From contig JAFDZW010000005.1 of assembly GCA_018266755.1 (NCBI GenBank), positions 1,687,963-1,751,962 of the forward strand: a stretch of DNA of 64,000 bases, in the 5' to 3' direction. A model generated the notes under the pieces. It worked only from the letters and a program-made list of their open reading frames with translations. It was not told the DNA's origin and searched no databases. The DNA comes from Bacteroidota bacterium (GTDB taxonomy: Bacteria; Bacteroidota; Ignavibacteria; Palsa-1295). The translations under genes were made by a program, and so were the position numbers. This document shows, piece after piece, positions 1-64,000 of this stretch (position 1 is the stretch's first letter; each line of letters starts with the position of its first letter).

Positions 1-1
1 A

Positions 2-73
2 GGATGGATGGGTATGAAGCGCATCGGCCGTTGCCATCCGATGCATCCGGGCGGCTATGATCCCGTGCCCTGA
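2..73 (+). CDS. yidD: YidD family membrane-insertion efficiency factor, C-terminal end (partial)
   Basis: The first bases read in frame into the window and end at a TGA at 71-73. The 23 visible residues contain RCHPMHPGGYDPVP, which matches the conserved C-terminal signature of YidD (Arg-Cys-His-Pro followed by Gly-Gly-Tyr-Asp-Pro-Val). YidD is a small protein that assists YidC-dependent insertion of inner-membrane proteins. The start lies outside the window. Its last 19 bases overlap the 3' end of rnpA, which runs on the opposite strand. This is unusual because yidD normally follows rnpA on the same strand between rnpA and yidC. The identification rests on this short tail only, but the signature is distinctive. 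Confidence 0.75.
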   Translation, partial: GWMGMKRIGRCHPMHPGGYDPVP

Positions 74-483
74 TTCTTACTGACGACGAGCGCGAGAGCC
101 GAGAGGATCGCGTCCACTTCACCGACGACGATATCCCAATGCATCGTTGCCGACGGCGGAGCATCTACTTTGATACTCACAAGAATCTGCTTCCCTCGTT
201 CGGCGGCCATCAAGATCAATTCGGAGTGAGCCGCTGAACGAATAATGGCCTCCCGAAACCACCGCTTGATCGTGTTGCGCTGATTCGCGCGGCGGACCGT
301 CCGCTTCGGAACGATGAATATGAACATCACCGCACACTCTCCCTCATCGAGATCACGGAGTGCGTACCGAACCGGCAATCTGCCCGAATGACGCAGCCGC
401 TTACCGCCTCGAAAGACGAGGTCGATATCCCGCTCGAGGCGGATCATCGTCGGGGCGATATGTCGGTGAGTCGCTTCGATCAT
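55..483 (-). CDS. rnpA: Ribonuclease P protein component
   Basis: This 142-residue basic protein is the protein subunit of RNase P, which helps the catalytic RNA cleave the 5' leader of precursor tRNAs. The family signature is visible around residues 65-78: RANQRNTIKRWFREA, matching the conserved RNR-motif helix that contacts the RNA. Length is within the usual range with a slightly long N terminus. It lies directly downstream of rpmH on the same strand, the classic rpmH-rnpA order, with an 81-base gap. Its 3' end overlaps the tail of a convergent yidD. The start codon is the first ATG of the frame; ATG codons further inside would cut into the conserved N-terminal region. Confidence 0.95.
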   Translation of the reverse strand: MIEATHRHIAPTMIRLERDIDLVFRGGKRLRHSGRLPVRYALRDLDEGECAVMFIFIVPKRTVRRANQRNTIKRWFREAIIRSAAHSELILMAAERGKQILVSIKVDAPPSATMHWDIVVGEVDAILSALALVVSKNQGTGS

Positions 484-564
484 CGTCGGCTAAAAGTACG
501 AAGAGCATCGCCGACCGTGGTCAGCGATGCTCTCCAATGAATTTCTTGCGCAGTACGCCGAGAC

Positions 565-711
565 TTACTTCTCGTCGCTGACCGTCAGCTTCCAACGGCC
601 TTTGGCGCGACGTGCACTCAGGACGCGCTGACCGTTCTTCGTGGCCATTCTGGCGCGGAAACCGTGCTTATTGGCCCGTTTGCGGCGGCTGGGTTGGAAT
701 GTACGCTTCAT
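565..711 (-). CDS. rpmH: 50S ribosomal protein L34
   Basis: This 48-residue, strongly basic protein begins [18 protein letters not shown] and continues [20 protein letters not shown], an almost textbook L34, part of the large ribosomal subunit near the exit tunnel. The gene is too short for standard ORF cut-offs but the sequence is unmistakable. It has the usual L34 length with a short C-terminal extension (KLTVSDEK). It precedes rnpA on the same strand, and the two are probably cotranscribed from a promoter in the 712-828 gap. dnaA, frequently found upstream of rpmH, is not present here; a divergent molybdoprotein gene takes its place. Confidence 0.97.
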
Positions 712-828
712 TTCTTACTTTCTCCTTCGTCTTAAAATTGGGACGCTGATAACGCCCTTGGGGGCCGGAAAGTTCTGATTCGACATTTTTTCCACAATCT
801 GACGTATTTTTGACGCATAACAAATACC

Positions 829-1524
829 ATGATGTGCCGATCGTTTTTTAGCGTACTGATCTCTGCCTGTCTCTGCCTCGCCTCCTGCGATGCAACACCG
901 GACGGGAAGGTCGAGAAAGTCCTTAACGGCTTCCAACGATGGAATGACGCTGTGCAACAATCGGCCTTCAGCCAGACCAAACGTGCACCCCAAATCGAGG
1001 ATAAGGATCTGACGCCGGAATCGAAATTTCGCGTCAACAACTACGATACCGATACCCCGCCATCCGATACCACCGATAACTGGCGGCTGCTCGTCACCGG
1101 GAAGGTGAAGCATCCCGGCTATTATTCACTCGCCCAGATCAAGGAGTTGGCGAAGCAGGTACAAAATTCAAAGCATGTTTGCGTCGAAGGATGGAGCATG
1201 AACGTTAAGTGGGGCGGTGTCGCCCTGTGGTATTTCCTCGATTGGGTCGGCGCCGATTCAACGGCCCCATACCTGTACGTCGAGTGCGCAGACGGTTACT
1301 ACGAGGGCTATGACATGGCAAGTGTCCGTCATCCCGAGACACTTCTCTGCTACGAGGCCTACGGCAAGCCGTTGACACTGAAGCATGGCGCTCCGTGCCG
1401 CATCGTGATGCCAACGAAACTTGGATACAAGAGCGCAAAGTGGCTCAGGAAGATGATCATCACCGACAAGAAGCCGGGAGGCTATTGGGAAGATCAGGGG
1501 TACGATTGGAATGCGGGTCTCTAA
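829..1524 (+). CDS. Molybdopterin-dependent oxidoreductase lipoprotein (sulfite oxidase/MsrP fold)
   Basis: The 231-residue product has the sulfite oxidase-type Moco fold seen in MsrP/YedY. Cys118 in KHVCVEGW is the expected molybdenum ligand, and the HGAPCRIVMP and GYKSAKW motifs near residues 186-204 bind the pterin or shape the active site. The N terminus is a lipoprotein signal (LCLASC, Cys20), so the enzyme should be membrane-tethered outside the cytoplasm. There is no twin-arginine motif, and an in-frame TGA at 811-813 with no intervening start rules out a longer N terminus, although Moco proteins are normally exported folded by Tat. The next gene encodes a cytochrome b-type membrane protein, the probable electron partner. 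Substrate is unknown; methionine sulfoxide, sulfite or another oxyanion are options. Confidence 0.85.
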   Translation: MMCRSFFSVLISACLCLASCDATPDGKVEKVLNGFQRWNDAVQQSAFSQTKRAPQIEDKDLTPESKFRVNNYDTDTPPSDTTDNWRLLVTGKVKHPGYYSLAQIKELAKQVQNSKHVCVEGWSMNVKWGGVALWYFLDWVGADSTAPYLYVECADGYYEGYDMASVRHPETLLCYEAYGKPLTLKHGAPCRIVMPTKLGYKSAKWLRKMIITDKKPGGYWEDQGYDWNAGL

Positions 1525-2167
1525 GGCAATGCGAGTCAAGAACGGTAAGGCATATCATCATCCGATCATCGTCAGGCTAACACACTGGCTAAACTTCGTC
1601 GCACTCTGTTTGATGATTGCAAGCGGTATGCGTATCTTCAATGCGTCTCCGCTCTTCGATTTCAAATTTCCACATGTAATCACGCTCGGCGGCTGGCTTG
1701 GCGGGGCACGTCAGTGGCATTTCGCCGCAATGTGGCTCTTCGTATTTAACGGCGTGGTTGCAGTGACCTACAACATTATCTCGCGTCACGGCCGCACGAC
1801 AACGATCTTTCGCACGTCGGACATCGGCGGAGTACTTCCAATGATCCGCTATTACTTGCGTCTCGACAAGCAACATCCGCCGGTCGAGAAATACAATGCA
1901 TTACAGAAGCTCGCCTACACCACTACGCCGTTTCTCGGCCTTGGCGTCGTACTCTCGGGGCTGGCGATGTATATGCCAGTCACTTTACAAGAGATCACGT
2001 TCATCTTCGGCGGATACGAGCTTGCACGATGGTTTCACTTCCTATTCATGTGCGGACTCATCGCCTTCTTCCTCGGGCATCTGTTCATGGTCTCCATCTC
2101 GGGCTGGTCAAACTTCTGGTCGATGATCAGCGGATGGAAACGAGTCGATGCACATCAACGGACGTAG
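1511..2167 (+). CDS. Membrane cytochrome b subunit (thiosulfate reductase/hydrogenase cytochrome b type)
   Basis: This 218-residue protein has about four hydrophobic helices and histidines placed as in the di-haem cytochrome b561/NrfD-like anchors: HHPIIVRLTHWLN at the first helix, RQWHF before the second, and histidines near residues 178 and 193 (ARWFHF, GHLFMV) in the last helices. Such subunits exchange electrons between the quinone pool and a periplasmic redox enzyme. The start at 1511 overlaps the upstream molybdoprotein gene by 14 bases; an in-frame ATG at 1529 leaves a short gap instead. Either way the two genes are coupled and likely form one membrane-bound complex, analogous to MsrP-MsrQ but with a different cytochrome. 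It ends 4 bases before the convergent 2172 gene. Confidence 0.85.
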   Translation: MRVSKAMRVKNGKAYHHPIIVRLTHWLNFVALCLMIASGMRIFNASPLFDFKFPHVITLGGWLGGARQWHFAAMWLFVFNGVVAVTYNIISRHGRTTTIFRTSDIGGVLPMIRYYLRLDKQHPPVEKYNALQKLAYTTTPFLGLGVVLSGLAMYMPVTLQEITFIFGGYELARWFHFLFMCGLIAFFLGHLFMVSISGWSNFWSMISGWKRVDAHQRT

Positions 2168-2171
2168 TGGG

Positions 2172-2822
2172 TTATCGACGAACGATGTGCATGTTAAAGT
2201 TCGGTGTACCGAGCGTACCCATGAACCGCACCCAATAGATCACGTATGCTTCCATCGGCCGTGCAGCCGTGAGGTCGCCGAGGTCGTGGATATGCTTCCA
2301 GCCGAACCAGTTCGTGAGGATATCCTTCACGGTCGCTTTCGCCTCGGTATCGTTGCCGCAAAGCATCATGTCATGGTCGCCCGGAACAAGCGAGGGGTTG
2401 ACCATCACGTTGCAGTTGACCGTATTGAGCGTTTTGACGACCTTGGCATTCGGAAACTCACGTTGGATGGATTCAGCGAGCGAATCCGTATTGCCGATGA
2501 GCAGTGTCGGCGGCATGCCCTTTGAAAAGTCGAGCGGATTGGCAATGTCGACGAGCACCTTGCCGTCGAGGTTTGCAGCACCGGCAGCCTGCAGTGCAGC
2601 AAGCGAACCGTCGCCGTTCGTACAATTAAAGACGATCTCGCCGAACTTCGCAGCATCGGCAAACGTCCCGACCGAGGCGTTCGACCCGTTGGCAGCGGCC
2701 CAGGCAGCCGCCTTTTCGTTGGTCGCAGAACGCGAACCCATCGTCACATGGTGGCCAAGGCTTACGAGCTTCGTCGCGATCGCGTTGCCGACCATTCCCG
2801 TACCGAGTACTGCAATATTCAT
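2172..2822 (-). CDS. NADP-binding oxidoreductase, F420-dependent NADP reductase-like
   Basis: A 216-residue Rossmann-fold protein. The N terminus [19 protein letters not shown] is a classic dinucleotide-binding glycine motif, followed by [10 protein letters not shown], where the Arg/Ser after strand 2 suggests NADP(H) preference. [16 protein letters not shown] and GNDTEAK later in the chain match the NADP oxidoreductase, coenzyme F420-dependent family (PF03807). Bacterial members often use no F420, and the substrate is unknown. It follows the beta carbonic anhydrase gene by 21 bases on the same strand, so the two form a probable operon. The 3' end converges with the cytochrome b gene. Confidence 0.85.
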
Positions 2823-2843
2823 GGGTATCGTTGGTTGACTATG

Positions 2844-3386
2844 TTAGCTTTCTTTGATCAAATAGATGCGATTATCTTCCACTTTATAGAGCATCGGCGC
2901 AACCATGATGTGCGGGTACCGAAGTCGGAGTCGCTTGGCTTCCGAAAGAACGAAATCGACTTCGTTGCCGATCTCGAACATCGGAGCGAACTGATAGAAA
3001 TGCTCTTCGGCCTGAGAGCGGTCCCAGCCGGCATCATCGACCAAGCCTTTGATGAACTGGTCTTTTCGGGCAACGAGATTTACCATACCGCAATTGGTAT
3101 GCCCGATCAGCGCGATGTGTCGTACGCCGCCAACACTGATCGCATACGAGACCTTGAATTCGCTGTACCGGAGGTTCGCACCGCCCGTACGAATGATATA
3201 CGAAAAGTTATCGGGGATCCGCAAATGCTTGCGGTTATCCATGCACATGCCGATCAATAGCTGCGGGTTGGTAATGACATCGAGTTCTCTACCGAGGTCA
3301 TGGTACTCCAGCAATCGGCCGATCGGAGTGTCGCGGTACTGAGGAAAGATGTCTTCGGTTGAGTTGATAGCTACAAGTCGGTTCAT
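2844..3386 (-). CDS. Beta-class carbonic anhydrase-like protein
   Basis: This 180-residue cytosolic protein shows the zinc-ligand pattern of beta carbonic anhydrases: CMDNRK near residues 48-53 (family CxDxR, with Cys as zinc ligand and an Asp-Arg dyad) and HTNCGM at about 96-101 (HxxCG). IIRTGGANLR corresponds to the conserved RNAGN-like segment. These enzymes interconvert CO2 and bicarbonate. The motif order is right, but the protein is short and the middle region diverges from classic Can/CynT, so it may belong to the smaller beta-CA-like group whose activity is less certain. It is the first gene of a two-gene operon with the NADP oxidoreductase and is divergent from the GNAT gene. Confidence 0.85.
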   Translation of the reverse strand: MNRLVAINSTEDIFPQYRDTPIGRLLEYHDLGRELDVITNPQLLIGMCMDNRKHLRIPDNFSYIIRTGGANLRYSEFKVSYAISVGGVRHIALIGHTNCGMVNLVARKDQFIKGLVDDAGWDRSQAEEHFYQFAPMFEIGNEVDFVLSEAKRLRLRYPHIMVAPMLYKVEDNRIYLIKES

Positions 3387-3515
3387 GTATATGCGCGATT
3401 TAGGTCAAGAATGAGCACTCTATATAACACCGTGCGAGATAAGTTCGCTTCCGGTCCAACTGACGGACAAATTCGTACAACGGACCGGATTCAAGGACTG
3501 TTACCAAATCGTCAC

Positions 3516-4013
3516 ATGCCATCGCTCGAATCCATCACTCTTCGAACAGACCTTCGTCCCGGAGATATCGGGACGATCACACGTCTGCATGGGCAGCTGT
3601 ACAATAAAGAGTACGGCTGGGGGATCGGCTTCGAGGCGTATGTAGCATCGGGCCTGGCTGAATTCTATGAACACTACGATCCTTCCCGAAGTCGAATTTG
3701 GATCGCTGAAGACGACGGTGCCTTCGTCGGCTGCCTCGTTCTGCTTGATCGCGGCGAGGCTGCCCAACTTCGCTATTATCTCGTCCTCCCGGAATACCGC
3801 GGCATCGGTCTCGGCAAGAAGCTGATGTCATTGTTCATGGATTTCTATCGCACCTGCGGCTACCGGTCTGCATACTTATGGACTACCCGCGACCTAGAGA
3901 GTGCGGCACACCTCTATACGCGAGTAGGGTTTCAACTTGCCGAGGAAAAAGAAAGTGGGGGCTTTGGGAGAGCAGTGATCGAGCAGCGGTACGAACTAGT
4001 CCAAACGACATAA
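3516..4013 (+). CDS. GNAT family N-acetyltransferase
   Basis: The protein has the GNAT acetyl-CoA-binding core: strand 4 motif AAQLRYYLVLPEYRGIGLGK carries the R/Q-x-x-G-x-G/A loop (YRGIGLGKKLM), followed by AAHLYTRVGFQ near the end. The N-terminal EYGWGIGFE region resembles the acetyltransferase half of MarR-GNAT fusion proteins, but no MarR domain is present here. An earlier in-frame ATG at 3411 would add 35 residues of no recognisable domain. The 3516 start is preferred because it leaves room for divergent promoters between this gene and the carbonic anhydrase gene. The substrate cannot be told from sequence. Confidence 0.85.
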   Translation: MPSLESITLRTDLRPGDIGTITRLHGQLYNKEYGWGIGFEAYVASGLAEFYEHYDPSRSRIWIAEDDGAFVGCLVLLDRGEAAQLRYYLVLPEYRGIGLGKKLMSLFMDFYRTCGYRSAYLWTTRDLESAAHLYTRVGFQLAEEKESGGFGRAVIEQRYELVQTT

Positions 4014-4138
4014 TCTATTCTCGGACCGATACAAGTGATGACGGGAACCCCGACCCATCCATTGCCACCCACAATCAGACAGATCAGAGCCCCCGCCATC
4101 ATACTACACAGAGCGTCTCATAAGCGCCGAGGGTCTGT

Positions 4139-7100
4139 TTAGAGACCTTTCAGCGCCATGATCTTCTCCCAATTGTGGCCGATCTCTTGTTCGGCCATGA
4201 TCAAGAACTCTGCACCCCGTTCGGGATCCGAGTTCTTCACAACATTGAACCTGTTTTCCTGATAGAGGAAATCGGCAAGCGGGATGTTCGGCTCTTTCGA
4301 ATCGATCACGAACCGTTCGCCCTTTGCTTTCATAGGGTTGTACCGGAAGAGCGGCCAGTAGCCCGACTTCACGGCGTTCACCTGTTGTGATACGCCATGC
4401 GCCATGTCATAACCATGAGCAATACAGTGGCTGTATGCGATGATAAGCGACGGGCCCGGGAACGCTTCGGCTTCCTGCAATACGCGAACCGTATGGACGT
4501 CATTCGCGCCCATGGCGATCTGGGCAACATACACATTGCCGTAGGCGATGGCCTGCCAGGCGAGATCCTTCTTGTCGGTAGACTTTCCCTTGATCGAGAA
4601 TTTCGCACTCGCTCCAAGCGGCGATGCTTTCGATTTTTGTCCTCCGGTATTCGAGTACACTTCCGTATCGAGCACGAGTATATTTACTTTCTCTCCGGTA
4701 GAGAGCACATGATCCAGCCCGCCGAAGCCGATGTCATAGGCCCAACCGTCACCGCCGACGATCCAGACGGATTTGTCAACGAGATCTTCGGCAATGAAGC
4801 GAAGCTGTTTCGCCGGCAGGGTGCCGATCTCATCAAGACGCCGCTTGAGCTGCTGGACGTTTTTGCGGAGTTCGAGCATATAAGTCTCGCTCTGATCGTA
4901 CGGCCGCAAGATCGCATCGACGAGTTCGCCGCCGATCTGGTCGCGCATCGCGAGCATCATTGACGTTGCAAACTCCTTCTTCTTGCTCGCAGCGAGCTTG
5001 ATGCCAAGGCCGAACTCGGCGTTGTCCTCAAAGAGGGAGTTAGCCCAAGCCGGTCCGAGGCCGTCTTCGTTCGTCGTCCAGGGCGTTGTTGGCAGATTGC
5101 CGCCATAGATCGACGAGCAGCCCGTCGCATTGGCGACCAGCATGCGGTCGCCGAAGAGCTGCGTGAGCAATTTGAGATACGGCGTTTCACCGCATCCGGC
5201 ACATGCTCCTGAAAACTCAAAGAGCGGTTCGAGGAGCTGGGTACCCTTGACCGTATTATGATTGACGCGAGTACGATCAATGTCGGGAATGCCGAGGAAG
5301 AAGTCCCAATTGGCACGCTCGGTTTCTTTGAGCGGAAGTTGGGGCGACATGTTGATGGCCTTGTGGCCCTTCTCCTGCCTGCTCTCGACGGGGCAGACCT
5401 CTACACAGAGCTTGCAGCCGGTGCAGTCTTCGACCGCAACCTGCAAGGTGTAGGATTCCTGTTCTTTGAAAAATTCTTTCCCGATCGGCGCTACATGTTT
5501 GAACGTCTCGGGTGCTCCTTCAAGCAGCGAGTTATCATACACTTTGCATCGAATTGCTGCATGCGGGCAGACCATGAAGCACTTCCCACACTGCGAGCAA
5601 AGATCGGCATCCCAGACCGGGACGATGTCAGCAATGTTGCGTTTCTCGTACTTTGTCGTCCCGCTTGGGTACGTCCCGTCTGCGGGGAATGCACTTACCG
5701 GCAGCTCATCGCCATCACCGGCGATGATCTTTCCGAGCACTTGACGTACGAAGTCCGGAGAATCGTCCGGCACCGGATGGATCAGTTCGCGCGAACCGAT
5801 GGCATAGGCGGAGTAGTCGATCTCGAAGAGATTTTCAACTGCCTTGTCAACGGCGACATAATTCTTTTGCAGCACGGACTCGCCCTTGCTTCCGTATGCC
5901 TTCTTGATGTACGTCTTGATCTTTTCGATCGCCTCTTCCCGAGGCAGGATGTTCGAGATGGCGAAGAAGCACGTCTGGAGGATGGTATTCACTCGCGAAC
6001 CCATTCCCGTCTCCATCGCGACCTTCGACGCATTGACGACGTAGAACTTCAGCTTCTTGCCGATGATCTCCTGCTGGATCTTCGCCGGCAGGTGGTCCCA
6101 CACTTCGTCTTTCGAGTATGGTGCATTGAGCAGGAAGGTTGCGCCTTCTTCTGCATGCTTCAAGATATCGTACTGCTCGATGAAATGGAAGTGATGGCAC
6201 GCAATGAAATTCGCCGAGTCGATGAGATACGTCGAGCGAATCGGGTTCTTCCCGAACCGCAGATGCGAGGTCGTCAGCGAACCGGATTTCTTCGAATCGT
6301 ACACGAAGTAGCCTTGAACGAAGTAGTCAGTCGTTTCGCCGATAATCTTGATCGAGTTCTTATTTGCACTGACCGTACCGTCGGAGCCGAGGCCGTAGAA
6401 GAGTCCGCGAAATATGTGCTGCGATTCGAGCGAAAAGTATGGATCGACCGGAATGCTCGTGAAGGTCACGTCGTCGGTAATGCCGATCGTGAAGTGATTC
6501 TTCGGGGCACCTGTCGCGAGTTCGTCGAAGATGCCTTTGACCATGCCCGGAGTGAATTCCTTCGAGGCAAGGCCATATCGGCCTCCGATGATCACCGGCA
6601 TTTCCTTATACCAACGTTCTTTGAACGCTGCGACGACATCGAGATAGAGCGGTTCGCCGATGCTGCCGGGCTCTTTGGTACGGTCGAGCACGGCGATCTT
6701 CTTGACCGTCGTCGGGAAGCAACCCATGAAATCCTGAATGGAGAATGGGCGGTATAATCGGACGTTGACGACACCAACTTTCTCGCCCAAGGAGTTGAGC
6801 TTGTCGACCGTCTCCATCACTGCACCTGCAGCGGAGCCCATGACGACGATCACGCGATCGGCATCCCATGCGCCGTGGTATTCATACGGTTGGTACTGTC
6901 GACCTGTCAACTCGGCGAACTGCACCATCATGTTCGTCACGACACCCGGCACACGCTGATAGTACTGATTGACGGCTTCGCGGCTCTGGAAATACACGTC
7001 GGGATTCTGCGCCGTGCCGCGAATGAACGGATGTTCAGGGTTCAAGGCCCGTGTCCGGAACGCGTCAACCGACTCGGAGTCGATCATGGTTCGGATGAGG

Positions 7101-7711
7101 TCGTCTTCGACCACGTTGACCTTCGTCAACTCATGCGACGTTCGAAAACCGTCGAAGATATTCAGAAAGGGCACCCGGCAATGCAGCGTCGCCGCATGGG
7201 CGATCAGAGCCATGTCCATCGCTTCCTGTGCGCTGCATCCGAACAGCATTGCGAAGCCGGTCTGGCGAACCGCCATCACGTCCGACTGGTCACCAAAGAT
7301 CGAGAGGGCATGCGTGGCGACCGCGCGGGCCGCAATATGAAAGACCGTTGGCATCAGTTCGCCCGCGATCTTATACATATTCGGGATCATCAGCAACAAT
7401 CCCTGCGAACTTGTAAATGTCGAAGCGAGCGCTCCACCTTGCAACGCACCGTGGAGTGCACCGGCAGCGCCGGCTTCGGATTGCATCTCGACGACCGTCG
7501 GTACTTCACCGAGGATGTTCTTGACCCCATTGGCCGACCACTCGTCGCAATGTTCGCCCATCGCCGACGAGGGCGTGATGGGGTAAATGGCACATACTTC
7601 TGAAGCCTTATACGCGATCGTGGCGGCGGCTTGGTTGCCGTCCATGATTGAGGTTCGTACAGCCTTCTGGGGTGTCGCTGGGGTGGCAGAAGCCTGCTCA
7701 CTGACTTGCAT
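4139..7711 (-). CDS. nifJ: Pyruvate:ferredoxin (flavodoxin) oxidoreductase, single-chain
   Basis: A 1190-residue homodimeric-type PFOR that oxidatively decarboxylates pyruvate to acetyl-CoA and passes electrons to ferredoxin or flavodoxin, or runs in reverse. The domain order is intact: N-terminal pyruvate-binding domain with YPITPSSAMGE near residue 45, a middle POR domain, the gamma domain with GRYGLASKEF and LRFGKNPIRS, a 2[4Fe-4S] ferredoxin insert (CSQCGKCFMVCP and CTGCKLCVEVCP), and the C-terminal TPP domain with FSGACAGCGETPY, ATGCSSIYGG, GGDGWAYDIG and VYSNTGGQKS. All cluster cysteines and the TPP motif are present. Length matches the family. A purine-rich GAAAGGG sits 8 bases before the start. 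It is a single-gene unit with a palindrome in its upstream region. Confidence 0.97.
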   Translation of the reverse strand: MQVSEQASATPATPQKAVRTSIMDGNQAAATIAYKASEVCAIYPITPSSAMGEHCDEWSANGVKNILGEVPTVVEMQSEAGAAGALHGALQGGALASTFTSSQGLLLMIPNMYKIAGELMPTVFHIAARAVATHALSIFGDQSDVMAVRQTGFAMLFGCSAQEAMDMALIAHAATLHCRVPFLNIFDGFRTSHELTKVNVVEDDLIRTMIDSESVDAFRTRALNPEHPFIRGTAQNPDVYFQSREAVNQYYQRVPGVVTNMMVQFAELTGRQYQPYEYHGAWDADRVIVVMGSAAGAVMETVDKLNSLGEKVGVVNVRLYRPFSIQDFMGCFPTTVKKIAVLDRTKEPGSIGEPLYLDVVAAFKERWYKEMPVIIGGRYGLASKEFTPGMVKGIFDELATGAPKNHFTIGITDDVTFTSIPVDPYFSLESQHIFRGLFYGLGSDGTVSANKNSIKIIGETTDYFVQGYFVYDSKKSGSLTTSHLRFGKNPIRSTYLIDSANFIACHHFHFIEQYDILKHAEEGATFLLNAPYSKDEVWDHLPAKIQQEIIGKKLKFYVVNASKVAMETGMGSRVNTILQTCFFAISNILPREEAIEKIKTYIKKAYGSKGESVLQKNYVAVDKAVENLFEIDYSAYAIGSRELIHPVPDDSPDFVRQVLGKIIAGDGDELPVSAFPADGTYPSGTTKYEKRNIADIVPVWDADLCSQCGKCFMVCPHAAIRCKVYDNSLLEGAPETFKHVAPIGKEFFKEQESYTLQVAVEDCTGCKLCVEVCPVESRQEKGHKAINMSPQLPLKETERANWDFFLGIPDIDRTRVNHNTVKGTQLLEPLFEFSGACAGCGETPYLKLLTQLFGDRMLVANATGCSSIYGGNLPTTPWTTNEDGLGPAWANSLFEDNAEFGLGIKLAASKKKEFATSMMLAMRDQIGGELVDAILRPYDQSETYMLELRKNVQQLKRRLDEIGTLPAKQLRFIAEDLVDKSVWIVGGDGWAYDIGFGGLDHVLSTGEKVNILVLDTEVYSNTGGQKSKASPLGASAKFSIKGKSTDKKDLAWQAIAYGNVYVAQIAMGANDVHTVRVLQEAEAFPGPSLIIAYSHCIAHGYDMAHGVSQQVNAVKSGYWPLFRYNPMKAKGERFVIDSKEPNIPLADFLYQENRFNVVKNSDPERGAEFLIMAEQEIGHNWEKIMALKGL

Positions 7712-7755
7712 GTTGTTTCCCTTTCAAATTAGAATGAGCGATGCTCATCACCCCC

Positions 7756-7774
7756 GGAATGCAAATTGTATTCC
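7756..7774. promoter_or_regulatory. Palindromic candidate operator upstream of the PFOR gene
   Basis: A 19-bp near-perfect palindrome (GGAATgCAAATTGtATTCC, one mismatched pair) is centred about 54 bases upstream of the nifJ start. A second small inverted repeat, ATGAGC-GAT-GCTCAT, lies at 7734-7748 between it and the start codon. Their location fits a dimeric regulator site, but neither matches a regulator motif I can name, and the role is inference only. Confidence 0.3.
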
Positions 7775-7903
7775 AAGTTGGGCACGAAACCGTAACTTGT
7801 TTATTCAAATGAGGTTTCCGACATACACCCCCAAATATTTGCTTCCAATGATAATCGAATGAAAAGATTTTTGACGCACGAGGGACTTACACACCGAAAA
7901 AGA

Positions 7904-7931
7904 AAAGGCGAAGGACAATGCCTTCGCCTTT
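7904..7931 (-). terminator. Intrinsic terminator after the DUF4097 gene
   Basis: A perfect 11-bp stem (AAAGGCGAAGG / CCTTCGCCTTT) with a 6-nt loop. On the minus strand it is followed by a run rich in T (TCTTTTTC), so it is oriented to end transcription coming from the 7959-9376 operon. Confidence 0.85.
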
Positions 7932-7958
7932 GCACGATTTGAACCTTGTGCTTATTAC

Positions 7959-8774
7959 TTATCGGAGTGTAAGCACTTTGATATTTCCGCTGGAAGTCTC
8001 CAGATGCACGATCTTCCCGCCTCCGTTAATATCCATGCGTAGATCGCCGCTGTAGCTCGACGACGAGGTACCACTGTAGTTCACGGTAATATCTCCGCTC
8101 GAAGTGGAGAGATCAAGCGTAACCGGAGCCCCATCGGCAAGCCGCACCGTCACATCACCGCTGGAGGTCGAAACCTCCACACCATCAAAGTCCTTCGACG
8201 TGACGGCCAGATCGACATCACCACTCGAAAGATCGAGCGATGCACCACGCCCACACGTTGCAGTCACATCACCGCTGGAAGCATTCGCGACAATACGCCC
8301 GGTTGTCGACGCGGTGATGTTCCCGCTTGTCGTATTGAGGTTCATGTCACCCGTCATATTGAGCGCACGGATGTCTCCGCTGCTGGTCTCGAGATCGAGT
8401 GCGAGACGGCTCGGTGCGGAGATGGTCAGTTCTCGCAGATGTGCAAGCTCTTGATCAGCTTGATCCGATGTCACGATCAACTCAGCGGTGGTGCTGTTCG
8501 TTGCCCAGGAGAAGGTGAGGTCCTGAGCAATCTGCTTGGCCTTCTCGCTGCTCGATGCCCAGATACTCATGTTGGCGGTTGCAACGATGGTATCGGCATT
8601 CCAGCCCGTGACGGAAATGTCATCGGACGAACGATCGACTTTCAGGGCCGTGAAGCCCGTCGCGCGCTGCGTGGATACTTTCTGAACAGACTCATCGACA
8701 ACGTTCGTGATGCATCCGGTGAATGTCAGAGCAGCGGCGAACGAAAGAGCAAGGGTTGTAAAGATGATTCTCAT
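7959..8774 (-). CDS. DUF4097-type beta-helix lipoprotein
   Basis: This 271-residue protein starts with a lipoprotein signal peptide (ALTFTGC, Cys20). The body consists of repeated SSGDI/SSGDV units, for example LETSSGDIRALN, ANASSGDVTATC and STSSGDVTVRL, typical of DUF4097/DUF2807 putative auto-adhesin domains that fold as a right-handed parallel beta structure. The family is found on envelopes and with anti-sigma regulators; no enzymatic role is known. It is the second gene of an operon with a small outer-membrane protein gene (17-base gap) and is closed by a strong terminator at 7904-7931. Confidence 0.85.
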   Translation of the reverse strand: MRIIFTTLALSFAAALTFTGCITNVVDESVQKVSTQRATGFTALKVDRSSDDISVTGWNADTIVATANMSIWASSSEKAKQIAQDLTFSWATNSTTAELIVTSDQADQELAHLRELTISAPSRLALDLETSSGDIRALNMTGDMNLNTTSGNITASTTGRIVANASSGDVTATCGRGASLDLSSGDVDLAVTSKDFDGVEVSTSSGDVTVRLADGAPVTLDLSTSSGDITVNYSGTSSSSYSGDLRMDINGGGKIVHLETSSGNIKVLTLR

Positions 8775-8791
8775 GGAAGTAGCAAGGCAAA

Positions 8792-9376
8792 TTAGAAGTG
8801 GTATTTCAGTGCGAGCCCGGTAGCATAGATCATCGCGCCACTCGGCAGGCCGTGGTCGGTCATGATGTAGGCGTTCGAAATGACATAGCTGAATCGCTCC
8901 ATCAATCCGATGGAGAACGACCGGCTCGTAAAGACGTCGAGCCCGACACGCACAAACGGCGCTGCGCCCAATCGCGTGTTGAGGTCTGCGCCGAAGCGGA
9001 TCTGCAACGGAACACCGGCAGCGGCAACAGCGTGAAGGCTTGACGTGAGCGCTTCGTGGTATTCTACCATCGGCGCGATCACAAGGGCGCTGCGATTGCC
9101 ACTCAAGAGCGTCGTGCTTGCGTAGCCCAACTGTTCAAAGCCGACGCGCATATGGTCGCTGAGCAGATAGCTAAATCCAAACCCACCTTCCCAGAGCCAG
9201 GTATTGTTGGGCCCAATCGCCGTCGAGCCGCTGAAGCTCACTTCGAACGGCAATACGCTCGTTTGCTCGGAGTCCGCAACAGACAAGTGTGTCTGGGCTG
9301 TGGAACTGGTGGAAGCAGTTAATACGAACAGTAGCATGAGAATGCTCATGCACTGACTAATTCGAGGGAATTGCAT
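8792..9376 (-). CDS. Small outer-membrane beta-barrel protein, hypothetical
   Basis: A 194-residue protein with a Sec signal peptide (hydrophobic stretch at residues 10-24, cleavage probably after SSTAQ). The mature part has alternating hydrophobic/polar strands, Gly- and aromatic-rich, and ends in LALKYHF, with a terminal aromatic residue as in outer-membrane barrels. About eight strands are likely. I do not recognise a specific family. It leads the two-gene operon with the DUF4097 lipoprotein, suggesting a shared envelope role. Confidence 0.65.
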   Translation of the reverse strand: MQFPRISQCMSILMLLFVLTASTSSTAQTHLSVADSEQTSVLPFEVSFSGSTAIGPNNTWLWEGGFGFSYLLSDHMRVGFEQLGYASTTLLSGNRSALVIAPMVEYHEALTSSLHAVAAAGVPLQIRFGADLNTRLGAAPFVRVGLDVFTSRSFSIGLMERFSYVISNAYIMTDHGLPSGAMIYATGLALKYHF

Positions 9377-9481
9377 GATTCAGTGAAGTTGTGATGACAA
9401 AAATATTGCATCCGGTGCGAGAATGCAAATGCTGATGGGCAAAAGTACGGAGACCGGCAGGAAGTGTTTCCGTAAAATACA

Positions 9482-9507
9482 AAAGCCGCACCTTTCGGCA
9501 CGGCTTT
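9482..9507 (-). terminator. Intrinsic terminator of the initiator tRNA gene
   Basis: On the minus strand this folds as AAAGCCGTGCC, a GAAA tetraloop, then GGTGCGGCTTT: an 11-bp stem including G-U pairs, followed by TGTATTTT. It starts 10 bases beyond the 3' end of the tRNA gene. Confidence 0.85.
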
Positions 9508-9516
9508 CATCGCTTG

Positions 9517-9589
9517 TAGCGGGGGTAGGACTTGAACCTACGGCCTTCGGGTTATGAGCCCGACGAGCTACCAACTGCTCCACCCCGCG
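9517..9589 (-). tRNA. Initiator tRNA-fMet (anticodon CAT)
   Basis: Read on the minus strand this forms a full cloverleaf of 73 nt. The acceptor begins CGCGGGG, the D arm is GAGC/GCTC with the A11:T24 pair typical of initiators, the anticodon loop is CTCATAA with CAT, and the anticodon stem carries the three consecutive G:C pairs (GGG/CCC) that mark fMet tRNA. The T arm is GTAGG-TTCAAGT-CCTAC. The 1:72 position is unpaired (C opposite U), consistent with an initiator. The terminal CCA is not encoded, so it must be added after transcription. Confidence 0.96.
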
Positions 9590-9703
9590 ATCCTATACTT
9601 GTTGGGGCACTGACAACGAGGGGTGCCCATGCATGGTTCCATGACCCAGTGTTCAAACGCATTCGCTCGGCGAGCCGTTATCTTCGAACAACGATCAGAT
9701 CAC

Positions 9704-9970
9704 ATGGCATCCAAACGCATCCGCAGACCACCCCTGACCGAGAAAACCATGCTCGGGCTTCTTGAGATCATCGCTTTCGTCCGCTCTGCAGAGCCGGCCG
9801 ACATTCTCGGTGACGATCCGCGGTCGTGGCGCGGGACCCCTCGCGCCGCGGAGCTCTCGGACCGTCAGCGGGCAATCGAAGCCGCGTGTAATTGGATCGA
9901 GAGTCTGCAAGAATATAGAGTGCGCAAAACGGCGAGCCGCGCAACCCGCCGTCCGCGCATCGACGAGTGA
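9704..9970 (+). CDS. Hypothetical small basic protein
   Basis: A possible 88-residue protein starting MASKRIRRPPLTEKTM. It contains a mixed helical segment (LGLLEIIAFVRS, RAIEAACNWIESLQ) and a basic tail ending RRPRIDE. I do not recognise a family. A longer reading from 9623 adds a segment overlapping the tRNA promoter side and is less likely. It lies in a 440-base gap between the tRNA and the TonB receptor gene, ending 59 bases before the receptor start. It could be real or a chance frame. Confidence 0.45.
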   Translation: MASKRIRRPPLTEKTMLGLLEIIAFVRSAEPADILGDDPRSWRGTPRAAELSDRQRAIEAACNWIESLQEYRVRKTASRATRRPRIDE

Positions 9971-10029
9971 CTGCGAATTGCATCCGCTTCCGAGCACAAT
10001 TCGTGTGCAGCAAGCGTTTTTTGCACTCT

Positions 10030-12282
10030 ATGCGTCCACAGTGTATCGTACCCGTTGTTCTCCTCTTGAATGTCATCGCGATTGCGTGGTGCGATCGTGC
10101 ATCTGCTCAGGCAGATACTACCCAGGTTCGCACATCCGTTCTTCGTGGAAGCGTTCGTGTTGCCAAGACACTTGCACCCGTCATCGGAGCACGGATCTCC
10201 GTGACCGGCACTACGCTCGGCGCCGTCGCGAAAGCAGACGGGTCGTACCGCATCAGTAATATACCGGTCGGACACTATATTCTGAAGGTCACTGCGCTCG
10301 GGTTCGACCCGGCAATAGTGGAGGCGGTGGTCGGGTCGGGTCACCAATCGGTAGTGGATATCGAAATGACCGAGTCTGCCATCAAGGGAGATACCATCAC
10401 CGTTCAAGGCTCGCGCGAGTTTCAGGCGATCAACTCCGCCGCAGTAGTGAGTGTCACCCCGTTCAGCATTCAGGATGTGAATCGTTACGCAGCGGCGTTC
10501 CAAGACCCATCGCGCATGGCGAACAACTTTGCGGGCGTACTTGGCCGTGGCACGACGAATAACTACATCGTCGTTCGCGGCGGTTCGCCGATGGAGCTAC
10601 TCTGGCGGCTCGATGGCATCGACATTCTCAACCCGAATCACCTCGGCAAGAACGGTTCGACCGGCGGACTGGTGAGCGCGATCAACTCCAACATGCTCGG
10701 CAACAGCGATTTTCTGACCGGTGCATTCCCTGCACAGTATGGGACGAAGATGTCCGCCGTGTTCGATCTGCGTACCCGTGACGGAAATACTGAGCGATAT
10801 GAAGGCCTTGCAGAGATCAGCTTCAACGGGCTCGAAGGGATGGCCGAAGGTCCGGTGCCGGGATTGAACGGCAGTTCGTTCGTGATCGGATATCGTCACT
10901 CAACGCTCGACGTCCTCCATCAACTCGGCATCCTCGACTACAACACACTGCCAAACTTCGACGACGCGATGGCAAAGGTGCGGTTGCGAGTGAGCGACAA
11001 CGATCTGATTAATCTCACCGGTTTGTGGGGCAAAGCATCGATCGACGCAAGAAACACATCCAACGAAGAGATCGGCAAAGGCTCGGGCGTGCTTGCCTAC
11101 GGACTCGACTGGCAACATCTGTTCTCTTCGTCGCTCGTCGCGCATCTTCTCGTGAATCACTCCGGCAATACATTCGATGAGGGCATTTCGGGAAGCACGG
11201 AATCTGTATCGATCGGGCTCAACACTGCTCGATTTACTCTGCTCTACCTGCCAACACCATCGTTCAATGTCGAATGCGGTGCAGCATACCAGCCGTTCAT
11301 GACAACGATTCCGAGTCTCAGCTACCCATATAACGGCGACACGACGATCAACACGACATTCGCCCAGGGGTACGTCACGGCAAGCTGGCATCCGATCGCG
11401 CCGATCGCGCTGAACGCAGGGATGTTCTGGCAGTACATCGACTACGACACGAGTTCATCGTTCGAGCCACGCGCTTCGATCTCGTGGTCACCATCCGAAG
11501 AGCACTCGTTCGCACTTGCGTATGGTATCCATCGCCAACCCCAGCCGCTGCAATTCACACAAGCAGAGCACATCGTTGCGGGTTATACATTTCGTCCGGA
11601 ATCGGATCTACTGTTCAAGGCCGAAGCGTATGTCAAGAACTACTCGCACGTTCCGGTGCATGCTTCGGTGCTCGACGACTACTCATTTCTCAACGAAGGG
11701 TTTGCATCGCGCATCGATTACACCGACCTAATGAGCACCGGCACCGGCAAGACCTACGGAGCTGAGTTCACGTTCATGAAGCACTATAACGACGGCTACT
11801 ATATCACAGCCACTGCGTCGTACGTACGGCAACAGTTCAGAGGATCGGATGGCATTCTACACTGGGGCGCATTCGATAATCGCTATATCATGAACCTCGT
11901 CGGAGGATACGATTTTCATCTCGGTGCCTCGACGACGCTCACGCTAAGCGAGAAATTCACTGTCGCCGGAGGCGGTGCATACACGCCGTTCGTGATGGAT
12001 CCGAACGATAGCGCACGGTTTGGCATGCTCGATGAAGCACATGCGTATTCGCTCCACAATCCGGCGTACGTTCGGTTGGATGTCAATGCCGAGTTTCACT
12101 TCAACTGGGCGGCATCGTCACTGACGATCTATGCCTCGGTTCTGAATGCGCTGAATATCAATAACGTGATGTATCGATACTTCAAGACCACCTATGACGA
12201 GCTCGGGAATCGTCATGGCGAGGAGGTATATGACTACGATCTGCCGATCGTCCCGGTCGTCGGCCTTCGGTACGAATTTTAG
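10030..12282 (+). CDS. TonB-dependent receptor with carboxypeptidase-like regulatory domain
   Basis: The 750-residue product has a signal peptide (MRPQCIVPVVLLLNVIAIA..., cleavage near RASAQ), then a carboxypeptidase-regulatory-like/CarbopepD domain (VIGARISVTGTTLGAVAKADGSY, about residues 35-110), a plug domain (NNYIVVRGGSPMELLWRLDG, about 175-260) and a C-terminal 22-strand-type barrel ending in GLRYEF. Such receptors take up large or scarce substrates across the outer membrane using TonB energy. Ligand is not predictable; no SusD partner is next to it, so a glycan-uptake pair is not indicated. The frame is open upstream to a GTG at 9967, but the ATG at 10030 puts the signal peptide at the N terminus and is preferred. 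Confidence 0.9.
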   Translation: MRPQCIVPVVLLLNVIAIAWCDRASAQADTTQVRTSVLRGSVRVAKTLAPVIGARISVTGTTLGAVAKADGSYRISNIPVGHYILKVTALGFDPAIVEAVVGSGHQSVVDIEMTESAIKGDTITVQGSREFQAINSAAVVSVTPFSIQDVNRYAAAFQDPSRMANNFAGVLGRGTTNNYIVVRGGSPMELLWRLDGIDILNPNHLGKNGSTGGLVSAINSNMLGNSDFLTGAFPAQYGTKMSAVFDLRTRDGNTERYEGLAEISFNGLEGMAEGPVPGLNGSSFVIGYRHSTLDVLHQLGILDYNTLPNFDDAMAKVRLRVSDNDLINLTGLWGKASIDARNTSNEEIGKGSGVLAYGLDWQHLFSSSLVAHLLVNHSGNTFDEGISGSTESVSIGLNTARFTLLYLPTPSFNVECGAAYQPFMTTIPSLSYPYNGDTTINTTFAQGYVTASWHPIAPIALNAGMFWQYIDYDTSSSFEPRASISWSPSEEHSFALAYGIHRQPQPLQFTQAEHIVAGYTFRPESDLLFKAEAYVKNYSHVPVHASVLDDYSFLNEGFASRIDYTDLMSTGTGKTYGAEFTFMKHYNDGYYITATASYVRQQFRGSDGILHWGAFDNRYIMNLVGGYDFHLGASTTLTLSEKFTVAGGGAYTPFVMDPNDSARFGMLDEAHAYSLHNPAYVRLDVNAEFHFNWAASSLTIYASVLNALNINNVMYRYFKTTYDELGNRHGEEVYDYDLPIVPVVGLRYEF

Positions 12283-12295
12283 GACCAAAAACAGA

Positions 12296-12317
12296 ACCGG
12301 GCGCTTTAGCGCCCGGT
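12296..12317 (-). terminator. Hairpin terminator between convergent genes
   Basis: A perfect 9-bp stem, ACCGGGCGC / GCGCCCGGT with a TTTA loop, 13 bases after the receptor stop and 13 bases from the FKBP stop. On the minus strand it is followed by TCTGTTTTTGG, so it best serves the FKBP-rsgA side but may act in both directions. Confidence 0.8.
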
Positions 12318-12330
12318 CATACTCACAACG

Positions 12331-12879
12331 TTACTGTCCTTCTACGCCGAGCAGTTCGACATCGAAGATGAGTGTCGAGTTCGGCGGGATATCCGCGCCC
12401 ATGCCTTGCTCGCCGTATCCAAGGTTCGACGGCACGATCAGGCGACGCTTACCGCCGACCTTCATCGACAGCATACCCTCATCCCATCCTTTGATCACGC
12501 GACCGACGCCGATCGCAGTCTTGAACGGCTCTTTGTGCTTGGCCGACGGTCCGGTATTCGCATCGAAGATCTTGCCGTCGGTCAATTGACCGATGTAATT
12601 GACAGTGATCGTCTGGCCGACCTTTGGCTGCGCGCCCGTGCCGACCTTCTTGTCGATGTACATCAAGCCGCTCGGCGTGATGGTTGTGTCGCCGTGCTTG
12701 ACGTCTTCTTTCGGCGCTGCTGCGGCAGCCGCAGCAGCCTGCTGTGCGGCTTGTTCCATGATCTTCGGATCGCCCGTGATCGGTGCGATGGTGGACGGGC
12801 CCTTTCCGATGTTCGGGTCGGATTTTTCACAACCGACCATCAACGTCAGAGCCATCAAAGCGAGTGTTAGGTTCTTCAT
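12331..12879 (-). CDS. FKBP-type peptidyl-prolyl cis-trans isomerase lipoprotein
   Basis: A 182-residue lipoprotein ([17 protein letters not shown], Cys17) with a low-complexity Ala-rich linker near residues 42-55 and one FKBP domain from about residue 65. Core motifs include [50 protein letters not shown] and LIFDVELL, covering the canonical FKBP active-site aromatic and Asp residues. It should speed proline isomerisation in envelope proteins as a membrane-anchored folding factor. It follows rsgA by 24 bases and shares the terminator at 12296-12317. Confidence 0.94.
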
Positions 12880-12903
12880 AAAATTGGGTCTAAAATCGAA
12901 GGA

Positions 12904-13998
12904 TTACATACCGCCAACCCGGGCTTTCCGTTCCCGTTCGGCATCTTCCCATAATGCAGCGTAGCTGTTCATCCGCCACTCGGGGATCAGGCCTTCGTCT
13001 ACTGCTTCGCTCACTGCACAACCTGGTTCGTGAATATGCATGCAGTTAGTCATCTTGCATTTATCGGCAAACGCAGCGAACTCGACAAAGTGAAAGCGAA
13101 TGCTGTCCGGTTCAAGCTCGAAATGGAAGAACTCCTTCACCCCCGGCGTATCGACGATATATGTATGTTCTTCGGGCAGCGGGATCATCGTCGCATTGGT
13201 AGTCGTATGGACACCACGAGCTGCTTTCTTCATAAGGCGGCGCGTCCGTGCAATCTCGGTACCGACGAGTGCATTGACAAGCGACGACTTTCCAACGCCT
13301 GACTTTCCGGCGAATACGACCGTCTTCCCCGAGATTGCGGTGCGCAGTCTTTCAACTCCGTCGAGTGTCGTTGCCGAAGTCAGAACATGGTCATATCCAA
13401 GGATCTTGTAGTACTCGAGGCACATCTCTACAAACTCACCGCGTTCGGGATCCATCTCGTCGGCTTTGTTGACGACGAGCAACACACCGAGTTCTCCTTC
13501 GAGCGCTGCAACTATATAGCGATCTATAATACCGGGTCGAAACGGAGGGTCGCTGGCGCTCGAGACTACAGCAACCAGATCGATATTTGCAGCAATCACC
13601 TGCTCGAAACTGTCGCGACGCTTATGCGCACGACGCGAGAGTTTCGTTCTTCTCGGCAGCACCTCGCGAATCACCAACACATCGGAGCCGTCGTCTTCGA
13701 TCAGGACAGCATCGCCGACCGCAACGAGCGATGCGTTCGGATTTCCGGAAACCGTCCCCTTGATCGAACGGACACGAACCTGCACACCGTCTTCACGCTC
13801 GGCAATAAAATACGCGCCTTCGGTCCGTAATATCTTTGCGTGAGCAAACAGTTCGCTCGAAGCGGGAGCAACTTCTTTTACGACGTGCCTCTCGCGATGA
13901 CGCATCTCTTTCTTGCGCTCTCGGTCGGAGTGCGCACGGCGAATACGCTGGCTTCCGGGCCGCTCGTCTTCCTCGAGTTCGGGTCTTGGTACTGGCAT
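12904..13998 (-). CDS. rsgA: Ribosome small subunit-dependent GTPase A
   Basis: The 364-residue protein is a circularly permuted GTPase that checks late 30S subunit maturation. An N-terminal basic tail and OB fold (about 50-115) are followed by the permuted G motifs: NKAD (177-180, G4), the P-loop GKSGVGKSS (231-239, G1) and DTPG (283-286, G3), then the zinc-binding knuckle Cys314, Cys319, His321, Cys327. All catalytic elements are present. The ATG at 13998 is chosen; an upstream start at 14043 would add 15 residues of no family resemblance. It leads a two-gene unit with the FKBP lipoprotein. Confidence 0.95.
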   Translation of the reverse strand: MPVPRPELEEDERPGSQRIRRAHSDRERKKEMRHRERHVVKEVAPASSELFAHAKILRTEGAYFIAEREDGVQVRVRSIKGTVSGNPNASLVAVGDAVLIEDDGSDVLVIREVLPRRTKLSRRAHKRRDSFEQVIAANIDLVAVVSSASDPPFRPGIIDRYIVAALEGELGVLLVVNKADEMDPERGEFVEMCLEYYKILGYDHVLTSATTLDGVERLRTAISGKTVVFAGKSGVGKSSLVNALVGTEIARTRRLMKKAARGVHTTTNATMIPLPEEHTYIVDTPGVKEFFHFELEPDSIRFHFVEFAAFADKCKMTNCMHIHEPGCAVSEAVDEGLIPEWRMNSYAALWEDAERERKARVGGM

Positions 13999-14075
13999 GC
14001 GATATGAATAACGACAATGAGGCCCCCATCGTGCGGGGTTCATTTACTCGGCGTCGTGTTCAGTACCACACGCAA

Positions 14076-14102
14076 AAGGGCGAGGTTACTTACCCCGCCC
14101 TT
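14076..14102 (-). terminator. Intrinsic terminator after the DUF4331 gene
   Basis: The arms AAGGGCG and CGCCCTT enclose a further GGT/ACC pairing. On the minus strand the hairpin is followed by TTTGCG. It lies 21 bases beyond the stop of the DUF4331 gene and separates it from rsgA. Confidence 0.75.
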
Positions 14103-14123
14103 CACATTATGTGTACTCTACCC

Positions 14124-16163
14124 TCAACGTGTAAGGATCACCTTCAGCGTCTGTTCGCGATTCCCATCGACAACGAGGCCGACGTAATACGTCCCTGCCG
14201 AAAGCTCCGGCTTGGGCGACCACTGGATCGCATAATCACCGCCGCCTTGATAACCCGAGCGTATCGTCTCGACCGTCGTACCCCGGCCATCGAAGACAAC
14301 GATCTCTACGTTGCCGCCATTCGTTACGTGGTACTTCAGCATCGTACTTGCCGAAACGGGATTCGGATAATTTGGCACCGTAAAGAAGTTGTTCGGAGCA
14401 TGAATGCCGATGGTCGTCGGGACATCCTTCCCTTTTACACTCGACGTCCGCAGGCCGTCGCTTCCACGGTGAGGCGCGGCGACGAACGGGAAGCCGGATT
14501 GGAATTCGACGTCGTTCTTGCTCACGCCGGCATTCCACTGGAGCTTTGCAAGCAGCTCGGGCGTCACCGGACTCGGACTCGTACCCGGCTGGTAGTCATC
14601 GGTCCAGAGACCGATCGCATTGAGTACAAGACCACCGACGGCCTGCATCTCGATTCGAGTGACGTCGTCTTCCAGACGACGCCCGTTCGGGAAGCCATCC
14701 ATGTTCGGAATCGCTTGCAGCGTCGCGTCCGAATTGAATCGCGAATCGGTCAAGCCAAGTACTGCCGCAGCGATCAATCCTTCGGAGCTGAAATCAGGGC
14801 TATTTCGTGGTGTCACCGGCACAGCCATGTTCAGACGAAGCATATCCCCGAGTGTCGGCAGAAAGTTATTGATAAACGGTTTTCCCGCTGCAAGCGGATT
14901 GCCGTTCTTTCCGGTAGCAAGCTGATACGGTTTCAGATTCGGCGCGCCGGTATAGAAGATCGGCAGAATATCTACCGATCGCGGATTACCCTTCTGCAGG
15001 AGTATCTTGCCGAACAGGCTCGAATCGAGTGCAGTACCTGCCCCGCCGTTCGTCGCAAGCAACGGATAGAGACCGTCTTTTCCATTGCGAAAATCGAACG
15101 CCCCGAGCGATGCGCTATCGACGCGCAGATCGAGAAGCGTCCCGACGGCGGCTGCATACGGACCGTTGCCCGTATAGAGCGTTAACTCCGGATTTGCAAA
15201 GTAACCCGCGAATTGCACATCGTTGCCACCGTATGGCGTGAGCGCATTCCATTTATCCTTCTCGCCGACCGGAATGATTGCTTCGTTGGTCAGTGGCATT
15301 CCGAGACGCGAGACCTGCACAAAATCGCTCGAGTACGTCGGCTTACTACCATCCGACGACAGCGTTGTCACCTTCGGGCGCGATGCAGATGCCCAAACAC
15401 CGATCACAAAATCCGGATCGAGGATATTCACTGCCTGATCGACCGACTTATGATCTTTCTGTAGTGACGCGATCGGAATTTTCAGCGCAATCGTATGGCA
15501 GTTGAATCCTGCGAGCGCATCGACTTTCCCATCCTTACGGAAATTCCCAAGATCGAAAATGCCCGCGAGATCGACGAAGAACGGATCGTCAACCGGGCCG
15601 CAGAATACGGTCTCTCCAGACGATGCGGTCGCGATCGCGCTCTGCATGATCGATTGGTATGACTGTCCGAGTCCAACGCCCGGCGCATCGATCGAGCGAG
15701 GCCCGATGTTGTTCGGCGGGACGATACCGTTTGCGATAACCGTCATCCATGTCGCGCCGCCATCGGTGCTTTTCTGGCAGGTGTAGGTCGTCTTCAGGTT
15801 CTGTTTGCCAAGTCGAATATTGAAGAACGTGCTCGGATCTTCGTTCGTCTGGGTGAACATGAACCGGTACGTGATATTATCGCCGGTGGCCGAGGCATTG
15901 TTGACGATATGAATCTCATAGCGAATATTCTCTCCGAACGTGAAGTAGTTCGGTCCGCCTTCCGGCAGTTCGAAGGGAATGTAGTTCGCAATGATCGTAA
16001 TCGTCGACGGATCGTCCGGCGAGCGAAATGCGTAGAGATCGGTATTATCCGCAAGCGGATCGTTACTGATCAGCGGAGCCTCTCGGTGGCTCGATGCCAA
16101 TGCCGTACTTGCTGCAATCAGTATCGCAAGCAATGCGGCAACGAATGTGTAACGGTTTTTCAT
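14124..16163 (-). CDS. DUF4331 domain protein with T9SS type A sorting domain
   Basis: A 679-residue secreted protein. The signal peptide MKNRYTFVAALLAILIAAS... is followed directly by the DUF4331 start SSHREAPLISNDPLADNTD, and the domain covers most of the chain. After about residue 590 comes a T9SS type A sorting domain (NYPNPVSASTML ... LSAGTYYVGLVVDG ... LKVILTR), so the protein is probably exported by the type IX system and displayed on the surface. DUF4331 function is unknown; these genes are often near ECF sigma factors. Here it lies 235 bases downstream of a cupin anti-sigma factor and its ECF sigma factor on the same strand. An upstream frame start at 16208 is less likely because it buries the signal peptide. 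Confidence 0.88.
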   Translation of the reverse strand: MKNRYTFVAALLAILIAASTALASSHREAPLISNDPLADNTDLYAFRSPDDPSTITIIANYIPFELPEGGPNYFTFGENIRYEIHIVNNASATGDNITYRFMFTQTNEDPSTFFNIRLGKQNLKTTYTCQKSTDGGATWMTVIANGIVPPNNIGPRSIDAPGVGLGQSYQSIMQSAIATASSGETVFCGPVDDPFFVDLAGIFDLGNFRKDGKVDALAGFNCHTIALKIPIASLQKDHKSVDQAVNILDPDFVIGVWASASRPKVTTLSSDGSKPTYSSDFVQVSRLGMPLTNEAIIPVGEKDKWNALTPYGGNDVQFAGYFANPELTLYTGNGPYAAAVGTLLDLRVDSASLGAFDFRNGKDGLYPLLATNGGAGTALDSSLFGKILLQKGNPRSVDILPIFYTGAPNLKPYQLATGKNGNPLAAGKPFINNFLPTLGDMLRLNMAVPVTPRNSPDFSSEGLIAAAVLGLTDSRFNSDATLQAIPNMDGFPNGRRLEDDVTRIEMQAVGGLVLNAIGLWTDDYQPGTSPSPVTPELLAKLQWNAGVSKNDVEFQSGFPFVAAPHRGSDGLRTSSVKGKDVPTTIGIHAPNNFFTVPNYPNPVSASTMLKYHVTNGGNVEIVVFDGRGTTVETIRSGYQGGGDYAIQWSPKPELSAGTYYVGLVVDGNREQTLKVILTR

Positions 16164-16347
16164 CGTACTCAAGTAATTGTGTTGAATTGATCGTCTTGTT
16201 GTGGGCATTGGTTGTATCTGCTATACAGGCGATCGCAGGCGTTGGATGTTCTCCGAGGTCGAGAATCATATCATTCGACCGATCATCACAATTACCAAAG
16301 GTAAAAAGTCGAAGGCAGCGCCGCACTGAGCAACGGCTACTTACACA

Positions 16348-16372
16348 GAAGGCGACCATCGAGGCCGCCTTC
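16348..16372 (-). terminator. Possible terminator after the anti-sigma gene
   Basis: A 7-bp stem GAAGGCG / CGCCTTC with extra inner pairing sits 26 bases past the anti-sigma stop codon on the minus strand. There is no clear T-run after it, so termination is uncertain. The remaining 164-16398 spacer toward the DUF4331 gene shows no other feature I can support. Confidence 0.45.
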
Positions 16373-16398
16373 ACTCTGACACTTCTATCAATACAGTA

Positions 16399-17025
16399 TT
16401 ACGATTTCGATCCGTCGCGATCCGTCTTCGGCATGATCTCATACGGCACCGGGATCTTCAATAATAGTTCGCAGCCGCCTTCGCTATGAAGCGGATACGG
16501 CTCTTCACCGGCAAGACCCGCGACAAAGTCGCCGGCGTGCATGTGCACGTTATCGGCCCAAAAATCTCCGGAAAGTACCAGACACTCTTCGGTCGCAACC
16601 CGCACGTGCGGAGGAAATGTCGCGCCCGGCGCAAAGCGAGCTTTCATCATTGCGCGACCGTCTTCGTCGACATATATGATTTGAATCTCGATCCCCGGAA
16701 CGATCGTCTGGATCCATTCGGCATCGGCGGCATTAAGATGATACTCGTCAACGAGATACTTCGCACGATCGGAGATCGCATCCGACACGTGTTCGAGAAT
16801 CATACTCCGAATTCGTTTGCGAGGTGCCGGTGCATGCTTGCCAAGAGTGTCGAACAGGCCGGTGAGCGCTTCGGAACCGGCCGCGAGTTCGGCAGCCAGA
16901 GCCGGATCGGAAGATACCTGACGTTCGAACGACACCTCTTCATCCGGCGTCATTTCGCCGGCGAGGTAGCGCTGCACAAGCGCATCGCGATGATATAGTT
17001 CGTCGTTCGTTGCCATCGTTACCAT
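16399..17025 (-). CDS. Anti-sigma factor with ChrR-like cupin domain
   Basis: The 208-residue protein pairs a helical N-terminal anti-sigma-like segment (about 15-60, LVQRYLAGEMTPDEEVSFE) with a C-terminal ChrR-type cupin (about 105-195; PGATFPPHVRVATEE, LSGDFW, LHSEGGCELLL). It would hold the adjacent ECF sigma factor inactive until a signal such as singlet oxygen or peroxide acts on the cupin. The canonical ChrR HxxxCxxC zinc motif is absent from the N terminus, and in the cupin the usual HxH pair reads His140-x-Arg142, with Glu146/147 and His180 kept. Metal binding may therefore differ. It lies 69 bases downstream of the sigma gene. An in-frame start at 17016 is also possible. Confidence 0.85.
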   Translation of the reverse strand: MVTMATNDELYHRDALVQRYLAGEMTPDEEVSFERQVSSDPALAAELAAGSEALTGLFDTLGKHAPAPRKRIRSMILEHVSDAISDRAKYLVDEYHLNAADAEWIQTIVPGIEIQIIYVDEDGRAMMKARFAPGATFPPHVRVATEECLVLSGDFWADNVHMHAGDFVAGLAGEEPYPLHSEGGCELLLKIPVPYEIMPKTDRDGSKS

Positions 17026-17094
17026 TCCTTCGTCACTTCATTCCCATACAACACATACAAGAATCGCATCCGAACGGATGTTGGATTATGTAGA

Positions 17095-17673
17095 CTATTC
17101 TCTGATGAACGCGAGCGATTCGCGAAGGGCCAGTAAGCCGTTCCGAATCCGTGTCTTTACCGTCCCGAGCGGCATACCGAGCATCTCTGCAATTTCCGAG
17201 TGCGAGTAGCCTTGCAGAAACGCCAAATCCAACAGCGACGATTGCTCCTTCGGGAGCTTCGCCATCGCGTTTGAAAGCAACGCACGCTCTTCGCCGGCGG
17301 TAGTTTCCTCGAAGAGATCGGAAGACCGCAATTCGGGTGCCACTAACTCGGAATCCGCCTCCGGCAGCGCAATTTCGGATTGCTTCATGCGGCTGCGCTT
17401 TGAGCGAATCAGGTTGATCGCCCGATTGTGGGCAATTCGGACCAACCATGCTTTCGGGACTCCGAGCTCGGGTTTATATGATGATGCCTTCCGCCAAACT
17501 TGCACAAATACTTCCTGCAAAATGTCTTCCGCATCGTCGGTATCGCGAAGCATCCGCAGTAACGCACCATAGACCATCCGCGAATAGCGGTCGTAGAACT
17601 CGGCAAGCGCCGCGCTGTCTTCAGCGGCGATGGCGGCGAGCAGTTCTTGATCGGTCTTCCACATCAATTGCAA
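17095..17673 (-). CDS. ECF RNA polymerase sigma factor
   Basis: A 192-residue ECF sigma factor. Region 2 is clear (MLRDTDDAEDILQEVFVQVW, about 40-62) and region 4 carries the helix-turn-helix (GYSHSEIAEMLGMPLGTVKT, about 152-172). The layout resembles the SigK/RpoE groups that pair with ChrR-type anti-sigma factors. It is followed by such a factor and then by DUF4331, and is divergent from the carotenoid operon with only about 119 bases between the two starts. Co-control of pigment genes is a reasonable inference, as in other bacteria where ECF/ChrR pairs respond to photooxidative stress. The start could be the first Met or the Met at codon 4. Confidence 0.93.
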   Translation of the reverse strand: MQLMWKTDQELLAAIAAEDSAALAEFYDRYSRMVYGALLRMLRDTDDAEDILQEVFVQVWRKASSYKPELGVPKAWLVRIAHNRAINLIRSKRSRMKQSEIALPEADSELVAPELRSSDLFEETTAGEERALLSNAMAKLPKEQSSLLDLAFLQGYSHSEIAEMLGMPLGTVKTRIRNGLLALRESLAFIRE

Positions 17674-17792
17674 AGATACGGCGAATGCCCGGTGGGGTTA
17701 CCCGGCAGCGGGGAGAACCGCAATCAATCCGAACGCCGGGCTGCCGACGTATTTCCGAGAAACAGTTATATACAGATATGCATGAGGGTGGC

Positions 17793-19283
17793 ATGGTATC
17801 GTCTCGCGTCGCAGTGATCGGCGCGGGCCCGGGAGGGCTTGCGGCAGCGCTATTGCTGGCAGCGCAGGGCTACGAGGTCGAGATCTTCGAGGCTCGCTCC
17901 GAGATCGGCGGCCGCAACGGGCGCTTGAAGCTCGGCGAGTACTCGTTCGACATCGGGCCAACGTTCTTTCTGATGCCGCACCTGCTCGAAGAGGTCTTTA
18001 CCCGAGCCGGGCTGCTCATGAGCGATTACCTGACGCTCAAGCGACTCGATCCGATGTATCAGCTGGTCTTCCCTGACGGTACCCGGTTCGCACCGCGCGA
18101 TTCGTTCGAGAACATGCACAAAGCACTCGGCGAACTCTCGCCCGACGATGCGAATGCCTTCCCGCGATACTATGACTACATGGACCGCAAGCTCAATGCC
18201 ATCCTCCCCATCCTTGCAAGGCCGTATATGCGTTACAGCGACCTCGTCTCGGTGGACTTGCTGAAGGCCACGCCGTATCTGCGACCGGAACGGTCGCTCG
18301 CCGGTGAGCTGAAGTCGTTCTTCAAAGACGAGCGGACACAGCTCTCGTTCGGGTTTCAGGCGAAGTATCTTGGGATGTCGCCCTATAAGTGTCCGTCACT
18401 TTTTTCCATTCTAAATTTCATCGAGCAGAAGTATGGCGTGTGGCATCCTGTCGGCGGGTTGAATCAGATCCCAAAAGCCCTTGCGCAGGCCGCCACGGAC
18501 CTCGGCGCGAAGGTGCATCTGGACTCGCCGGTGACGAAGCTCAATATCTCGGGTCGCAGCATCGAGAGCATCGAAGTCGGTGGCACGAAGCGTTCCTTCG
18601 ATCACTATGTCGTCAATGCCGATCTCATGGACTTCCTCACCAAGACGACCACCGAGGCCGATCGCAAGCGCTACAGCGACAAGCGCATCCGCGAGATGAA
18701 GTATAGTTGCTCGACCTTCATGATGTATCTGGGCATCGACACGACGGTCGATCTGCCACATCATACCGTCCTCTTCTCAAACGATTACAAGCGGTATCTC
18801 TCGCAGATCAGTGACAACGGTGAACTACCCGATGACCCGTCACTCTACATCTGCAATGCGAGCATCACCGATCCGACGCTGGCACCGAAGGGGAAGTCGG
18901 CGATCTATGTGCTCTCGCCCGTTTCGAACTTGCAGATCGGCACGACAGATTGGCACAGCGAGCAGCAACGATATCGGCAGATGCTTTTGCGAACGATCCG
19001 CGAACGCTTAGGCATCGACCTTGCGGCGCATATCGAAGAGGAGCGAATCATCGACCCGCTGGCGTGGCGCGACGAGTTCAATGTGATGAACGGCGCGGTC
19101 TTCAGTATCGCGCATACGCTCGATCAATTACTGATCTGGCGGCCGCGCAACAAGTTTGAAGAGTACGACAACATGTATCTCGTCGGCGGCTCGACGCATC
19201 CGGGTTCTGGGCTGCCGACGATCTTCCAGTCCGCTCGCATCGCGACTGATCTGATCACATCGCAACAAGTGGCGACCGTATGA
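17793..19283 (+). CDS. CrtI-family carotenoid desaturase
   Basis: A 496-residue flavoprotein of the phytoene/dehydrosqualene desaturase family. The FAD Rossmann motif VAVIGAGPGGLAAALLLAA lies at the N terminus with EARSEIGGRN beyond it, followed by FDIGPTFFLMP. The C-terminal signature GGSTHPGSGLPTIFQSAR matches the desaturase (CrtI/CrtN) consensus. It would introduce conjugated double bases into a C30 or C40 precursor. The frame is open far upstream, but the ATG at 17793 is preceded by a GAGGG ribosome-binding site and matches the family N terminus; 17778 is the alternative. It is the first of five overlapping genes. No phytoene or dehydrosqualene synthase is in the window. Confidence 0.92.
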   Translation: MVSSRVAVIGAGPGGLAAALLLAAQGYEVEIFEARSEIGGRNGRLKLGEYSFDIGPTFFLMPHLLEEVFTRAGLLMSDYLTLKRLDPMYQLVFPDGTRFAPRDSFENMHKALGELSPDDANAFPRYYDYMDRKLNAILPILARPYMRYSDLVSVDLLKATPYLRPERSLAGELKSFFKDERTQLSFGFQAKYLGMSPYKCPSLFSILNFIEQKYGVWHPVGGLNQIPKALAQAATDLGAKVHLDSPVTKLNISGRSIESIEVGGTKRSFDHYVVNADLMDFLTKTTTEADRKRYSDKRIREMKYSCSTFMMYLGIDTTVDLPHHTVLFSNDYKRYLSQISDNGELPDDPSLYICNASITDPTLAPKGKSAIYVLSPVSNLQIGTTDWHSEQQRYRQMLLRTIRERLGIDLAAHIEEERIIDPLAWRDEFNVMNGAVFSIAHTLDQLLIWRPRNKFEEYDNMYLVGGSTHPGSGLPTIFQSARIATDLITSQQVATV

Positions 19284-20620
19284 CGGCAGCGTCCCGGCGG
19301 AGGGCTCTTCGATCACTTCGTCGTGAACTGCGTCGGCGCAAGGCGGACGTACTTCGCACCCTTGCACGTGAGACGGGCCGCAGCGAGCTTGAGTGCTTCA
19401 CGACGGAGTTCGTCCCGTCCGTTGCAGCACTTGGATGGCTTTCGCGAAACGGAGAGCAGATCCATCGTCGCACCGCCAAACTAAGCGGCTTGCCCTTTCG
19501 CTTCGGCATGCGTCGCGTGTATGAAACGCGGATGCCGCTGGGGAGTGTGCTCGTGATCGGCACGTGGAATTATCCGCTGCAGATTGCGTGGCGGCAGATC
19601 GTCTGGGCGCTCTTCGCCGGTGATCGAGTGCTCTTCAAGCCGTCGCCGTACGCAGAAGGCAGCGCAACGTTGATAGCAGAGATCGTTGCAACCGCCCCGG
19701 AGTGGGCCGGGCAGTTCTCGCTGCTACCAAGCGACCCGGCGCAAAGCGAACGAGTGTGGGATGAGATCGATGGCGTGATCTTCACGGGCTCAACAGCAAC
19801 GGCTCAAACGATTGCGCAGAAAGCAGCCGAGCGACACATCACTGCCATCATCGAGGCATCAGGCAACGATAGCATCATCGTCGGATCACGAGGCTATACG
19901 ATGCGCGAAGTGGAGCATATCGTGTGGGCGCTGACGACACACAGCGGCGAGACGTGCGTCGCGCCGAAGTTGATTTGGCTGCCGCGAGCGCAGTACAACG
20001 ATCAGCTTCAATTACTTGATGCCGCACTATCCGACTACGTCGCAACCGAGCGTTGGAAAGGATACACGACACCGAACATACCGAAGGCGATCGCAACGTA
20101 CAAGCAGACTGCCCTCTCGCTCGGTGCAACGATACGCACCGAAGTGCAAGGCCAGTTGCTCGTCGTCGAACTACGCAGTGCAGCAGATGCAGCAACACTG
20201 ACTGAGGCCTGTCTTGCCTCTGACGGAATCCCGTTCGCGCCGGTACTGGCCTGCGTCCCGTATGACGATCTTGCCGAACCTCTTGAATGGTCGAACGGAC
20301 CGTTCGCGGGGCTAGGGACGACAACGTTCGCCATGACGTCGAGCGAACGCCGCCAGTGCGAACATATGTGCGGCACATCGTTCGTCTCGCACTCAGAAGC
20401 CGTCGTCGCCGCAGGCATTCCGGCCATCGCAATGGGCGGCAGAGGGGCGAGCGGGATAGGGCGTAGCGGAGGCCTCGAGTTGCTGTTGCAACTCACCCGC
20501 AGCCGAACAATAGTCTCGCCCGGGCTCGGGGCTTCGCTCGCACTACCGAGGTGGGCGATCTTCAACGGTAAGGATGCCATCGGGCATCGGTTCTTGCAAC
20601 GAATGATGAGGAAATACTGA
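19280..20620 (+). CDS. Aldehyde dehydrogenase family protein, probably carotenoid aldehyde oxidising
   Basis: The 446-residue protein has the class 3 ALDH layout: PLGSVLVIGTWNYPLQ (catalytic Asn in the WNYP motif), KPSPYAEGSA, the NAD-binding FTGST, and the catalytic cysteine in HSGETCVAPK. The usual catalytic glutamate region reads IIEASGND. It is shorter than classic ALDHs and lacks a C-terminal membrane anchor. Its ATG overlaps the preceding stop (ATGA), and it sits between two CrtI-type genes, so the likely job is oxidation of a terminal carotenoid aldehyde to the acid, as done by AldH/CrtNc enzymes in C30 pathways. That assignment is from context. Confidence 0.88.
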   Translation: MTAASRRRALRSLRRELRRRKADVLRTLARETGRSELECFTTEFVPSVAALGWLSRNGEQIHRRTAKLSGLPFRFGMRRVYETRMPLGSVLVIGTWNYPLQIAWRQIVWALFAGDRVLFKPSPYAEGSATLIAEIVATAPEWAGQFSLLPSDPAQSERVWDEIDGVIFTGSTATAQTIAQKAAERHITAIIEASGNDSIIVGSRGYTMREVEHIVWALTTHSGETCVAPKLIWLPRAQYNDQLQLLDAALSDYVATERWKGYTTPNIPKAIATYKQTALSLGATIRTEVQGQLLVVELRSAADAATLTEACLASDGIPFAPVLACVPYDDLAEPLEWSNGPFAGLGTTTFAMTSSERRQCEHMCGTSFVSHSEAVVAAGIPAIAMGGRGASGIGRSGGLELLLQLTRSRTIVSPGLGASLALPRWAIFNGKDAIGHRFLQRMMRKY

Positions 20621-20621
20621 C

Positions 20622-22121
20622 ATGAAGCAAACAAAGACTGCAGTCGTCGTAGGATCCGGTGCCGGGGGCCTCGCCAGCGCTCTGTTACTCCAATCGCGTG
20701 GGTGGCGGGTAACGATGCTTGAACGCAACGAGCGTCCGGGTGGGAAGCTTGGCGTGCACGAAGAAGGCGGCTTCAAGTTCGATACCGGTCCGACCATTCT
20801 CACGCTTCCCGGGATATTGCATGTGTTGTTCCGAGAAAGCGGCGCGAAGCTCGAAGACTATCTCACGCTCGTGGAGCTCGACCCGCAGTGGCGCTGCTTC
20901 TTCGAAGACGGCACCATGTTCGAGCTACATGGCAATGAAGATGCACAGCTTGAAGCAGTGCGTGCCATCGCGCCGAATGATGTGGATGCCTTCCGCGACC
21001 TTCTCCACACCGGCGATGAGCTCTACGATCTCAGTCGCGAGAATTTCTTCTTCCGCAATGTCGGAAGTGTCGGTGACATCATGGGTGCACGTTCGTTCGA
21101 CCTTTCGTCGCTGCAATTGGTCAAGCGGTTGAGGCCATGGCAATCGTATGCAGGTTTGCTGCATTCGAAGCTCAAAGACCGGCATATCATCCAGACACTC
21201 GAGCATTTGGTCCAGTATGTGGGCAGCTCACCGTTCAAAGCGCCGGCCATCTTCGGCCTGATGCTGCACGTGCAGCTTCGCAAGGGTTGCTGGTATCCGA
21301 TGGGCGGGATGAACGCCATCGCTCGTGCGATCTCGAAACGGTTCGTCGAACTCGGCGGTGAGATCGTCACGAACGCCGAGATCGCGGACGTGGTCCGCTC
21401 GAACGGCACGATGAAAGAGGTCATCACCACTTCCGGCGAACGCTACGCGGCTGATCACTTCGTGTTCAACGCCGATCTGAACACCCTGCGTACGCAGATC
21501 CTGAAGGAAACACCGCTCGAGCGGCCGCAGGCCTGTAGCGGTGTCGTCATCTTTGCGGGTGTTCGCACTCCGATCGAGCACCTTGCACACCACAACTTCC
21601 TCTTCAGCGAACACAGCGAGCACGAGTTCGAGGCCATCTACGACCGCGGCACACTCCCGCCAGACCCGACCGTCTACATTTGTGATGCGTCGAAGTCAGA
21701 TCCTGACGTTGCTCCCAGCGGACAAGAGAGTATCTACTTCCTGATCCATGTCCCATCTCTCAACGGCCGAACCGATTGGAAGCAGGACATCGGACCGTTC
21801 GTCGATAAGATATACGCAAAGACCGAGCGCCTGGTGCGTCAGCAATTCCGAGGCGATATCGCGGTCGAGAAGATCATGACGCCCGAATACATCCGTGACC
21901 GGTTCAACACATACAACGGCAATATCTACGGTTTCGCCTCGCACGGCAAGTTCACCGGAGGCTTCAAACATCGCAACACATACCCGGGTCTGAATAATGT
22001 TCTGCTCGCCGGTGGAACGGTCAACCCGGGTGCTGGTGTGCCGATGTCGCTGATGGCGGGTCTGATCGCCGCCGGGGAGCTCACCGGCGACCTCAAACGA
22101 TTCCAAGCAACGCCGATCTGA
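20622..22121 (+). CDS. CrtI-family carotenoid oxidase/desaturase (CrtP/CrtNb-like candidate)
   Basis: This is the second CrtI-type flavoenzyme, 499 residues. The FAD motif AVVVGSGAGGLASALLL, GGKLGVHEEGGFKFDTGPTI and the C-terminal GGTVNPGAGVPMSLMAG are all present. It differs clearly from the first copy, notably in the C-terminal signature (VNPGAGVP rather than THPGSGLP). In C30 pathways a second family member oxidises the terminal methyl group to an aldehyde, which would feed the neighbouring aldehyde dehydrogenase; a second desaturase step is the alternative. It starts 1 base after the ALDH stop and ends overlapping the next start by one base (TGATG). Confidence 0.9.
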   Translation: MKQTKTAVVVGSGAGGLASALLLQSRGWRVTMLERNERPGGKLGVHEEGGFKFDTGPTILTLPGILHVLFRESGAKLEDYLTLVELDPQWRCFFEDGTMFELHGNEDAQLEAVRAIAPNDVDAFRDLLHTGDELYDLSRENFFFRNVGSVGDIMGARSFDLSSLQLVKRLRPWQSYAGLLHSKLKDRHIIQTLEHLVQYVGSSPFKAPAIFGLMLHVQLRKGCWYPMGGMNAIARAISKRFVELGGEIVTNAEIADVVRSNGTMKEVITTSGERYAADHFVFNADLNTLRTQILKETPLERPQACSGVVIFAGVRTPIEHLAHHNFLFSEHSEHEFEAIYDRGTLPPDPTVYICDASKSDPDVAPSGQESIYFLIHVPSLNGRTDWKQDIGPFVDKIYAKTERLVRQQFRGDIAVEKIMTPEYIRDRFNTYNGNIYGFASHGKFTGGFKHRNTYPGLNNVLLAGGTVNPGAGVPMSLMAGLIAAGELTGDLKRFQATPI

Positions 22122-22864
22122 TGCCGATCCGTCGAAATACACTCATCGCCAACGGCTTCCTTCGTTCTGCCGAACGGTCGTTCGACCGGAAGTTCGACGG
22201 CGTTGGGCTGCTCAACGCTTCGGTATCCACTCTTGAGGAATTGCACACGATACCAAAGGCCATCATCTATGGCACCCACTCGAGCTGGTGGGATGTGATG
22301 ATCGCAGCGTTCCTCGCGCGTCGTACGGGGCTCGAGCTCTTCGCGCCGATGGATGCCGAGCAACTAAAGAAGTATTGGGTGCTGAAGTATGCTGGGATGT
22401 TCGCCGCCAGCCCGGAGAAGGCGCTCAGTTTCGTGCGATCGGTCAAGGAAGTGTTCGACCGACCGGGCCGCAGCGCCCTGTTCATTACCCCGCAGGCGCA
22501 GTTCGCCTGCAATCGTGAGGAGCAGCCGGAGTTCCGACGCGGCCTCAGCACAGCCATCGCCGCTGCACCGAGTGTTCCGGTGTTCGCCGTCACCGCACAG
22601 TATGAGTTCTGGAGCGAGTCACGTCCCGTGGCCCTCCTTGGCATTCGCCGCGTCAGCACCGACGTCGAACCGCTCAACGACCATTTGAAAATGGCGCTCA
22701 ATGCGCAAACCAAGTTAGTACTTTCGGTTGCATCACGTCGCGACGAGCGTGAATGGCAATGGCTGCAACGCTCGGCGCCGCGAACGACGGCAGTGCAGGA
22801 CGCAACCAACGTTGTTCGCTCACTCGCCACCGGCGAGAAGTTTCATGCCGGACACGCGAGATGA
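22121..22864 (+). CDS. PlsC-like acyltransferase, probable carotenoid glycoside acyltransferase
   Basis: A 247-residue protein with the glycerophosphate acyltransferase signature: the HxxxxD catalytic motif in GTHSSWWDVM (about residue 46) and a downstream FITPQAQ / FRRGLSTAI region that corresponds to block III (FPEG-like, here altered). No membrane helix is obvious. In staphyloxanthin synthesis the last step acylates the sugar (CrtO); this enzyme is from a different family but is placed exactly where such a function would fit. A role in ordinary lipid synthesis cannot be excluded. The start overlaps the previous stop and the end overlaps the next start (ATGA), indicating translational coupling. 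Confidence 0.8.
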   Translation: MPIRRNTLIANGFLRSAERSFDRKFDGVGLLNASVSTLEELHTIPKAIIYGTHSSWWDVMIAAFLARRTGLELFAPMDAEQLKKYWVLKYAGMFAASPEKALSFVRSVKEVFDRPGRSALFITPQAQFACNREEQPEFRRGLSTAIAAAPSVPVFAVTAQYEFWSESRPVALLGIRRVSTDVEPLNDHLKMALNAQTKLVLSVASRRDEREWQWLQRSAPRTTAVQDATNVVRSLATGEKFHAGHAR

Positions 22865-23964
22865 TGATTGCTGCCATCATCATTGGCGTCGTGCAGGTCG
22901 TCCTACTTGCACAGGCCGTCAGAAATCGGAAGCTCTTTGCTCTCTTGCGACACGTGGAGCAACGTTCAGCCGGAGCGAGCATCTCGGTCTGCCTGCCCAT
23001 GCGAGATGAAGAAGCCAATGCCGAGCGCATACTTGCCTCTATCACCAGCGAGCTTGACTGCATCGCGGAGGTCATCGTTCTCGACGATGGCTCGACGGAC
23101 CGGACTCCCGAGATCCTTCGAGCGTTCCAAGTTCGATACCCCGGCCGAGTCCGAATCGTGAACGGCAAAACAAAACCCAGTGATTGGCGCGCCAAGGTCT
23201 GGGCAATGCAGCAGCTCTGCGAGGTAGCGACGGGAGATACACTCGTGTTCATCGATGCCGACGTGCATCTCGCACCGGGGGCTCTTGATTCCGTACTTGG
23301 TGCTGCACGACAAGAAGAATCCGACTTCTTTTCGATCTTTCCACGACAGATCACGACGCGTTCCACCGATCTGCTCGTCGACCACCTCTTTACTACCCTG
23401 CTGCATCTGTTGCCGATGCAGTTCGTTTCCGAAGCCGCCTATCCGAGTGCGGTTGCGGGATGCGGGCAACTACAGGTCATCACCAGATCGGCGCTCAGTC
23501 GGATCGGAGGCTACGCCTCACTCCGCGAGAGCCTGCACGACGGACTGCATTCAGCCCGCCTCGTCAAGCGTAGCGGCGACAGGGTTGGCTTTGCCTACGG
23601 TGCTGACCTTGTATCGTGCGAGATGTACCCGTCATTTCGCGAAGCGTGGCGCGGCTTTACGCGCAATGCGTTTCAGGCAAGCGTCAACGCTCCGGCACTC
23701 GTCTTGACATCGGCCATCATGCTCGGCGCCTTCGTCGCAGGACCGCTGCTCCTGCTCTGCGGCAGCCCCGCAGCCATTATCGCGCTGTCCCCGACCGTTG
23801 TGCTCTACCTGCATTATGTGTTCATCGCCCGTACTTTTGACTTGCGGCCGGACTTCGTCCTTCGCCTCCCACTATCCGTGGTACTATCGACCGCCGTGCA
23901 GTGGTGGAGCTTTATCAAGGACAAGCTCGGCATCCGAACGACCTGGCGCGGACGGGCCGCATAG
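22861..23964 (+). CDS. GT2 family glycosyltransferase, CrtQ-like
   Basis: The 367-residue membrane protein starts with an N-terminal helix ([18 protein letters not shown]), then a GT-A nucleotide-sugar domain: [29 protein letters not shown], the DxD in [10 protein letters not shown], and a later ED-box-like region ([14 protein letters not shown]). Two or three hydrophobic segments at the C terminus (about 280-345) anchor it. The arrangement is typical of CrtQ 4,4'-diaponeurosporenoate glycosyltransferases. The start codon shares ATGA with the preceding stop. It is the last gene of the carotenoid set; the next gene begins 62 bases later and may be read through, as no terminator is visible. Confidence 0.88.
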
Positions 23965-24026
23965 GCGGCATTGAGGCGGATCGGTCCATCCTCTCGTATT
24001 TTTGTCCGATCTACTTTAGAACCCCT

Positions 24027-26186
24027 ATGAGTGTGAAATCTGCCATCTTCTTGGTTGTGCTGCTTGCGGCGTTTGGCGCAGTCGGGTATAATACCCGCCA
24101 GCTCATTGCCTTCTTGCGTGTCGGTAAATGGACGAACCGATTCGACAACCTCGTCGAACGCCTCAAGCGCACGCTTGTCATTGCCATTGGCCAGACAAAG
24201 ATCTTCCGCGATCCTGTCGCCGGACCGGTTCATGCCTTCATCTTCTGGGGCTTTATCGTGCTGCTTGCGGCGGTGATCGAATCGATCGGCGAAGGGTTGC
24301 TTGGCACGTTCAATCTGTCGTTCCTCGGAGGATTGTATCCCATCATTACTGTCTCGCAGGATGTCTTCGCCGTGCTCATCGTCGTATCGCTCGTCGTTGC
24401 GTGGTGGCGCCGAATGGTCACGAAGGTGAAACGCTTGCAAGGGGATGCTCACGAGAAGCTCGATGCGCAGGTGGTCCTCTATACGATCGCATTGATCGTC
24501 GTGTCCTACACGCTCGCGAATGCTGCGCGCATCGCAGCAGTTGGCGGGTTGTATCCGCACGAGGTCCGTCCGGTAGCGGGGATGATCGCCGGATGGATGT
24601 GCAACTGCCACAAAACGGCGACGATGTACGAAGTGTACTGGTGGGTGCATATCCTCGGCGTCCTTGGTTTCATGAACTACCTCCCGTACTCGAAACACTT
24701 GCACGTGATGACGAGCGTGCCGAACGTCTTCTTCTCAGATCTGCGCCGCAAGAATTACCTCAAGCCGATCAATTTTGAAGACGAAACGCTCACTCAGTAT
24801 GGCGCGAAGGATATCGAAGACCTGACATGGAAGCAGATTTTCGACGGCGACACGTGTACACATTGCGGACGTTGTACGTCGGTCTGCCCCGCAAACACGA
24901 CGGGCAAAGTGCTCGACCCGAAGTGGATCATCATCGCCACGCGCCAGCGTGCAAAAGACAAAGCGCCGTATCTCGTCGCAGAGAATAAGTTTGGATTCGA
25001 TTCATGGGAAAGTGGGATGTCCGCCGCCTGGAGCGGTGGGAGTTATGCAGGCGTGAGCTCGAACCTGCCCCCCTCCAAGCCACAGGCTCAGGACCCCAAG
25101 CCCGCAACACTTCTTGGCGCAAAGACCACTCTCACAAAGGAAGAGGTCGATGCAAAGAGCTTCATCGGCGACTACATCCCCGCCGAAATGCTCTGGCAGT
25201 GCACGACATGTCAGGCATGTATGCAGGAATGCCCCGTCACGATCGAACATGTTGACGAGATTATTGACCTGCGCCGCAACCTCGTGATGATGGAAGCGAA
25301 CTTCCCGAGCGAATTGCAGCCGGCATTTAGCTCGATGGAGAATAACTTCTCGCCGTGGGCCTTCAGCCCCACCGAACGTGCCGATTGGGCGAACGGCCTC
25401 GGCATCGAGACGATGGCTGAGTATGCCGGTAGGACGGATACCCTCGTCCGTCAAAAAGAAGACATGATCCTCTTCTGGGTCGGCTGCGCCGGTTCGTTCG
25501 ACGATCGTGCGAAAAGCATCTCGCGGGCGTTTGCAGAGTTGATGCAGATTGCCGGCGTAAACTTCAAGATCCTCGGCACCGAAGAAAAGTGTACCGGCGA
25601 TCCTGCTCGTCGCATGGGTAACGAGTATCTCGCTCAGATGCTTATCAAGGACAACGTCGCGACGCTCAATAACTACAACATCAAGAAGGTCGTCACGACG
25701 TGCCCACATTGCTTCAATGCGATCAAGAACGAGTGGGGCGATTTTGGCGGTAACTACGATGTCGTTCACCATACTGAATTTGTAGCAGAGCTTCTCGAGC
25801 GCGGCGATCTGAAGATCACAAATGATCTGAAGGAGCGCGTCACGTATCACGATTCCTGCTACCTCGGCCGTTCGAACGGCATCTACGATGCCCCGCGTGC
25901 GACGCTGGCGAACATCCCGGGGCTCGACATCGTCGAGATGCCTCGCAATGAATCGCGTGGCCTCTGTTGCGGCGCCGGCGGCGGACAGATGTGGATGGAA
26001 GAAACGCAAGGCAAGCGCATCAATATCGAACGCACCGAAGAAGCCCTCGCCACCGAAGCAACGACGATCAGCTCGGCCTGCCCGTTCTGCATGACGATGC
26101 TCTCCGACGGCGTGAAGGCCAAGGAGCAGGTTGACAACGTGAAGGTCCGTGATATTGCGGAGATCGTGTTGGAGGCGGTGAAGTAA
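24027..26186 (+). CDS. Membrane-bound (Fe-S) oxidoreductase, EtfD/heterodisulfide reductase-like
   Basis: A 719-residue protein with five N-terminal membrane helices of NarI/cytochrome b type (first about 250 residues, with several histidines), a 2[4Fe-4S] ferredoxin domain ([12 protein letters not shown] and [12 protein letters not shown]), and two CCG domains ([10 protein letters not shown], and [13 protein letters not shown] with SSACPFCM) as in HdrD/GlpC. This matches the membrane Fe-S protein that passes electrons from ETF or similar carriers to quinone (EtfD type). The frame extends upstream into the glycosyltransferase gene, but the ATG at 24027 puts the first helix at the start. It follows the carotenoid operon without a visible terminator and has a DUF1801 gene immediately after. 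Confidence 0.88.
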
Positions 26187-26187
26187 C

Positions 26188-26616
26188 GTGGCAACGAAAC
26201 CAAATAAAACCCAAGCCACCGACGCCAGCGTCGCGACCTTCCTCGGCAAGATCGCCGACAAGCAACAGCGTGCCGATGCGGAGGCCATCGTCGAGCTAAT
26301 GAGTTTGGTGACGAAACTGCCGCCGCATATGTACGGCTCGTCGATCATCGGCTTCGGCAGCTATCATTATGTCTATGAGAGCGGCCGCGAAGGCGATGCG
26401 CCGCTCGTTGCGTTCTCACCGCGTAAGTCGAACATCGTCTTCTATGTCTACGCCGCAGTAGAATCGCAGGCGGAGCTTCTTGGGAAGCTCGGCAAGCACA
26501 AGTCGGGCAAAGGCTGCGTGTACATCAACAAGCTTGCAGATGTCGACACGAAGGTGCTCAAGGATCTCGTCAAGGGAGCCGTCGCGCATATCAAGAAGCA
26601 GTATCCTTCGAAGTAG
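26188..26616 (+). CDS. DUF1801 domain protein
   Basis: A 142-residue soluble protein beginning at a GTG one base after the preceding stop. The DUF1801 hallmark IIGFGSYHYVYESGREGD and FSPRKSNIVFYV is clear, and a Lys-rich C-terminal half (KHKSGKGCVYINKLADVD) completes the fold. The family is related to the YdhG/YjbR-like iron-chaperone fold proteins; the biochemical role is unknown. Placement suggests cotranscription with the Fe-S oxidoreductase. Confidence 0.88.
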   Translation: MATKPNKTQATDASVATFLGKIADKQQRADAEAIVELMSLVTKLPPHMYGSSIIGFGSYHYVYESGREGDAPLVAFSPRKSNIVFYVYAAVESQAELLGKLGKHKSGKGCVYINKLADVDTKVLKDLVKGAVAHIKKQYPSK

Positions 26617-26696
26617 TGCGAGCGAACCACTTCGTACCTCCGCAGAGTTAAACTTCTATCCATCGTACGTCTCCAATTCATCATACTGACGTACCC

Positions 26697-27068
26697 ATGA
26701 CATCGTACCGTACCATTGCATCATTCCTGCTGACGCTGTTCCTCGGCACCATGTTGTGTGCCTGCGGACCGTCGGAAGCGACGATGCGCGAGGAGATCGA
26801 CACCGGCATGAAAAGCTGGGTCGGCAAATCTGAGAACGAACTCGTCGCAAAGTGGGGCGCACCCAATCGCACCTATAAAACTACCGACGGCACCCGTGAA
26901 ATTACCTACACTTATACTCGTACATCTTCCTCTCCGGGTTATGTGTGGTATGATTATTGGGGTCGCGGACACTACTCGCATCCCACGAAACACCAGCAGA
27001 AACTCGAACGCAGTTTCACCATCGATCCCAGCGGCACCGTCGTTGCCTACCACTGGGCAGGCTATTAG
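26697..27068 (+). CDS. Hypothetical lipoprotein with BamE/SmpA-like repeat
   Basis: A 123-residue lipoprotein (LFLGTMLCAC, acylated at Cys23). The segment WVGKSENELVAKWGAPNRTY and the following strand ITYTYTR resemble the SmpA/BamE helix-strand module, in which a GxP turn follows the helix. The rest is Tyr- and Trp-rich. It may sit on the inner leaflet of the outer membrane; a direct role in the BAM complex is not implied. It lies between the DUF1801 gene and msrB with gaps of 80 and 58 bases. Confidence 0.75.
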   Translation: MTSYRTIASFLLTLFLGTMLCACGPSEATMREEIDTGMKSWVGKSENELVAKWGAPNRTYKTTDGTREITYTYTRTSSSPGYVWYDYWGRGHYSHPTKHQQKLERSFTIDPSGTVVAYHWAGY

Positions 27069-27126
27069 CCGCTCCGCCCGCGGGGCTGTGTAACGTGGCG
27101 GTGGTATATTCGTATCGGTGAGCACT

Positions 27127-27528
27127 ATGAAAAACAATACGCTTTTCACCGAGGACGAACTGCGTGCACGGCTGACGCCGATGCAATTCCATGTTACGCA
27201 GGAAGCAGGTACCGAACGCGCCTTTACAGGCGAGTATTGGGATAACCACGAGCGCGGGATGTATCATTGTGTCGTCTGCGACACGCCGCTCTTCGCTTCG
27301 GAAGCCAAATTCGAATCCGGCTGCGGCTGGCCGAGTTTCTATCAACCCACAAAGGACGTTGTCGTCAGCGAGAACGTCGATCGTTCGTTCGGGATGGTCC
27401 GTACCGAGATCGTCTGTGCGACCTGCGGCTCGCATCTCGGGCACGTCTTCGACGACGGCCCGCCGCCCACACACTTACGCTACTGCATCAATTCCGCATC
27501 ACTCACTTTCAAGCCGAGCGAAGCGTGA
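27127..27528 (+). CDS. msrB: Peptide-methionine (R)-S-oxide reductase, cytosolic
   Basis: The MsrB fold is complete: [10 protein letters not shown] and [10 protein letters not shown] give the two CxxC zinc pairs, [10 protein letters not shown] and RTEIVCATC form the binding pocket, and RYCINSASL carries the catalytic cysteine near the C terminus. The enzyme reduces methionine-R-sulfoxide in proteins using thioredoxin. The ATG at 27127 is preferred; a GTG at 27118 would add three residues. There is no signal peptide, in contrast to the second MsrB at 29300. The stop codon overlaps the GTG start of the potassium channel gene. Confidence 0.96.
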
Positions 27529-28547
27529 TCTATCATTCGAAGCACCGACAACTCCTGCAACCGAAGAAAGCAACGGGCATCGCATCGACGCACCCGAAAC
27601 TGCGGGAAGCACCAGAGCTCGGCTTCGGCTCGCGACCAAGCACGGCACGGCTCGTGCAGCGCGACGGCACGTTCAACGTCCGGCGCATTGGCGAACGGCG
27701 CAGCCGCTTTAGCGACGTGTTCCATTCGCTGATCATGATGGGGTGGGGCAAGTTCTTCTCGATGCTCTTTCTCGGGTTCGTCGCGATGAACATTCTCTTC
27801 GCGACGATCTACATGCTCCTCGGTGCCGAACACATGCAAGGCATCATCGCGCACACGCTCTGGGAGGAAATCAGCGAAGCATTCTTCTTCAGTACGCAAA
27901 CACTAACAACGCTTGGGTACGGGCGCATCAGTCCGGTTGGGTTCTGGACGAGCATGTTCGCCGCAATCGAGTCGATGCTCGGGTTGCTCGGGTTTGCGAT
28001 GGCGACCGGCATTCTCTACGCGCGATTCTCGCATCCCGAAGCAAAGATCATCTATGCAAAGAATGCCGTCATTGCGCCGTTTCAGGGTGGCCGTGCATTC
28101 ATGATGCGCCTGGCGAACGGCCGCCGCAACTCGCTCATCGAAATCGAAGCGCTTGCGATCTTCTCACGAAACGAACTGACCGACGCCGGCGCACTCGTGC
28201 GGAAATTTTACCCGATGCCGCTGCAAATCTCGCGCGTGACCGCACTCGTCTCGAGCTGGACCATCGTCCATCCGATCAACGACGAGTCCCCCTTCGCCGG
28301 CGCAACGGCGATGGATCTGGCCGCAAGCGAAGCGGAGGTCATGCTACAGATCAAAGCATACGACGAAACCTATTCGCAAACCGTCTATTCACGTTCGTCG
28401 TGGACCGACGACGAGATTATTATCGGCGCAAAATTTATCTCGGCAATCTCGACCGATGAAGACGGCACAAGCGTTCTCGATCTTCGGATGATGGACGAAT
28501 ACGAATCGGTGGAGTTGCCGCAAGAGAAGGCAGCGGTGGTTTCATAG
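27525..28547 (+). CDS. Inward-rectifier potassium channel (KirBac family)
   Basis: The 340-residue protein matches bacterial Kir channels in full: an N-terminal cytosolic segment ([14 protein letters not shown]), a slide helix ([18 protein letters not shown]), two membrane helices, a pore loop with filter TLGYG preceded by FFFSTQTLT, and a C-terminal immunoglobulin-like cytoplasmic domain ([17 protein letters not shown] to the end). The filter has Leu where Val or Ile is usual, and Arg follows GYG where many homologues have Asp. It starts at a GTG that overlaps the msrB stop (GTGA), so both are made from one transcript. An ATG-only start would lose the conserved N terminus. The 3' end faces elbB. 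Confidence 0.92.
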
Positions 28548-28582
28548 CCAGTATGCCTCGGTTCTCGGGCTGACCTATGGTA

Positions 28583-29242
28583 TCAGATCATTCCAAGCGT
28601 TGCATCCACCGCTTTCTTGATCCCCTCGAACACCTCATTGATCGGTGCATCGTCGTACATATATGCGGGTGTCGTGACGAGATGGTGTTCCGCATCCACA
28701 CAGATTTCCGACGGCGTTGTGACAACGTGCGTGTGTCCAAGTTTTCGCATCTCGTCGGCCGCGCCACCGTCGGCACCGAGTGTGAGCGTTACCTTCTCGC
28801 CTTTTAGTGCGAGGCCCACAAGTGCAGGGGCGATACACACGGCACAGACCGGTCTGCCGTCGGCAATCATCAATCGTAGTTCTCGCTCGAGCTCCGGAAA
28901 GACGATCGATCCGGCCGCGCCTTCGGCCGCAAACGTGCAAAGATTTTTCGCGACACCGAATCCGCCGGGCATGATGAGCGTATCGTAATGCGTGTCGGGA
29001 AGCTCCGAGAGCGGCCGCACGTTGCCTCGGGCAATACGCGCAGCCTCAACCATCATATTGCGTGTTTCGCCCGTTGCTTTACGTGTATAGTGATTCGTTA
29101 CAACAGGCTGCGGAGCGTCGGGCGCGAAGATCTCGACATGGATATCGTGCTGGCTCAGCGCCCACAGCACGCCGACCGACTCACGGATCTCGGCACCATC
29201 AAGGTATCCGCATCCGGACAGAATTACGGCAGCAGTTTTCAT
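28583..29242 (-). CDS. elbB: Isoprenoid biosynthesis glyoxalase ElbB (DJ-1/PfpI superfamily)
   Basis: A 219-residue cytosolic protein. The N terminus AAVILSGCGYLDGAEIRES is the ElbB signature, PGGFGVAKNL and the nucleophile region PVCAVCIAPALVGLALKG follow, with AEHHLVTTPAYMYD near the end. ElbB (formerly sigma cross-reacting protein 27A) has glyoxalase activity and is linked to isoprenoid synthesis by genetics in E. coli. The ATG at 29242 is chosen; the frame runs 16 codons further upstream without family similarity. It lies between, and opposite in direction to, the two msrB-side units. Confidence 0.92.
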   Translation of the reverse strand: MKTAAVILSGCGYLDGAEIRESVGVLWALSQHDIHVEIFAPDAPQPVVTNHYTRKATGETRNMMVEAARIARGNVRPLSELPDTHYDTLIMPGGFGVAKNLCTFAAEGAAGSIVFPELERELRLMIADGRPVCAVCIAPALVGLALKGEKVTLTLGADGGAADEMRKLGHTHVVTTPSEICVDAEHHLVTTPAYMYDDAPINEVFEGIKKAVDATLGMI

Positions 29243-29299
29243 CGATGGAAATCTGATTGTGTCAATAATTGCGTAACGAAAATAAGACACCCATAGATT

Positions 29300-29800
29300 A
29301 TGAAAACAAATTCATTGCTTTCGCTATTCCTCCTCGTGCTCGTTGCGACATCGTCGTTCGCCTGCCGCCGCGATGGCAGCACTGCCGTGGCAGATACTGC
29401 GCACTTTACGCCCCGCAAGCAATACAACGACGACGAACTTCGCAAACGCCTCACGCACGAACAGTTCGAGGTTACCCGCCGCGCAGGCACCGAGACCGCC
29501 TATACCGGCAAGTATTGGGACAACCATGCCGACGGCACATACGCATGTATCGTATGCGGCACGCCATTGTTCGATTCGAACACGAAATTCGATTCCGGCA
29601 CCGGATGGCCGAGTTTCTGGAAACCGATCTCCAAACAAGTCGTGCACGAACAGACCGACTACAAACTCGGCTACGCCCGCACCGAAGTGCTCTGCGCTAC
29701 ATGTGGCTCACACCTCGGCCACGTCTTCGACGACGGACCTAAACCAACGGGTCTGCGCTATTGCATGAACTCCGCAGCGCTGGATTTCAAACCACGATAG
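29300..29800 (+). CDS. msrB: Peptide-methionine (R)-S-oxide reductase, exported lipoprotein form
   Basis: A second MsrB of 166 residues with a lipoprotein signal (ATSSFAC, Cys22). It has both zinc CxxC pairs (CIVCGTPLF and CATCGSHLG), [10 protein letters not shown] and the catalytic RYCMNSAAL. Compared with the copy at 27127 it has the same core plus the signal and a linker, so it should repair oxidised envelope proteins while the other works in the cytosol. How electrons reach it outside the cytoplasm is not shown by neighbours. It is divergent from elbB (57-base gap) and followed by the repeat-rich gap at 29801-30392. Confidence 0.95.
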
Positions 29801-29820
29801 AAGATAGCTGCCCACCAACA

Positions 29821-29879
29821 GTCATTCTGAGCACGTTCGCTTCGCTCAGTGTAAACCCCGCGAAGAATCCCTTTCGCGG
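29821..29879. repeat. Intergenic repeat element, copy 1
   Basis: This copy contains CATTCTGAGC followed by GCGAAGAATCCCTTTCGC. The same two blocks recur in a shorter form at 30039-30072, in the same order and orientation. CATTCTGAGC...CGAAGAATCC strings of this type occur as dispersed non-coding elements in several bacterial phyla. GCGAAagg-type ends can pair with each other, giving hairpin potential. Confidence 0.65.
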
Positions 29880-29903
29880 AGCCGCAGTATCTCCAAGCCA
29901 GTA

Positions 29904-29924
29904 GGACGGACTCTTAGTCCGTCC
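29904..29924. repeat. Short perfect inverted repeat
   Basis: Nine-base arms GGACGGACT / AGTCCGTCC with a 3-base CTT spacer. GTAGGACGG at 29901-29909 also recurs in reverse complement at 29998-30006 (CCGTCCTAC), so a larger structure enclosing the next inverted repeat can form. Confidence 0.7.
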
Positions 29925-29965
29925 CCTTTCGGCGGATACGGACATTCGGTTCACCACCACCCCCG

Positions 29966-29985
29966 CCCACGAATGAATTCGTGGG
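29966..29985. repeat. Short perfect inverted repeat
   Basis: Nine-base arms CCCACGAAT / ATTCGTGGG with a 2-base GA spacer. Same geometry as its neighbours at 29904 and 30133 but with different arm sequence. Confidence 0.7.
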
Positions 29986-30038
29986 CTATGCATGTGGCCG
30001 TCCTACCGGACTCAATGCGGCGAAGCCCCCCCCCGCCC

Positions 30039-30072
30039 GTCATTCTGAGCGCCAGCGAAGAATCCCTTTCGC
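30039..30072. repeat. Intergenic repeat element, copy 2
   Basis: This copy reads GTCATTCTGAGC, a short GCCA insert, then GCGAAGAATCCCTTTCGC, matching copy 1 at 29821-29879 but without that copy's internal insertion. Confidence 0.65.
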
Positions 30073-30132
30073 AATAGCTGCAGACACCGAAGTACATAAC
30101 CAACCAGCAGTGAGTCAGCTTTCAGCCGGCCC

Positions 30133-30152
30133 GCTCCGACTGAAGTCGGAGC
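30133..30152. repeat. Short perfect inverted repeat
   Basis: Nine-base arms GCTCCGACT / AGTCGGAGC with a 2-base GA spacer. Together with the other elements it fills the 592-base gap at 29801-30392, in which I find no convincing coding frame; the remainder before rpsT presumably holds that gene's promoter. Confidence 0.7.
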
Positions 30153-30392
30153 TACTGCCGGGGATTAATTTCCAAATTATGGCATCTAATTCATCTGTTT
30201 CATAGAACAGAATGTAACACTCTCACCCAACCACCCCAACCCGTCCGCCGCAGTATATACTCTTCCTCTCGCAACGGAGGGGTGGGACGTTCACGGATAC
30301 CCCAAATATCACCGGTAGTGAACTCTTTCCCTTGCTCGGGGTGTTATACGCGTCCCAAAATTGTAACGAATTAGAAGTAAGGAAAAGGATTT

Positions 30393-30644
30393 ATGCCGCA
30401 ACACAAAGGCGCCGTACGTCGCGTACGGTTATCGGAAAAGCGCCGTATTGCCAACAAGGGCAAGAAGGTAGACATGCGTAAGTTGCTCAAGAGCTTCGAT
30501 CCCGCTTCGTCGACGGCGACGACGGACGTCAAGAAGATTCAGAGCACACTCGATCGCATGGCCCGCACCGGCGTGATCAAGAAGAACTTTGCCTCGAACA
30601 AGAAGGCAAAGCTCATGCGTGCGATCAAGAAAGCATCGGCGTAA
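30393..30644 (+). CDS. rpsT: 30S ribosomal protein S20
   Basis: An 83-residue, Lys/Arg-rich helical protein. The S20 pattern is visible: MPQHKGAVRRVRLSEKRR at the N terminus, MRKLLKSF in the middle and the closing KNFASNKKAKLMRAIKKA. S20 binds 16S rRNA early in small-subunit assembly. A TAAGGA ribosome-binding site lies about 9 bases before the start. It is a single-gene unit closed by a strong terminator. Confidence 0.97.
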   Translation: MPQHKGAVRRVRLSEKRRIANKGKKVDMRKLLKSFDPASSTATTDVKKIQSTLDRMARTGVIKKNFASNKKAKLMRAIKKASA

Positions 30645-30669
30645 CTCTATTAGGTTTCAATGAGTTATG

Positions 30670-30706
30670 AGGCCTGTCCCCGTTGGGGATGGGCCTTTTC
30701 TATTTT
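30670..30706 (+). terminator. Intrinsic terminator of rpsT
   Basis: Arms AGGCCTGTCCCC and GGGGATGGGCCT pair over 12 positions (with G-U pairs) around a GTT loop, followed by TTTCTATTTT. It starts 26 bases after the rpsT stop. Confidence 0.9.
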
Positions 30707-30851
30707 GGTAACTGAGTTATGCCCAGTGGGGTCTGGCGATTGGACGGCCCATTCCTGACCCCTCAAATACCGTTGTTTCCCTATGCCTCAAGAGTCACAC
30801 TATCCCACCACCGGATACATTCCGACTCGAAGCTCGTTACATTCTGAAGCA

Positions 30852-33725
30852 ATGACCCTTCGTTCGTACGCGACCGTTTTCCTCCTGTTGTGCTCCTTCG
30901 CGCTTGGCGCCCGGGCGCAGCGGTCTGTAGTATTCGTCGCCCCGATTTCTGAACATGAGACCGAAGGGTTCGACCGCCCAGCACCGAGGCTGAAACATTT
31001 GACGCCTTCCATGCGCGCGCAATCGATCGAGCCCCACCCGGACTCGCCGACGGACTTTCCGAATATCAATGTCACCTTCTCGCTCCTTGCCGACCAGAAC
31101 GAACCGTCGCTGGCGATCAACCCGACTGATCCGCGTAATATCGTCCTGAGCTGTAACGACTACCGAAGCGACACGTCATTGTGGTACTTCGTCTCGAACG
31201 ATGGCGGCGTTCACTGGGATGGAGCACCGTTCTCTTCAAAATGGCCGGCGTCGGCGTCGGCGACAGACCCGGGTATTGCGTTCGACTATAGTGGTCGCGC
31301 GTTCGCTTCGTATGGCAGAGCGTCGGCGGGTTTCGTCCCTGCCCCTGCCTACCAAATGAACGACGTCGTCACCTTCGCAAGCACCGACAAGGGCGCAAAC
31401 TGGAACGGACCGGTACGCGTCGTATTCGATTCCGATGCGATCGGTACGGCGAATCAATACGCGGATAAATATTACATCGCAGCAGACCTCGATTCGCTCA
31501 GCCCGTATGCCGGAGCGATCTACGTCACATGGGCGAATTATATCAACGGCAAAAGCGCAATTGCCGTATCGCACTCGACCGACCACGGAGCGACATGGTC
31601 GGCACCGTCGTTCGTCACACCCTACGGACAATTTCAATCGCCGATCCCGGTCGTTCGGCAACAAGGCACCCTTATGGTGGCCTATGAGGATATCGACCCG
31701 TCGCATCGTTCGATCTATGTTGCTCGCTCGGTCGACGGAGGCATCTCGTTTTCACCGAGACTCGTCACGCAATACACCGACCTCGGTCGGCTCTATCCTT
31801 CTAGCGGAGACCAGCACCCGGTCATCAAAGGCCATGTTCGCGTCAACAGCTTCCCTTCCATTGCAGCAGGAAGCGGGCAACGGCTGTATGTGACGTATGC
31901 CGGACGCGGAGCAGATCTGCGACCGCACATCTATTTTTCGAGATCGGACAACGGAGGGTTCTCTTGGTACGAACCCGTCGCGATCGACGGCGACAGCAGT
32001 ACTCGCGCAACCGACAAATTCTTTCCGTGGATCGCTGTCGATCAAGCCACAGGCGATATCGGCATCGTGTACTACGATAGCCGTAACGATTCACTGCACA
32101 ACGAACTCATCGACGCGTATTTGCTCTTCTCGCATGATTTCGGTGCGACCTTTACTCCGCTGCGACTCTCGGGCTCGTCATTCGATCCGAAAGCGTCGAG
32201 CAGCCGAGACAGCGTCGGGTCGTCGGCGGATGATAGTTTGGAGTTCATCGGGGATTACCTCTCGATCGACGGCCGGAACAAGCGATGGGTCGCAGCATGG
32301 TCCGATAGCCGCGTCGGCTACGATCAGGATATCTACGTTGCGATCGTTCGTCCGTATGCTCCGGCTGCCGTACAAAACTTTCAGGCAGTCGAGAATACAG
32401 CGTCACACCAGCCCGATCTTTCGTGGCAATACACTGCTCGCACAACCGCCGGCATGCCACTCGCAACGTATAACTTCCATCTGCGTCGCGACGATGGCGG
32501 GCTCGATACGATGCTCGACGCATCGATACTCACGTTCCACGATGAGCATGCCGCGCTGAACAAGAACTATCGCTATTCGATCCAGGTCGTGGCGGCAGCA
32601 GATACAAGCTCCACCGCATACACCAACTACTACCCTCGCACAGTGTGGGAGCCGCTACCGCCGACAATTATCTCGGCAACTGCGCAGCCCGGGGGATTCC
32701 AGACGAATATTACAATCCCGTCACGATCGGTGAGTGGCGACACGGTGCACGGCCTCTACAAGCTTTATTACATCCTCGACGATGTCACGACCGATAGTGC
32801 CATCGTACGTGACGCACAGCGCGGTGCGACCCTCGCGCCGTTTACAAGCACCACTGATGGTTTTCATAAATTTCAGATCGTGATCGCCGTGCAGCTTCCG
32901 AGCGGCGACACTGTGCTCTCGGTGCGCACTGCGCCGCATTGGCTCTATGCGGGGACGCCATATACTGACTATAGCGAAGATTTTACCACCGGCTCAAACG
33001 TCTTCTCGATCTTCGGATGGAGTACGACGACTGCCGCCGGTGCATTTACGACGCCGTACATCAACGACTCGTTGCCGTTCGTGAATTACGCAGCGAACGA
33101 GGATACCTGGTTCTGCCTGCCGCCAGTCGTGATCTCGGCGCAAACCAAGACACTGGAGTTCGATCACATCGCCGCCGTTGCAACTGAAGATTCGGCATGG
33201 CTCGAATACTCGCTTGACGACGGACTGAGCTTTGTGCCACTTGCGGAGTTCGATACCGCCCGTTATCCGAACGATTGGAAACATACCCTTGCCGGCAGCA
33301 GCATTCGTCACGAGGCCATCTCAGTAACGAATGTGATTGGCCACAACCTGATCGCGCGCTACCGGCTACGGACCAACTCATCGTCTGCCGACGGTTGGTT
33401 TATCGGAAATATCAAGTATTCGGATGCGTTGGGTGTCGCGCCGACGGTGCCGTCGGTACTGGAGATGTCTCTGCGCGTAGTGACGAATCCGGTCACATCG
33501 GATCTGCCGGCATCGGTGTTGTTGCGATTGTTCGAGGGTGGGCGCGTGACACTTTCAGCCTATGATATGCTGGGTCGCGAGGTTGTGTCGGTACTTGGGG
33601 GTGACAAGCTCGACGCGGGAGCGTACGAAATAAATATCCCCGGGCTATTGCCGGGGACATATACAATCGTTTGTCGATTGGCATCGGGTGCCGTTGCAAC
33701 AACCCGAGTCGCTGTACTACGATAG
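30852..33725 (+). CDS. Secreted sialidase-fold (BNR-repeat) protein with T9SS-like sorting domain
   Basis: A 957-residue secreted protein. A signal peptide (YATVFLLLCSFALGARAQ) leads to a beta-propeller with Asp-box-like repeats such as SNDGGVHWDG, STDKGANWNG, STDHGATWSA, SVDGGISFSP and SDNGGFSWYE, typical of exo-alpha-sialidase/BNR folds (about residues 80-500). A fibronectin-like and a jelly-roll-like region follow, and the last 80 residues form a T9SS-type sorting domain (VVTNPVTSD ... YDMLGREVV ... LLPGTYTIVCRL). Catalytic sialidase residues are not evident, so binding rather than hydrolysis is possible. The ATG at 30852 is used; the frame opens at 30783 but that would bury the signal. 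The end lies 7 bases from the convergent STAS gene. Confidence 0.85.
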   Translation: MTLRSYATVFLLLCSFALGARAQRSVVFVAPISEHETEGFDRPAPRLKHLTPSMRAQSIEPHPDSPTDFPNINVTFSLLADQNEPSLAINPTDPRNIVLSCNDYRSDTSLWYFVSNDGGVHWDGAPFSSKWPASASATDPGIAFDYSGRAFASYGRASAGFVPAPAYQMNDVVTFASTDKGANWNGPVRVVFDSDAIGTANQYADKYYIAADLDSLSPYAGAIYVTWANYINGKSAIAVSHSTDHGATWSAPSFVTPYGQFQSPIPVVRQQGTLMVAYEDIDPSHRSIYVARSVDGGISFSPRLVTQYTDLGRLYPSSGDQHPVIKGHVRVNSFPSIAAGSGQRLYVTYAGRGADLRPHIYFSRSDNGGFSWYEPVAIDGDSSTRATDKFFPWIAVDQATGDIGIVYYDSRNDSLHNELIDAYLLFSHDFGATFTPLRLSGSSFDPKASSSRDSVGSSADDSLEFIGDYLSIDGRNKRWVAAWSDSRVGYDQDIYVAIVRPYAPAAVQNFQAVENTASHQPDLSWQYTARTTAGMPLATYNFHLRRDDGGLDTMLDASILTFHDEHAALNKNYRYSIQVVAAADTSSTAYTNYYPRTVWEPLPPTIISATAQPGGFQTNITIPSRSVSGDTVHGLYKLYYILDDVTTDSAIVRDAQRGATLAPFTSTTDGFHKFQIVIAVQLPSGDTVLSVRTAPHWLYAGTPYTDYSEDFTTGSNVFSIFGWSTTTAAGAFTTPYINDSLPFVNYAANEDTWFCLPPVVISAQTKTLEFDHIAAVATEDSAWLEYSLDDGLSFVPLAEFDTARYPNDWKHTLAGSSIRHEAISVTNVIGHNLIARYRLRTNSSSADGWFIGNIKYSDALGVAPTVPSVLEMSLRVVTNPVTSDLPASVLLRLFEGGRVTLSAYDMLGREVVSVLGGDKLDAGAYEINIPGLLPGTYTIVCRLASGAVATTRVAVLR

Positions 33726-33732
33726 AAGCGGT

Positions 33733-34413
33733 TTAGAAGTCTTCCTCGTCGTCATCGTCCTCGTCGAATTCGAGGTCGTCTTCGAATTCAAAATCATCGT
33801 CCTCGACGTCGTCTTCCTCCTCGTCGCCGTCCTCGGACTCTTCGCCATCCTCCGTTTCTTCTTCTCCTTCCTCTGCATCATCGTCGTCGTCGTACTCATC
33901 GTCGTCGAAGTCTTCGTCATCGTCGTACTCTTCGTCGTCGTCGAGATCCTCATCGCCACCAAGCGCGATCGCGCCGAGTGCAACGACGCCGGCACCTACT
34001 GCCGCGGCCTTCATGCCGGAGCCGAGAGCGCTGGTGGTCGAGTCGATATCGTCGGCGGGGACGACGATGGCCGAGAGTGACGGCGCATCGATCGCCTGTT
34101 GCGGTGTATCGTAGATCGGGAATACTCGGTTGAGCTGCGTGAGCTCGAGCAGCGAACGAACATCGTCGCTGACACCGACAAGGCGAACGTCGCCGTCGTG
34201 CGAGGTCTGTTGGCGTCGCGCAAGCAACAACGCCGAGAGTCCGGCAGAATCGATATACTGCACATCCGTAAGGTCGATCACGAGCGTCTCGACATCTGGT
34301 TGAGCGAGGATCAGGAATTCAGCTTTCAACTCGGGAGCCAACATCGAGTCGAGCCGAGCTTCCTGTGGCCGGAAGATCGCGGCGCGGTCTTTCTGTTCGA
34401 TCGTAAAATTCAT
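33733..34413 (-). CDS. STAS-domain protein with long acidic C-terminal tail
   Basis: The first about 115 of 226 residues form a STAS domain of anti-sigma factor antagonist type; VIDLTDVQYIDSAGLSALLL contains the phosphorylatable Ser56 in DSAG. A Gly/Ala-rich hydrophobic stretch follows (about 130-153, MKAAAVGAGVVALGAIALGG), long enough for one membrane helix. The last about 73 residues are almost only Asp and Glu with Tyr, Phe and Gly. STAS proteins act in partner-switching with anti-sigma kinases, but no kinase or phosphatase is nearby. The acidic tail could bind cations or basic proteins; this is speculative. The gene is divergent from citrate synthase. Confidence 0.85.
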   Translation of the reverse strand: MNFTIEQKDRAAIFRPQEARLDSMLAPELKAEFLILAQPDVETLVIDLTDVQYIDSAGLSALLLARRQQTSHDGDVRLVGVSDDVRSLLELTQLNRVFPIYDTPQQAIDAPSLSAIVVPADDIDSTTSALGSGMKAAAVGAGVVALGAIALGGDEDLDDDEEYDDDEDFDDDEYDDDDDAEEGEEETEDGEESEDGDEEEDDVEDDDFEFEDDLEFDEDDDDEEDF

Positions 34414-34612
34414 GGTTACAACCCCTCTGACAAATTCTCTTATGGTTTATCTCAAACTATCTGGGAGTGCGAAATTACAAAACTTTCTTCCAGATAGTAC
34501 AAAAATACGATACAGTTGTTACGACACCAATACGAGCGATGTAGGGTCGAAGGTTACAGTGGGCACGGATTTTGCAGGTGTATTTTTCCGAAAACATGGG
34601 TACTGGATGAGG

Positions 34613-34671
34613 GGCAGCTCTCGCGATGCAGTGTTGTCAACATGACGACACTGTGCGGTCGCAAAGCTGCC
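34613..34671. other. Compound hairpin in the STAS/citrate synthase intergenic region
   Basis: The 344-base gap at 34414-34757 has no convincing gene. It contains nested inverted repeats: outer arms GGCAGCT / AGCTGCC and inner arms CAGTGTTGTC / GACGACACTG around an AACAT loop, with a GCGA/TCGC match between them. It lies 87 bases before the citrate synthase start and could be a 5' leader structure or a terminator for unseen transcription; no T-run follows on either strand. A strong ribosome-binding site (AAAGGGGAG, 34744-34752) precedes the citrate synthase ATG. Confidence 0.55.
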
Positions 34672-34757
34672 ACTTTCCGGTAACTTTGTGATTTCCGGGA
34701 TTGTTTGTACTATGCTATAGCAAAAGGCTGTTAATTATTTCTTAAAGGGGAGTACTT

Positions 34758-35921
34758 ATGTCGAGCGAAACAATGAAGGCGCCGACGACGAACGGCACCA
34801 CGGTCGTCCCGCAAAAAGCAGGGCTGGAAGACATCATCGCAGGAACGAGCAACATCTGCTTCCTCGATGGGAAGCGAGGTATCCTCGCCTACTACGGATA
34901 TGATATCCACGACTTGGTAAAGGGCAGTTTCGAAGAAACGATCTATCTCTTGTGGTTCGGCAAACTCCCCAACGCCGCCGAGCTCGCCGAGTTCTCCGCC
35001 AAGCTCGTCGCCAACCGCGAACTCCCCAAGCACATCAAAGACGACATCCTTGGATTCCCAAAGAACGTCCACCCGATGGCGGTGCTGCGCAGCGTCACGA
35101 GCGAACTCTCGTTCTACTACGGCGATACCGAAGATGCGTCGCACGAGGCGAACATCAACAAGGGTATTCGGATGGCCGCCCAGCTTCCGTTGATCGTTGC
35201 GTATTACGACGCACACCGTAACGGTCGCCCGTTACCCGAGCAGAACCCGAAGCTCGGCCATGCAGCCAACTTCCTGTATATGCTGCTCGGCAAAGAACAA
35301 GATGAGCGCATTGTGAAGATGTTCGACGCCGCGCTCACGCTTCACGCCGACCACGAGTTCAACGCCTCCACCTTCACCTGCCGCGTTATCGCCTCCACCC
35401 TCTCCGATCTCTACTCCGCGGTCACAGGCGCCATCGGCGCGCTCAAAGGACCGCTTCACGGTGGTGCCAATGAGCAGGTCATGCGCATGCTGCTGAAGAT
35501 CACTGACCCGACACGCGCACGCGAGTGGGTCATGGATGCCCTTGCACGCAAAGAGAAGATCATGGGCTTCGGTCACCGCGTCTATCGCACCGAAGATCCG
35601 CGCGCCACGCACCTGCGCAAGTTCAGCCAGGAAATGGGCGAGCGCACCGGTCAGCCGCAGTGGTACCAGATGAGCCGCGACATCGAAGAGCTCATTCTCA
35701 AAGAGAAGAAGCTCTACCCGAACGTGGACTTCTACTCAGCGAGCACGTACTACCTCATGGGCATCCCGCTCGACCTCTACACCCCGATCTTCGCGATGAG
35801 CCGCGTCTCGGGTTGGGTCGCGCACGCCCTCGAGCAGTACTCGAACAACCGCATCATCCGCCCTGCAGCCGATTACACCGGCCCGGTGGACCTCGCCTGG
35901 AAGCCGGCGAACGAGCGGTAA
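34758..35921 (+). CDS. gltA: Citrate synthase
   Basis: The 387-residue enzyme condenses acetyl-CoA with oxaloacetate to start the TCA cycle. Catalytic residues are in place: His in LHGGANEQVM, His in GFGHRVYRTEDPR, and Asp in NVDFYSASTYYLMGIP. The N terminus GLEDIIAGTSNICFLDG is typical of the shorter, Gram-positive-type citrate synthases, also common in this part of the tree, as is the overall length. The ribosome-binding site is excellent (5-base spacer), fitting high expression. It is a single-gene unit with a terminator after it. Confidence 0.97.
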   Translation: MSSETMKAPTTNGTTVVPQKAGLEDIIAGTSNICFLDGKRGILAYYGYDIHDLVKGSFEETIYLLWFGKLPNAAELAEFSAKLVANRELPKHIKDDILGFPKNVHPMAVLRSVTSELSFYYGDTEDASHEANINKGIRMAAQLPLIVAYYDAHRNGRPLPEQNPKLGHAANFLYMLLGKEQDERIVKMFDAALTLHADHEFNASTFTCRVIASTLSDLYSAVTGAIGALKGPLHGGANEQVMRMLLKITDPTRAREWVMDALARKEKIMGFGHRVYRTEDPRATHLRKFSQEMGERTGQPQWYQMSRDIEELILKEKKLYPNVDFYSASTYYLMGIPLDLYTPIFAMSRVSGWVAHALEQYSNNRIIRPAADYTGPVDLAWKPANER

Positions 35922-35947
35922 CCGCTGAGCAAATAGTATTTGCACCA

Positions 35948-35977
35948 AGAGGCGCTGCACGAGAGTGTAGCGCCTCT
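35948..35977 (+). terminator. Intrinsic terminator of citrate synthase
   Basis: Nine-base arms AGAGGCGCT / AGCGCCTCT with a 12-base loop, followed by GTTGTTTC. It starts 27 bases after the stop codon. Confidence 0.8.
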
Positions 35978-36036
35978 GTTGTTTCTGATCGCGCTGTAAC
36001 CTTTCGTCCACGTGCGTGTCTTATATTCGGCTGTAG

Positions 36037-37833
36037 ATGCAACGGCTTCGGACCATCATATTCATAATAGCTCTCCTCGAATGCGCCGGGGCAGTGAGCC
36101 ATGCGCAACTCTCGGGGTTCGATCCCGCATGTTTTTTCCCGCAGTTCGGGGTGCCCGATGAGTACGATACCATTATGGGGTCGAAGGCGTACCAACATCT
36201 TGGTGACAATCTCCGTACCCTGCCACCACTCAAAGGTCAGTCGTACAGCCGATTGTTGATGAGCGGGATCCCGAAGCACAGTCCGTTCATTTCATCGATC
36301 GAGACAGGACCGAACTTCGATCTCCACCATTTGAATGTGACGAAGGATTACAGTTCAACTGTCTATCAGTGGCCAAACGACGGTGCGGGTAACCGATACA
36401 CGTTCGGTCACTTCCACAATTCTTCACAGTTGGACATGATGGCGTATGCAGGGTATGGTTATTCTGCGGTGATCTATTGGGCCGACGAGAATGGTGAGTA
36501 TGACTCCAGTCGTTCAACGATCCTTGCACCGGACCGCATGGATACTCTTGTCTTCCCCGGTGAAAGTGACCTCTTCATGCCGTTCGTAGGGCATCTATCA
36601 TCGGATACGGTAGATGATGCGATCGTCGCATTGACGGTCTTTCCATCCAGACAAGCACACCCATATGTTCTGGCACACTTCAGAGGCGGTGAGCAACTCT
36701 ATCAGAGCGGCAAGAGGGCCATGTGGAACGACACTGCACAGTGGACCGGTCGGGTGGGTACCGATAGCACCCATAGAACCTACGGAGCACGCACGCAAAC
36801 AATTTCCGCCGACTTTCGAGGTGTAGGAAGAAACGATTGCGTAGCCACTGACGACTGGGGTAATTTTTTCTACTACCGCAACGATCCTCCATTCAATATC
36901 CGGACGTTTGAACAGGCGATCGAACGAGATACCCTGCTCCGATATGACACATACTCCCTCTACCAACAGCCATTCCCCCTCGGCTATAGTACTCCGGTGA
37001 GCTTTCTTGCCATGCAAGCCTTCCCAAAGAAGAATGGCGATCGTTCGTTCGATCTGCTTTCGGCGCCGAGCGTTGGCAGTGACAGCGAGTCGCGCAGTGG
37101 CATTTGCCTCTTCCGCGGTGGCCCAAACTTCGGTGATAAGAGGTTATACTATGATTCGGCCGATTACCTGATCCGCCATCCGGGATATTATGATTTCAAT
37201 TTCGTCGGGATTCAAGGGTGGCCTGGGACGGGTGGAAATCTCGGGGATCTTACCGGGACCGGAAATAATGTTCTTGTTACGGGTGGTGGGGTGTTAGGCT
37301 CTGGATTCTTAGCATTCTATGTCACTGGCACAGCATTGGATGACCAGATCGATATGTTTTCTTCCTATTTGCACGGAGCCGGTTGGTATGACACTATCAG
37401 AGCATCGAGCAAAGATATCCCGATGTTCATCAAGAGTACCCCATGGGCTGAGTCGAGTGAACAATCAGGAAATGGTATCTATGAGACTGGCGGCGTCCAG
37501 TTGCTGCGCGGAGCAAGCAAAATACCAGTTCGAGAGAATCCGAAATGGAGTGCTGTCAAGACGCCGGTCACCGATAACGGTCATATAGAGGTATTCCCGA
37601 ATCCGGCTTCGAAGTTTATGAATGTCTCGTTCACGAGCGCATCGTCCGAGCAGGTGGTCTTTACACTGTACGATATTCTTGGCAGGATGGTCTTCGCCGA
37701 GCATCGAATGATACTCGACGGCAGGCAGACGATGCATCTCGATCTGCCGATACTTGCGGCGGGGACGTATGAGCTGATCGTTGCGGGTGCACACGTTTCT
37801 CAGCGCAGCAAGTTGGTTGTGACGCAGCAGTGA
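36037..37833 (+). CDS. Secreted protein with T9SS type A sorting domain, FG-GAP-like
   Basis: A 598-residue protein with a signal peptide (RTIIFIIALLECAGAVSHAQ), a large central region of Asp/Gly-rich beta segments (for example GHFHNSSQLDMMAYAG, GNLGDLTGTGNNVLVTG) suggestive of an FG-GAP/VCBS-type propeller, and a T9SS type A sorting domain in the last 80 residues (EVFPNPASKFMNV ... YDILGRMVF ... AAGTYELIVAG). It should be secreted and cell-surface attached. No enzymatic motif is visible. The unit stands alone between citrate synthase and the CNNM gene. Confidence 0.82.
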   Translation: MQRLRTIIFIIALLECAGAVSHAQLSGFDPACFFPQFGVPDEYDTIMGSKAYQHLGDNLRTLPPLKGQSYSRLLMSGIPKHSPFISSIETGPNFDLHHLNVTKDYSSTVYQWPNDGAGNRYTFGHFHNSSQLDMMAYAGYGYSAVIYWADENGEYDSSRSTILAPDRMDTLVFPGESDLFMPFVGHLSSDTVDDAIVALTVFPSRQAHPYVLAHFRGGEQLYQSGKRAMWNDTAQWTGRVGTDSTHRTYGARTQTISADFRGVGRNDCVATDDWGNFFYYRNDPPFNIRTFEQAIERDTLLRYDTYSLYQQPFPLGYSTPVSFLAMQAFPKKNGDRSFDLLSAPSVGSDSESRSGICLFRGGPNFGDKRLYYDSADYLIRHPGYYDFNFVGIQGWPGTGGNLGDLTGTGNNVLVTGGGVLGSGFLAFYVTGTALDDQIDMFSSYLHGAGWYDTIRASSKDIPMFIKSTPWAESSEQSGNGIYETGGVQLLRGASKIPVRENPKWSAVKTPVTDNGHIEVFPNPASKFMNVSFTSASSEQVVFTLYDILGRMVFAEHRMILDGRQTMHLDLPILAAGTYELIVAGAHVSQRSKLVVTQQ

Positions 37834-37891
37834 TGCGTCGGTGAGTGTCGGCAGGACTCGCCACCAATCGGCGTATCTTTGTATCCACTAT

Positions 37892-39250
37892 ATGGATATA
37901 TTCATAGGCCTGCTGCTGGTGGCGCTGTTCGTGGCGCTCAATGGGTTCTTTGTGGCGGCGGAGTTTGCCATTATCAAAGTACGCGGCGCGCAGCTTGGCG
38001 AATTGCTCAAGCGCAACGACCGGCGCGCCAAAGAACTCGAGCAGATCATCGCGCATCTCGACCGCTACCTCAGCGCGACACAGGTCGGCATCACGCTCAT
38101 CTCGCTTGCCCTCGGCTGGCTGGGCGAACCCGTCATGACCGCTCTGGTACATCCGATCTTCTCGTTCGTCGCACCGAACTCCGAGATTTCGCACACCCTC
38201 AGCGCCGTCATCGGCTTTACGCTCCTGACATCGGTGCACATCATCTTCGGCGAACTGCTGCCGAAGTCGCTCGCGATCAATTTTGAGAAGAAGGTCGCGC
38301 TGTCGGTCTCGCGACCGCTGAAGTGGTTCTATACGCTCTTTCGGTATCCGATCCGATTGCTCAATCTTGCCTTCGTCGGCATCTCGAAGCTCATCGGCTT
38401 GCCGACAACCATCGGCGGCGAAGCGCAGACCGAAGAAGAGCTTCGCCATGCCATACTCGACTCCGCGAAGCGCGGCGTCGTCAGCGAGACGGAATCCGAG
38501 ATGATCGAATCGGTCTTCGAGTTCAGCGAGACGGCCATTCGCGAGATCATGGTCCACCGCTCGGATGTGGTCGGTATCGACATCGAGTCGGACCCGCGCG
38601 ATCTGTTCCGCATCATCGAGTCTGAAGGATTTTCACGGTTGCCAGTGTTTCGCGGCTCGCTCGACGAAGTGCTCGGTGTGCTGTACGTAAAAGATCTGCT
38701 GCCGAACTTCAGCCAGCTCGAGCGGCTCACAATCCCGAGCCAAAATGCCAGCGCCGAGTTTGTCAAGCTGATCGAGCGCGTGATGCGCCCGGCGAAGTAT
38801 GTTAGCGAGACGCAGCCGATCTCGGAGTTGATGCGCGAATTCCGTCGCTCCCGGACCCACATCGCCATTGTCGTCAGCGAACATGGGGGTGTCGAGGGAA
38901 TCGTCACACTCGAAGATATTCTCGAAGAGTTGGTCGGCGAGATTCAGGACGAGTCGGACGTACCTGCCGACGAACGAAACGTCATCGAGATCGGCGATGC
39001 GATCTATATCGATCCGAGCATGAATGTAACAGATTTCAATGAACGATTCCACGACCGCTACCCGAGCATTCCGGAAAGTCCCGATTACCAAACGATCTCC
39101 GGGTTCATTCAAAAGGAATCGGGCCGCATTCCGAATGTTGGCGACGTCATCGAAGCCGGCGGCATGCGGTTCATCGTGAAACGAAAACTGCGCCACCGTC
39201 TCGAACAGGTAAAAATCGAGCAGGTCGCCGGCGCCACCACGAGCGTATGA
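37892..39250 (+). CDS. Hemolysin C/CNNM-type transporter with CBS pair and CorC domain
   Basis: A 452-residue membrane protein. The N-terminal DUF21/CNNM domain has three to four helices, beginning FIGLLLVALFVALNGFFVAAEF and including the Glu and Gly-rich segments typical of the family, followed by two CBS domains (EIMVHRSDVVGIDIES, LSRTHIAIVVSEHGG region, about 200-330) and a C-terminal CorC/HlyC transporter-associated domain (SGFIQKESGRIPNVGD). CNNM/CorC proteins export Mg2+ or regulate its transport; older hemolysin names are misleading. The ATG at 37892 is chosen over 37841 because it starts at the first helix. It overlaps the next gene by 4 bases (ATGA). Confidence 0.92.
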   Translation: MDIFIGLLLVALFVALNGFFVAAEFAIIKVRGAQLGELLKRNDRRAKELEQIIAHLDRYLSATQVGITLISLALGWLGEPVMTALVHPIFSFVAPNSEISHTLSAVIGFTLLTSVHIIFGELLPKSLAINFEKKVALSVSRPLKWFYTLFRYPIRLLNLAFVGISKLIGLPTTIGGEAQTEEELRHAILDSAKRGVVSETESEMIESVFEFSETAIREIMVHRSDVVGIDIESDPRDLFRIIESEGFSRLPVFRGSLDEVLGVLYVKDLLPNFSQLERLTIPSQNASAEFVKLIERVMRPAKYVSETQPISELMREFRRSRTHIAIVVSEHGGVEGIVTLEDILEELVGEIQDESDVPADERNVIEIGDAIYIDPSMNVTDFNERFHDRYPSIPESPDYQTISGFIQKESGRIPNVGDVIEAGGMRFIVKRKLRHRLEQVKIEQVAGATTSV

Positions 39251-40452
39251 TCCGCGAGCTTCGCGAACGGTTCAACCGTGAGTATCGCGACGAAACGTAT
39301 CGCGCGGTCTGTGCGTCGCTCGAATCGGCTAGCGGTACTGCGATCGAATTTCGCATCGCCGAGACGCCGCTCTTCATCCCCAACGATGTCGCAGCGCGTG
39401 TTGCACGACTTGCCGAAGAGATCCTGCTGCGTGCTGCATCTCACGAGTTACAGCGCGTCGGCGAAACGGCAATCCCCGCTGAGTGGCGCTATGCCGGCGA
39501 GACCGAGAAGCCGCTCTTCGCTGCTGTCGATTTCGCCATTACCGGGAGTATCGAAGCGCCGGAATTCAAGTTGATCGAATTACAGGGATTTCCTTCGCTC
39601 TATCATTATCAGCCGCTCTTCAGTGCGACACTTCGCGACGCGTACGATTTGCCTGCATCGATGAACGGGATGTTCGATCCCGCCTTTGGATTGGAAAGAT
39701 ATTATCATGTGCTTCACAGCGCAATCGTAGCGGACGAGGATCCGAACGAAGTCGTGTTGCTCGAGGTCGATCCGCATCATCAAAAGACTCGATGCGATTT
39801 TTATCTCGCCGCAACACAGCACGGCATTCGTATTGTCGATATTCGCGATGTCTTCGCTGTCGGCAACGAGCTGTTCTATAGAGATAATAACGGAGTACGC
39901 CGACGCATTCGCCGAATCTATAACCGATCGATCGTCGATGAGTTGGCGAGGAAACAGGTCGCACTGCAATTTGATGTTACGCGGGCGTACACTGTCACTT
40001 GGGCGGGACATCCGAATTGGTATTTCCGGATATCGAAGACACTCTTACCGCATTTGGTCGGGACCAACGAGGCAGTACCGAATGCGTTTTACCTCGACGG
40101 AGCCGATCATGCATCGCTCGATCTTTCGCGATACGTGCTCAAGCCGCTCTTCTCATTTGCAGGTCTGGGGGTGAATGTACATCCGACAGCGGAGGACATC
40201 GATCGCATCCCTTCCGCCGAGCGACACAACTGGCTGCTACAGGAGAAGGTTGATTATGCCGACATTATTCACACGCCGGCAGGCGACGGGGTCCGCGCCG
40301 AGCTGCGTGCATTGCTAGTGTGGCTACCCGAATGGGCATCTCCGAAAGCAATGCACACGCTCGTGCGCCTGACTCGGGGGAAAATGATCGGGGTCGATTT
40401 CAACAAAGGCCTCGATTGGGTCGGCTCGAGTTGCGGGCTCGTGTCTGCATAG
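39247..40452 (+). CDS. Conserved hypothetical protein, possibly ATP-grasp-like
   Basis: A 401-residue soluble protein I cannot name. Its C-terminal half has the look of a circularly permuted ATP-grasp enzyme: LKPLFSFAGLGVNVHP resembles the lysine/glycine-loop strand, LLQEKVDYADI the hinge, and GVRAELRALLVWL the Mg-binding strand, with LTRGKMIGVDFNKG near the end. The first half contains FKLIELQGFPSLYHYQP and a DPHHQKTRCDF segment. If so, it would ligate a carboxylate to an amine using ATP. Start-stop overlap with the CNNM gene shows cotranslation. The stop lies 1 base from a convergent gene. Confidence 0.7.
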   Translation: MIRELRERFNREYRDETYRAVCASLESASGTAIEFRIAETPLFIPNDVAARVARLAEEILLRAASHELQRVGETAIPAEWRYAGETEKPLFAAVDFAITGSIEAPEFKLIELQGFPSLYHYQPLFSATLRDAYDLPASMNGMFDPAFGLERYYHVLHSAIVADEDPNEVVLLEVDPHHQKTRCDFYLAATQHGIRIVDIRDVFAVGNELFYRDNNGVRRRIRRIYNRSIVDELARKQVALQFDVTRAYTVTWAGHPNWYFRISKTLLPHLVGTNEAVPNAFYLDGADHASLDLSRYVLKPLFSFAGLGVNVHPTAEDIDRIPSAERHNWLLQEKVDYADIIHTPAGDGVRAELRALLVWLPEWASPKAMHTLVRLTRGKMIGVDFNKGLDWVGSSCGLVSA

Positions 40453-40453
40453 C

Positions 40454-41320
40454 TCAGAGCTCGATCGCGGCACCAAGCGAGGTCGTGAACGCGCGAGTCA
40501 GTCCATCGACATTCACATCGCGCAGGTTGACCGGGAAACCGGCAGTCGCAGTCGCCGACAGCCATCCGGTAATCGCGACACGGCTCTTGAGCAAGACATC
40601 GAGCTGTACCTTATCCGTCCCAGCAACATCGACGAATGACTTGGTCTGGGAGAGAGGATCGAGCACACTGGTCTGTTCGAGCTGTTTGATCGCCAGCAGA
40701 TTTAATCCGACGTCGAATCCGTCGCCGCGGTAGGTATAGCCGCCGCTCAGAACGAAGAGATCGCCTTGCTTGAGTTGGGTCAGTTCGTTTGCATTTCGTC
40801 CGCCGCTGATCTGGTATGCAATACCGAAGTTCAGCGCTTTCGAGATCGCATCGAGTTGAATGAGGTAATCGTTCGTCCCGATTCCACTCTGGTATGCCTG
40901 CGGCAGATGCGACTGGTTCACGCTACCGGTGGCGAAACGGCCGCCAACGCCAAGCGAGAATTGCGCGCCGAAAAGCTTCACGAGCTTTTTATCGACAACG
41001 ACCATCAGATCGCCGACACCGGTCACCGAGCCGAGCAAGCCGTTCTGCTGATTGACCGGAATACTGGCCCAGACGAGCCAGCCGTCGAGCACTTCGGCTT
41101 CGCCGGAGAGTATAAAGGAGTAATAGTGCATGTCACGTTGTGTGGAGTCGCCGCTTTGGCCGCTGTTTCCATACACATACGTGAGCGCAACCGATTCGTA
41201 GCGGCGGTCCCGGATCTGGGCTTCCATCGAGCTCATGCCCGCATCGGACGATTGCGCGAAACTTGCCGTGGGGAGCAATACGGCAGTCGCGATTGCCAAC
41301 ATGATGAGAGAGCGTTTCAT
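40454..41320 (-). CDS. Outer-membrane beta-barrel protein, hypothetical
   Basis: A 288-residue protein with a signal peptide (MKRSLIMLAIATAVLLPTASFAQ) and many amphipathic strands, for example YESVALTYVYGN, FSLGVGGRFATG, DLFVLSGGYTYRG and LSATATAGFPV, ending TTSLGAAIEL. This looks like a 12- to 14-strand transporter-type barrel (MetA-pathway phenol-degradation or FadL-like shapes are possible), but no family motif is certain. The ATG at 41320 begins the signal; upstream codons to 41365 are less likely. It is convergent with the ATP-grasp-like gene and divergent from a small gene. Confidence 0.7.
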   Translation of the reverse strand: MKRSLIMLAIATAVLLPTASFAQSSDAGMSSMEAQIRDRRYESVALTYVYGNSGQSGDSTQRDMHYYSFILSGEAEVLDGWLVWASIPVNQQNGLLGSVTGVGDLMVVVDKKLVKLFGAQFSLGVGGRFATGSVNQSHLPQAYQSGIGTNDYLIQLDAISKALNFGIAYQISGGRNANELTQLKQGDLFVLSGGYTYRGDGFDVGLNLLAIKQLEQTSVLDPLSQTKSFVDVAGTDKVQLDVLLKSRVAITGWLSATATAGFPVNLRDVNVDGLTRAFTTSLGAAIEL

Positions 41321-41402
41321 ATTCGTATTGCCTTTCCACATGAACGTACCGTCGAATGAAAACATTTGTTACAAGACTGCGACGTGAATTGTTATTAATG
41401 CT

Positions 41403-41681
41403 ATGAATAGCAGGATCTTAGAGACACTCTACGAACGCCCCGATTTCCCGATCAGCCCCGAGGACAAGAAGATCCTCGACTTTTTCGCCGAGTACCTCGA
41501 CCACGGCTCGCTCTTTCTGCTGAAGTTCGAACCCGGCGACGATCCGCGCTTTACCTTCACTAACGACGCGCAGCATTATCACTTCCGGCTCAGCGAAATC
41601 AGGCAGTACTATAAACAAATGAAATCGGGGATCGCGATGGATTGGGAGAACATCCCGTTCGAATACATTACGAGGTCTTAA
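41403..41681 (+). CDS. Hypothetical small cytosolic protein
   Basis: A 92-residue acidic protein (MNSRILETLYERPDFPISPE) with a predicted helix-rich N terminus and a strand-like FEPGDDPRFTFTNDAQHYHF middle. There is no signal peptide or membrane helix, and no family I recognise. It overlaps by 4 bases with the convergent gene at 41678. Amino-acid composition and codon pattern resemble its neighbours, so it is probably real. Confidence 0.65.
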   Translation: MNSRILETLYERPDFPISPEDKKILDFFAEYLDHGSLFLLKFEPGDDPRFTFTNDAQHYHFRLSEIRQYYKQMKSGIAMDWENIPFEYITRS

Positions 41682-42181
41682 CGCTTGCCGAGACGCATGA
41701 AGACGCGCAGGTACTTATCGGTGTACGATACTTCCATCGTTCCGTCTTCATTTTCCCACCGACGGTACACGACGCTTTGATCCTTCGTGATGACGCCGCG
41801 GCCGAACGATCGCTCCAGATATTCCGGGATGAGGCTGCGTAGATTCAGATAGTGGTCGCCAGAAAGCGGATGAAAATTCACCACGATCGTGCGAACACGA
41901 TTATGGAGCATCTCCAGCCGAAGGTACGCAGGTTCACCAAAGACGCGCACACTATCAGATTCCAGGAGGCTCAGAGAATCGACTTTCAACGTCCGCGTCC
42001 GCATCGCGATCTTATGCATTATTTGTATTGCGGAGTCGGCTGGCATGGCGACATGTAAGCCAACGACAGCCGGACGAGGAGGAATATAGTTCGCGGACGG
42101 TTTTCTGCGAGGCGCACTTACCAAACCCGATGCGCATGCAACGAGAAGCACAAACACAAGCAGTTGCATGCGGTGGATCAT
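41678..42181 (-). CDS. Hypothetical secreted protein
   Basis: A 167-residue protein with a signal peptide (LLVFVLLVACASGLVSA). The mature part includes PADSAIQIMHKIAMRTRTLKVD and VYRRWENEDGTMEVSYTDKYL. No known domain is recognised. It lies 3 bases after the beta-propeller gene, which itself overlaps the GT4 gene, so the three form one operon. An in-frame start 4 codons later is possible. Confidence 0.7.
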   Translation of the reverse strand: MIHRMQLLVFVLLVACASGLVSAPRRKPSANYIPPRPAVVGLHVAMPADSAIQIMHKIAMRTRTLKVDSLSLLESDSVRVFGEPAYLRLEMLHNRVRTIVVNFHPLSGDHYLNLRSLIPEYLERSFGRGVITKDQSVVYRRWENEDGTMEVSYTDKYLRVFMRLGKR

Positions 42182-42184
42182 CGG

Positions 42185-43525
42185 TTAAAATCGTTGCTTC
42201 ACATGTAAGAGCTTATCGTATTTCACTGCCATGTACTCGACGGTCTTTGCATCGGCCGAGATACCCAGCCGGCCGATTCGATCGTAGATCGTCGAGCGTT
42301 TCCCCCCGGCAACGACATAGATCTTCTCATGGCTATCGCTCGTCGCATACGCGATCGTTCGTTCATCGTTCGACCACCGTATCACCATAAATTCACCTAC
42401 CGAGCCGATCTTCTTGCCATCGAGATACAACGAGATCCCGTTTCCTTCCTGAACTGTCCAGGCAATGTGTTCTCCCGACGGGCTCATAAACAATCGCCAC
42501 GAGCTTTCATACGGTCCGGCGATGATATTCCCGTCTTTAACCACAACACTCCGGTTGCTGGCGGAGCCCGTTGTAGTATCGCTCGCGAAATATACGATGT
42601 GTTTTCCTTGTGGAGCGATCAGAATATCCTTGATCCACCGACTATAGAGTTGTCGTTTGCCACCATACACTATATATTGCAGTGTGGTGTCGTGTTTCTT
42701 ATTAATATACGATGTGCTGTAGAGTGTTGCAACATTACGCAGCATAAAATCGAAGTCGCGGCCATCGAGACCGTAGTCCTGAAATCGTAGATCGGGTGAG
42801 AACCGCATCACAAGCGGTTCGTTCTTGATAATGATCGGGTCGTCGGTTGCGCGCTGAAAGAGCGTCTGCTTACCGTTAGGTGTGATGAGGTTCTCGTCAC
42901 GCCCATCGCGCGAGCGGTATGCCCACGTCGAGGCATCGGGACTGAACGTGAACATTTTTGGATTCGGATTGCCGCTCGCTACAACTCTACCATCGACGAC
43001 CGCCAGATCGCGGGGCGGCTCCTGCTTCACATTCGATGCCGGCATCAACGCGGCCCAATGATCGCCCTGCTGGCTGAAATAGAGCATGTCATGATCGGCA
43101 TGGACACTCAATACCGAGTCCGAGGTTTTTTTGCCGACATCGTGCCGGAACACGGTCGTCGTCGATGTATTAAAGCTCTGTTGATCGAAGGTATGCGTAA
43201 TCCCCATCCAGATCATGTACTTGCCATTCGGCGAGATCTGCGTCGAAAGTGGCGAGAACTGGCTGTATTGTGTTTCGTTATGCACACCATTGATCGTAAT
43301 GGTTTTGTTCACGCCGAAGACATCGACGGCAAACCATAACGACCCATCCGCAACTGCATCGAAGAGCTCGACCGGACGCGCGACATCAAAGGTGTACACG
43401 ACATCCTGTTTAACCTCCGCATTCGGCAGCGTGGGTTCGGCACCCTTCGTCGGAGTCTGCCGCACCTGCGCGTTCAACGCACCGGCTGATAGAAGAAACA
43501 GCGATAACAACCGTACAATGCGCAT
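42185..43525 (-). CDS. Secreted WD40/TolB-like beta-propeller protein
   Basis: The 446-residue protein has a signal peptide (IVRLLSLFLLSAGALNAQ) and repeated propeller strands of TolB/WD40 style: STQISPNGKYMIWMG, MFTFSPDASTWAYRS, ILIAPQGKHIVYFAS, LFMSPSGEHIAWTV and IRWSNDERTIAYATS. Such periplasmic propellers usually bind proteins or glycans. The ATG at 43525 shares one base with the upstream glycosyltransferase stop (TGATG), so translation is coupled. A TTG one codon earlier is also in frame. Confidence 0.78.
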   Translation of the reverse strand: MRIVRLLSLFLLSAGALNAQVRQTPTKGAEPTLPNAEVKQDVVYTFDVARPVELFDAVADGSLWFAVDVFGVNKTITINGVHNETQYSQFSPLSTQISPNGKYMIWMGITHTFDQQSFNTSTTTVFRHDVGKKTSDSVLSVHADHDMLYFSQQGDHWAALMPASNVKQEPPRDLAVVDGRVVASGNPNPKMFTFSPDASTWAYRSRDGRDENLITPNGKQTLFQRATDDPIIIKNEPLVMRFSPDLRFQDYGLDGRDFDFMLRNVATLYSTSYINKKHDTTLQYIVYGGKRQLYSRWIKDILIAPQGKHIVYFASDTTTGSASNRSVVVKDGNIIAGPYESSWRLFMSPSGEHIAWTVQEGNGISLYLDGKKIGSVGEFMVIRWSNDERTIAYATSDSHEKIYVVAGGKRSTIYDRIGRLGISADAKTVEYMAVKYDKLLHVKQRF

Positions 43526-44961
43526 CAATATTTTCTCCGCAATTTCTTGATCTCCCCGTCGAGACTGCCGGACATGAACGTTAGCTGCGTTGCCAGGTCC
43601 TTCGTGATCGAACGACGATCGAACCGGCTGACGAACGATTCGTCCACAGCCCGATCAAGCGCTCCGCGCTTCCAGCGGTCGAACAATTCCAGGATTGCTT
43701 TCTTGATCGCCCCAACATCGTCCGGCTCCGCAAGCATCGCATTGCCGTACTCAAGTAGTTGGCGTTCGGTATGGCTCTGCTTCGGTACCAGACCGAGGAT
43801 CGGTTTATGCGTCCCGAAGTATTCGTACAACTTGCCCGGCGCCGAGAGGTCGTCCGACATGGTCATCCACAGCACGTCGCTTGCAAGTAAGTGCGCGACG
43901 CTTTCGAGATGCGGGACGTATCCTTGCTCTGCAAGCAAATGCTCGATCTTCATCTTCTTCGCGAGCTTGCGATACTCCTTCTGCAACACCCCGACGAAGT
44001 TCAACTCTACGACCGACGCAAGCTCCGGTTTCTCGGCGATGGCCTCGCGAACCGCTTCGAACACCGCTTTGGGGGAGCGACCGACATAGAACGCCCCGGC
44101 ATACGTCAAACGAAACACCTCCGGTTGGCGAAGCGCGTTCGCCAGCGGAATGGCCCGAGCAATATCGTCGGCATCGAATCCTTGCGAGAGAATCGTGACG
44201 TCATTCCAGTCCAGAAAGAGATAGTTCTCGAGCAGGATCTCCTTCATCCGCCGGTTCGCCGTGGTGATCGACGAACTGGCGCGGATGACATCGTACTCCA
44301 TCTGCCGTGCTTTCTTGCGGTGGAACGGTGTCAGGTAGAAGTTCAGGACCGGGTTATCGACCCAGCCGTCACGATAGTCGATTAAGTACGGTACGTTATA
44401 ACGCGCCTGCAACTCGCGGGCGACAAGAAAGTCGGTATAGGGCGGTGCCGTCGAGAAGATCGCATCGATCTGATGTTCTTCGAATATCTGTTCTGCGGTC
44501 TTGAGCGCAATATCTTTCCATCCGATGCGCGAATCGGGCTGACGGAAGATTTGGACCAGCTTCGTGCGTAGTCGCTGCCAATTCTGGCGGGGCAACTTCA
44601 GTACCCGTCCGCTCTTTTGTGCACGCTTGATCGACGGATCGGCTTCGGTCCGGTACACGGTGACATTCTGTGCCCGGATCTCTTCTTCGAGATCCTGCAT
44701 CAACGAGTCGTCGAACGCATAGTACGGCGTATCGACCGGCGTCGTCAGCACGATGGGTTTCCAGCCGAACTGGGGTAGGTACTTGACGAATTTCAGTGTA
44801 CGTTGCACGCCGGACAACCCCATCGGGGGGAAGTAATAGGCGATCACGAGTACCGTATTCTCTCGGTTCGGAATGTTCGGTGCTTCCTCTCTCAAAAGCG
44901 TGGCGTGGGATGTAAGTGATGACTGCAAAAATACTCGCTTTGGAACATCACCCTGAGGCAA
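43525..44961 (-). CDS. GT4-family glycosyltransferase
   Basis: A GT-B glycosyltransferase of up to 478 residues. The N-terminal VLVIAYYFPPMGLSGVQR is the typical GT4 acceptor-domain start; the C-terminal domain has RLTYAGAFYVGRSP and LSAPGKLYEYFGTHKPIL, where the EYFGTHKP segment corresponds to the nucleotide-sugar binding motif. Acceptor and sugar are unknown; surface polysaccharide or lipid glycosylation is likely. The true start is uncertain: the TTG at 44961 is the longest option, and the first about 35 residues have no family match. It heads an operon with the propeller and a small secreted protein, divergent from the DUF4175 gene. Confidence 0.85.
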   Translation of the reverse strand: MPQGDVPKRVFLQSSLTSHATLLREEAPNIPNRENTVLVIAYYFPPMGLSGVQRTLKFVKYLPQFGWKPIVLTTPVDTPYYAFDDSLMQDLEEEIRAQNVTVYRTEADPSIKRAQKSGRVLKLPRQNWQRLRTKLVQIFRQPDSRIGWKDIALKTAEQIFEEHQIDAIFSTAPPYTDFLVARELQARYNVPYLIDYRDGWVDNPVLNFYLTPFHRKKARQMEYDVIRASSSITTANRRMKEILLENYLFLDWNDVTILSQGFDADDIARAIPLANALRQPEVFRLTYAGAFYVGRSPKAVFEAVREAIAEKPELASVVELNFVGVLQKEYRKLAKKMKIEHLLAEQGYVPHLESVAHLLASDVLWMTMSDDLSAPGKLYEYFGTHKPILGLVPKQSHTERQLLEYGNAMLAEPDDVGAIKKAILELFDRWKRGALDRAVDESFVSRFDRRSITKDLATQLTFMSGSLDGEIKKLRRKY

Positions 44962-45011
44962 TCGGTTACAAATGAAACAACACGAAATCTCGACTCGTAG
45001 CGATCCTCAGG

Positions 45012-48000
45012 ATGCCCCAAGAACTCTACCAAGAACTCCTCGACCGCCTCGCACACCTTCGCGCCAAACGCGAACGGGTGGCATTTGGCATCGGCTTCTG
45101 GCGGAGCGTCTCGATCCTATCGGCCGCAGCGCTGGTTTCGATCACGATCGAGTGGCTGTTCCATCTCGGGATCGCGGGCCGTACGGCGGTAGTTATCTCG
45201 TTCGTTGCCCTCACGCTGGTGTGCCTCGGGATGTTCGTTCTCCCGCCGCTGGCGGAAATGCTCGGCCTCAGACGCAGGATTTCCGACGAAGCGCTCGCCG
45301 CGCGCATCGGCTCTCATTTTGGGGAAGTCGAGGACCGACTCGTCAACGTCTTGCAGCTTGCATCGATCGCACCACAAGCCCGGCAGGGAATTCCCTCGTT
45401 TGCATCTGCCGCATTCTCTTCTACATATTCGACGGTGCGGCATCTCGATTTCACAAAGATCATCGACGAACGTCCGCTGCGTCGTTCGCTCCTGTTCTTC
45501 GTGGTGGTCATCGCATCGTCGCTGGGCATCTATTTCGCTGGTGGCAGCGAACTATCCGCCGCCGCGAACAGGCTGATCCATTTTCGCACCTTTTATCAAA
45601 AGCCTGCACCATTCACGTTCGTGCTTCGTCCCGGGAATACAAAAGTGCTCCGTGGCGATGCGGTGCATATCGTAGTGCGCACTACGGGCGAGCAGTTGCG
45701 AACCCTCCGGCTCCGATACCGCGAAGGCTCCGGCGGGGAATTCGAGAATATCGAGCTTCAGGCCCGTATCATCGATTCGGCGACCGCACCGCTTAAGCAG
45801 AGCATGACCGAGTTTGCATACGAACTCCATCCGCAGCACACGACCGAATACTACGTCGAGGCTCGAGATATCGAGTCGGAGCAGTATACGATCACCGTAT
45901 TAGATCGACCGGTGATAAAACAATTGTCAGTCACGCTGACGCCTCCGGCGTACACACACCAGAAACCACGCACACTCGATGACAATTTCGGCGATATTTC
46001 TACCCTGAGCGGTACGCGCGCATCGTTCAGCGTCAATTCGTCCAAACCGTTGCATGCGGCCTCGCTTGTGTACCGTCCGTTGCCAGTGCAACCGACCGAT
46101 TCTGCGTCCCAGAAGCAGACTACACGCGACTCTGTCATAACCTACCCCATGACAATCGACGGCCAGCATGCAAGCACGACACTGACGCTGACACGCCCGG
46201 GTACGTATCATATTACGTTACTCGATGACGATTCCGTGAGTAGCGAACATCCGATCGAATATGCGGTAGCGTTGACTGCCGACGAGCCTCCGGCCATCGT
46301 CCTGCTCGAACCGGAAGAACGCTCCGAACTCCCGAGTTCGCTGCGCGTCCCGATGCTCATGAAGATTCACGACGATTACGGCTTCAGTTCGCTCAAGCTT
46401 GGGTATCGCATCCGTTCGTCGAAGTATCTGCCCGAACAGAAAGAATACACCTGGACGGCGTTGCCCCTGGCGGAGTATAGCACACAAGATGAGGAAGTAC
46501 CATACATCTGGAATCTGACGCCGCTCAATCCGTCGCCGGAAGACGAGATCGCATACGTATTAGAAGTCGCCGACAATGACAACGTGACTGGCCCGCACCG
46601 CACGCGCACCAGCGAATTTGTGGTTCGCTTCCCGTCGGTCGAAGAGATTTTTAAACGAGCGGACGAGCAATCGGGCAATGCGGAAAAGACATTGCGCGAG
46701 ATCAAGCAAGATGCCGAAGAACTCAAAAAGAAGGTCGATGAAGCGGTTAACGAACTGAAGCAAACTCCGACGTCCGAGATCGCAAAGAAGCAGCAGGACT
46801 TCTCGATGAAGAAGGGTGCGCAAGAAATGCTCAAACGTCAGGACGAGCTCAATAACCGTGTCGCCGACGTCAAGAAAGAACTGGAGAAGATGACCGACCG
46901 CCTGAATCAGCAGCAGGCGCTTTCCCCCGAGACGATGGAGAAGTACATGGAGTTGCAGAATCTCTTCAAGGAGATCAAAACTCCAGAGCTCGAAGCCGCG
47001 ATGAAAAAGCTGCAGGATGCGATGAAGAGTCTCGATCCGCAGGCCATGCAGCAGGCGATGAAAAATTTTCAATTCAACGAAGACCAGTTTAAGAAGTCGA
47101 TCGAGCGCACAGCGAACATCCTCAAGAAGATCAAAGCCGAACAGAAGGTCGACGAGCTCATGAAGCGCTCCGACGAACTGGCAAAGGCACAGGAGAAAAC
47201 ATCCGAAGCGGAACAGCAGGCTGCACAGAACGGCAAGCAACAAACGCCTGAAGAGCGTTCGATGGCCGAACGCAAGCAGCAGGATGCAAAGAACGAGCTC
47301 GACCGCATGAAGCAGGAATCCAAAGAGCTTGCGCAGGACATGAAAAAGCTTCCGGAAGCGATGCAGGCGCCGCAAGAGATGAACGACGCGATGGATGCGC
47401 TGAACGATCCGACGATGTCGCAAGCAATGCAAGATGCACAGGATGCGATGCGCCAAGGGCAGCACAACCGTGCATCACAGCGATCGAAGGATGCAGCACA
47501 AAAAGCAAAGAACGCCCGCAACAAGCTTTCGCAGCTCAAACAGAAGCTTTCGCAGAACGAACGCCAGAAGGCGATCGCCGACCTCAAGCGGCTACGCGAG
47601 GAAATGAACCGCCTTTCGAGAGCAGAAGAAGCCTTGAAGAAACAGTCACTCGGGGCACAACCGCAATCGAACGTGTTTCGCGATCTTGCCGATGTGCAAG
47701 CGGACCGGCGCGAAGAACTCGGCGATGCTGCAAGCGAACTCTTCCAGATGGCCCAGCGCTCGACTGCGATCACGCCCGAAATGGGCAAGACGATTGGCCA
47801 GGCGTTCAATCACATGCAGGAAGCGCTCGATGCAATGAGCGACCGCAACCAAAGCGGTGCCATTACCCATACGCAAGGAGCGATGACATCGCTCAACCAG
47901 ATGTCGCAGGAAGCGCAGAAAGCGATGGAGGCCATGCAGCAGCAAGGCAACGGCTCATGCCCGAATCCCGGCTCGAACCCGGGCGGTGAAAATCCGGGAG

Positions 48001-48605
48001 GAATGGGTGGCGACGGTACACCCGGCGGCGCCGGTGGCAGCGCGATGCAGCAGTTCTTGAGCCAGATCAACCAACTTGCTGCCTCGCAACAAGCGCTCAA
48101 CGACAAGATGCAGGGTATGATGGGCCAAAACGGTGCACAGTCGGCCGAGCAACAAGCGATGCAACAACAGGCACAGCTTTCGCGGCTCGCAGCCGAGCAG
48201 GGCGCTGTACAGAAATCGCTGCAAGACCTCGCGCAAGAGCAGAAAGAAGCGCAAGGAGGCAATCGTAAAGTTGCCGAGGATCTGCAGAAACTTGCCGATC
48301 AAATGCAGGATGCGATTACGGAAATGCGCTCGAAGGGCATCCGGCCAGAGACGATCCAACGGCAAGAGAGAATTCTCTCCAAATTGCTGCAAGCCGAACG
48401 CAGCGTTCACGAACGCGATAAAGAACAAGAGCGCGAAGCGAAGTCTGCCGAGGATATCAAACGGAGTTCTCCGGCAGCGCTCGATCTGAATTCCGATGAT
48501 GCAAAGCGTGCCATCAAAGAGGATCTGCTTCGCACGAACGAGAGCGTCTATTCGAAAGACTATCAAACGCTGATCAAGAAATATCTCGAGAAGCTCTCGA
48601 AGTAA
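45012..48605 (+). CDS. DUF4175-like membrane protein with very long coiled coil
   Basis: A 1197-residue protein. The first 180 residues hold three hydrophobic helices (about 25-45, 55-78, 157-175), then Ig-like beta segments (about 190-540, for example QLSVTLTPPAYTHQ), and from about residue 545 a long coiled coil rich in Gln, Lys, Glu, Ala and Met (AEELKKKVDEAVNELKQ and similar, to the end), broken near 985-1010 by a Gly/Pro/Asn linker. This matches DUF4175 proteins of the Bacteroidota group, of unknown function. Although a coiled coil can resemble SMC or tape-measure proteins, the membrane start and lack of ATPase motifs rule those out. It is a single gene, with ogt 23 bases after it. Confidence 0.85.
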   Translation: MPQELYQELLDRLAHLRAKRERVAFGIGFWRSVSILSAAALVSITIEWLFHLGIAGRTAVVISFVALTLVCLGMFVLPPLAEMLGLRRRISDEALAARIGSHFGEVEDRLVNVLQLASIAPQARQGIPSFASAAFSSTYSTVRHLDFTKIIDERPLRRSLLFFVVVIASSLGIYFAGGSELSAAANRLIHFRTFYQKPAPFTFVLRPGNTKVLRGDAVHIVVRTTGEQLRTLRLRYREGSGGEFENIELQARIIDSATAPLKQSMTEFAYELHPQHTTEYYVEARDIESEQYTITVLDRPVIKQLSVTLTPPAYTHQKPRTLDDNFGDISTLSGTRASFSVNSSKPLHAASLVYRPLPVQPTDSASQKQTTRDSVITYPMTIDGQHASTTLTLTRPGTYHITLLDDDSVSSEHPIEYAVALTADEPPAIVLLEPEERSELPSSLRVPMLMKIHDDYGFSSLKLGYRIRSSKYLPEQKEYTWTALPLAEYSTQDEEVPYIWNLTPLNPSPEDEIAYVLEVADNDNVTGPHRTRTSEFVVRFPSVEEIFKRADEQSGNAEKTLREIKQDAEELKKKVDEAVNELKQTPTSEIAKKQQDFSMKKGAQEMLKRQDELNNRVADVKKELEKMTDRLNQQQALSPETMEKYMELQNLFKEIKTPELEAAMKKLQDAMKSLDPQAMQQAMKNFQFNEDQFKKSIERTANILKKIKAEQKVDELMKRSDELAKAQEKTSEAEQQAAQNGKQQTPEERSMAERKQQDAKNELDRMKQESKELAQDMKKLPEAMQAPQEMNDAMDALNDPTMSQAMQDAQDAMRQGQHNRASQRSKDAAQKAKNARNKLSQLKQKLSQNERQKAIADLKRLREEMNRLSRAEEALKKQSLGAQPQSNVFRDLADVQADRREELGDAASELFQMAQRSTAITPEMGKTIGQAFNHMQEALDAMSDRNQSGAITHTQGAMTSLNQMSQEAQKAMEAMQQQGNGSCPNPGSNPGGENPGGMGGDGTPGGAGGSAMQQFLSQINQLAASQQALNDKMQGMMGQNGAQSAEQQAMQQQAQLSRLAAEQGAVQKSLQDLAQEQKEAQGGNRKVAEDLQKLADQMQDAITEMRSKGIRPETIQRQERILSKLLQAERSVHERDKEQEREAKSAEDIKRSSPAALDLNSDDAKRAIKEDLLRTNESVYSKDYQTLIKKYLEKLSK

Positions 48606-48628
48606 CCAGTTGCCCTACTCAGGGACCG

Positions 48629-49099
48629 ATGCCACACACTACTATCGACTCACCCATCGGCCCGATCGTCATTCGTGCAAATGATCGTGGCATCACCTCC
48701 ATCTCGTTTTCTGATGCCCTCGCATCCGACTCCGAACACTCCGCGATCGTCGACCTCGCTGCTCGTCAACTCGCAGAGTATTTCGAAGGCACGCGAACGG
48801 TATTCCAACTGCCGCTTGATGCAGGAGGTACCCCATTCCAACGGCGCGTGTGGAATGCATTGCTCGATGTCCCGTTTGGAAAAACTGCGTCGTACCTACA
48901 GATCGCCCGGCTCTTGGGCGATGAGCAAGCAATCCGAGCCGTCGGGCTCGCCAATGGGAAGAATCCGATCGCCATTGTCGTACCGTGTCACAGAATCATC
49001 GGCTCCGACGGTTCGCTTACCGGGTACGCAGGCGGACTTTGGCGCAAGGAGTGGTTGTTGCGCCATGAAGGCGTGCTGAACCAGACAACGTTGTTCTAA
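48629..49099 (+). CDS. ogt: Methylated-DNA-protein-cysteine methyltransferase
   Basis: The 156-residue suicide repair enzyme has the family active site IVVPCHRIIGSDGSLTGYAGG with the acceptor cysteine in PCHR, and the winged-helix motif FQRRVWNALLDVPFGKTASY with the arginine finger region. It removes the alkyl group from O6-alkylguanine. There is no N-terminal Ada domain. It ends 20 bases before the ECF sigma gene of the persulfide operon and may be read with it. Confidence 0.95.
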   Translation: MPHTTIDSPIGPIVIRANDRGITSISFSDALASDSEHSAIVDLAARQLAEYFEGTRTVFQLPLDAGGTPFQRRVWNALLDVPFGKTASYLQIARLLGDEQAIRAVGLANGKNPIAIVVPCHRIIGSDGSLTGYAGGLWRKEWLLRHEGVLNQTTLF

Positions 49100-49119
49100 C
49101 ACACCGTGTTAAGAGAATA

Positions 49120-49722
49120 ATGGATGTAGCAGCGTTATCCGGATTTGGCGATGATGCCACAGTGATCGCCTCCGCGAAAAGCGGCGACGAGAAGGCATTT
49201 CGCGAACTGGTCCGCCGGTACCAGGATACAGTCTATCGCTTTGCGTTCAACGTCTGCCGCGATCAGGACAAAGCAGCTGAGACGCTCCAGAATACGTTCA
49301 TCAACGTCTACCGCAAGCTCGATACGTTCGACGGTCGCTCGAAATTCTCGACCTGGCTCTATAGCATCGTCACGAACAACTGCCTGATGCGCCGTCGCTC
49401 CGATAGTACGCGCCGGCAGGAGCTTTCGCTTGACGATCCGCTCATCGAAGCAGAGACATCCTCGTTAGCTTCCGATGCCGAGACCGTCTCACCGATGCAT
49501 GCGCTGCTTGAGGGCGAGCTCAAAGAAGTATTCGACAACGCGATCCTGAAACTTCCCGTCGATTACCGCATCGTATTTGTGATGCGCGATCTCGAAGACA
49601 TGCCCGCCGCAGAAGTATCGAAAGCCCTTGGCATTTCGGTTGCCGCAGTTAAGTCTCGCCTTTTTCGCGCACGAGAATTCCTGCGTAAGCAACTACGACC
49701 GTATGTGGAGGACTCGTTATGA
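49120..49722 (+). CDS. ECF RNA polymerase sigma factor (RpoE type)
   Basis: A 200-residue ECF sigma factor. Region 2 includes VCRDQDKAAETLQNTFINVY and the melting segment RSKFSTWLYSIVTN; region 4 has MPAAEVSKALGISVAAVKSR as the helix-turn-helix. Its stop overlaps the start of a small zinc-finger anti-sigma factor (ATGA). Downstream genes of the same operon encode persulfide dioxygenase and rhodaneses, so sulfur stress is a reasonable trigger. Autoregulation is likely for such pairs but the promoter motif is not evident by eye. Confidence 0.93.
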   Translation: MDVAALSGFGDDATVIASAKSGDEKAFRELVRRYQDTVYRFAFNVCRDQDKAAETLQNTFINVYRKLDTFDGRSKFSTWLYSIVTNNCLMRRRSDSTRRQELSLDDPLIEAETSSLASDAETVSPMHALLEGELKEVFDNAILKLPVDYRIVFVMRDLEDMPAAEVSKALGISVAAVKSRLFRAREFLRKQLRPYVEDSL

Positions 49723-49958
49723 AACAGATGCAGTGTGAAGACGTCCGCCGACTCGTCGGCGAAGGGCTGAACATCGAGCGCAATTCGCCGACGTGTTTGT
49801 CCGTCCGCGAACATCTCTCCACGTGCGACGACTGCCGCGAGTTCGTTGCATCGCTCGAAAAAACGATCGATTGCTACCGCACCTACGAGATTCCCAAGCC
49901 CGAAAATCTCGATTCCCTGCTCAAAGACACGATCGATAGCATTACCGGCGCCTCCTGA
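49719..49958 (+). CDS. Small zinc-finger anti-sigma factor
   Basis: A 79-residue soluble protein with the HxxxCxxC zinc motif His32-Cys36-Cys39 (EHLSTCDDC) plus Cys6 and Cys26 upstream, the arrangement of redox-sensing ZAS anti-sigma domains such as RsrA. No membrane helix is present, so sensing should be cytosolic, through oxidation or persulfidation of the cysteines and zinc loss. It overlaps the sigma gene by 4 bases. Downstream comes the persulfide dioxygenase gene after a 49-base gap. Confidence 0.88.
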   Translation: MKQMQCEDVRRLVGEGLNIERNSPTCLSVREHLSTCDDCREFVASLEKTIDCYRTYEIPKPENLDSLLKDTIDSITGAS

Positions 49959-50007
49959 ATCCTTTCTGCGGGATGCTGCATCATATCCCGGTAACAGAGA
50001 GGATTAC

Positions 50008-51120
50008 ATGACTATAAAACAAATACGCTCAACCGACGGGACAGGGACGCTGTCGTACTTCATCATTGACGATGCGACCAAACGCGCCGTCCTGCTCGAT
50101 CCCAATTTCAAAGACGTCGATATGCTCGCCGAACTCGTGGATGTCCTCGGCATCCGCTTGATGGCTATCATCGACACCCATACACACGCCGACCACATCA
50201 GCGGCGCACAAAATCTGAAGGAGATTACCGGCGCGCCGGTCCTGATGCACGAACTCTCGAAAGAGAAATACAAATTTGTCGATCTCGGCGACAAGTTCGG
50301 TATCGGCGACATCCTTCGCGCGAATGTCAACGTGCATATCGATCGCTATCTCAATGACGGCGACATCCTGCACATCGGCGACCTGTCGATCAAGGTCATT
50401 CACACGCCCGGACATACGAACGATCATATCGCGTTGCTCGTGGATGGGCATCTCTTCACCGGCGACGTGCTGCTGATCGGTCAAGCCGGACGCAGCGATC
50501 TGCCGAGCGGCAATACCGACGAGCAGTACAAGACGATCTTCTCCACAATTCTGAACCTTCCGGAGAGCACCGTCATCCACCCCGGTCACGATTACGAAGG
50601 CCACGAATCGGCGTTACTCGCAGACGAGAAGCGGACGAACCCGTTCTTGCAAGCACGTACGGAAGCCGAATATCGCGAATTCGTCCACGAATTCTTCCCG
50701 CCGATGGCCGATGCCGAAGGCGGACACGTCGTCTTGCAATGCGGTGCGAAACGCATCGAAAGCGATCACGAAGGCTATGTTAACATTCGAGCCGACGAAT
50801 TGCAACGAATGATGGCAACCGACAAAAATCTCGTCGTTCTCGATGTTCGCGAGGCATTCGAGTTGAAAACATTCGGAGCGATCGACGGCGTCGTGAATAT
50901 CCCTGTCGGCGATATCATCTACCGCAAAGCGAACCTCGATGAATACAAAGGCAAGTCCGTCGCTGTCATTTGCCAGACCGGCGGCCGGTCAATGGAGGCA
51001 GCGCATGTACTTACGTCTCGCGGTTTCAAGAATGTCTATAATGTTGTCGGCGGCACCCTTGCGTGGATGATGGCCGGCCTTCCCGTAACACGCCCGAAAC
51101 GCAAAGGAATATTCGCATGA
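50008..51120 (+). CDS. Persulfide dioxygenase-rhodanese fusion (ETHE1-like)
   Basis: The 370-residue protein has a metallo-beta-lactamase domain of ETHE1 type followed by a rhodanese domain. Iron ligands are visible: His58, His60, Asp62 and His63 in THTHADH, His136 in TPGHTNDH, Asp153 in FTGDVLL and His194 in HPGHDY; GRSD at 161-164 is an ETHE1 substrate-pocket motif. The rhodanese active-site Cys322 is in ICQTGGRS. The protein should oxidise glutathione persulfide or a similar low-molecular persulfide to sulfite, with the rhodanese moving sulfane sulfur. The ATG at 50008 follows an AGAGGA ribosome-binding site. The stop overlaps the next start. Confidence 0.93.
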   Translation: MTIKQIRSTDGTGTLSYFIIDDATKRAVLLDPNFKDVDMLAELVDVLGIRLMAIIDTHTHADHISGAQNLKEITGAPVLMHELSKEKYKFVDLGDKFGIGDILRANVNVHIDRYLNDGDILHIGDLSIKVIHTPGHTNDHIALLVDGHLFTGDVLLIGQAGRSDLPSGNTDEQYKTIFSTILNLPESTVIHPGHDYEGHESALLADEKRTNPFLQARTEAEYREFVHEFFPPMADAEGGHVVLQCGAKRIESDHEGYVNIRADELQRMMATDKNLVVLDVREAFELKTFGAIDGVVNIPVGDIIYRKANLDEYKGKSVAVICQTGGRSMEAAHVLTSRGFKNVYNVVGGTLAWMMAGLPVTRPKRKGIFA

Positions 51121-51551
51121 GAATGAATTCTGCCCTTCTGACCCGGCTTCGTCTCCTCGTTGTCTTCGCCACGCTCGGCGTTGCGGTTGCATCGTGTTCC
51201 GACGGTGCAGCACAATCCTACAAAACCTACACGCCGGCCGAAGTGACGACGTTCCTCAAGCAGGATACTACGGCCGTCGTGCTGGACGTCCGCACCCCGG
51301 AAGAATACGCAAGCGAGACGGGACATCTCAAGAACGCCAAGCTCATTCCGGTCCAACAACTCGAAGACCGAATCGGCGAGCTTGCATCGGTCAAGAACAA
51401 GACGGTCGTTGCCTATTGCCGTAGCGGCCATCGCTCGAAGCAAGCCTCGGAGATCCTTTCAAAGAAAGGGTTCAAGATCATCAATATGGATGGCGGCATC
51501 ACCGCATGGAATGCTGCCGGGTTGCCGACCGAACAAGGAGCAGCGAAATGA
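51117..51551 (+). CDS. Rhodanese-domain lipoprotein
   Basis: A 144-residue lipoprotein (LGVAVASC, Cys27) with a single rhodanese domain; LDVRTPEEYASE and the active-site loop AYCRSGHRSKQA with Cys101 are intact. It should handle sulfane sulfur on the outer face of the inner membrane or at the outer membrane, complementing the cytosolic fusion. It starts inside the previous stop (ATGA) and ends overlapping the next gene (ATGA), so the operon is tightly coupled. Confidence 0.93.
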   Translation: MRMNSALLTRLRLLVVFATLGVAVASCSDGAAQSYKTYTPAEVTTFLKQDTTAVVLDVRTPEEYASETGHLKNAKLIPVQQLEDRIGELASVKNKTVVAYCRSGHRSKQASEILSKKGFKIINMDGGITAWNAAGLPTEQGAAK

Positions 51552-51754
51552 CGAAGTTCAGACGCTTCATGCGCTGGGCAATGCTGCCCATCGGTGCGAT
51601 CGGAGGATATCTCTACTATCACTTCGTCGGCTGCCCTGACGGGACGTGTGCCATTGCATCGAACCGTGAGTACATGATCCTGTACGGGATCTTCATCGGA
51701 TATTTCATCGGGGCATTGTTTGTCCCGGCGAAACAGGAGAAGGTAGCTCAGTAA
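51548..51754 (+). CDS. Small membrane protein, DUF6132-like
   Basis: A 68-residue protein with two hydrophobic helices (MLPIGAIGGYLYYHFVG and YMILYGIFIGYFIGALF) separated by CPDGTCAIASNR, a conserved CxxGxC loop typical of the DUF6132 group that is often found near thioredoxin and rhodanese genes. The two cysteines might take part in sulfur or thiol exchange at the membrane; this is inference. It is the last gene of the operon, followed by a terminator. Confidence 0.85.
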   Translation: MTKFRRFMRWAMLPIGAIGGYLYYHFVGCPDGTCAIASNREYMILYGIFIGYFIGALFVPAKQEKVAQ

Positions 51755-51779
51755 CGACAAACCTTTCCCCACAAGCAGG

Positions 51780-51817
51780 ACGACGTCATTGGGTGGATGG
51801 CGTCGTTCTTCTTTTTT
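51780..51817 (+). terminator. Intrinsic terminator of the persulfide operon
   Basis: Stem ACGACGTCAT / ATGGCGTCGT (with a G-U pair) around a 7-base loop, followed by TCTTCTTTTTT. It starts 26 bases after the final stop. Confidence 0.9.
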
Positions 51818-51878
51818 GTATCCGGCCATACGTCTGCTGCTCCGTGCGTAAATTTGTGTTTTCGATCTTGCTCATACG

Positions 51879-53048
51879 ATGGACCAGCTCGCCGCCAAAT
51901 ATCGCTCGCATTTCCCGATCCTCGAGACGTCGACCTATATGATCTCCAATTCGCTCGGCGCCATGCCGCGCGAGGTCGAATCGCAACTGATGCATTACAC
52001 TCATGAGTGGCAGACCGAAGGCGTCGAGGCGTGGCACTCGTGGTTTCCGCTCGTCGATACGGTCAGCGGCCTCTTCGGCAAGATCATCGGCGCCGAAGCG
52101 CAGGATGTGACGCTCATTCATAATCTCACGGTCGGCTCTGCGCTCATTGCAAGCTGCCTCGACTTCACCGGCAAACGCAACAAGGTTGTTTTCACTGAGC
52201 TTCACTTCCCGACGATTAGCTATCTTTGGCATGGCTGGCAGAAGTACGGTGCGAAGCTTGAACTGGTGAAGTCGGACGATGGCATCACCGTCGACACGCA
52301 GAAAATCTGCGATGCGATCGACGAAGAGACGCTCATCGTCCCGATCAGCCACGTCTATTTCCGCAGCGGCGCGTTGCAGGACATCAAGACAATCATCGAT
52401 CATGCACACAGCAAAGGGGCCCTCGTGATGATCGATTCCTATCAGGCGGCCGGTGTCGTGCCGATCGACGTGAAGGCACTCAACGTGGATATTCTTGCCT
52501 CCGGCGTATTGAAGTGGCTTTGCGGCGGACCGGGAGCCGCCTTCATGTACGTTCGTCGTGACCTACAGGATCGCTTCCGTCCTGCCATCCGTGGCTGGCT
52601 CAGCGATAAAGAACCGTTCGACTTCATCATGCCTGACGTCAACTTTGCCGAAGGCATGCATCGCTTCCTGACGTCGAGCATTCAGGTGCCGTGTCTTTAT
52701 ACGGCGATCCCTGCGCTGACGATGATGGGTGAGATCGGCATTGAGAACATCCGTGCGAAGTCGCTCGAAATGACGCAACGTATTTTTGACCTCTCGGATG
52801 AATACGGCTTCAAAGCCAACGCCCCGCGCGAAGCGCATCGCCGCGGCGGGCACGTCACTGTGGATCCCAACGGCATCACCGAAGGTAAACGCTCGACCAA
52901 AGAGATCAACGACGAACTCATCCGCCGCCGCTTCATCGTGGACTACCGCCCGCCCTTCGGCAGCCGCATCGCGCCGCACTTCTACAACACCCTCGACGAA
53001 GTAGACGCCATCTTGGCCGAGATGAAGAAGATCAAAGAGGGAATGTGA
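51879..53048 (+). CDS. Aminotransferase class V-fold enzyme, kynureninase-like
   Basis: A 389-residue fold-type I PLP enzyme. The cofactor aspartate is in VMIDSYQAAG (Asp186) and the Schiff-base lysine is Lys212 in SGVLKWLCGGPG; VYFRSGALQDI and the late MHRFLTSSIQVPCLY and RIAPHFYNTLDEV regions are typical of kynureninase and related class V enzymes. The GGPG after the lysine favours the kynureninase branch over isopenicillin epimerases. No other kynurenine pathway gene is nearby, so the substrate is uncertain. It stands alone, with a convergent T9SS protein gene after it. Confidence 0.85.
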   Translation: MDQLAAKYRSHFPILETSTYMISNSLGAMPREVESQLMHYTHEWQTEGVEAWHSWFPLVDTVSGLFGKIIGAEAQDVTLIHNLTVGSALIASCLDFTGKRNKVVFTELHFPTISYLWHGWQKYGAKLELVKSDDGITVDTQKICDAIDEETLIVPISHVYFRSGALQDIKTIIDHAHSKGALVMIDSYQAAGVVPIDVKALNVDILASGVLKWLCGGPGAAFMYVRRDLQDRFRPAIRGWLSDKEPFDFIMPDVNFAEGMHRFLTSSIQVPCLYTAIPALTMMGEIGIENIRAKSLEMTQRIFDLSDEYGFKANAPREAHRRGGHVTVDPNGITEGKRSTKEINDELIRRRFIVDYRPPFGSRIAPHFYNTLDEVDAILAEMKKIKEGM

Positions 53049-53063
53049 TCGCTACACCCGCGA

Positions 53064-55046
53064 CTACTGTTCATGCACAAGATGCAGCGTGAACGAATAC
53101 CCCTTCGCGAGGATGCGAACGGTGTATGAGCCTGATGGTACTCTATTCAAGTTGATCGGTAGCGAACGATCCGGACCGAGCGGACCCCTCGTTGTTGTGA
53201 GAACCCGGCCAATCGCATCGAACACCGATACATCGGCAACCCCAAGCTCCAATGGAGAATGAATCGTCGCGACATCGGTCGCGGGATTCGGTATGACACT
53301 GAGCCGTGGCACATCTACTGCGATGCGCACATCGGGCGACGAAACATCCGCAGTTGAAACGGTGGCGCAGACAGTCGTCGAGAACGACGGCACGGCAGCA
53401 AGACAGCTAAACTCGGTCGGATCGGAGATGTTGACCGAATCGAACGATACAGATGTGCATGGTGTGTCGGCCGGCGTAATGCCGAAGAGAACGTATGCGA
53501 TCACCGGTCTCGCCCCCTGTAGATCCTGTTGGCTGAAGTGCAGCCGTGCAATACCCGACGCAGTCGCTGTCGTACGGTCCGTTCCGCCCAACGGCGTCCA
53601 CGTCCCGCGGTACACCAGCTTCGACGCATCGTAGTGAACCGACAGATCCACCGTACCCGCATGCAACGCCGGTTGCGACATGATCGGGATATCGACCGTC
53701 CCCTCAACCGTATCCATAAAGGCGCCGGGCATCGTCAGCAACTCAACGTGCTCGCGGTTTTTCCCTCGACCAAGGATGGGGACGAAGATAGTGTCACCGT
53801 TGCTTAAAACGAGTTGCATCGTGGTGTTGTAGATCCTACCCGAATCCGGGAGGAATTGAATCCGCAGCGAATCACCTTCCTGCTGCGAAGAAATTGTGAA
53901 ATACTTATCGTCGTCACCGCTTGCCAATTTGATCTTGACGATTGACGGGGCTCCGCAACCGGCATGGATGGCAACCGCAGCACGGGCCGACGGGCCGCAC
54001 GGCGAGACAGGAGTCGGGAAAATAATCGTCTCGGGGCTAACGGTCAACGTTCCTTTCGGGGCTGTCATCGCCGCCCGTGAGTCGATGCGTTTCCAGATCG
54101 ACCCGAAGTTATCTGCTGCGAAAATGATCGTATCCTCGATCCTGACGATGTCTCGCGAATCATACGGAAGATTCGGGCCGGGCACGGTCTGCCATGTCGA
54201 ACCGGTGTCTGTGCTTTCGAGGATGCCCATGGAGCGAGCGGGAAGATAGATCACTCCTGGCGTTATAAGCATGCAGCCCGACAGCGTCGTCAGCGGATAC
54301 GATAAGATGCTTTTGAACGATTGGCCCCCATCTTTCGTAACGTACAACTCTGAATTCGAATTGTCTTGCGTATAATTTCCTCCTTCTTCGTTGATGCCGA
54401 AGATGACATTCTCGTTGCACGGAACGACGGCGAACGTATGCGCATCGGCTTCCATCGTCCCAGATTGGGTCGCCCAGGTCTTGCCGTAGTCTGTTGTGAC
54501 TGCAATGAAGCTTGCCTGTGCATTCTCGACGAATGCGATCACATGTCCCGGACCGACAGTGTAAAAATCCTTCGGCACCACACCAAGCGGAGTCTGATTC
54601 CACGTAGCGCCGCGATCTCGGGTGAACATCGCATTGTGCGTCGTACGGTTGCCGATGACGAATTCCGAGTCAGACCCGGAGAATGCTGCGGCGAAGATCA
54701 CGTCGGTACCCGAGAGCGAAACCCAGTTCAGCCCCTGATCGCGAGTCAGAAAGGCACCGAGATCGGTGCAGACGATACCCGTCTTGTCGTCGAAGAATGT
54801 TGCCGCCTGGATGGTTATAGCGGTCTTCGGTGGCAGCGGGACCGTCAACCACGTAGCACCTTTGTCAAGCGACTTATACAACTGATGTAGCCCTGCCCAG
54901 ACCACGCCGCCCCCGGTTGCCATCACTCCGGAATTTCCGAAATCCCCTTGACCCACCAGATTCGAGGCAACCATCGTCCACTGCGCCCCGGCAGACGAAG
55001 CCAGAAGCATCACAAACAGTACTACCACTGCACAGAACTTGATCAT
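53064..55046 (-). CDS. Secreted propeller protein with T9SS type A sorting domain
   Basis: A 660-residue secreted protein. The signal peptide (MIKFCAVVVLFVMLLASSAGAQ) is followed by a sortilin/YCF48-like propeller with repeats LYKSLDKGATWLTV, FLTRDQGLNWVSL, MFTRDRGATWNQ, VTTDYGKTWATQ and LESTDTGSTWQTV (about residues 30-310), a middle domain with immunoglobulin-like segments and paired cysteines, and a T9SS type A sorting domain at the end (SVIPNPATDVATI ... FDAIGRVLTT ... VPSGSYTVRI). It is likely displayed on the cell surface. The ATG at 55046 is preferred because it begins the signal; the frame runs upstream to 55088. Confidence 0.85.
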   Translation of the reverse strand: MIKFCAVVVLFVMLLASSAGAQWTMVASNLVGQGDFGNSGVMATGGGVVWAGLHQLYKSLDKGATWLTVPLPPKTAITIQAATFFDDKTGIVCTDLGAFLTRDQGLNWVSLSGTDVIFAAAFSGSDSEFVIGNRTTHNAMFTRDRGATWNQTPLGVVPKDFYTVGPGHVIAFVENAQASFIAVTTDYGKTWATQSGTMEADAHTFAVVPCNENVIFGINEEGGNYTQDNSNSELYVTKDGGQSFKSILSYPLTTLSGCMLITPGVIYLPARSMGILESTDTGSTWQTVPGPNLPYDSRDIVRIEDTIIFAADNFGSIWKRIDSRAAMTAPKGTLTVSPETIIFPTPVSPCGPSARAAVAIHAGCGAPSIVKIKLASGDDDKYFTISSQQEGDSLRIQFLPDSGRIYNTTMQLVLSNGDTIFVPILGRGKNREHVELLTMPGAFMDTVEGTVDIPIMSQPALHAGTVDLSVHYDASKLVYRGTWTPLGGTDRTTATASGIARLHFSQQDLQGARPVIAYVLFGITPADTPCTSVSFDSVNISDPTEFSCLAAVPSFSTTVCATVSTADVSSPDVRIAVDVPRLSVIPNPATDVATIHSPLELGVADVSVFDAIGRVLTTTRGPLGPDRSLPINLNRVPSGSYTVRILAKGYSFTLHLVHEQ

Positions 55047-55316
55047 TCGACTCTCCCAAAAAGTACGCATACTAACGTTATCGCACAATCATATATACCG
55101 ACAAGACGTATGAAGGTGCCCGAAACTGACACCCGGTATGATTTCCCGACGACAATTTTTCGAATGAAAAGCTAATCCTTGCGAAAACCGAACCCGAATC
55201 CTACATTGCAATGCTCGTGTCTCTGACCACAATCAATAGTGGAAGGTTGCTCTGCCATGGAATTTCTGCCATGATGGAGCTACTATTTCACGGTGCTAAG
55301 AACGTCAGGCCGACCC

Positions 55317-55335
55317 GTCCCCCCACGTCGGGGAC
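55317..55335 (+). other. Small hairpin followed by a T-rich run before a lipoprotein gene
   Basis: Arms GTCCCC / GGGGAC with a 7-base loop, then TTCTCTTCCTATTTTTTG, 43 bases before the lipoprotein start at 55378. The form is that of a weak terminator, but no upstream gene on this strand needs one. Attenuation of the lipoprotein gene is possible. The rest of the 331-base gap at 55047-55377 shows no feature I can support. Confidence 0.4.
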
Positions 55336-55377
55336 TTCTCTTCCTATTTTTTGTTGTATCTGCATCAGTTGCATCGG

Positions 55378-56130
55378 ATGAGTATGATCGAGAAGCGGTG
55401 GGGGATGTTCGTGTGCATGTTGGCGCTGGGTGCGTTGGCGCTTTCGTGTGCAAAAGAAATGGATAACCAGCAGCCGGGGCAGGCGGATACGACCGCACAC
55501 GGCGACAGCATACGTGCCACGTTCTACAAAACGATCGCACAGAAGCTGCCGGGCATTTGGGTCCGGCGCGATTCGAGCGGCATCGAGCAAGGCTACAACC
55601 TCCTGCCGGACGGCCGCCTGATGCTTGTCGGCGCGACGAGTAACATCTCGGGTATTCACTGGTCGCTTACTTCCGATACGCTGACGCTCTATACCCACGC
55701 CGAACCCGACACGACACCGATCCCGCATGTGTATTTCATCAAAGCGATCGACGACAGCGCTCTCTCGTTCGCTGCGCCCGGCGCACCGAACGGATACAAC
55801 GAAAATTATCATCGCCGCACGGGTGGCGTCCCGCAGCGCTACGTCACGCTCTATCGTCGTCAGTTCGAGGGGATCGTTGCACCGGGCCAGATTATGAAGC
55901 ATACGTTCGACGTTGAGTCGCTCTTCGACGGCGGCATCTCGCTTTCGAGCGACAGCGCCGACGTGAAGTTCTACCTGCTGCGCGGAACAACGAACCTGAC
56001 ACCCTCGCCTGTGCGAGAATATAACGGCCGCTTCGCCCCCGGCGAATACACCGTGCGAGTCATGTATATTTACCAGGGACGTCGCAAAGGCGCAAACGCA
56101 GACTACAACGTCCGAATCGAGGAGCGGTAG
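55378..56130 (+). CDS. Hypothetical lipoprotein, lipocalin-like
   Basis: A 250-residue lipoprotein (ALGALALSC, Cys21 from the chosen start). The segment LPGIWVRRDSSGIEQGYN and the following strands (GRLMLVGATSNISGIHWSL, DTLTLYTHAEP) resemble lipocalin-like domains such as DUF4488. The C-terminal half forms a second beta-rich unit ending YNVRIEER. The ATG at 55378 is used; ATGs at 55351 and 55384 are alternatives. There is no operon partner. Confidence 0.72.
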   Translation: MSMIEKRWGMFVCMLALGALALSCAKEMDNQQPGQADTTAHGDSIRATFYKTIAQKLPGIWVRRDSSGIEQGYNLLPDGRLMLVGATSNISGIHWSLTSDTLTLYTHAEPDTTPIPHVYFIKAIDDSALSFAAPGAPNGYNENYHRRTGGVPQRYVTLYRRQFEGIVAPGQIMKHTFDVESLFDGGISLSSDSADVKFYLLRGTTNLTPSPVREYNGRFAPGEYTVRVMYIYQGRRKGANADYNVRIEER

Positions 56131-56295
56131 AGGTCGCACGGTCGCCTGCTTGTGCGCTCACGCCTGCATTTGTTGCCTCCGGATCGCTTGCCGAAATATT
56201 GCCGCCGGTTCATGCGTATTTTAACAGCCGATCATTCGGCATCCATCACCCGAACTGTTCACCCTATCTAACAACCGAATCCTGAAGGAGCAGAC

Positions 56296-57495
56296 ATGAA
56301 CCGTATCCTGACTCTTTTGCTCGTGGGCACATGTGCCATACTGCTGTCGCGCCCCGCATCTGCGCAAATCGATATTCTTGGGAAGATCAGCGGCGAGGTA
56401 GATAAGAAGGTCGACGAATCGGTCGACGATGCGTTGCACCCAAAGAAGAAGACCGACGAGAAAAAAACCGACGACAAGAAGGACGATCAGAGCAAACAAT
56501 CGTCGTCAAATACGGGCACTGCATCGAATACGACGACTTCTGCGCAAGCATTCAAAGCATACAATAATTACGATTTCAAACCGGGCGAAACGGTGATTTT
56601 CTCCGACGATTTCCGCGACGACGTCGACGGCGAGTTCGCAGCGCACTGGAATCTCGACGCGGGGCAAGCTGTCGTCAACACCATCAATGGCGAACGCGCA
56701 TTCTTGCTCACCGACGGCAACTATGCAATTGTTTCGCCACGCCTCAAAACCAAAAGCTATCTCTCGGACCCGTTCACGATCGAGTTCGATTATTACCAGG
56801 CCAACTCGAGCCAATGGGCCCCGATGATCCGTTTCGAGGCGTCCGATGGGTCAAGCCCGGCGGTGTATTTCGGCAAACAAGTCCACACCGGCTCATTCCC
56901 GCACGACCTGGAAGGCAACGACATCGCCGACGACGAGACATACTACGGCAAGTGGCATCACGGCGCGATCATTTACAAGAACGATCAGCTCAAAGCATAC
57001 GTCGATAACGTTCGCGCGCTGGTCGTCCCACATTGCGATTTCACGCCGGTGAGCGTAACGTTCGGCGGCATTGGCGATCAGAATGTACCAATCACGTTCA
57101 AGAATGTCCGCATTGCCGGCGGCGGTTCGCAGAACATGATCGGCAACATCATGACCGACGGCAAGTTCGTCACGCACGGCATTACCTTCGATGTCGCCAA
57201 GGCAACGCTGCGCCCCGAAAGCATGGGTGTGCTCAATGAGATCGCGAAGTTTCTCAAAGAGAACGGAGCCATCCACGTCGAGATCGATGGTTACACCGAT
57301 AGCGATGGCGATGCAAACTCGAACGTCCGGCTTTCGGACGACCGCGCAGGCGCGGTCAAAACACAGCTCGTTGCCATGGGTATCGATGCGTCACGCATGA
57401 GCACGAAAGGCTTCGGCTCGAAGAATCCGATCGCGCCGAACAATACGCCCGAAGGTAAGGCGATGAATCGCCGCGTCGAGTTTGTGAAGCAATAA
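56296..57495 (+). CDS. OmpA-family protein with LamG/concanavalin-like domain
   Basis: A 399-residue envelope protein. A signal peptide (LTLLLVGTCAILLSRPASAQ) is followed by a charged Lys/Asp/Ser low-complexity linker (about 30-85), a jelly-roll domain with ETVIFSDDFRDDVDGEF and PFTIEFDYYQANS (about 95-285), and an OmpA-type peptidoglycan-binding domain at the C terminus (ITFDVAKATLRPES, IHVEIDGYTDSDGDA, LSDDRAGAVK, RMSTKGFGS, NRRVEFV). It probably links a glycan- or protein-binding domain to the cell wall. The ribosome-binding site AAGGAG lies 5 bases before the ATG. Confidence 0.9.
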   Translation: MNRILTLLLVGTCAILLSRPASAQIDILGKISGEVDKKVDESVDDALHPKKKTDEKKTDDKKDDQSKQSSSNTGTASNTTTSAQAFKAYNNYDFKPGETVIFSDDFRDDVDGEFAAHWNLDAGQAVVNTINGERAFLLTDGNYAIVSPRLKTKSYLSDPFTIEFDYYQANSSQWAPMIRFEASDGSSPAVYFGKQVHTGSFPHDLEGNDIADDETYYGKWHHGAIIYKNDQLKAYVDNVRALVVPHCDFTPVSVTFGGIGDQNVPITFKNVRIAGGGSQNMIGNIMTDGKFVTHGITFDVAKATLRPESMGVLNEIAKFLKENGAIHVEIDGYTDSDGDANSNVRLSDDRAGAVKTQLVAMGIDASRMSTKGFGSKNPIAPNNTPEGKAMNRRVEFVKQ

Positions 57496-57557
57496 GTTCA
57501 TTCGAGTTTGGGGCGGACGCCGATGTGGGCGTCCACCTCGCCCATTCCCTTTAGACC

Positions 57558-58379
57558 ATGAGACTCTTCGTAGCATTCACCCTTGCGATGCTATGCGTCG
57601 CACACACGTCGTTCGCACAACGCTCTCCGCTTTTGCATCAGGATATCGCACCGTTGCTTGCCAACGGGGGGATTCCTCAGACTGCCGACGAAGCATATCG
57701 GTGGTGCACACACGACGAACTCGGCAACCTCGTATGTCCGACGCTTCAGGCATATGAAAAGACCGCAGAAGGACTTGGCAACACGCTCAGCGAAGCCGTC
57801 GCCGCGAATCAGGGCAAAGCCGGAACCGATGCATACCAGAGCCGCATGCCCGAAGAGCGTTCGGTCGTCGAGGCTGCGAACAAGCTGCAGGATCTCATGA
57901 CCGGCAAAGAGGCTGCTGCGTTCACAAGTAAATTCAACTCCGATCTTGTCCAAGCCACGCAGCGAAGCGACGACCGGCATTTACAAGTAATGCGTGCACT
58001 CCAGGGTGGAATGGATTCGTGTCCGAAGATCAAAGGCGGCGAGGGAGAGTATGCCGATCCGGAATGCGTGAAGTCGAAAAATCACGAAGCGATGAAAGGA
58101 CACGTCACCGCTGCGAATGTCCTGCTGGCCGATCTACGGGGTATCTATGCAGAGTACGTCCAGAAACTTCGGGCACAGTATGCGGCGATGGATGCGATCC
58201 TTGCTTCGACCGGCTACGGCTCGAAGGCGAGGACCCAGATCTATCTCGATCAGTTTACGGCCGCACAGGCAATGGAGATCTCAGGCGTTCAGCAACTGAT
58301 GGGCCGATACAGCGGCGCGGTGATCGAGGCCGCTACATACGTACAGCAATTGAAAGACTGGGAGAGAGATAATCCCTGA
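57558..58379 (+). CDS. Hypothetical secreted protein
   Basis: A 273-residue protein with a signal peptide (LFVAFTLAMLCVAHTSFAQ). The mature chain is mostly helical, with Cys pairs in YRWCTHDELGNLVCP and in MDSCPKI...DPECVKSK, which may form disulfides in the periplasm. No known domain is recognised. It follows the OmpA/LamG gene by 62 bases and may be in the same unit. It ends 3 bases from the convergent gene at 58383. Confidence 0.7.
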   Translation: MRLFVAFTLAMLCVAHTSFAQRSPLLHQDIAPLLANGGIPQTADEAYRWCTHDELGNLVCPTLQAYEKTAEGLGNTLSEAVAANQGKAGTDAYQSRMPEERSVVEAANKLQDLMTGKEAAAFTSKFNSDLVQATQRSDDRHLQVMRALQGGMDSCPKIKGGEGEYADPECVKSKNHEAMKGHVTAANVLLADLRGIYAEYVQKLRAQYAAMDAILASTGYGSKARTQIYLDQFTAAQAMEISGVQQLMGRYSGAVIEAATYVQQLKDWERDNP

Positions 58380-58382
58380 GCA

Positions 58383-59243
58383 CTACTTCCCTTGCGCCTC
58401 GCGCAAAAGGCGGCAGCATGTCGCCAGATGCATTCTGTTCAACGCAATCCGTTCTGCAACCAGCGTGAATAACTCGCTGAGATGTTCGCCGAATCGGTCG
58501 ATGAGTTTTCTTCTACTCGCGTCGCCAACCCTCCAGATCTCCGGCGGAATGACTTCGTCGGCAACAGCGAAGGGCGGTGCAAGTGTCGCCATTTGCGTAG
58601 AGAGCAGCGACGCTTCTTGTCCGATGCGCCAGCGTTCGGCCTCGACAAGTCCGGAGGCGCGGTTGCGACGATGCCGCATAATACACTCTGCCGAGCCGTT
58701 GCAGGGTTCGCTCTGGTTGGCCTGCCGTGCCTTCTCGTCGATTGCGCGCACTTGTTCGTCGAAGGTATTCTCGAGCGCCCGATAGGACGTCTCGATCTCG
58801 TTATTGAGCGCCTGTAGTTGTCGCAACAGTGTAAGCAGCGAATCGTTGGAGATTGTCGGCTCGGACTGCACTGTGTTTGTGAACTTCTTCGTGGCTAGCG
58901 CCGTCTCGTCGTTGACCGTGCGAGTACCAGTGTCGTTCTTCATTACCTGCACCGGTGCCTGATTTGCCAGCGCTGACTGTGGCGGCTTGCGACGCGTCTG
59001 GAAGAATTGTTTCATTTGGCGTTCGAGCCGCTTGACATCGTTTGCTGTATCAAGGACGTTCGGGTCGAGCACACCAAGCGTCGCATCGTTCGGTGCGGTC
59101 TGCGGCGCTGGAAGCGAGGCGAGGTAGGCGCGAAAGCTCGTCGGCGAACTTTGTGCAAGCACGCCAGACGACAGACTCAACCCAATGAGCAATGATGCAA
59201 GTGCGCTTGCTCGGCGCAATGTGCGGTTCTTCAGCATAAGCAT
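58383..59243 (-). CDS. Hypothetical secreted helical protein
   Basis: A 286-residue protein with a signal peptide (LASLLIGLSLSSGVLAQ). It contains predicted coiled-coil segments (VKRLERQMKQFFQTRR, LLRQLQALNNEIETSYRALE) and a Cys pair in SEPCNGSAECIMRH. Function is unknown. The arrangement of a Cys pair followed by a long helix resembles the protein at 57558. It lies in a convergent pair with that gene and is divergent from the 59373 gene. Confidence 0.68.
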   Translation of the reverse strand: MLMLKNRTLRRASALASLLIGLSLSSGVLAQSSPTSFRAYLASLPAPQTAPNDATLGVLDPNVLDTANDVKRLERQMKQFFQTRRKPPQSALANQAPVQVMKNDTGTRTVNDETALATKKFTNTVQSEPTISNDSLLTLLRQLQALNNEIETSYRALENTFDEQVRAIDEKARQANQSEPCNGSAECIMRHRRNRASGLVEAERWRIGQEASLLSTQMATLAPPFAVADEVIPPEIWRVGDASRRKLIDRFGEHLSELFTLVAERIALNRMHLATCCRLLREAQGK

Positions 59244-59372
59244 TCGGCAATCCTATCTCTAATTTACGACAAATTCTGGCCCGTTCATCGTTGCAACATA
59301 CATTATTCATCGAACTCTCGGAATCCTTTGCCGATAGCAGCACATATCCAATCATAGAAAGGAGCCATCGGA

Positions 59373-59981
59373 ATGGTCAGAGTTTTTTTCATGCTCGCCT
59401 TGTTCGCCGCGTTCGTCGTGGCCGAAGTACACGCGCAATCGAAAGACCACACACGGATGTTTCAACTAGGTGATTCGCCAAGCTCCGTCACCTCTACGGA
59501 CCAAGAGAACAAGCGCGTTGCGCGCCGCGAGCTGAGCGACTCCATCCGCAAAGAGATTGAAAAACTTCACGAACGCATCGAAGAACTCTCAAAGAAGCTC
59601 GACGAAGTCTTGCCGGACGAACACCGTAATCGATTGATCTCACCGTTCCTCGATTCGCTAGGCAGGCTACGACAGTTGCCGGATATTGATCTCTACAGTC
59701 CGTTTCCAAAGAATTTCATCATCCCAAATCCTCAGCTCATTCCGGAAGACCACATGCTCGTGTTACCTGAGCCGCCAACCACTCCGAAGCGGTCAATCCC
59801 CAACCCACACTTTCCGGGTTGGCGCATCGAGCTACTGCGCGATATGGCCGTGAACGGTGATTCAGACGGCTTCATCTCGACACCACAACCGATCGTGACC
59901 AACCGCCTTGAGCTTCCGGACGGTCTTGCCCGATTCCTGCAGCCGGGTGCGAGCGGCGTCATTGTTGGGCAGACGAAATAA
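59373..59981 (+). CDS. Hypothetical secreted protein with coiled coil
   Basis: A 202-residue protein with a signal peptide (VFFMLALFAAFVVAEVHAQ). A short coiled coil (IRKEIEKLHERIEELSKKLD, about 60-80) is followed by a Pro-rich region (LPEPPTTPKRSIPNPHFPG). No family is recognised. The AAAGGAG ribosome-binding site 8 bases before the ATG is good. It is closed by a strong terminator. Confidence 0.7.
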   Translation: MVRVFFMLALFAAFVVAEVHAQSKDHTRMFQLGDSPSSVTSTDQENKRVARRELSDSIRKEIEKLHERIEELSKKLDEVLPDEHRNRLISPFLDSLGRLRQLPDIDLYSPFPKNFIIPNPQLIPEDHMLVLPEPPTTPKRSIPNPHFPGWRIELLRDMAVNGDSDGFISTPQPIVTNRLELPDGLARFLQPGASGVIVGQTK

Positions 59982-60007
59982 GTGACGATCACCGAAGTGT
60001 TTCACCG

Positions 60008-60041
60008 AGGGAGGGAATTCATTTCCCTCCCTATTCTTTTT
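60008..60041 (+). terminator. Intrinsic terminator abutting the next gene
   Basis: Ten-base arms AGGGAGGGAA / TTCCCTCCCT with a 5-base loop, followed by ATTCTTTTTG. It ends transcription of the 59373 gene but its T-run stops only 8 bases before the start of the gamma carbonic anhydrase gene. Confidence 0.9.
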
Positions 60042-60048
60042 GGGATGT

Positions 60049-60630
60049 ATGGGATATATTATTGAGCCGGTGGAATCCGGCAAACTATACGAGTTTCAGG
60101 GCAAGACGCCCGTCGTGCATCCGAGCTGTTTCCTTGCGGCAGGTTCTCGCGTGATCGGGGATGTTATGCTCGAGGAGAATGTGAGCGTGTGGTTCAACGT
60201 CGTCATCCGAGGCGATGTGGAGCGCATCCGCATCGGGCGCAATTCGAACATCCAGGACAACGTCGTCATCCACGTAACCCATTATAAGAATCCTACATGG
60301 GTCGGCGAGGGCGTAACGGTCGGGCATTCGGCTGTGCTGCATGGCTGTACAATCGGCAACGGAGCACTCATCGGGATGAACTCGGTGGTTCTGGACCGAG
60401 CGGTCATCGGCGAAGGGGCGCTTGTTGCGGCCGGGGCTGTCGTGACACCGCACGTGCATATTCCCGCCGGCATGCTCGCAGCAGGCATCCCCGCCAAACC
60501 GATCCGGCACCTAACCGACGAGGAAAAGGCCATGGTGCTCGAGGGAGCGGACAACTACATGAAGTACGTGGCCCATTACCGAGGCGAAGCACCGCCGGAA
60601 CGATGGGATACCGGCGAATTTGCCAGGTAG
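60049..60630 (+). CDS. Gamma carbonic anhydrase family protein
   Basis: A 193-residue left-handed beta-helix protein of the gamma-CA/YrdA/PaaY family. The hexapeptide repeats GSRVIGDVMLEENVSVWFNV, VERIRIGRNSNIQDNVVIHV, GEGVTVGHSAVLHGCTIGNG and GALVAAGAVVTPHV are complete, and the metal-binding histidines are in VIHVTHYKN and VGHSAVLHG. The RGD segment is also typical. Activity varies within this family, and some act as acyl-related thioesterases. The ATG at 60049 has almost no leader between it and the preceding terminator; a TTG at 60040 is the only earlier option. A beta-type CA is also in this window. Confidence 0.92.
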   Translation: MGYIIEPVESGKLYEFQGKTPVVHPSCFLAAGSRVIGDVMLEENVSVWFNVVIRGDVERIRIGRNSNIQDNVVIHVTHYKNPTWVGEGVTVGHSAVLHGCTIGNGALIGMNSVVLDRAVIGEGALVAAGAVVTPHVHIPAGMLAAGIPAKPIRHLTDEEKAMVLEGADNYMKYVAHYRGEAPPERWDTGEFAR

Positions 60631-60760
60631 GATAAGCGATTGTAATTATTCGGTTTATAGAAACCCGCAGGAATGTCCGGGGCACAATTCGTTGCCCTCT
60701 GTGTCACATTCTGCCTTGTGTTCGTGTCATAGAAGTGAAAGCAGAAGGCCGGAGCGTATT

Positions 60761-61447
60761 GTGAAAAACCTGATAGACGATATCGTGCCTTCTGAGCAAG
60801 AGCGGAAGGCAAGCCAACCGCCAGCGTCTGCGCCCGAACCGGCGCATTCGGGCGAGGGAGATATTGCCGCATCGGGTCTGACGCCCGACCGCGAAACACA
60901 GCTCTTTCACAATTTTTTGGCAGGAAGCGACGAAGCGTTTCGAACGCTCTATGATGCATTCGAGCGATCGCTGTATGTGTATTGCTGCCGCATCTTGAAA
61001 AACGACACCGAGGCTCGCGATCTCTTCCAGGAGATCTGGATCCGGATGTACAAGATGCGCGGTGAACAGATCGAAGTTCGTCGGTTCTCCGGGTTGCTCT
61101 TTACAGTTGCGCGTAATTACTGCTTGAACGCATTGCGTGACAGCAAGAGCCACCTGAACCTTTCGTTCGACGACATGGCCGACGAGTCGGAACTGATGGT
61201 CCGTACGAAAGATATCGAGAACGCCGATCTTCGCGAGCTCCTGCAGCGTGCCCTGGCGCAGCTCCCGTTCAATCAGCGCGAGGCGTTTGTCTTGCGCGAA
61301 TATGTAGGCTACACCTACGACGAAGTCGCCGAGATCATGGGCACCAACGCCGCGAATGCGCGCGCGCGTGCGCATCGCGCCAGAGAACGTTTGCGTACCA
61401 TCGTCTCAGCCTGGATGGATTTGCGGACGACGGAACACGAGCATTGA
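60761..61447 (+). CDS. ECF RNA polymerase sigma factor
   Basis: A 228-residue ECF sigma factor with a 50-residue N-terminal extension rich in Pro, Ala and Ser. Region 2 shows ILKNDTEARDLFQEIWIRMY, region 4 shows YTYDEVAEIMGTNAANARAR. The frame is open upstream to 60620, but the GTG at 60761 has GGAG 6 bases before it and is preferred. It is followed by a probable anti-sigma gene whose first in-frame start overlaps its stop (TGATG). This is the third ECF/partner pair in the window. Confidence 0.9.
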   Translation: MKNLIDDIVPSEQERKASQPPASAPEPAHSGEGDIAASGLTPDRETQLFHNFLAGSDEAFRTLYDAFERSLYVYCCRILKNDTEARDLFQEIWIRMYKMRGEQIEVRRFSGLLFTVARNYCLNALRDSKSHLNLSFDDMADESELMVRTKDIENADLRELLQRALAQLPFNQREAFVLREYVGYTYDEVAEIMGTNAANARARAHRARERLRTIVSAWMDLRTTEHEH

Positions 61448-61467
61448 TGAGTGTAAGGAAACAACGT

Positions 61468-62112
61468 ATGAATGTACACGAACAGATCAGTTCGTTCATC
61501 GACAACGAACTATCGCACGAACAGGAACAAGACTTCCTGATCTCGCTTGCATCGAACGATGCAACGCGGAAAACCTTCCGCAGCGAGCTCGTGCTCAAGA
61601 ATATCATCCATCGCGATGAGGTCCTGACGTCGCCGTCGCGCGATCTGCGCCCGGCTGTGCTTGCCACGATCGGCATCGGTGTTGCCGCCGCTGCAACCGC
61701 CGAATCGGCCAATGCTGCGACTGCCGCAACCGTTGCCAAATCGTCTGCACTCAAGGCCCTCTTTGCGACAAAGCTCAACGCGCTTGTGACGACATCGATG
61801 ATCGTTGCGTCCGCGCTCGGAGGCTATGGTGTCCGTAGCTACGTTGCGTCGAACCATCCGGCCCCGGTCGCCAAGCAGCCGATCGTCAACACTACACATG
61901 TCACTCCGGCCACCACGCCTACTACCATCGAACTCCAGGCGCCGGAAGTGAACAATACGCCAGCCGATCTCGGAAGCGCCCCTGCACAAGCCACTGCAAC
62001 TCGCACGACAGCGAAGAAGACTGTTGTGACGCCGATGCAGGACAAGACGACCGACCAGATCACGACCGTTGGCTCGGCACCAGTGAAAATCGATCTGCCA
62101 AAGAAAAAGTAA
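61468..62112 (+). CDS. Probable transmembrane anti-sigma factor
   Basis: A 214-residue protein beginning MNVHEQISSFIDNELSHEQE, like the N terminus of RseA/RsiW-type anti-sigma factors but without the HxxxCxxC zinc motif. The next 80 residues are Ala-rich, and one hydrophobic helix (ALVTTSMIVASALGGYGV, about 112-130) should span the inner membrane, leaving a Thr/Pro/Ala-rich periplasmic tail ending KIDLPKKK. The start at 61468 has an AAGGA site 8 bases upstream; 61447 is an alternative overlapping the sigma stop. Position after a sigma gene supports the role; sequence alone is weak. Confidence 0.78.
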   Translation: MNVHEQISSFIDNELSHEQEQDFLISLASNDATRKTFRSELVLKNIIHRDEVLTSPSRDLRPAVLATIGIGVAAAATAESANAATAATVAKSSALKALFATKLNALVTTSMIVASALGGYGVRSYVASNHPAPVAKQPIVNTTHVTPATTPTTIELQAPEVNNTPADLGSAPAQATATRTTAKKTVVTPMQDKTTDQITTVGSAPVKIDLPKKK

Positions 62113-62147
62113 GTAAGAAGAAGTAGGAATAGTAATTCCCTCTGTGG

Positions 62148-62205
62148 TACGTCTTCTGTAGCCATTTCGGTAACACGGAATGTTGTTTGCAGAAGACGTA
62201 TTTTT
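62148..62205 (+). terminator. Compound terminator after the anti-sigma gene
   Basis: Outer arms TACGTCTTCTG / CAGAAGACGTA (11 bp) enclose an inner hairpin CATTTCG / CGGAATG, and TTTTT follows. It lies 35 bases after the anti-sigma stop and should isolate the following OmpA gene. Confidence 0.85.
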
Positions 62206-62233
62206 ATATGCGCTGCTTGTTACACTACGCACG

Positions 62234-64000
62234 GTGCAGAACCCCACACGATACCGTTTTGCTACAACCCTTCTTCTGTCGTGGCTTTTGCTTGCGGGGT
62301 CGACGTATGCCTTTTCGGTGCGCGACAGCATTGCCTACCGTGATACGACCATCTACAACACCCGCATCGTCGCGCATCTTCCGATTAGTCTGACACTCGC
62401 AGGAGGAGCCGGATTTGTCCGATATAGCGACAATGCATCCCTCATGCCGCCCTCGATCTCCGGCGGCTGCGATACGTTTACCCGAGGAAGCGGTACGCCG
62501 CTGTATATCGCTGCCGGAGTGTTGCTCCCGCTCTCGAACGAGATTCAGCTCCATCCGACACTTGCATGTCGTTCTCTCGCTGCCGATCATGTCTTTGGCC
62601 AGTTCGCGCCTGCCGTTGCCGATACCGGCGGCGGATCTCGTACCGTACGTTCGATCCAATTCGATCATACCATCAGCGCCGCAACGAAGATGCTCTCCGT
62701 CGATCTGCTGCTGCGGTGGCAGCCGACCGAACGCGTAATACTTGAAGGGGGGCCGACGGTCGGTCTGTTTTTCGATCAGTCGTTCACAAAGACGATACAC
62801 CGCGTGACCCCGGGAGCATTGCTCGATTCGGTTGAGGCAAGCGGTTCACTTCCGAACGCTCAGACGATCGTGCCAGCCGTCATACTCCGCGCTGGGTATG
62901 AAGTCCCACTCTCGCATACCCTCTTCGCAATGCCGAATGTCGCAGCGTTACTTCCGCTCGGAGGGACGACCGACTACTTCAAGTTCTACTCGATCGAGGC
63001 AGGAGTATCCTTTCGATTCCAATTGTCGTCACACGCCGATACGATTCGCGAAGCGCATACCGAGCGTGTTCCGGTTCATATCGAGATCCCGGAGCCGCCG
63101 CATGTCAAGCCATTTGCTGTTGGCATCGAAGCGTTTGCCGATGGCCCGAACGGATTGCGCGAACAGGTCGCCCGTTTGGAAGTCCGCGAGGTTAAGGCCC
63201 GTAATGCATTTCCGCTGCTCAACTATATTTTCTTCGACAGCTCCGACGCGTCCATCCCGGCGCGATATGTACGTTATAAAAGCCCCGACGATGCGGCCCG
63301 AAATTTCCGTGGCTCGATGGAGCGGCGCGGCGAACGTACGAGCGAACTCTACCTTGAAACGCTTAATATTATTGGCGACCGATTGAAGCGTATGCCACAA
63401 CTGACGATCAAACTCGTCGGCTCCACATCGAACATCGGTGCGGAAGCAGATAACGCACCGCTCGGCAAACGGCGTGCAGAAGCCGTTCGCGACTATTTGG
63501 TGCGGATCTGGGGCATCGAACCGTCACGCATCGCTGTTGTCGGCCGGACATTGCCGGAAAAACCCAGCCCAAGCGGGACGCCGCTCGGTCAGGCCGAGAA
63601 CCGTCGTGTTGAGATCCTCTCGAGCGACGACAGGTTGACGGATCCGCTCTATGTCACCAACATCGAGCATACGGCGAATCCGCCGCAGTTGCATGTTGTC
63701 CCAACGTGGCCGGAGGCCGATACGAACGTCGATTATCACATCTCGATCCGCATCGGCGGACAAGAGATCCAACGCTTCGACGGAAATTCCGAACAAGCAA
63801 ACACACAGACGAAAGACTGGACGATCACCGAGGAAGCGCTTAGCTCGGGTGCGGATTCGCTCGAGATCCGACTTGACGCAAATACGCAAACTGGTAACGC
63901 GGGCTCGGCACGAACGGCGATCAAACTCGAACAGCATCGTATCGAGCTCAACGAAGAACAGAAGCTCGATCGATTCAGTCTGATCCTCTTCAACTTCGAC
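62234..64000 (+). CDS. OmpA-family outer membrane protein (partial, runs off the window)
   Basis: The frame is open from 62234 to the end of the window (589 codons) with no stop. The N terminus has a signal peptide (TTLLLSWLLLAGSTYAFS). The next 270 residues are barrel-like strands (VAHLPISLTLAGGAGFVRY, VILEGGPTVGLFFDQ). An OmpA-like domain follows: MPQLTIKLVGSTSNIGAEAD, LGKRRAEAVRDYLV, RIAVVGRTLP and AENRRVEIL around residues 385-460, then a further beta-rich region that continues beyond the window. The GTG start is chosen because an in-frame ATG at 62180 lies inside the terminator hairpin. It is preceded by the third ECF/anti-sigma pair. Confidence 0.82.
   Translation, partial: MQNPTRYRFATTLLLSWLLLAGSTYAFSVRDSIAYRDTTIYNTRIVAHLPISLTLAGGAGFVRYSDNASLMPPSISGGCDTFTRGSGTPLYIAAGVLLPLSNEIQLHPTLACRSLAADHVFGQFAPAVADTGGGSRTVRSIQFDHTISAATKMLSVDLLLRWQPTERVILEGGPTVGLFFDQSFTKTIHRVTPGALLDSVEASGSLPNAQTIVPAVILRAGYEVPLSHTLFAMPNVAALLPLGGTTDYFKFYSIEAGVSFRFQLSSHADTIREAHTERVPVHIEIPEPPHVKPFAVGIEAFADGPNGLREQVARLEVREVKARNAFPLLNYIFFDSSDASIPARYVRYKSPDDAARNFRGSMERRGERTSELYLETLNIIGDRLKRMPQLTIKLVGSTSNIGAEADNAPLGKRRAEAVRDYLVRIWGIEPSRIAVVGRTLPEKPSPSGTPLGQAENRRVEILSSDDRLTDPLYVTNIEHTANPPQLHVVPTWPEADTNVDYHISIRIGGQEIQRFDGNSEQANTQTKDWTITEEALSSGADSLEIRLDANTQTGNAGSARTAIKLEQHRIELNEEQKLDRFSLILFNFD

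Follow-up and report, generated by a model that had tools for sequence, protein, structure and literature searches.

An ECF sigma factor/ZAS anti-sigma pair beside sulfane-sulfur genes in a Bacteroidota bacterium: a candidate clade-wide thiol/sulfane-sulfur switch

Gene content and organization

A 64-kb window, the whole stretch of Bacteroidota DNA analyzed here, encodes five consecutive forward-strand genes: an ECF sigma factor, a ZAS anti-sigma, an ETHE1-type persulfide dioxygenase-rhodanese fusion, a rhodanese lipoprotein, and a two-helix membrane protein. An earlier note on this DNA had described the five from the sequence alone; all five open reading frames are where it placed them, and their domains were identified with Pfam and NCBIfam. 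The source genome is 3.55 Mb, shares a family with Ca. Kapaibacterium sp. CRAIB_MAG116, and belongs to the same class as Melioribacter and other Ignavibacteria. Features of the locus are as follows.

48629–49099, forward strand: MGMT/Ogt, methylated-DNA–protein-cysteine methyltransferase; left border of the cassette
49120–49722, forward strand: ECF sigma factor, 200 aa (Sigma70_r2 2e-17, r4_2 1e-17)
49719–49958, forward strand: ZAS anti-sigma, 79 aa, soluble (zf-HC2 2.5e-5, above cut-off)
49956–49983, forward strand: predicted promoter for the sigma factor (TGAATC at 49956–49961, 16-nt spacer, GCATCA at 49978–49983)
50008–51120, forward strand: ETHE1-type persulfide dioxygenase-rhodanese fusion, 370 aa (Lactamase_B 4e-17, Rhodanese 3.5e-17)
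51117–51551, forward strand: single-domain rhodanese lipoprotein (Rhodanese 1e-18; lipobox-like VASC; catalytic-loop Cys C101)
51548–51754, forward strand: DUF6132-like two-helix membrane protein, 68 aa (divergent DUF6132, 0.013, below cut-off)
51777–51809, forward strand: intrinsic-terminator-like hairpin, 14 pairs followed by TCTTTTTT

The ATGA overlaps described at three junctions are real (49719–49722, 51117–51120, and 51548–51551). The terminator described at the end of the cluster corresponds to the 51777–51809 hairpin, which is long and well placed, in a scan that was overall no richer than shuffled sequence. The sigma/ZAS pair had been called fused with the sulfur genes; it is adjacent to them. 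The 49-nt gap between the ZAS and ETHE1 genes holds a perfect sigma-type promoter, so the cluster is not simply the single five-gene operon proposed earlier. It probably comprises two transcription units, sigma-ZAS and a separate trio of ETHE1-rhodanese, rhodanese lipoprotein, and DUF6132-like genes (50008–51754). MGMT ends only 20 nt before the sigma start codon; sigma-ZAS may therefore be transcribed from further upstream, with MGMT as a possible start of the transcript.

The nearest solved relatives of the sigma factor are SigW (1.5e-28) and RpoE (2.7e-24), with SigH at 9e-12, and it may already have a published ECF group number in the Casas-Pastor classification. The ETHE1-rhodanese protein is a fusion of the BpPRF type, an MBL persulfide-dioxygenase domain with an HxHxDH motif (THTHADH at residues 57–63) followed by a rhodanese domain with catalytic Cys C322 (CQTGGRS). 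Its best PDB match is BpPRF 5ve3 (phmmer 8.7e-41 over both domains), and it is predicted to be a persulfide dioxygenase. The DUF6132-like protein contains cysteines C29 and C34 (CPDGTC) and scores 15.5 bits against a gathering threshold of 23.2. Homologues in relatives pass this threshold, reach 6.7e-10, and recur beside orthologous sigma/ZAS pairs.

Promoter motif

The promoter motif was derived from 59 regions upstream of sigma genes, 58 from relatives and one from the window, none of them a known ETHE1 promoter. In a spaced-word enumeration, the dyad found most often was GAATC-N16-CATC, present in 26 regions, and the full motif, TGAATC-N15/16-GCATCA, has ECF-like spacing. Scores of at least 9 were obtained in 43 of the 59 regions versus 7 of 59 shuffled ones. 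In relatives, the motif typically ends 3–8 nt upstream of the sigma start codon. A generic GAAC...CGT ECF motif was dropped as useless after giving about 680 matches.

Most sigma orthologues carry an autoregulatory motif copy, unlike the sigma gene of the window. No copy was found upstream of the latter (best score, 7.5/12), and its upstream region thus contributed nothing to the motif. The sole perfect copy in the 64-kb window lies at 49956–49983, in the ZAS-ETHE1 gap, where 0.04 would be expected in the window. A weight matrix built from 42 sites scores 26.5 here and 16.8 at the next best position in the window. The TGA of the −35 TGAATC doubles as the ZAS stop codon, which somewhat lowers the information of the match; the nine remaining fixed bases would still have a small likelihood of landing in this gap by chance. 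As a promoter of the sigma factor's clade-wide type stands directly before the sulfur enzymes, their expression is very probably activated by the pair, and we infer that the promoter at 49956–49983 is used.

Two further perfect copies occur elsewhere in the same genome (C1:508828 and C2:12280), and neither has a convincing gene start downstream. A relaxed search of the genome gave 16 matches versus 8 for the control and no additional clear target. Among the other genes of this genome is one for a type III sulfide:quinone reductase, an enzyme that generates persulfide. A perfect motif copy lies about 200 nt upstream of this gene, but is directed away from it.

Distribution in related genomes

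Sigma orthologues were detected in 32 of 61 sampled relatives, mostly with a ZAS gene directly after them, and within the phylum the ZAS profile matches 72 of 396 genomes. Methylomirabilota and Eisenbacteria also have distant sigma/ZAS pairs, as do Chloroflexota of the Caldilineales, where OsmC comes next. An HhH-GPD glycosylase gene lies upstream in many Melioribacter relatives.

The motif recurs before ETHE1 genes in three other genomes. G005 has the order DUF4175-sigma-motif-ETHE1, with the motif 51 nt upstream of ETHE1; Ca. Kapaibacterium SKYG14 has sigma-TauE-motif-ETHE1-rhodanese; and in G057 the motif precedes an ETHE1 gene unlinked to its sigma gene. At the same genomic site, G002 keeps DUF4175-MGMT-ETHE1-KYNU with neither the sigma/ZAS pair nor the motif before ETHE1, and G006 has an empty site, DUF4175-MGMT-KYNU. 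The motif is also absent before ETHE1 in G033, whose sigma gene sits elsewhere, and in G102, so the sigma-ETHE1 link is not universal. Across the class sample, the sigma gene lies directly beside an ETHE1-rhodanese gene of this type in only two genomes.

Conservation of the five-gene order, anticipated in the earlier note, was sought in relatives and not found; in the sample the order is unique to the source genome. Homologues whose sigma pair is unlinked to the sulfur genes, named in the note as grounds for refutation, count in part against its reading. Sigma genes lie near ETHE1 in G005, G037, and G034, and no ZAS gene was found anywhere in these three assemblies, of which G005 is 67% complete. 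In most homologues, the neighbors of the pair are not ETHE1 but thioredoxin, OsmC, PDO, DUF302, and YgaP-TM genes. Many relatives have a second motif copy just downstream of the ZAS gene, in front of an OsmC, thioredoxin, or YgaP-TM gene, which makes "sigma-ZAS, promoter, effector genes" a theme of the clade. Judged by its motif and gene order, the window is one instance of this layout, with ETHE1 and rhodanese as predicted effectors.

Thiol/sulfur genes are encoded within 3.5 kb downstream of 30 of 50 sigma orthologues versus 1 of 45 other ECF loci (p=2e-10, a partly circular value because the query set was taken from these same operons). For motif copies unlinked to a sigma gene, families were fixed beforehand from sigma-linked operons and a gene was required within 90 nt. 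Of 67 perfect unlinked copies in sigma-bearing genomes, 7 precede such a gene, versus 0 of 48 in sigma-less genomes (p=0.02). The seven genes are a rhodanese, an OsmC, three thioredoxins, a DUF302, and a DUF1858. Glutaredoxin, DsbD, and octaheme tetrathionate-reductase-family cytochromes were added post hoc (TIGR04315: 2e-146 for one cytochrome, weak for another).

Genome-wide motif density is 0.55 per Mb in sigma-bearing and 0.54 per Mb in sigma-less genomes. Most unlinked matches are therefore chance, and no single one is trustworthy without its position. Use of the motif alone to reveal the regulon was rejected, as perfect matches are equally dense with or without the sigma gene and mostly intragenic. 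Sequence comparison supports the gene identities, the motif, the connection of the motif with this lineage of sigma factors, and the view that its predicted targets are thiol/sulfur genes. The regulatory link between the pair and the sulfur genes, as predicted from sequence, is well supported.

The anti-sigma as a candidate sensor

The ZAS protein has an Hx3Cx2C motif across helices 2 and 3 and is encoded beside an ECF sigma gene, as is typical of zinc-binding class I anti-sigmas (ZAS/ASD-I). An N-terminal ligand Cys, C6, lies 26 residues before H32 and places it by sequence in the CHCC type, predicted to be redox-sensing. The predicted ligand set is C6-x25-H32-x3-C36-x2-C39, with an additional cysteine, C26. 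The zinc ligands of RsrA are C11, H37, C41, and C44 (PMC4960319), and C26 falls at the position of RsrA C31. C26, H32, C36, and C39 are invariant in a 30-row ZAS alignment. The CHCC set and C26 are also conserved across 55 homologues, except that His replaces Cys at the first ligand in 3 of them (Cys in 52); the motif is lost in one additional homologue, L084. An additional helix-1 Cys present in most ZAS proteins of the clade is missing in the window copy. The structural model is four-helical (residues 6–15, 24–35, 37–55, and 64–76; pLDDT 88), and its best fold match is RsiW, a weak one (probability 0.82, E 0.4). No membrane helix was found in the window ZAS.

In RsrA, Cys at the first ligand makes the protein redox-responsive, and His at this position abolishes redox release (PMC4960319). 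Polysulfide or sulfane sulfur expels zinc from a Cys site of cyanobacterial PerR (PMC9952342). Together, these precedents make sulfane-sulfur sensing by the ZAS chemically plausible. Zinc binding, repression of the sigma factor, and cysteine chemistry as the trigger are each predicted for the window protein.

Cysteines also occur in the sigma factor. C46 and C88 are present in 60 of 62 orthologues versus 6 of 49 and 14 of 49 other ECFs, respectively, and persist in the ETHE1-linked sigma factors of genomes without ZAS.

Proposed mechanism and alternatives

A cytoplasmic thiol/sulfane-sulfur switch is the best explanation of these observations, and we consider it likely. Zinc-loaded ZAS would keep the sigma factor inactive. 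Reactive sulfur or another thiol oxidant would attack the zinc site at C6, C36, and C39, with C26 available as a partner; zinc would be lost, the ZAS would refold, and the sigma factor would be freed. Free sigma would direct RNA polymerase to TGAATC-N15/16-GCATCA promoters. The clear target in its own genome would be the 49956–49983 promoter, driving the ETHE1-rhodanese, rhodanese lipoprotein, and DUF6132-like genes. Persulfide oxidation and sulfane-sulfur transfer by their products would continue until the signal falls. The pair very probably turns on the adjoining sulfur enzymes when thiol or sulfur balance is disturbed.

The reading of the earlier note survives in part. The pair is tied to the sulfane-sulfur genes by a promoter motif and not just by adjacency, and its ZAS carries the CHCC ligands that render RsrA thiol-reactive. 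Sensing of persulfide or polysulfide by the ZAS is a weaker claim, given the general thiol genes that adjoin most homologues. What the switch detects can be read in several ways.

The pair may act as SigR/RsrA does, as a general switch for disulfide/electrophile stress, and ETHE1 may be just one incidental target in this lineage. The CHCC ligands with RsrA spacing and the thioredoxin, PDO, OsmC, and glutaredoxin genes in linked or motif-bearing loci point this way; alkylation stress might be suggested by MGMT here and by the glycosylase found in many Melioribacter relatives. We regard this as quite possible while leaning against it, given that no thioredoxin- or OsmC-type motif target was found in the source genome, where the clear target is sulfane-sulfur removal, and that sulfur-specific families recur in relatives.

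It is also possible, on somewhat more tentative grounds, that the ZAS is a dedicated sensor, modified specifically by persulfide or polysulfide through persulfidation or polysulfide bridges at C6, C26, C36, and C39. The one well-placed perfect site of the genome fronts a purely sulfane-sulfur operon, C26 is invariant, and the genome encodes the sulfide:quinone reductase with its nearby but outward-pointing site. Rhodanese, TauE, DUF302, DUF1858, and octaheme tetrathionate-reductase-family cytochromes are among the predicted targets in relatives. The same relatives' operons, however, hold general thiol-redox genes (thioredoxin, PDO, glutaredoxin, OsmC, and DsbD). Thioredoxin also serves to clear polysulfide links (PMC10044876), so the gene list cannot decide the signal. 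Persulfide is a plausible specific signal of the ZAS, but an unproven one, since in relatives the pair is associated with general thiol genes and the order of the five genes is not kept. The findings are better matched by a broad role in thiol and sulfane-sulfur stress than by a sensor dedicated to persulfide. Persulfide is accordingly best seen as a leading candidate for the signal of a thiol/sulfane-sulfur switch.

Control through region 2 cysteines C46 and C88 of the sigma factor itself, with the ZAS an add-on lost in some lineages, is unlikely. Both residues are near-invariant in this lineage only and are kept where ZAS is absent, but they may be structural or promoter-specificity residues, and a divergent anti-sigma could hide in assembly or search gaps. 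Chance adjacency, in which the pair would control other genes and ETHE1 would be transcribed from a promoter of another kind, would suit the two-genome count of direct neighbors and the motif-less ETHE1 genes of G033 and G102 but is very improbable given the perfect motif in the 49-nt gap, its return before ETHE1 in three other genomes (once unlinked), and its loss in G002 where the sigma gene is also gone.

A broader proposal, which we put forward as rather doubtful, is an ancient ECF-sigma/ZAS lineage spread over Ignavibacteria and Kapaibacteria that also has homologues in Chloroflexota and Methylomirabilota and would respond natively to sulfane sulfur. Persulfide or polysulfide would attack the CHCC site and C26 and free the sigma factor for persulfide dioxygenase, rhodanese, thioredoxin, and tetrathionate-reductase-family genes; the sigma factor's own cysteines may take over where ZAS is lost.

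Comparison with known systems

Like the proposed switch, CstR, SqrR/BigR, and FisR use cysteine chemistry to control genes for sulfide and persulfide detoxification. They belong to the CsoR, ArsR, and Fis families of DNA-binding proteins, respectively (PMC9774590). Known bacterial persulfide regulators are classical DNA-binding proteins, in line with the earlier statement that the known sensors are mainly of other types. The window regulator is instead an alternative sigma factor with an anti-sigma; its domains are sigma-70 regions 2 and 4 and zf-HC2, rather than the DNA-binding domains of CstR/CsoR, SqrR/BigR/ArsR, or FisR. PerR of Synechococcus PCC7002 provides a precedent for zinc expulsion from a regulator Cys site by sulfane sulfur (PMC9952342), but is a repressor with a Cys4 site and not an anti-sigma. 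In full-text literature, with few subscription papers included, no on-target publication was found that links an ECF/anti-sigma system to persulfide, polysulfide, or sulfane sulfur.

BpPRF (5ve3–5ve5) shares domain order, HxHxDH, and the rhodanese catalytic Cys with the window fusion but is distant in sequence, its phmmer alignment falling in two separate stretches. By sequence, the solved sigma factor and ZAS nearest to the window pair are SigW/RsiW of Bacillus (5wuq). RsiW, however, is membrane-anchored and HHCC-type with a structural zinc, and answers envelope stress via proteolysis, whereas the window ZAS is CHCC-type without a membrane helix.

The best-known thiol-sensing sigma switch is SigR/RsrA of Actinobacteria. 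In SigR/RsrA of Streptomyces, as in SigH/RshA, a soluble ZAS is likewise encoded beside the sigma gene. The Cys-x25-His-x3-Cys-x2-Cys spacing is identical in the window ZAS, the RsrA C31 equivalent is kept, and thiol-homeostasis targets including thioredoxin are common to both systems. The window sigma factor is nearer SigW/RpoE than SigH, and the window ZAS scores 18.5 against a cut-off of 62.5 bits on TIGR03988 antisig_RsrA. The SigR promoter is GGAAT-N18-GTT, and this lineage has TGAATC-N15/16-GCATCA. Predicted targets in the window include persulfide dioxygenase and rhodaneses, and the host is a member of the Bacteroidota. By these sequence measures, the pair lies outside the SigR/RsrA family proper, though it would work like it.

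The system is best described as a predicted clade-wide, SigR/RsrA-like thiol/sulfane-sulfur switch built on a different, SigW/RpoE-like sigma lineage. It would give a little-studied branch of the Bacteroidota its own sigma/anti-sigma means of keeping thiols and sulfane sulfur in balance, the second such route and apparently an independent one. The lineage offers a defined promoter motif and natural controls (full cassette, ETHE1 without sigma or motif, and empty site). Whether an anti-sigma can sense persulfide becomes directly testable with a 79-residue protein.

The predicted sigma promoter motif (TGAATC-N15/16-GCATCA) lies very near the ECF sigma factor gene in relatives. At loci L057, L058, L085, L088, and others, only 3–6 nt separate the end of the −10 element GCATCA from the sigma start codon, and the sigma mRNA is therefore predicted to be leaderless or nearly leaderless. 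Directly 5′ of sigma are DNA alkylation or base-excision repair genes (L056, L057, and L081–L092; 48629–49099 in the window), encoding an HhH-GPD glycosylase in Melioribacter relatives and a methylated-DNA–protein-cysteine methyltransferase in the window. This placement may be coincidental, or it may hint at alkylation stress.

Four sigma orthologues near ETHE1 (persulfide dioxygenase) genes lack an adjacent zinc anti-sigma (ZAS) gene: L031 (genome G005), L055 (G037), L074 (SKYG14, Ca. Kapaibacterium), and L061 (G034). A ZAS profile search of the G005, G037, and G034 assemblies found none. An extra ZAS-like gene follows the first ZAS in some relatives (G060, G014, and L070). Second ZAS-like genes, with coordinates relative to the sigma start, are:

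1336..1602, L040
1414..1698, L070
also present, L032

A perfect motif copy occurs elsewhere in the window's own genome:

G000 C1:508828-508855 (L153 1501-1528), predicted sigma promoter motif

This copy sits ~200 nt 5′ of the gene for a type III sulfide:quinone reductase (NF049943, 2e-191). It is oriented away from that gene, and no obvious gene start was found downstream of the copy. Strong motif copies also precede multiheme cytochrome genes in G059, G032, and G041 (L243, L257, and L268). These cytochromes are relatives of the octaheme tetrathionate-reductase family.
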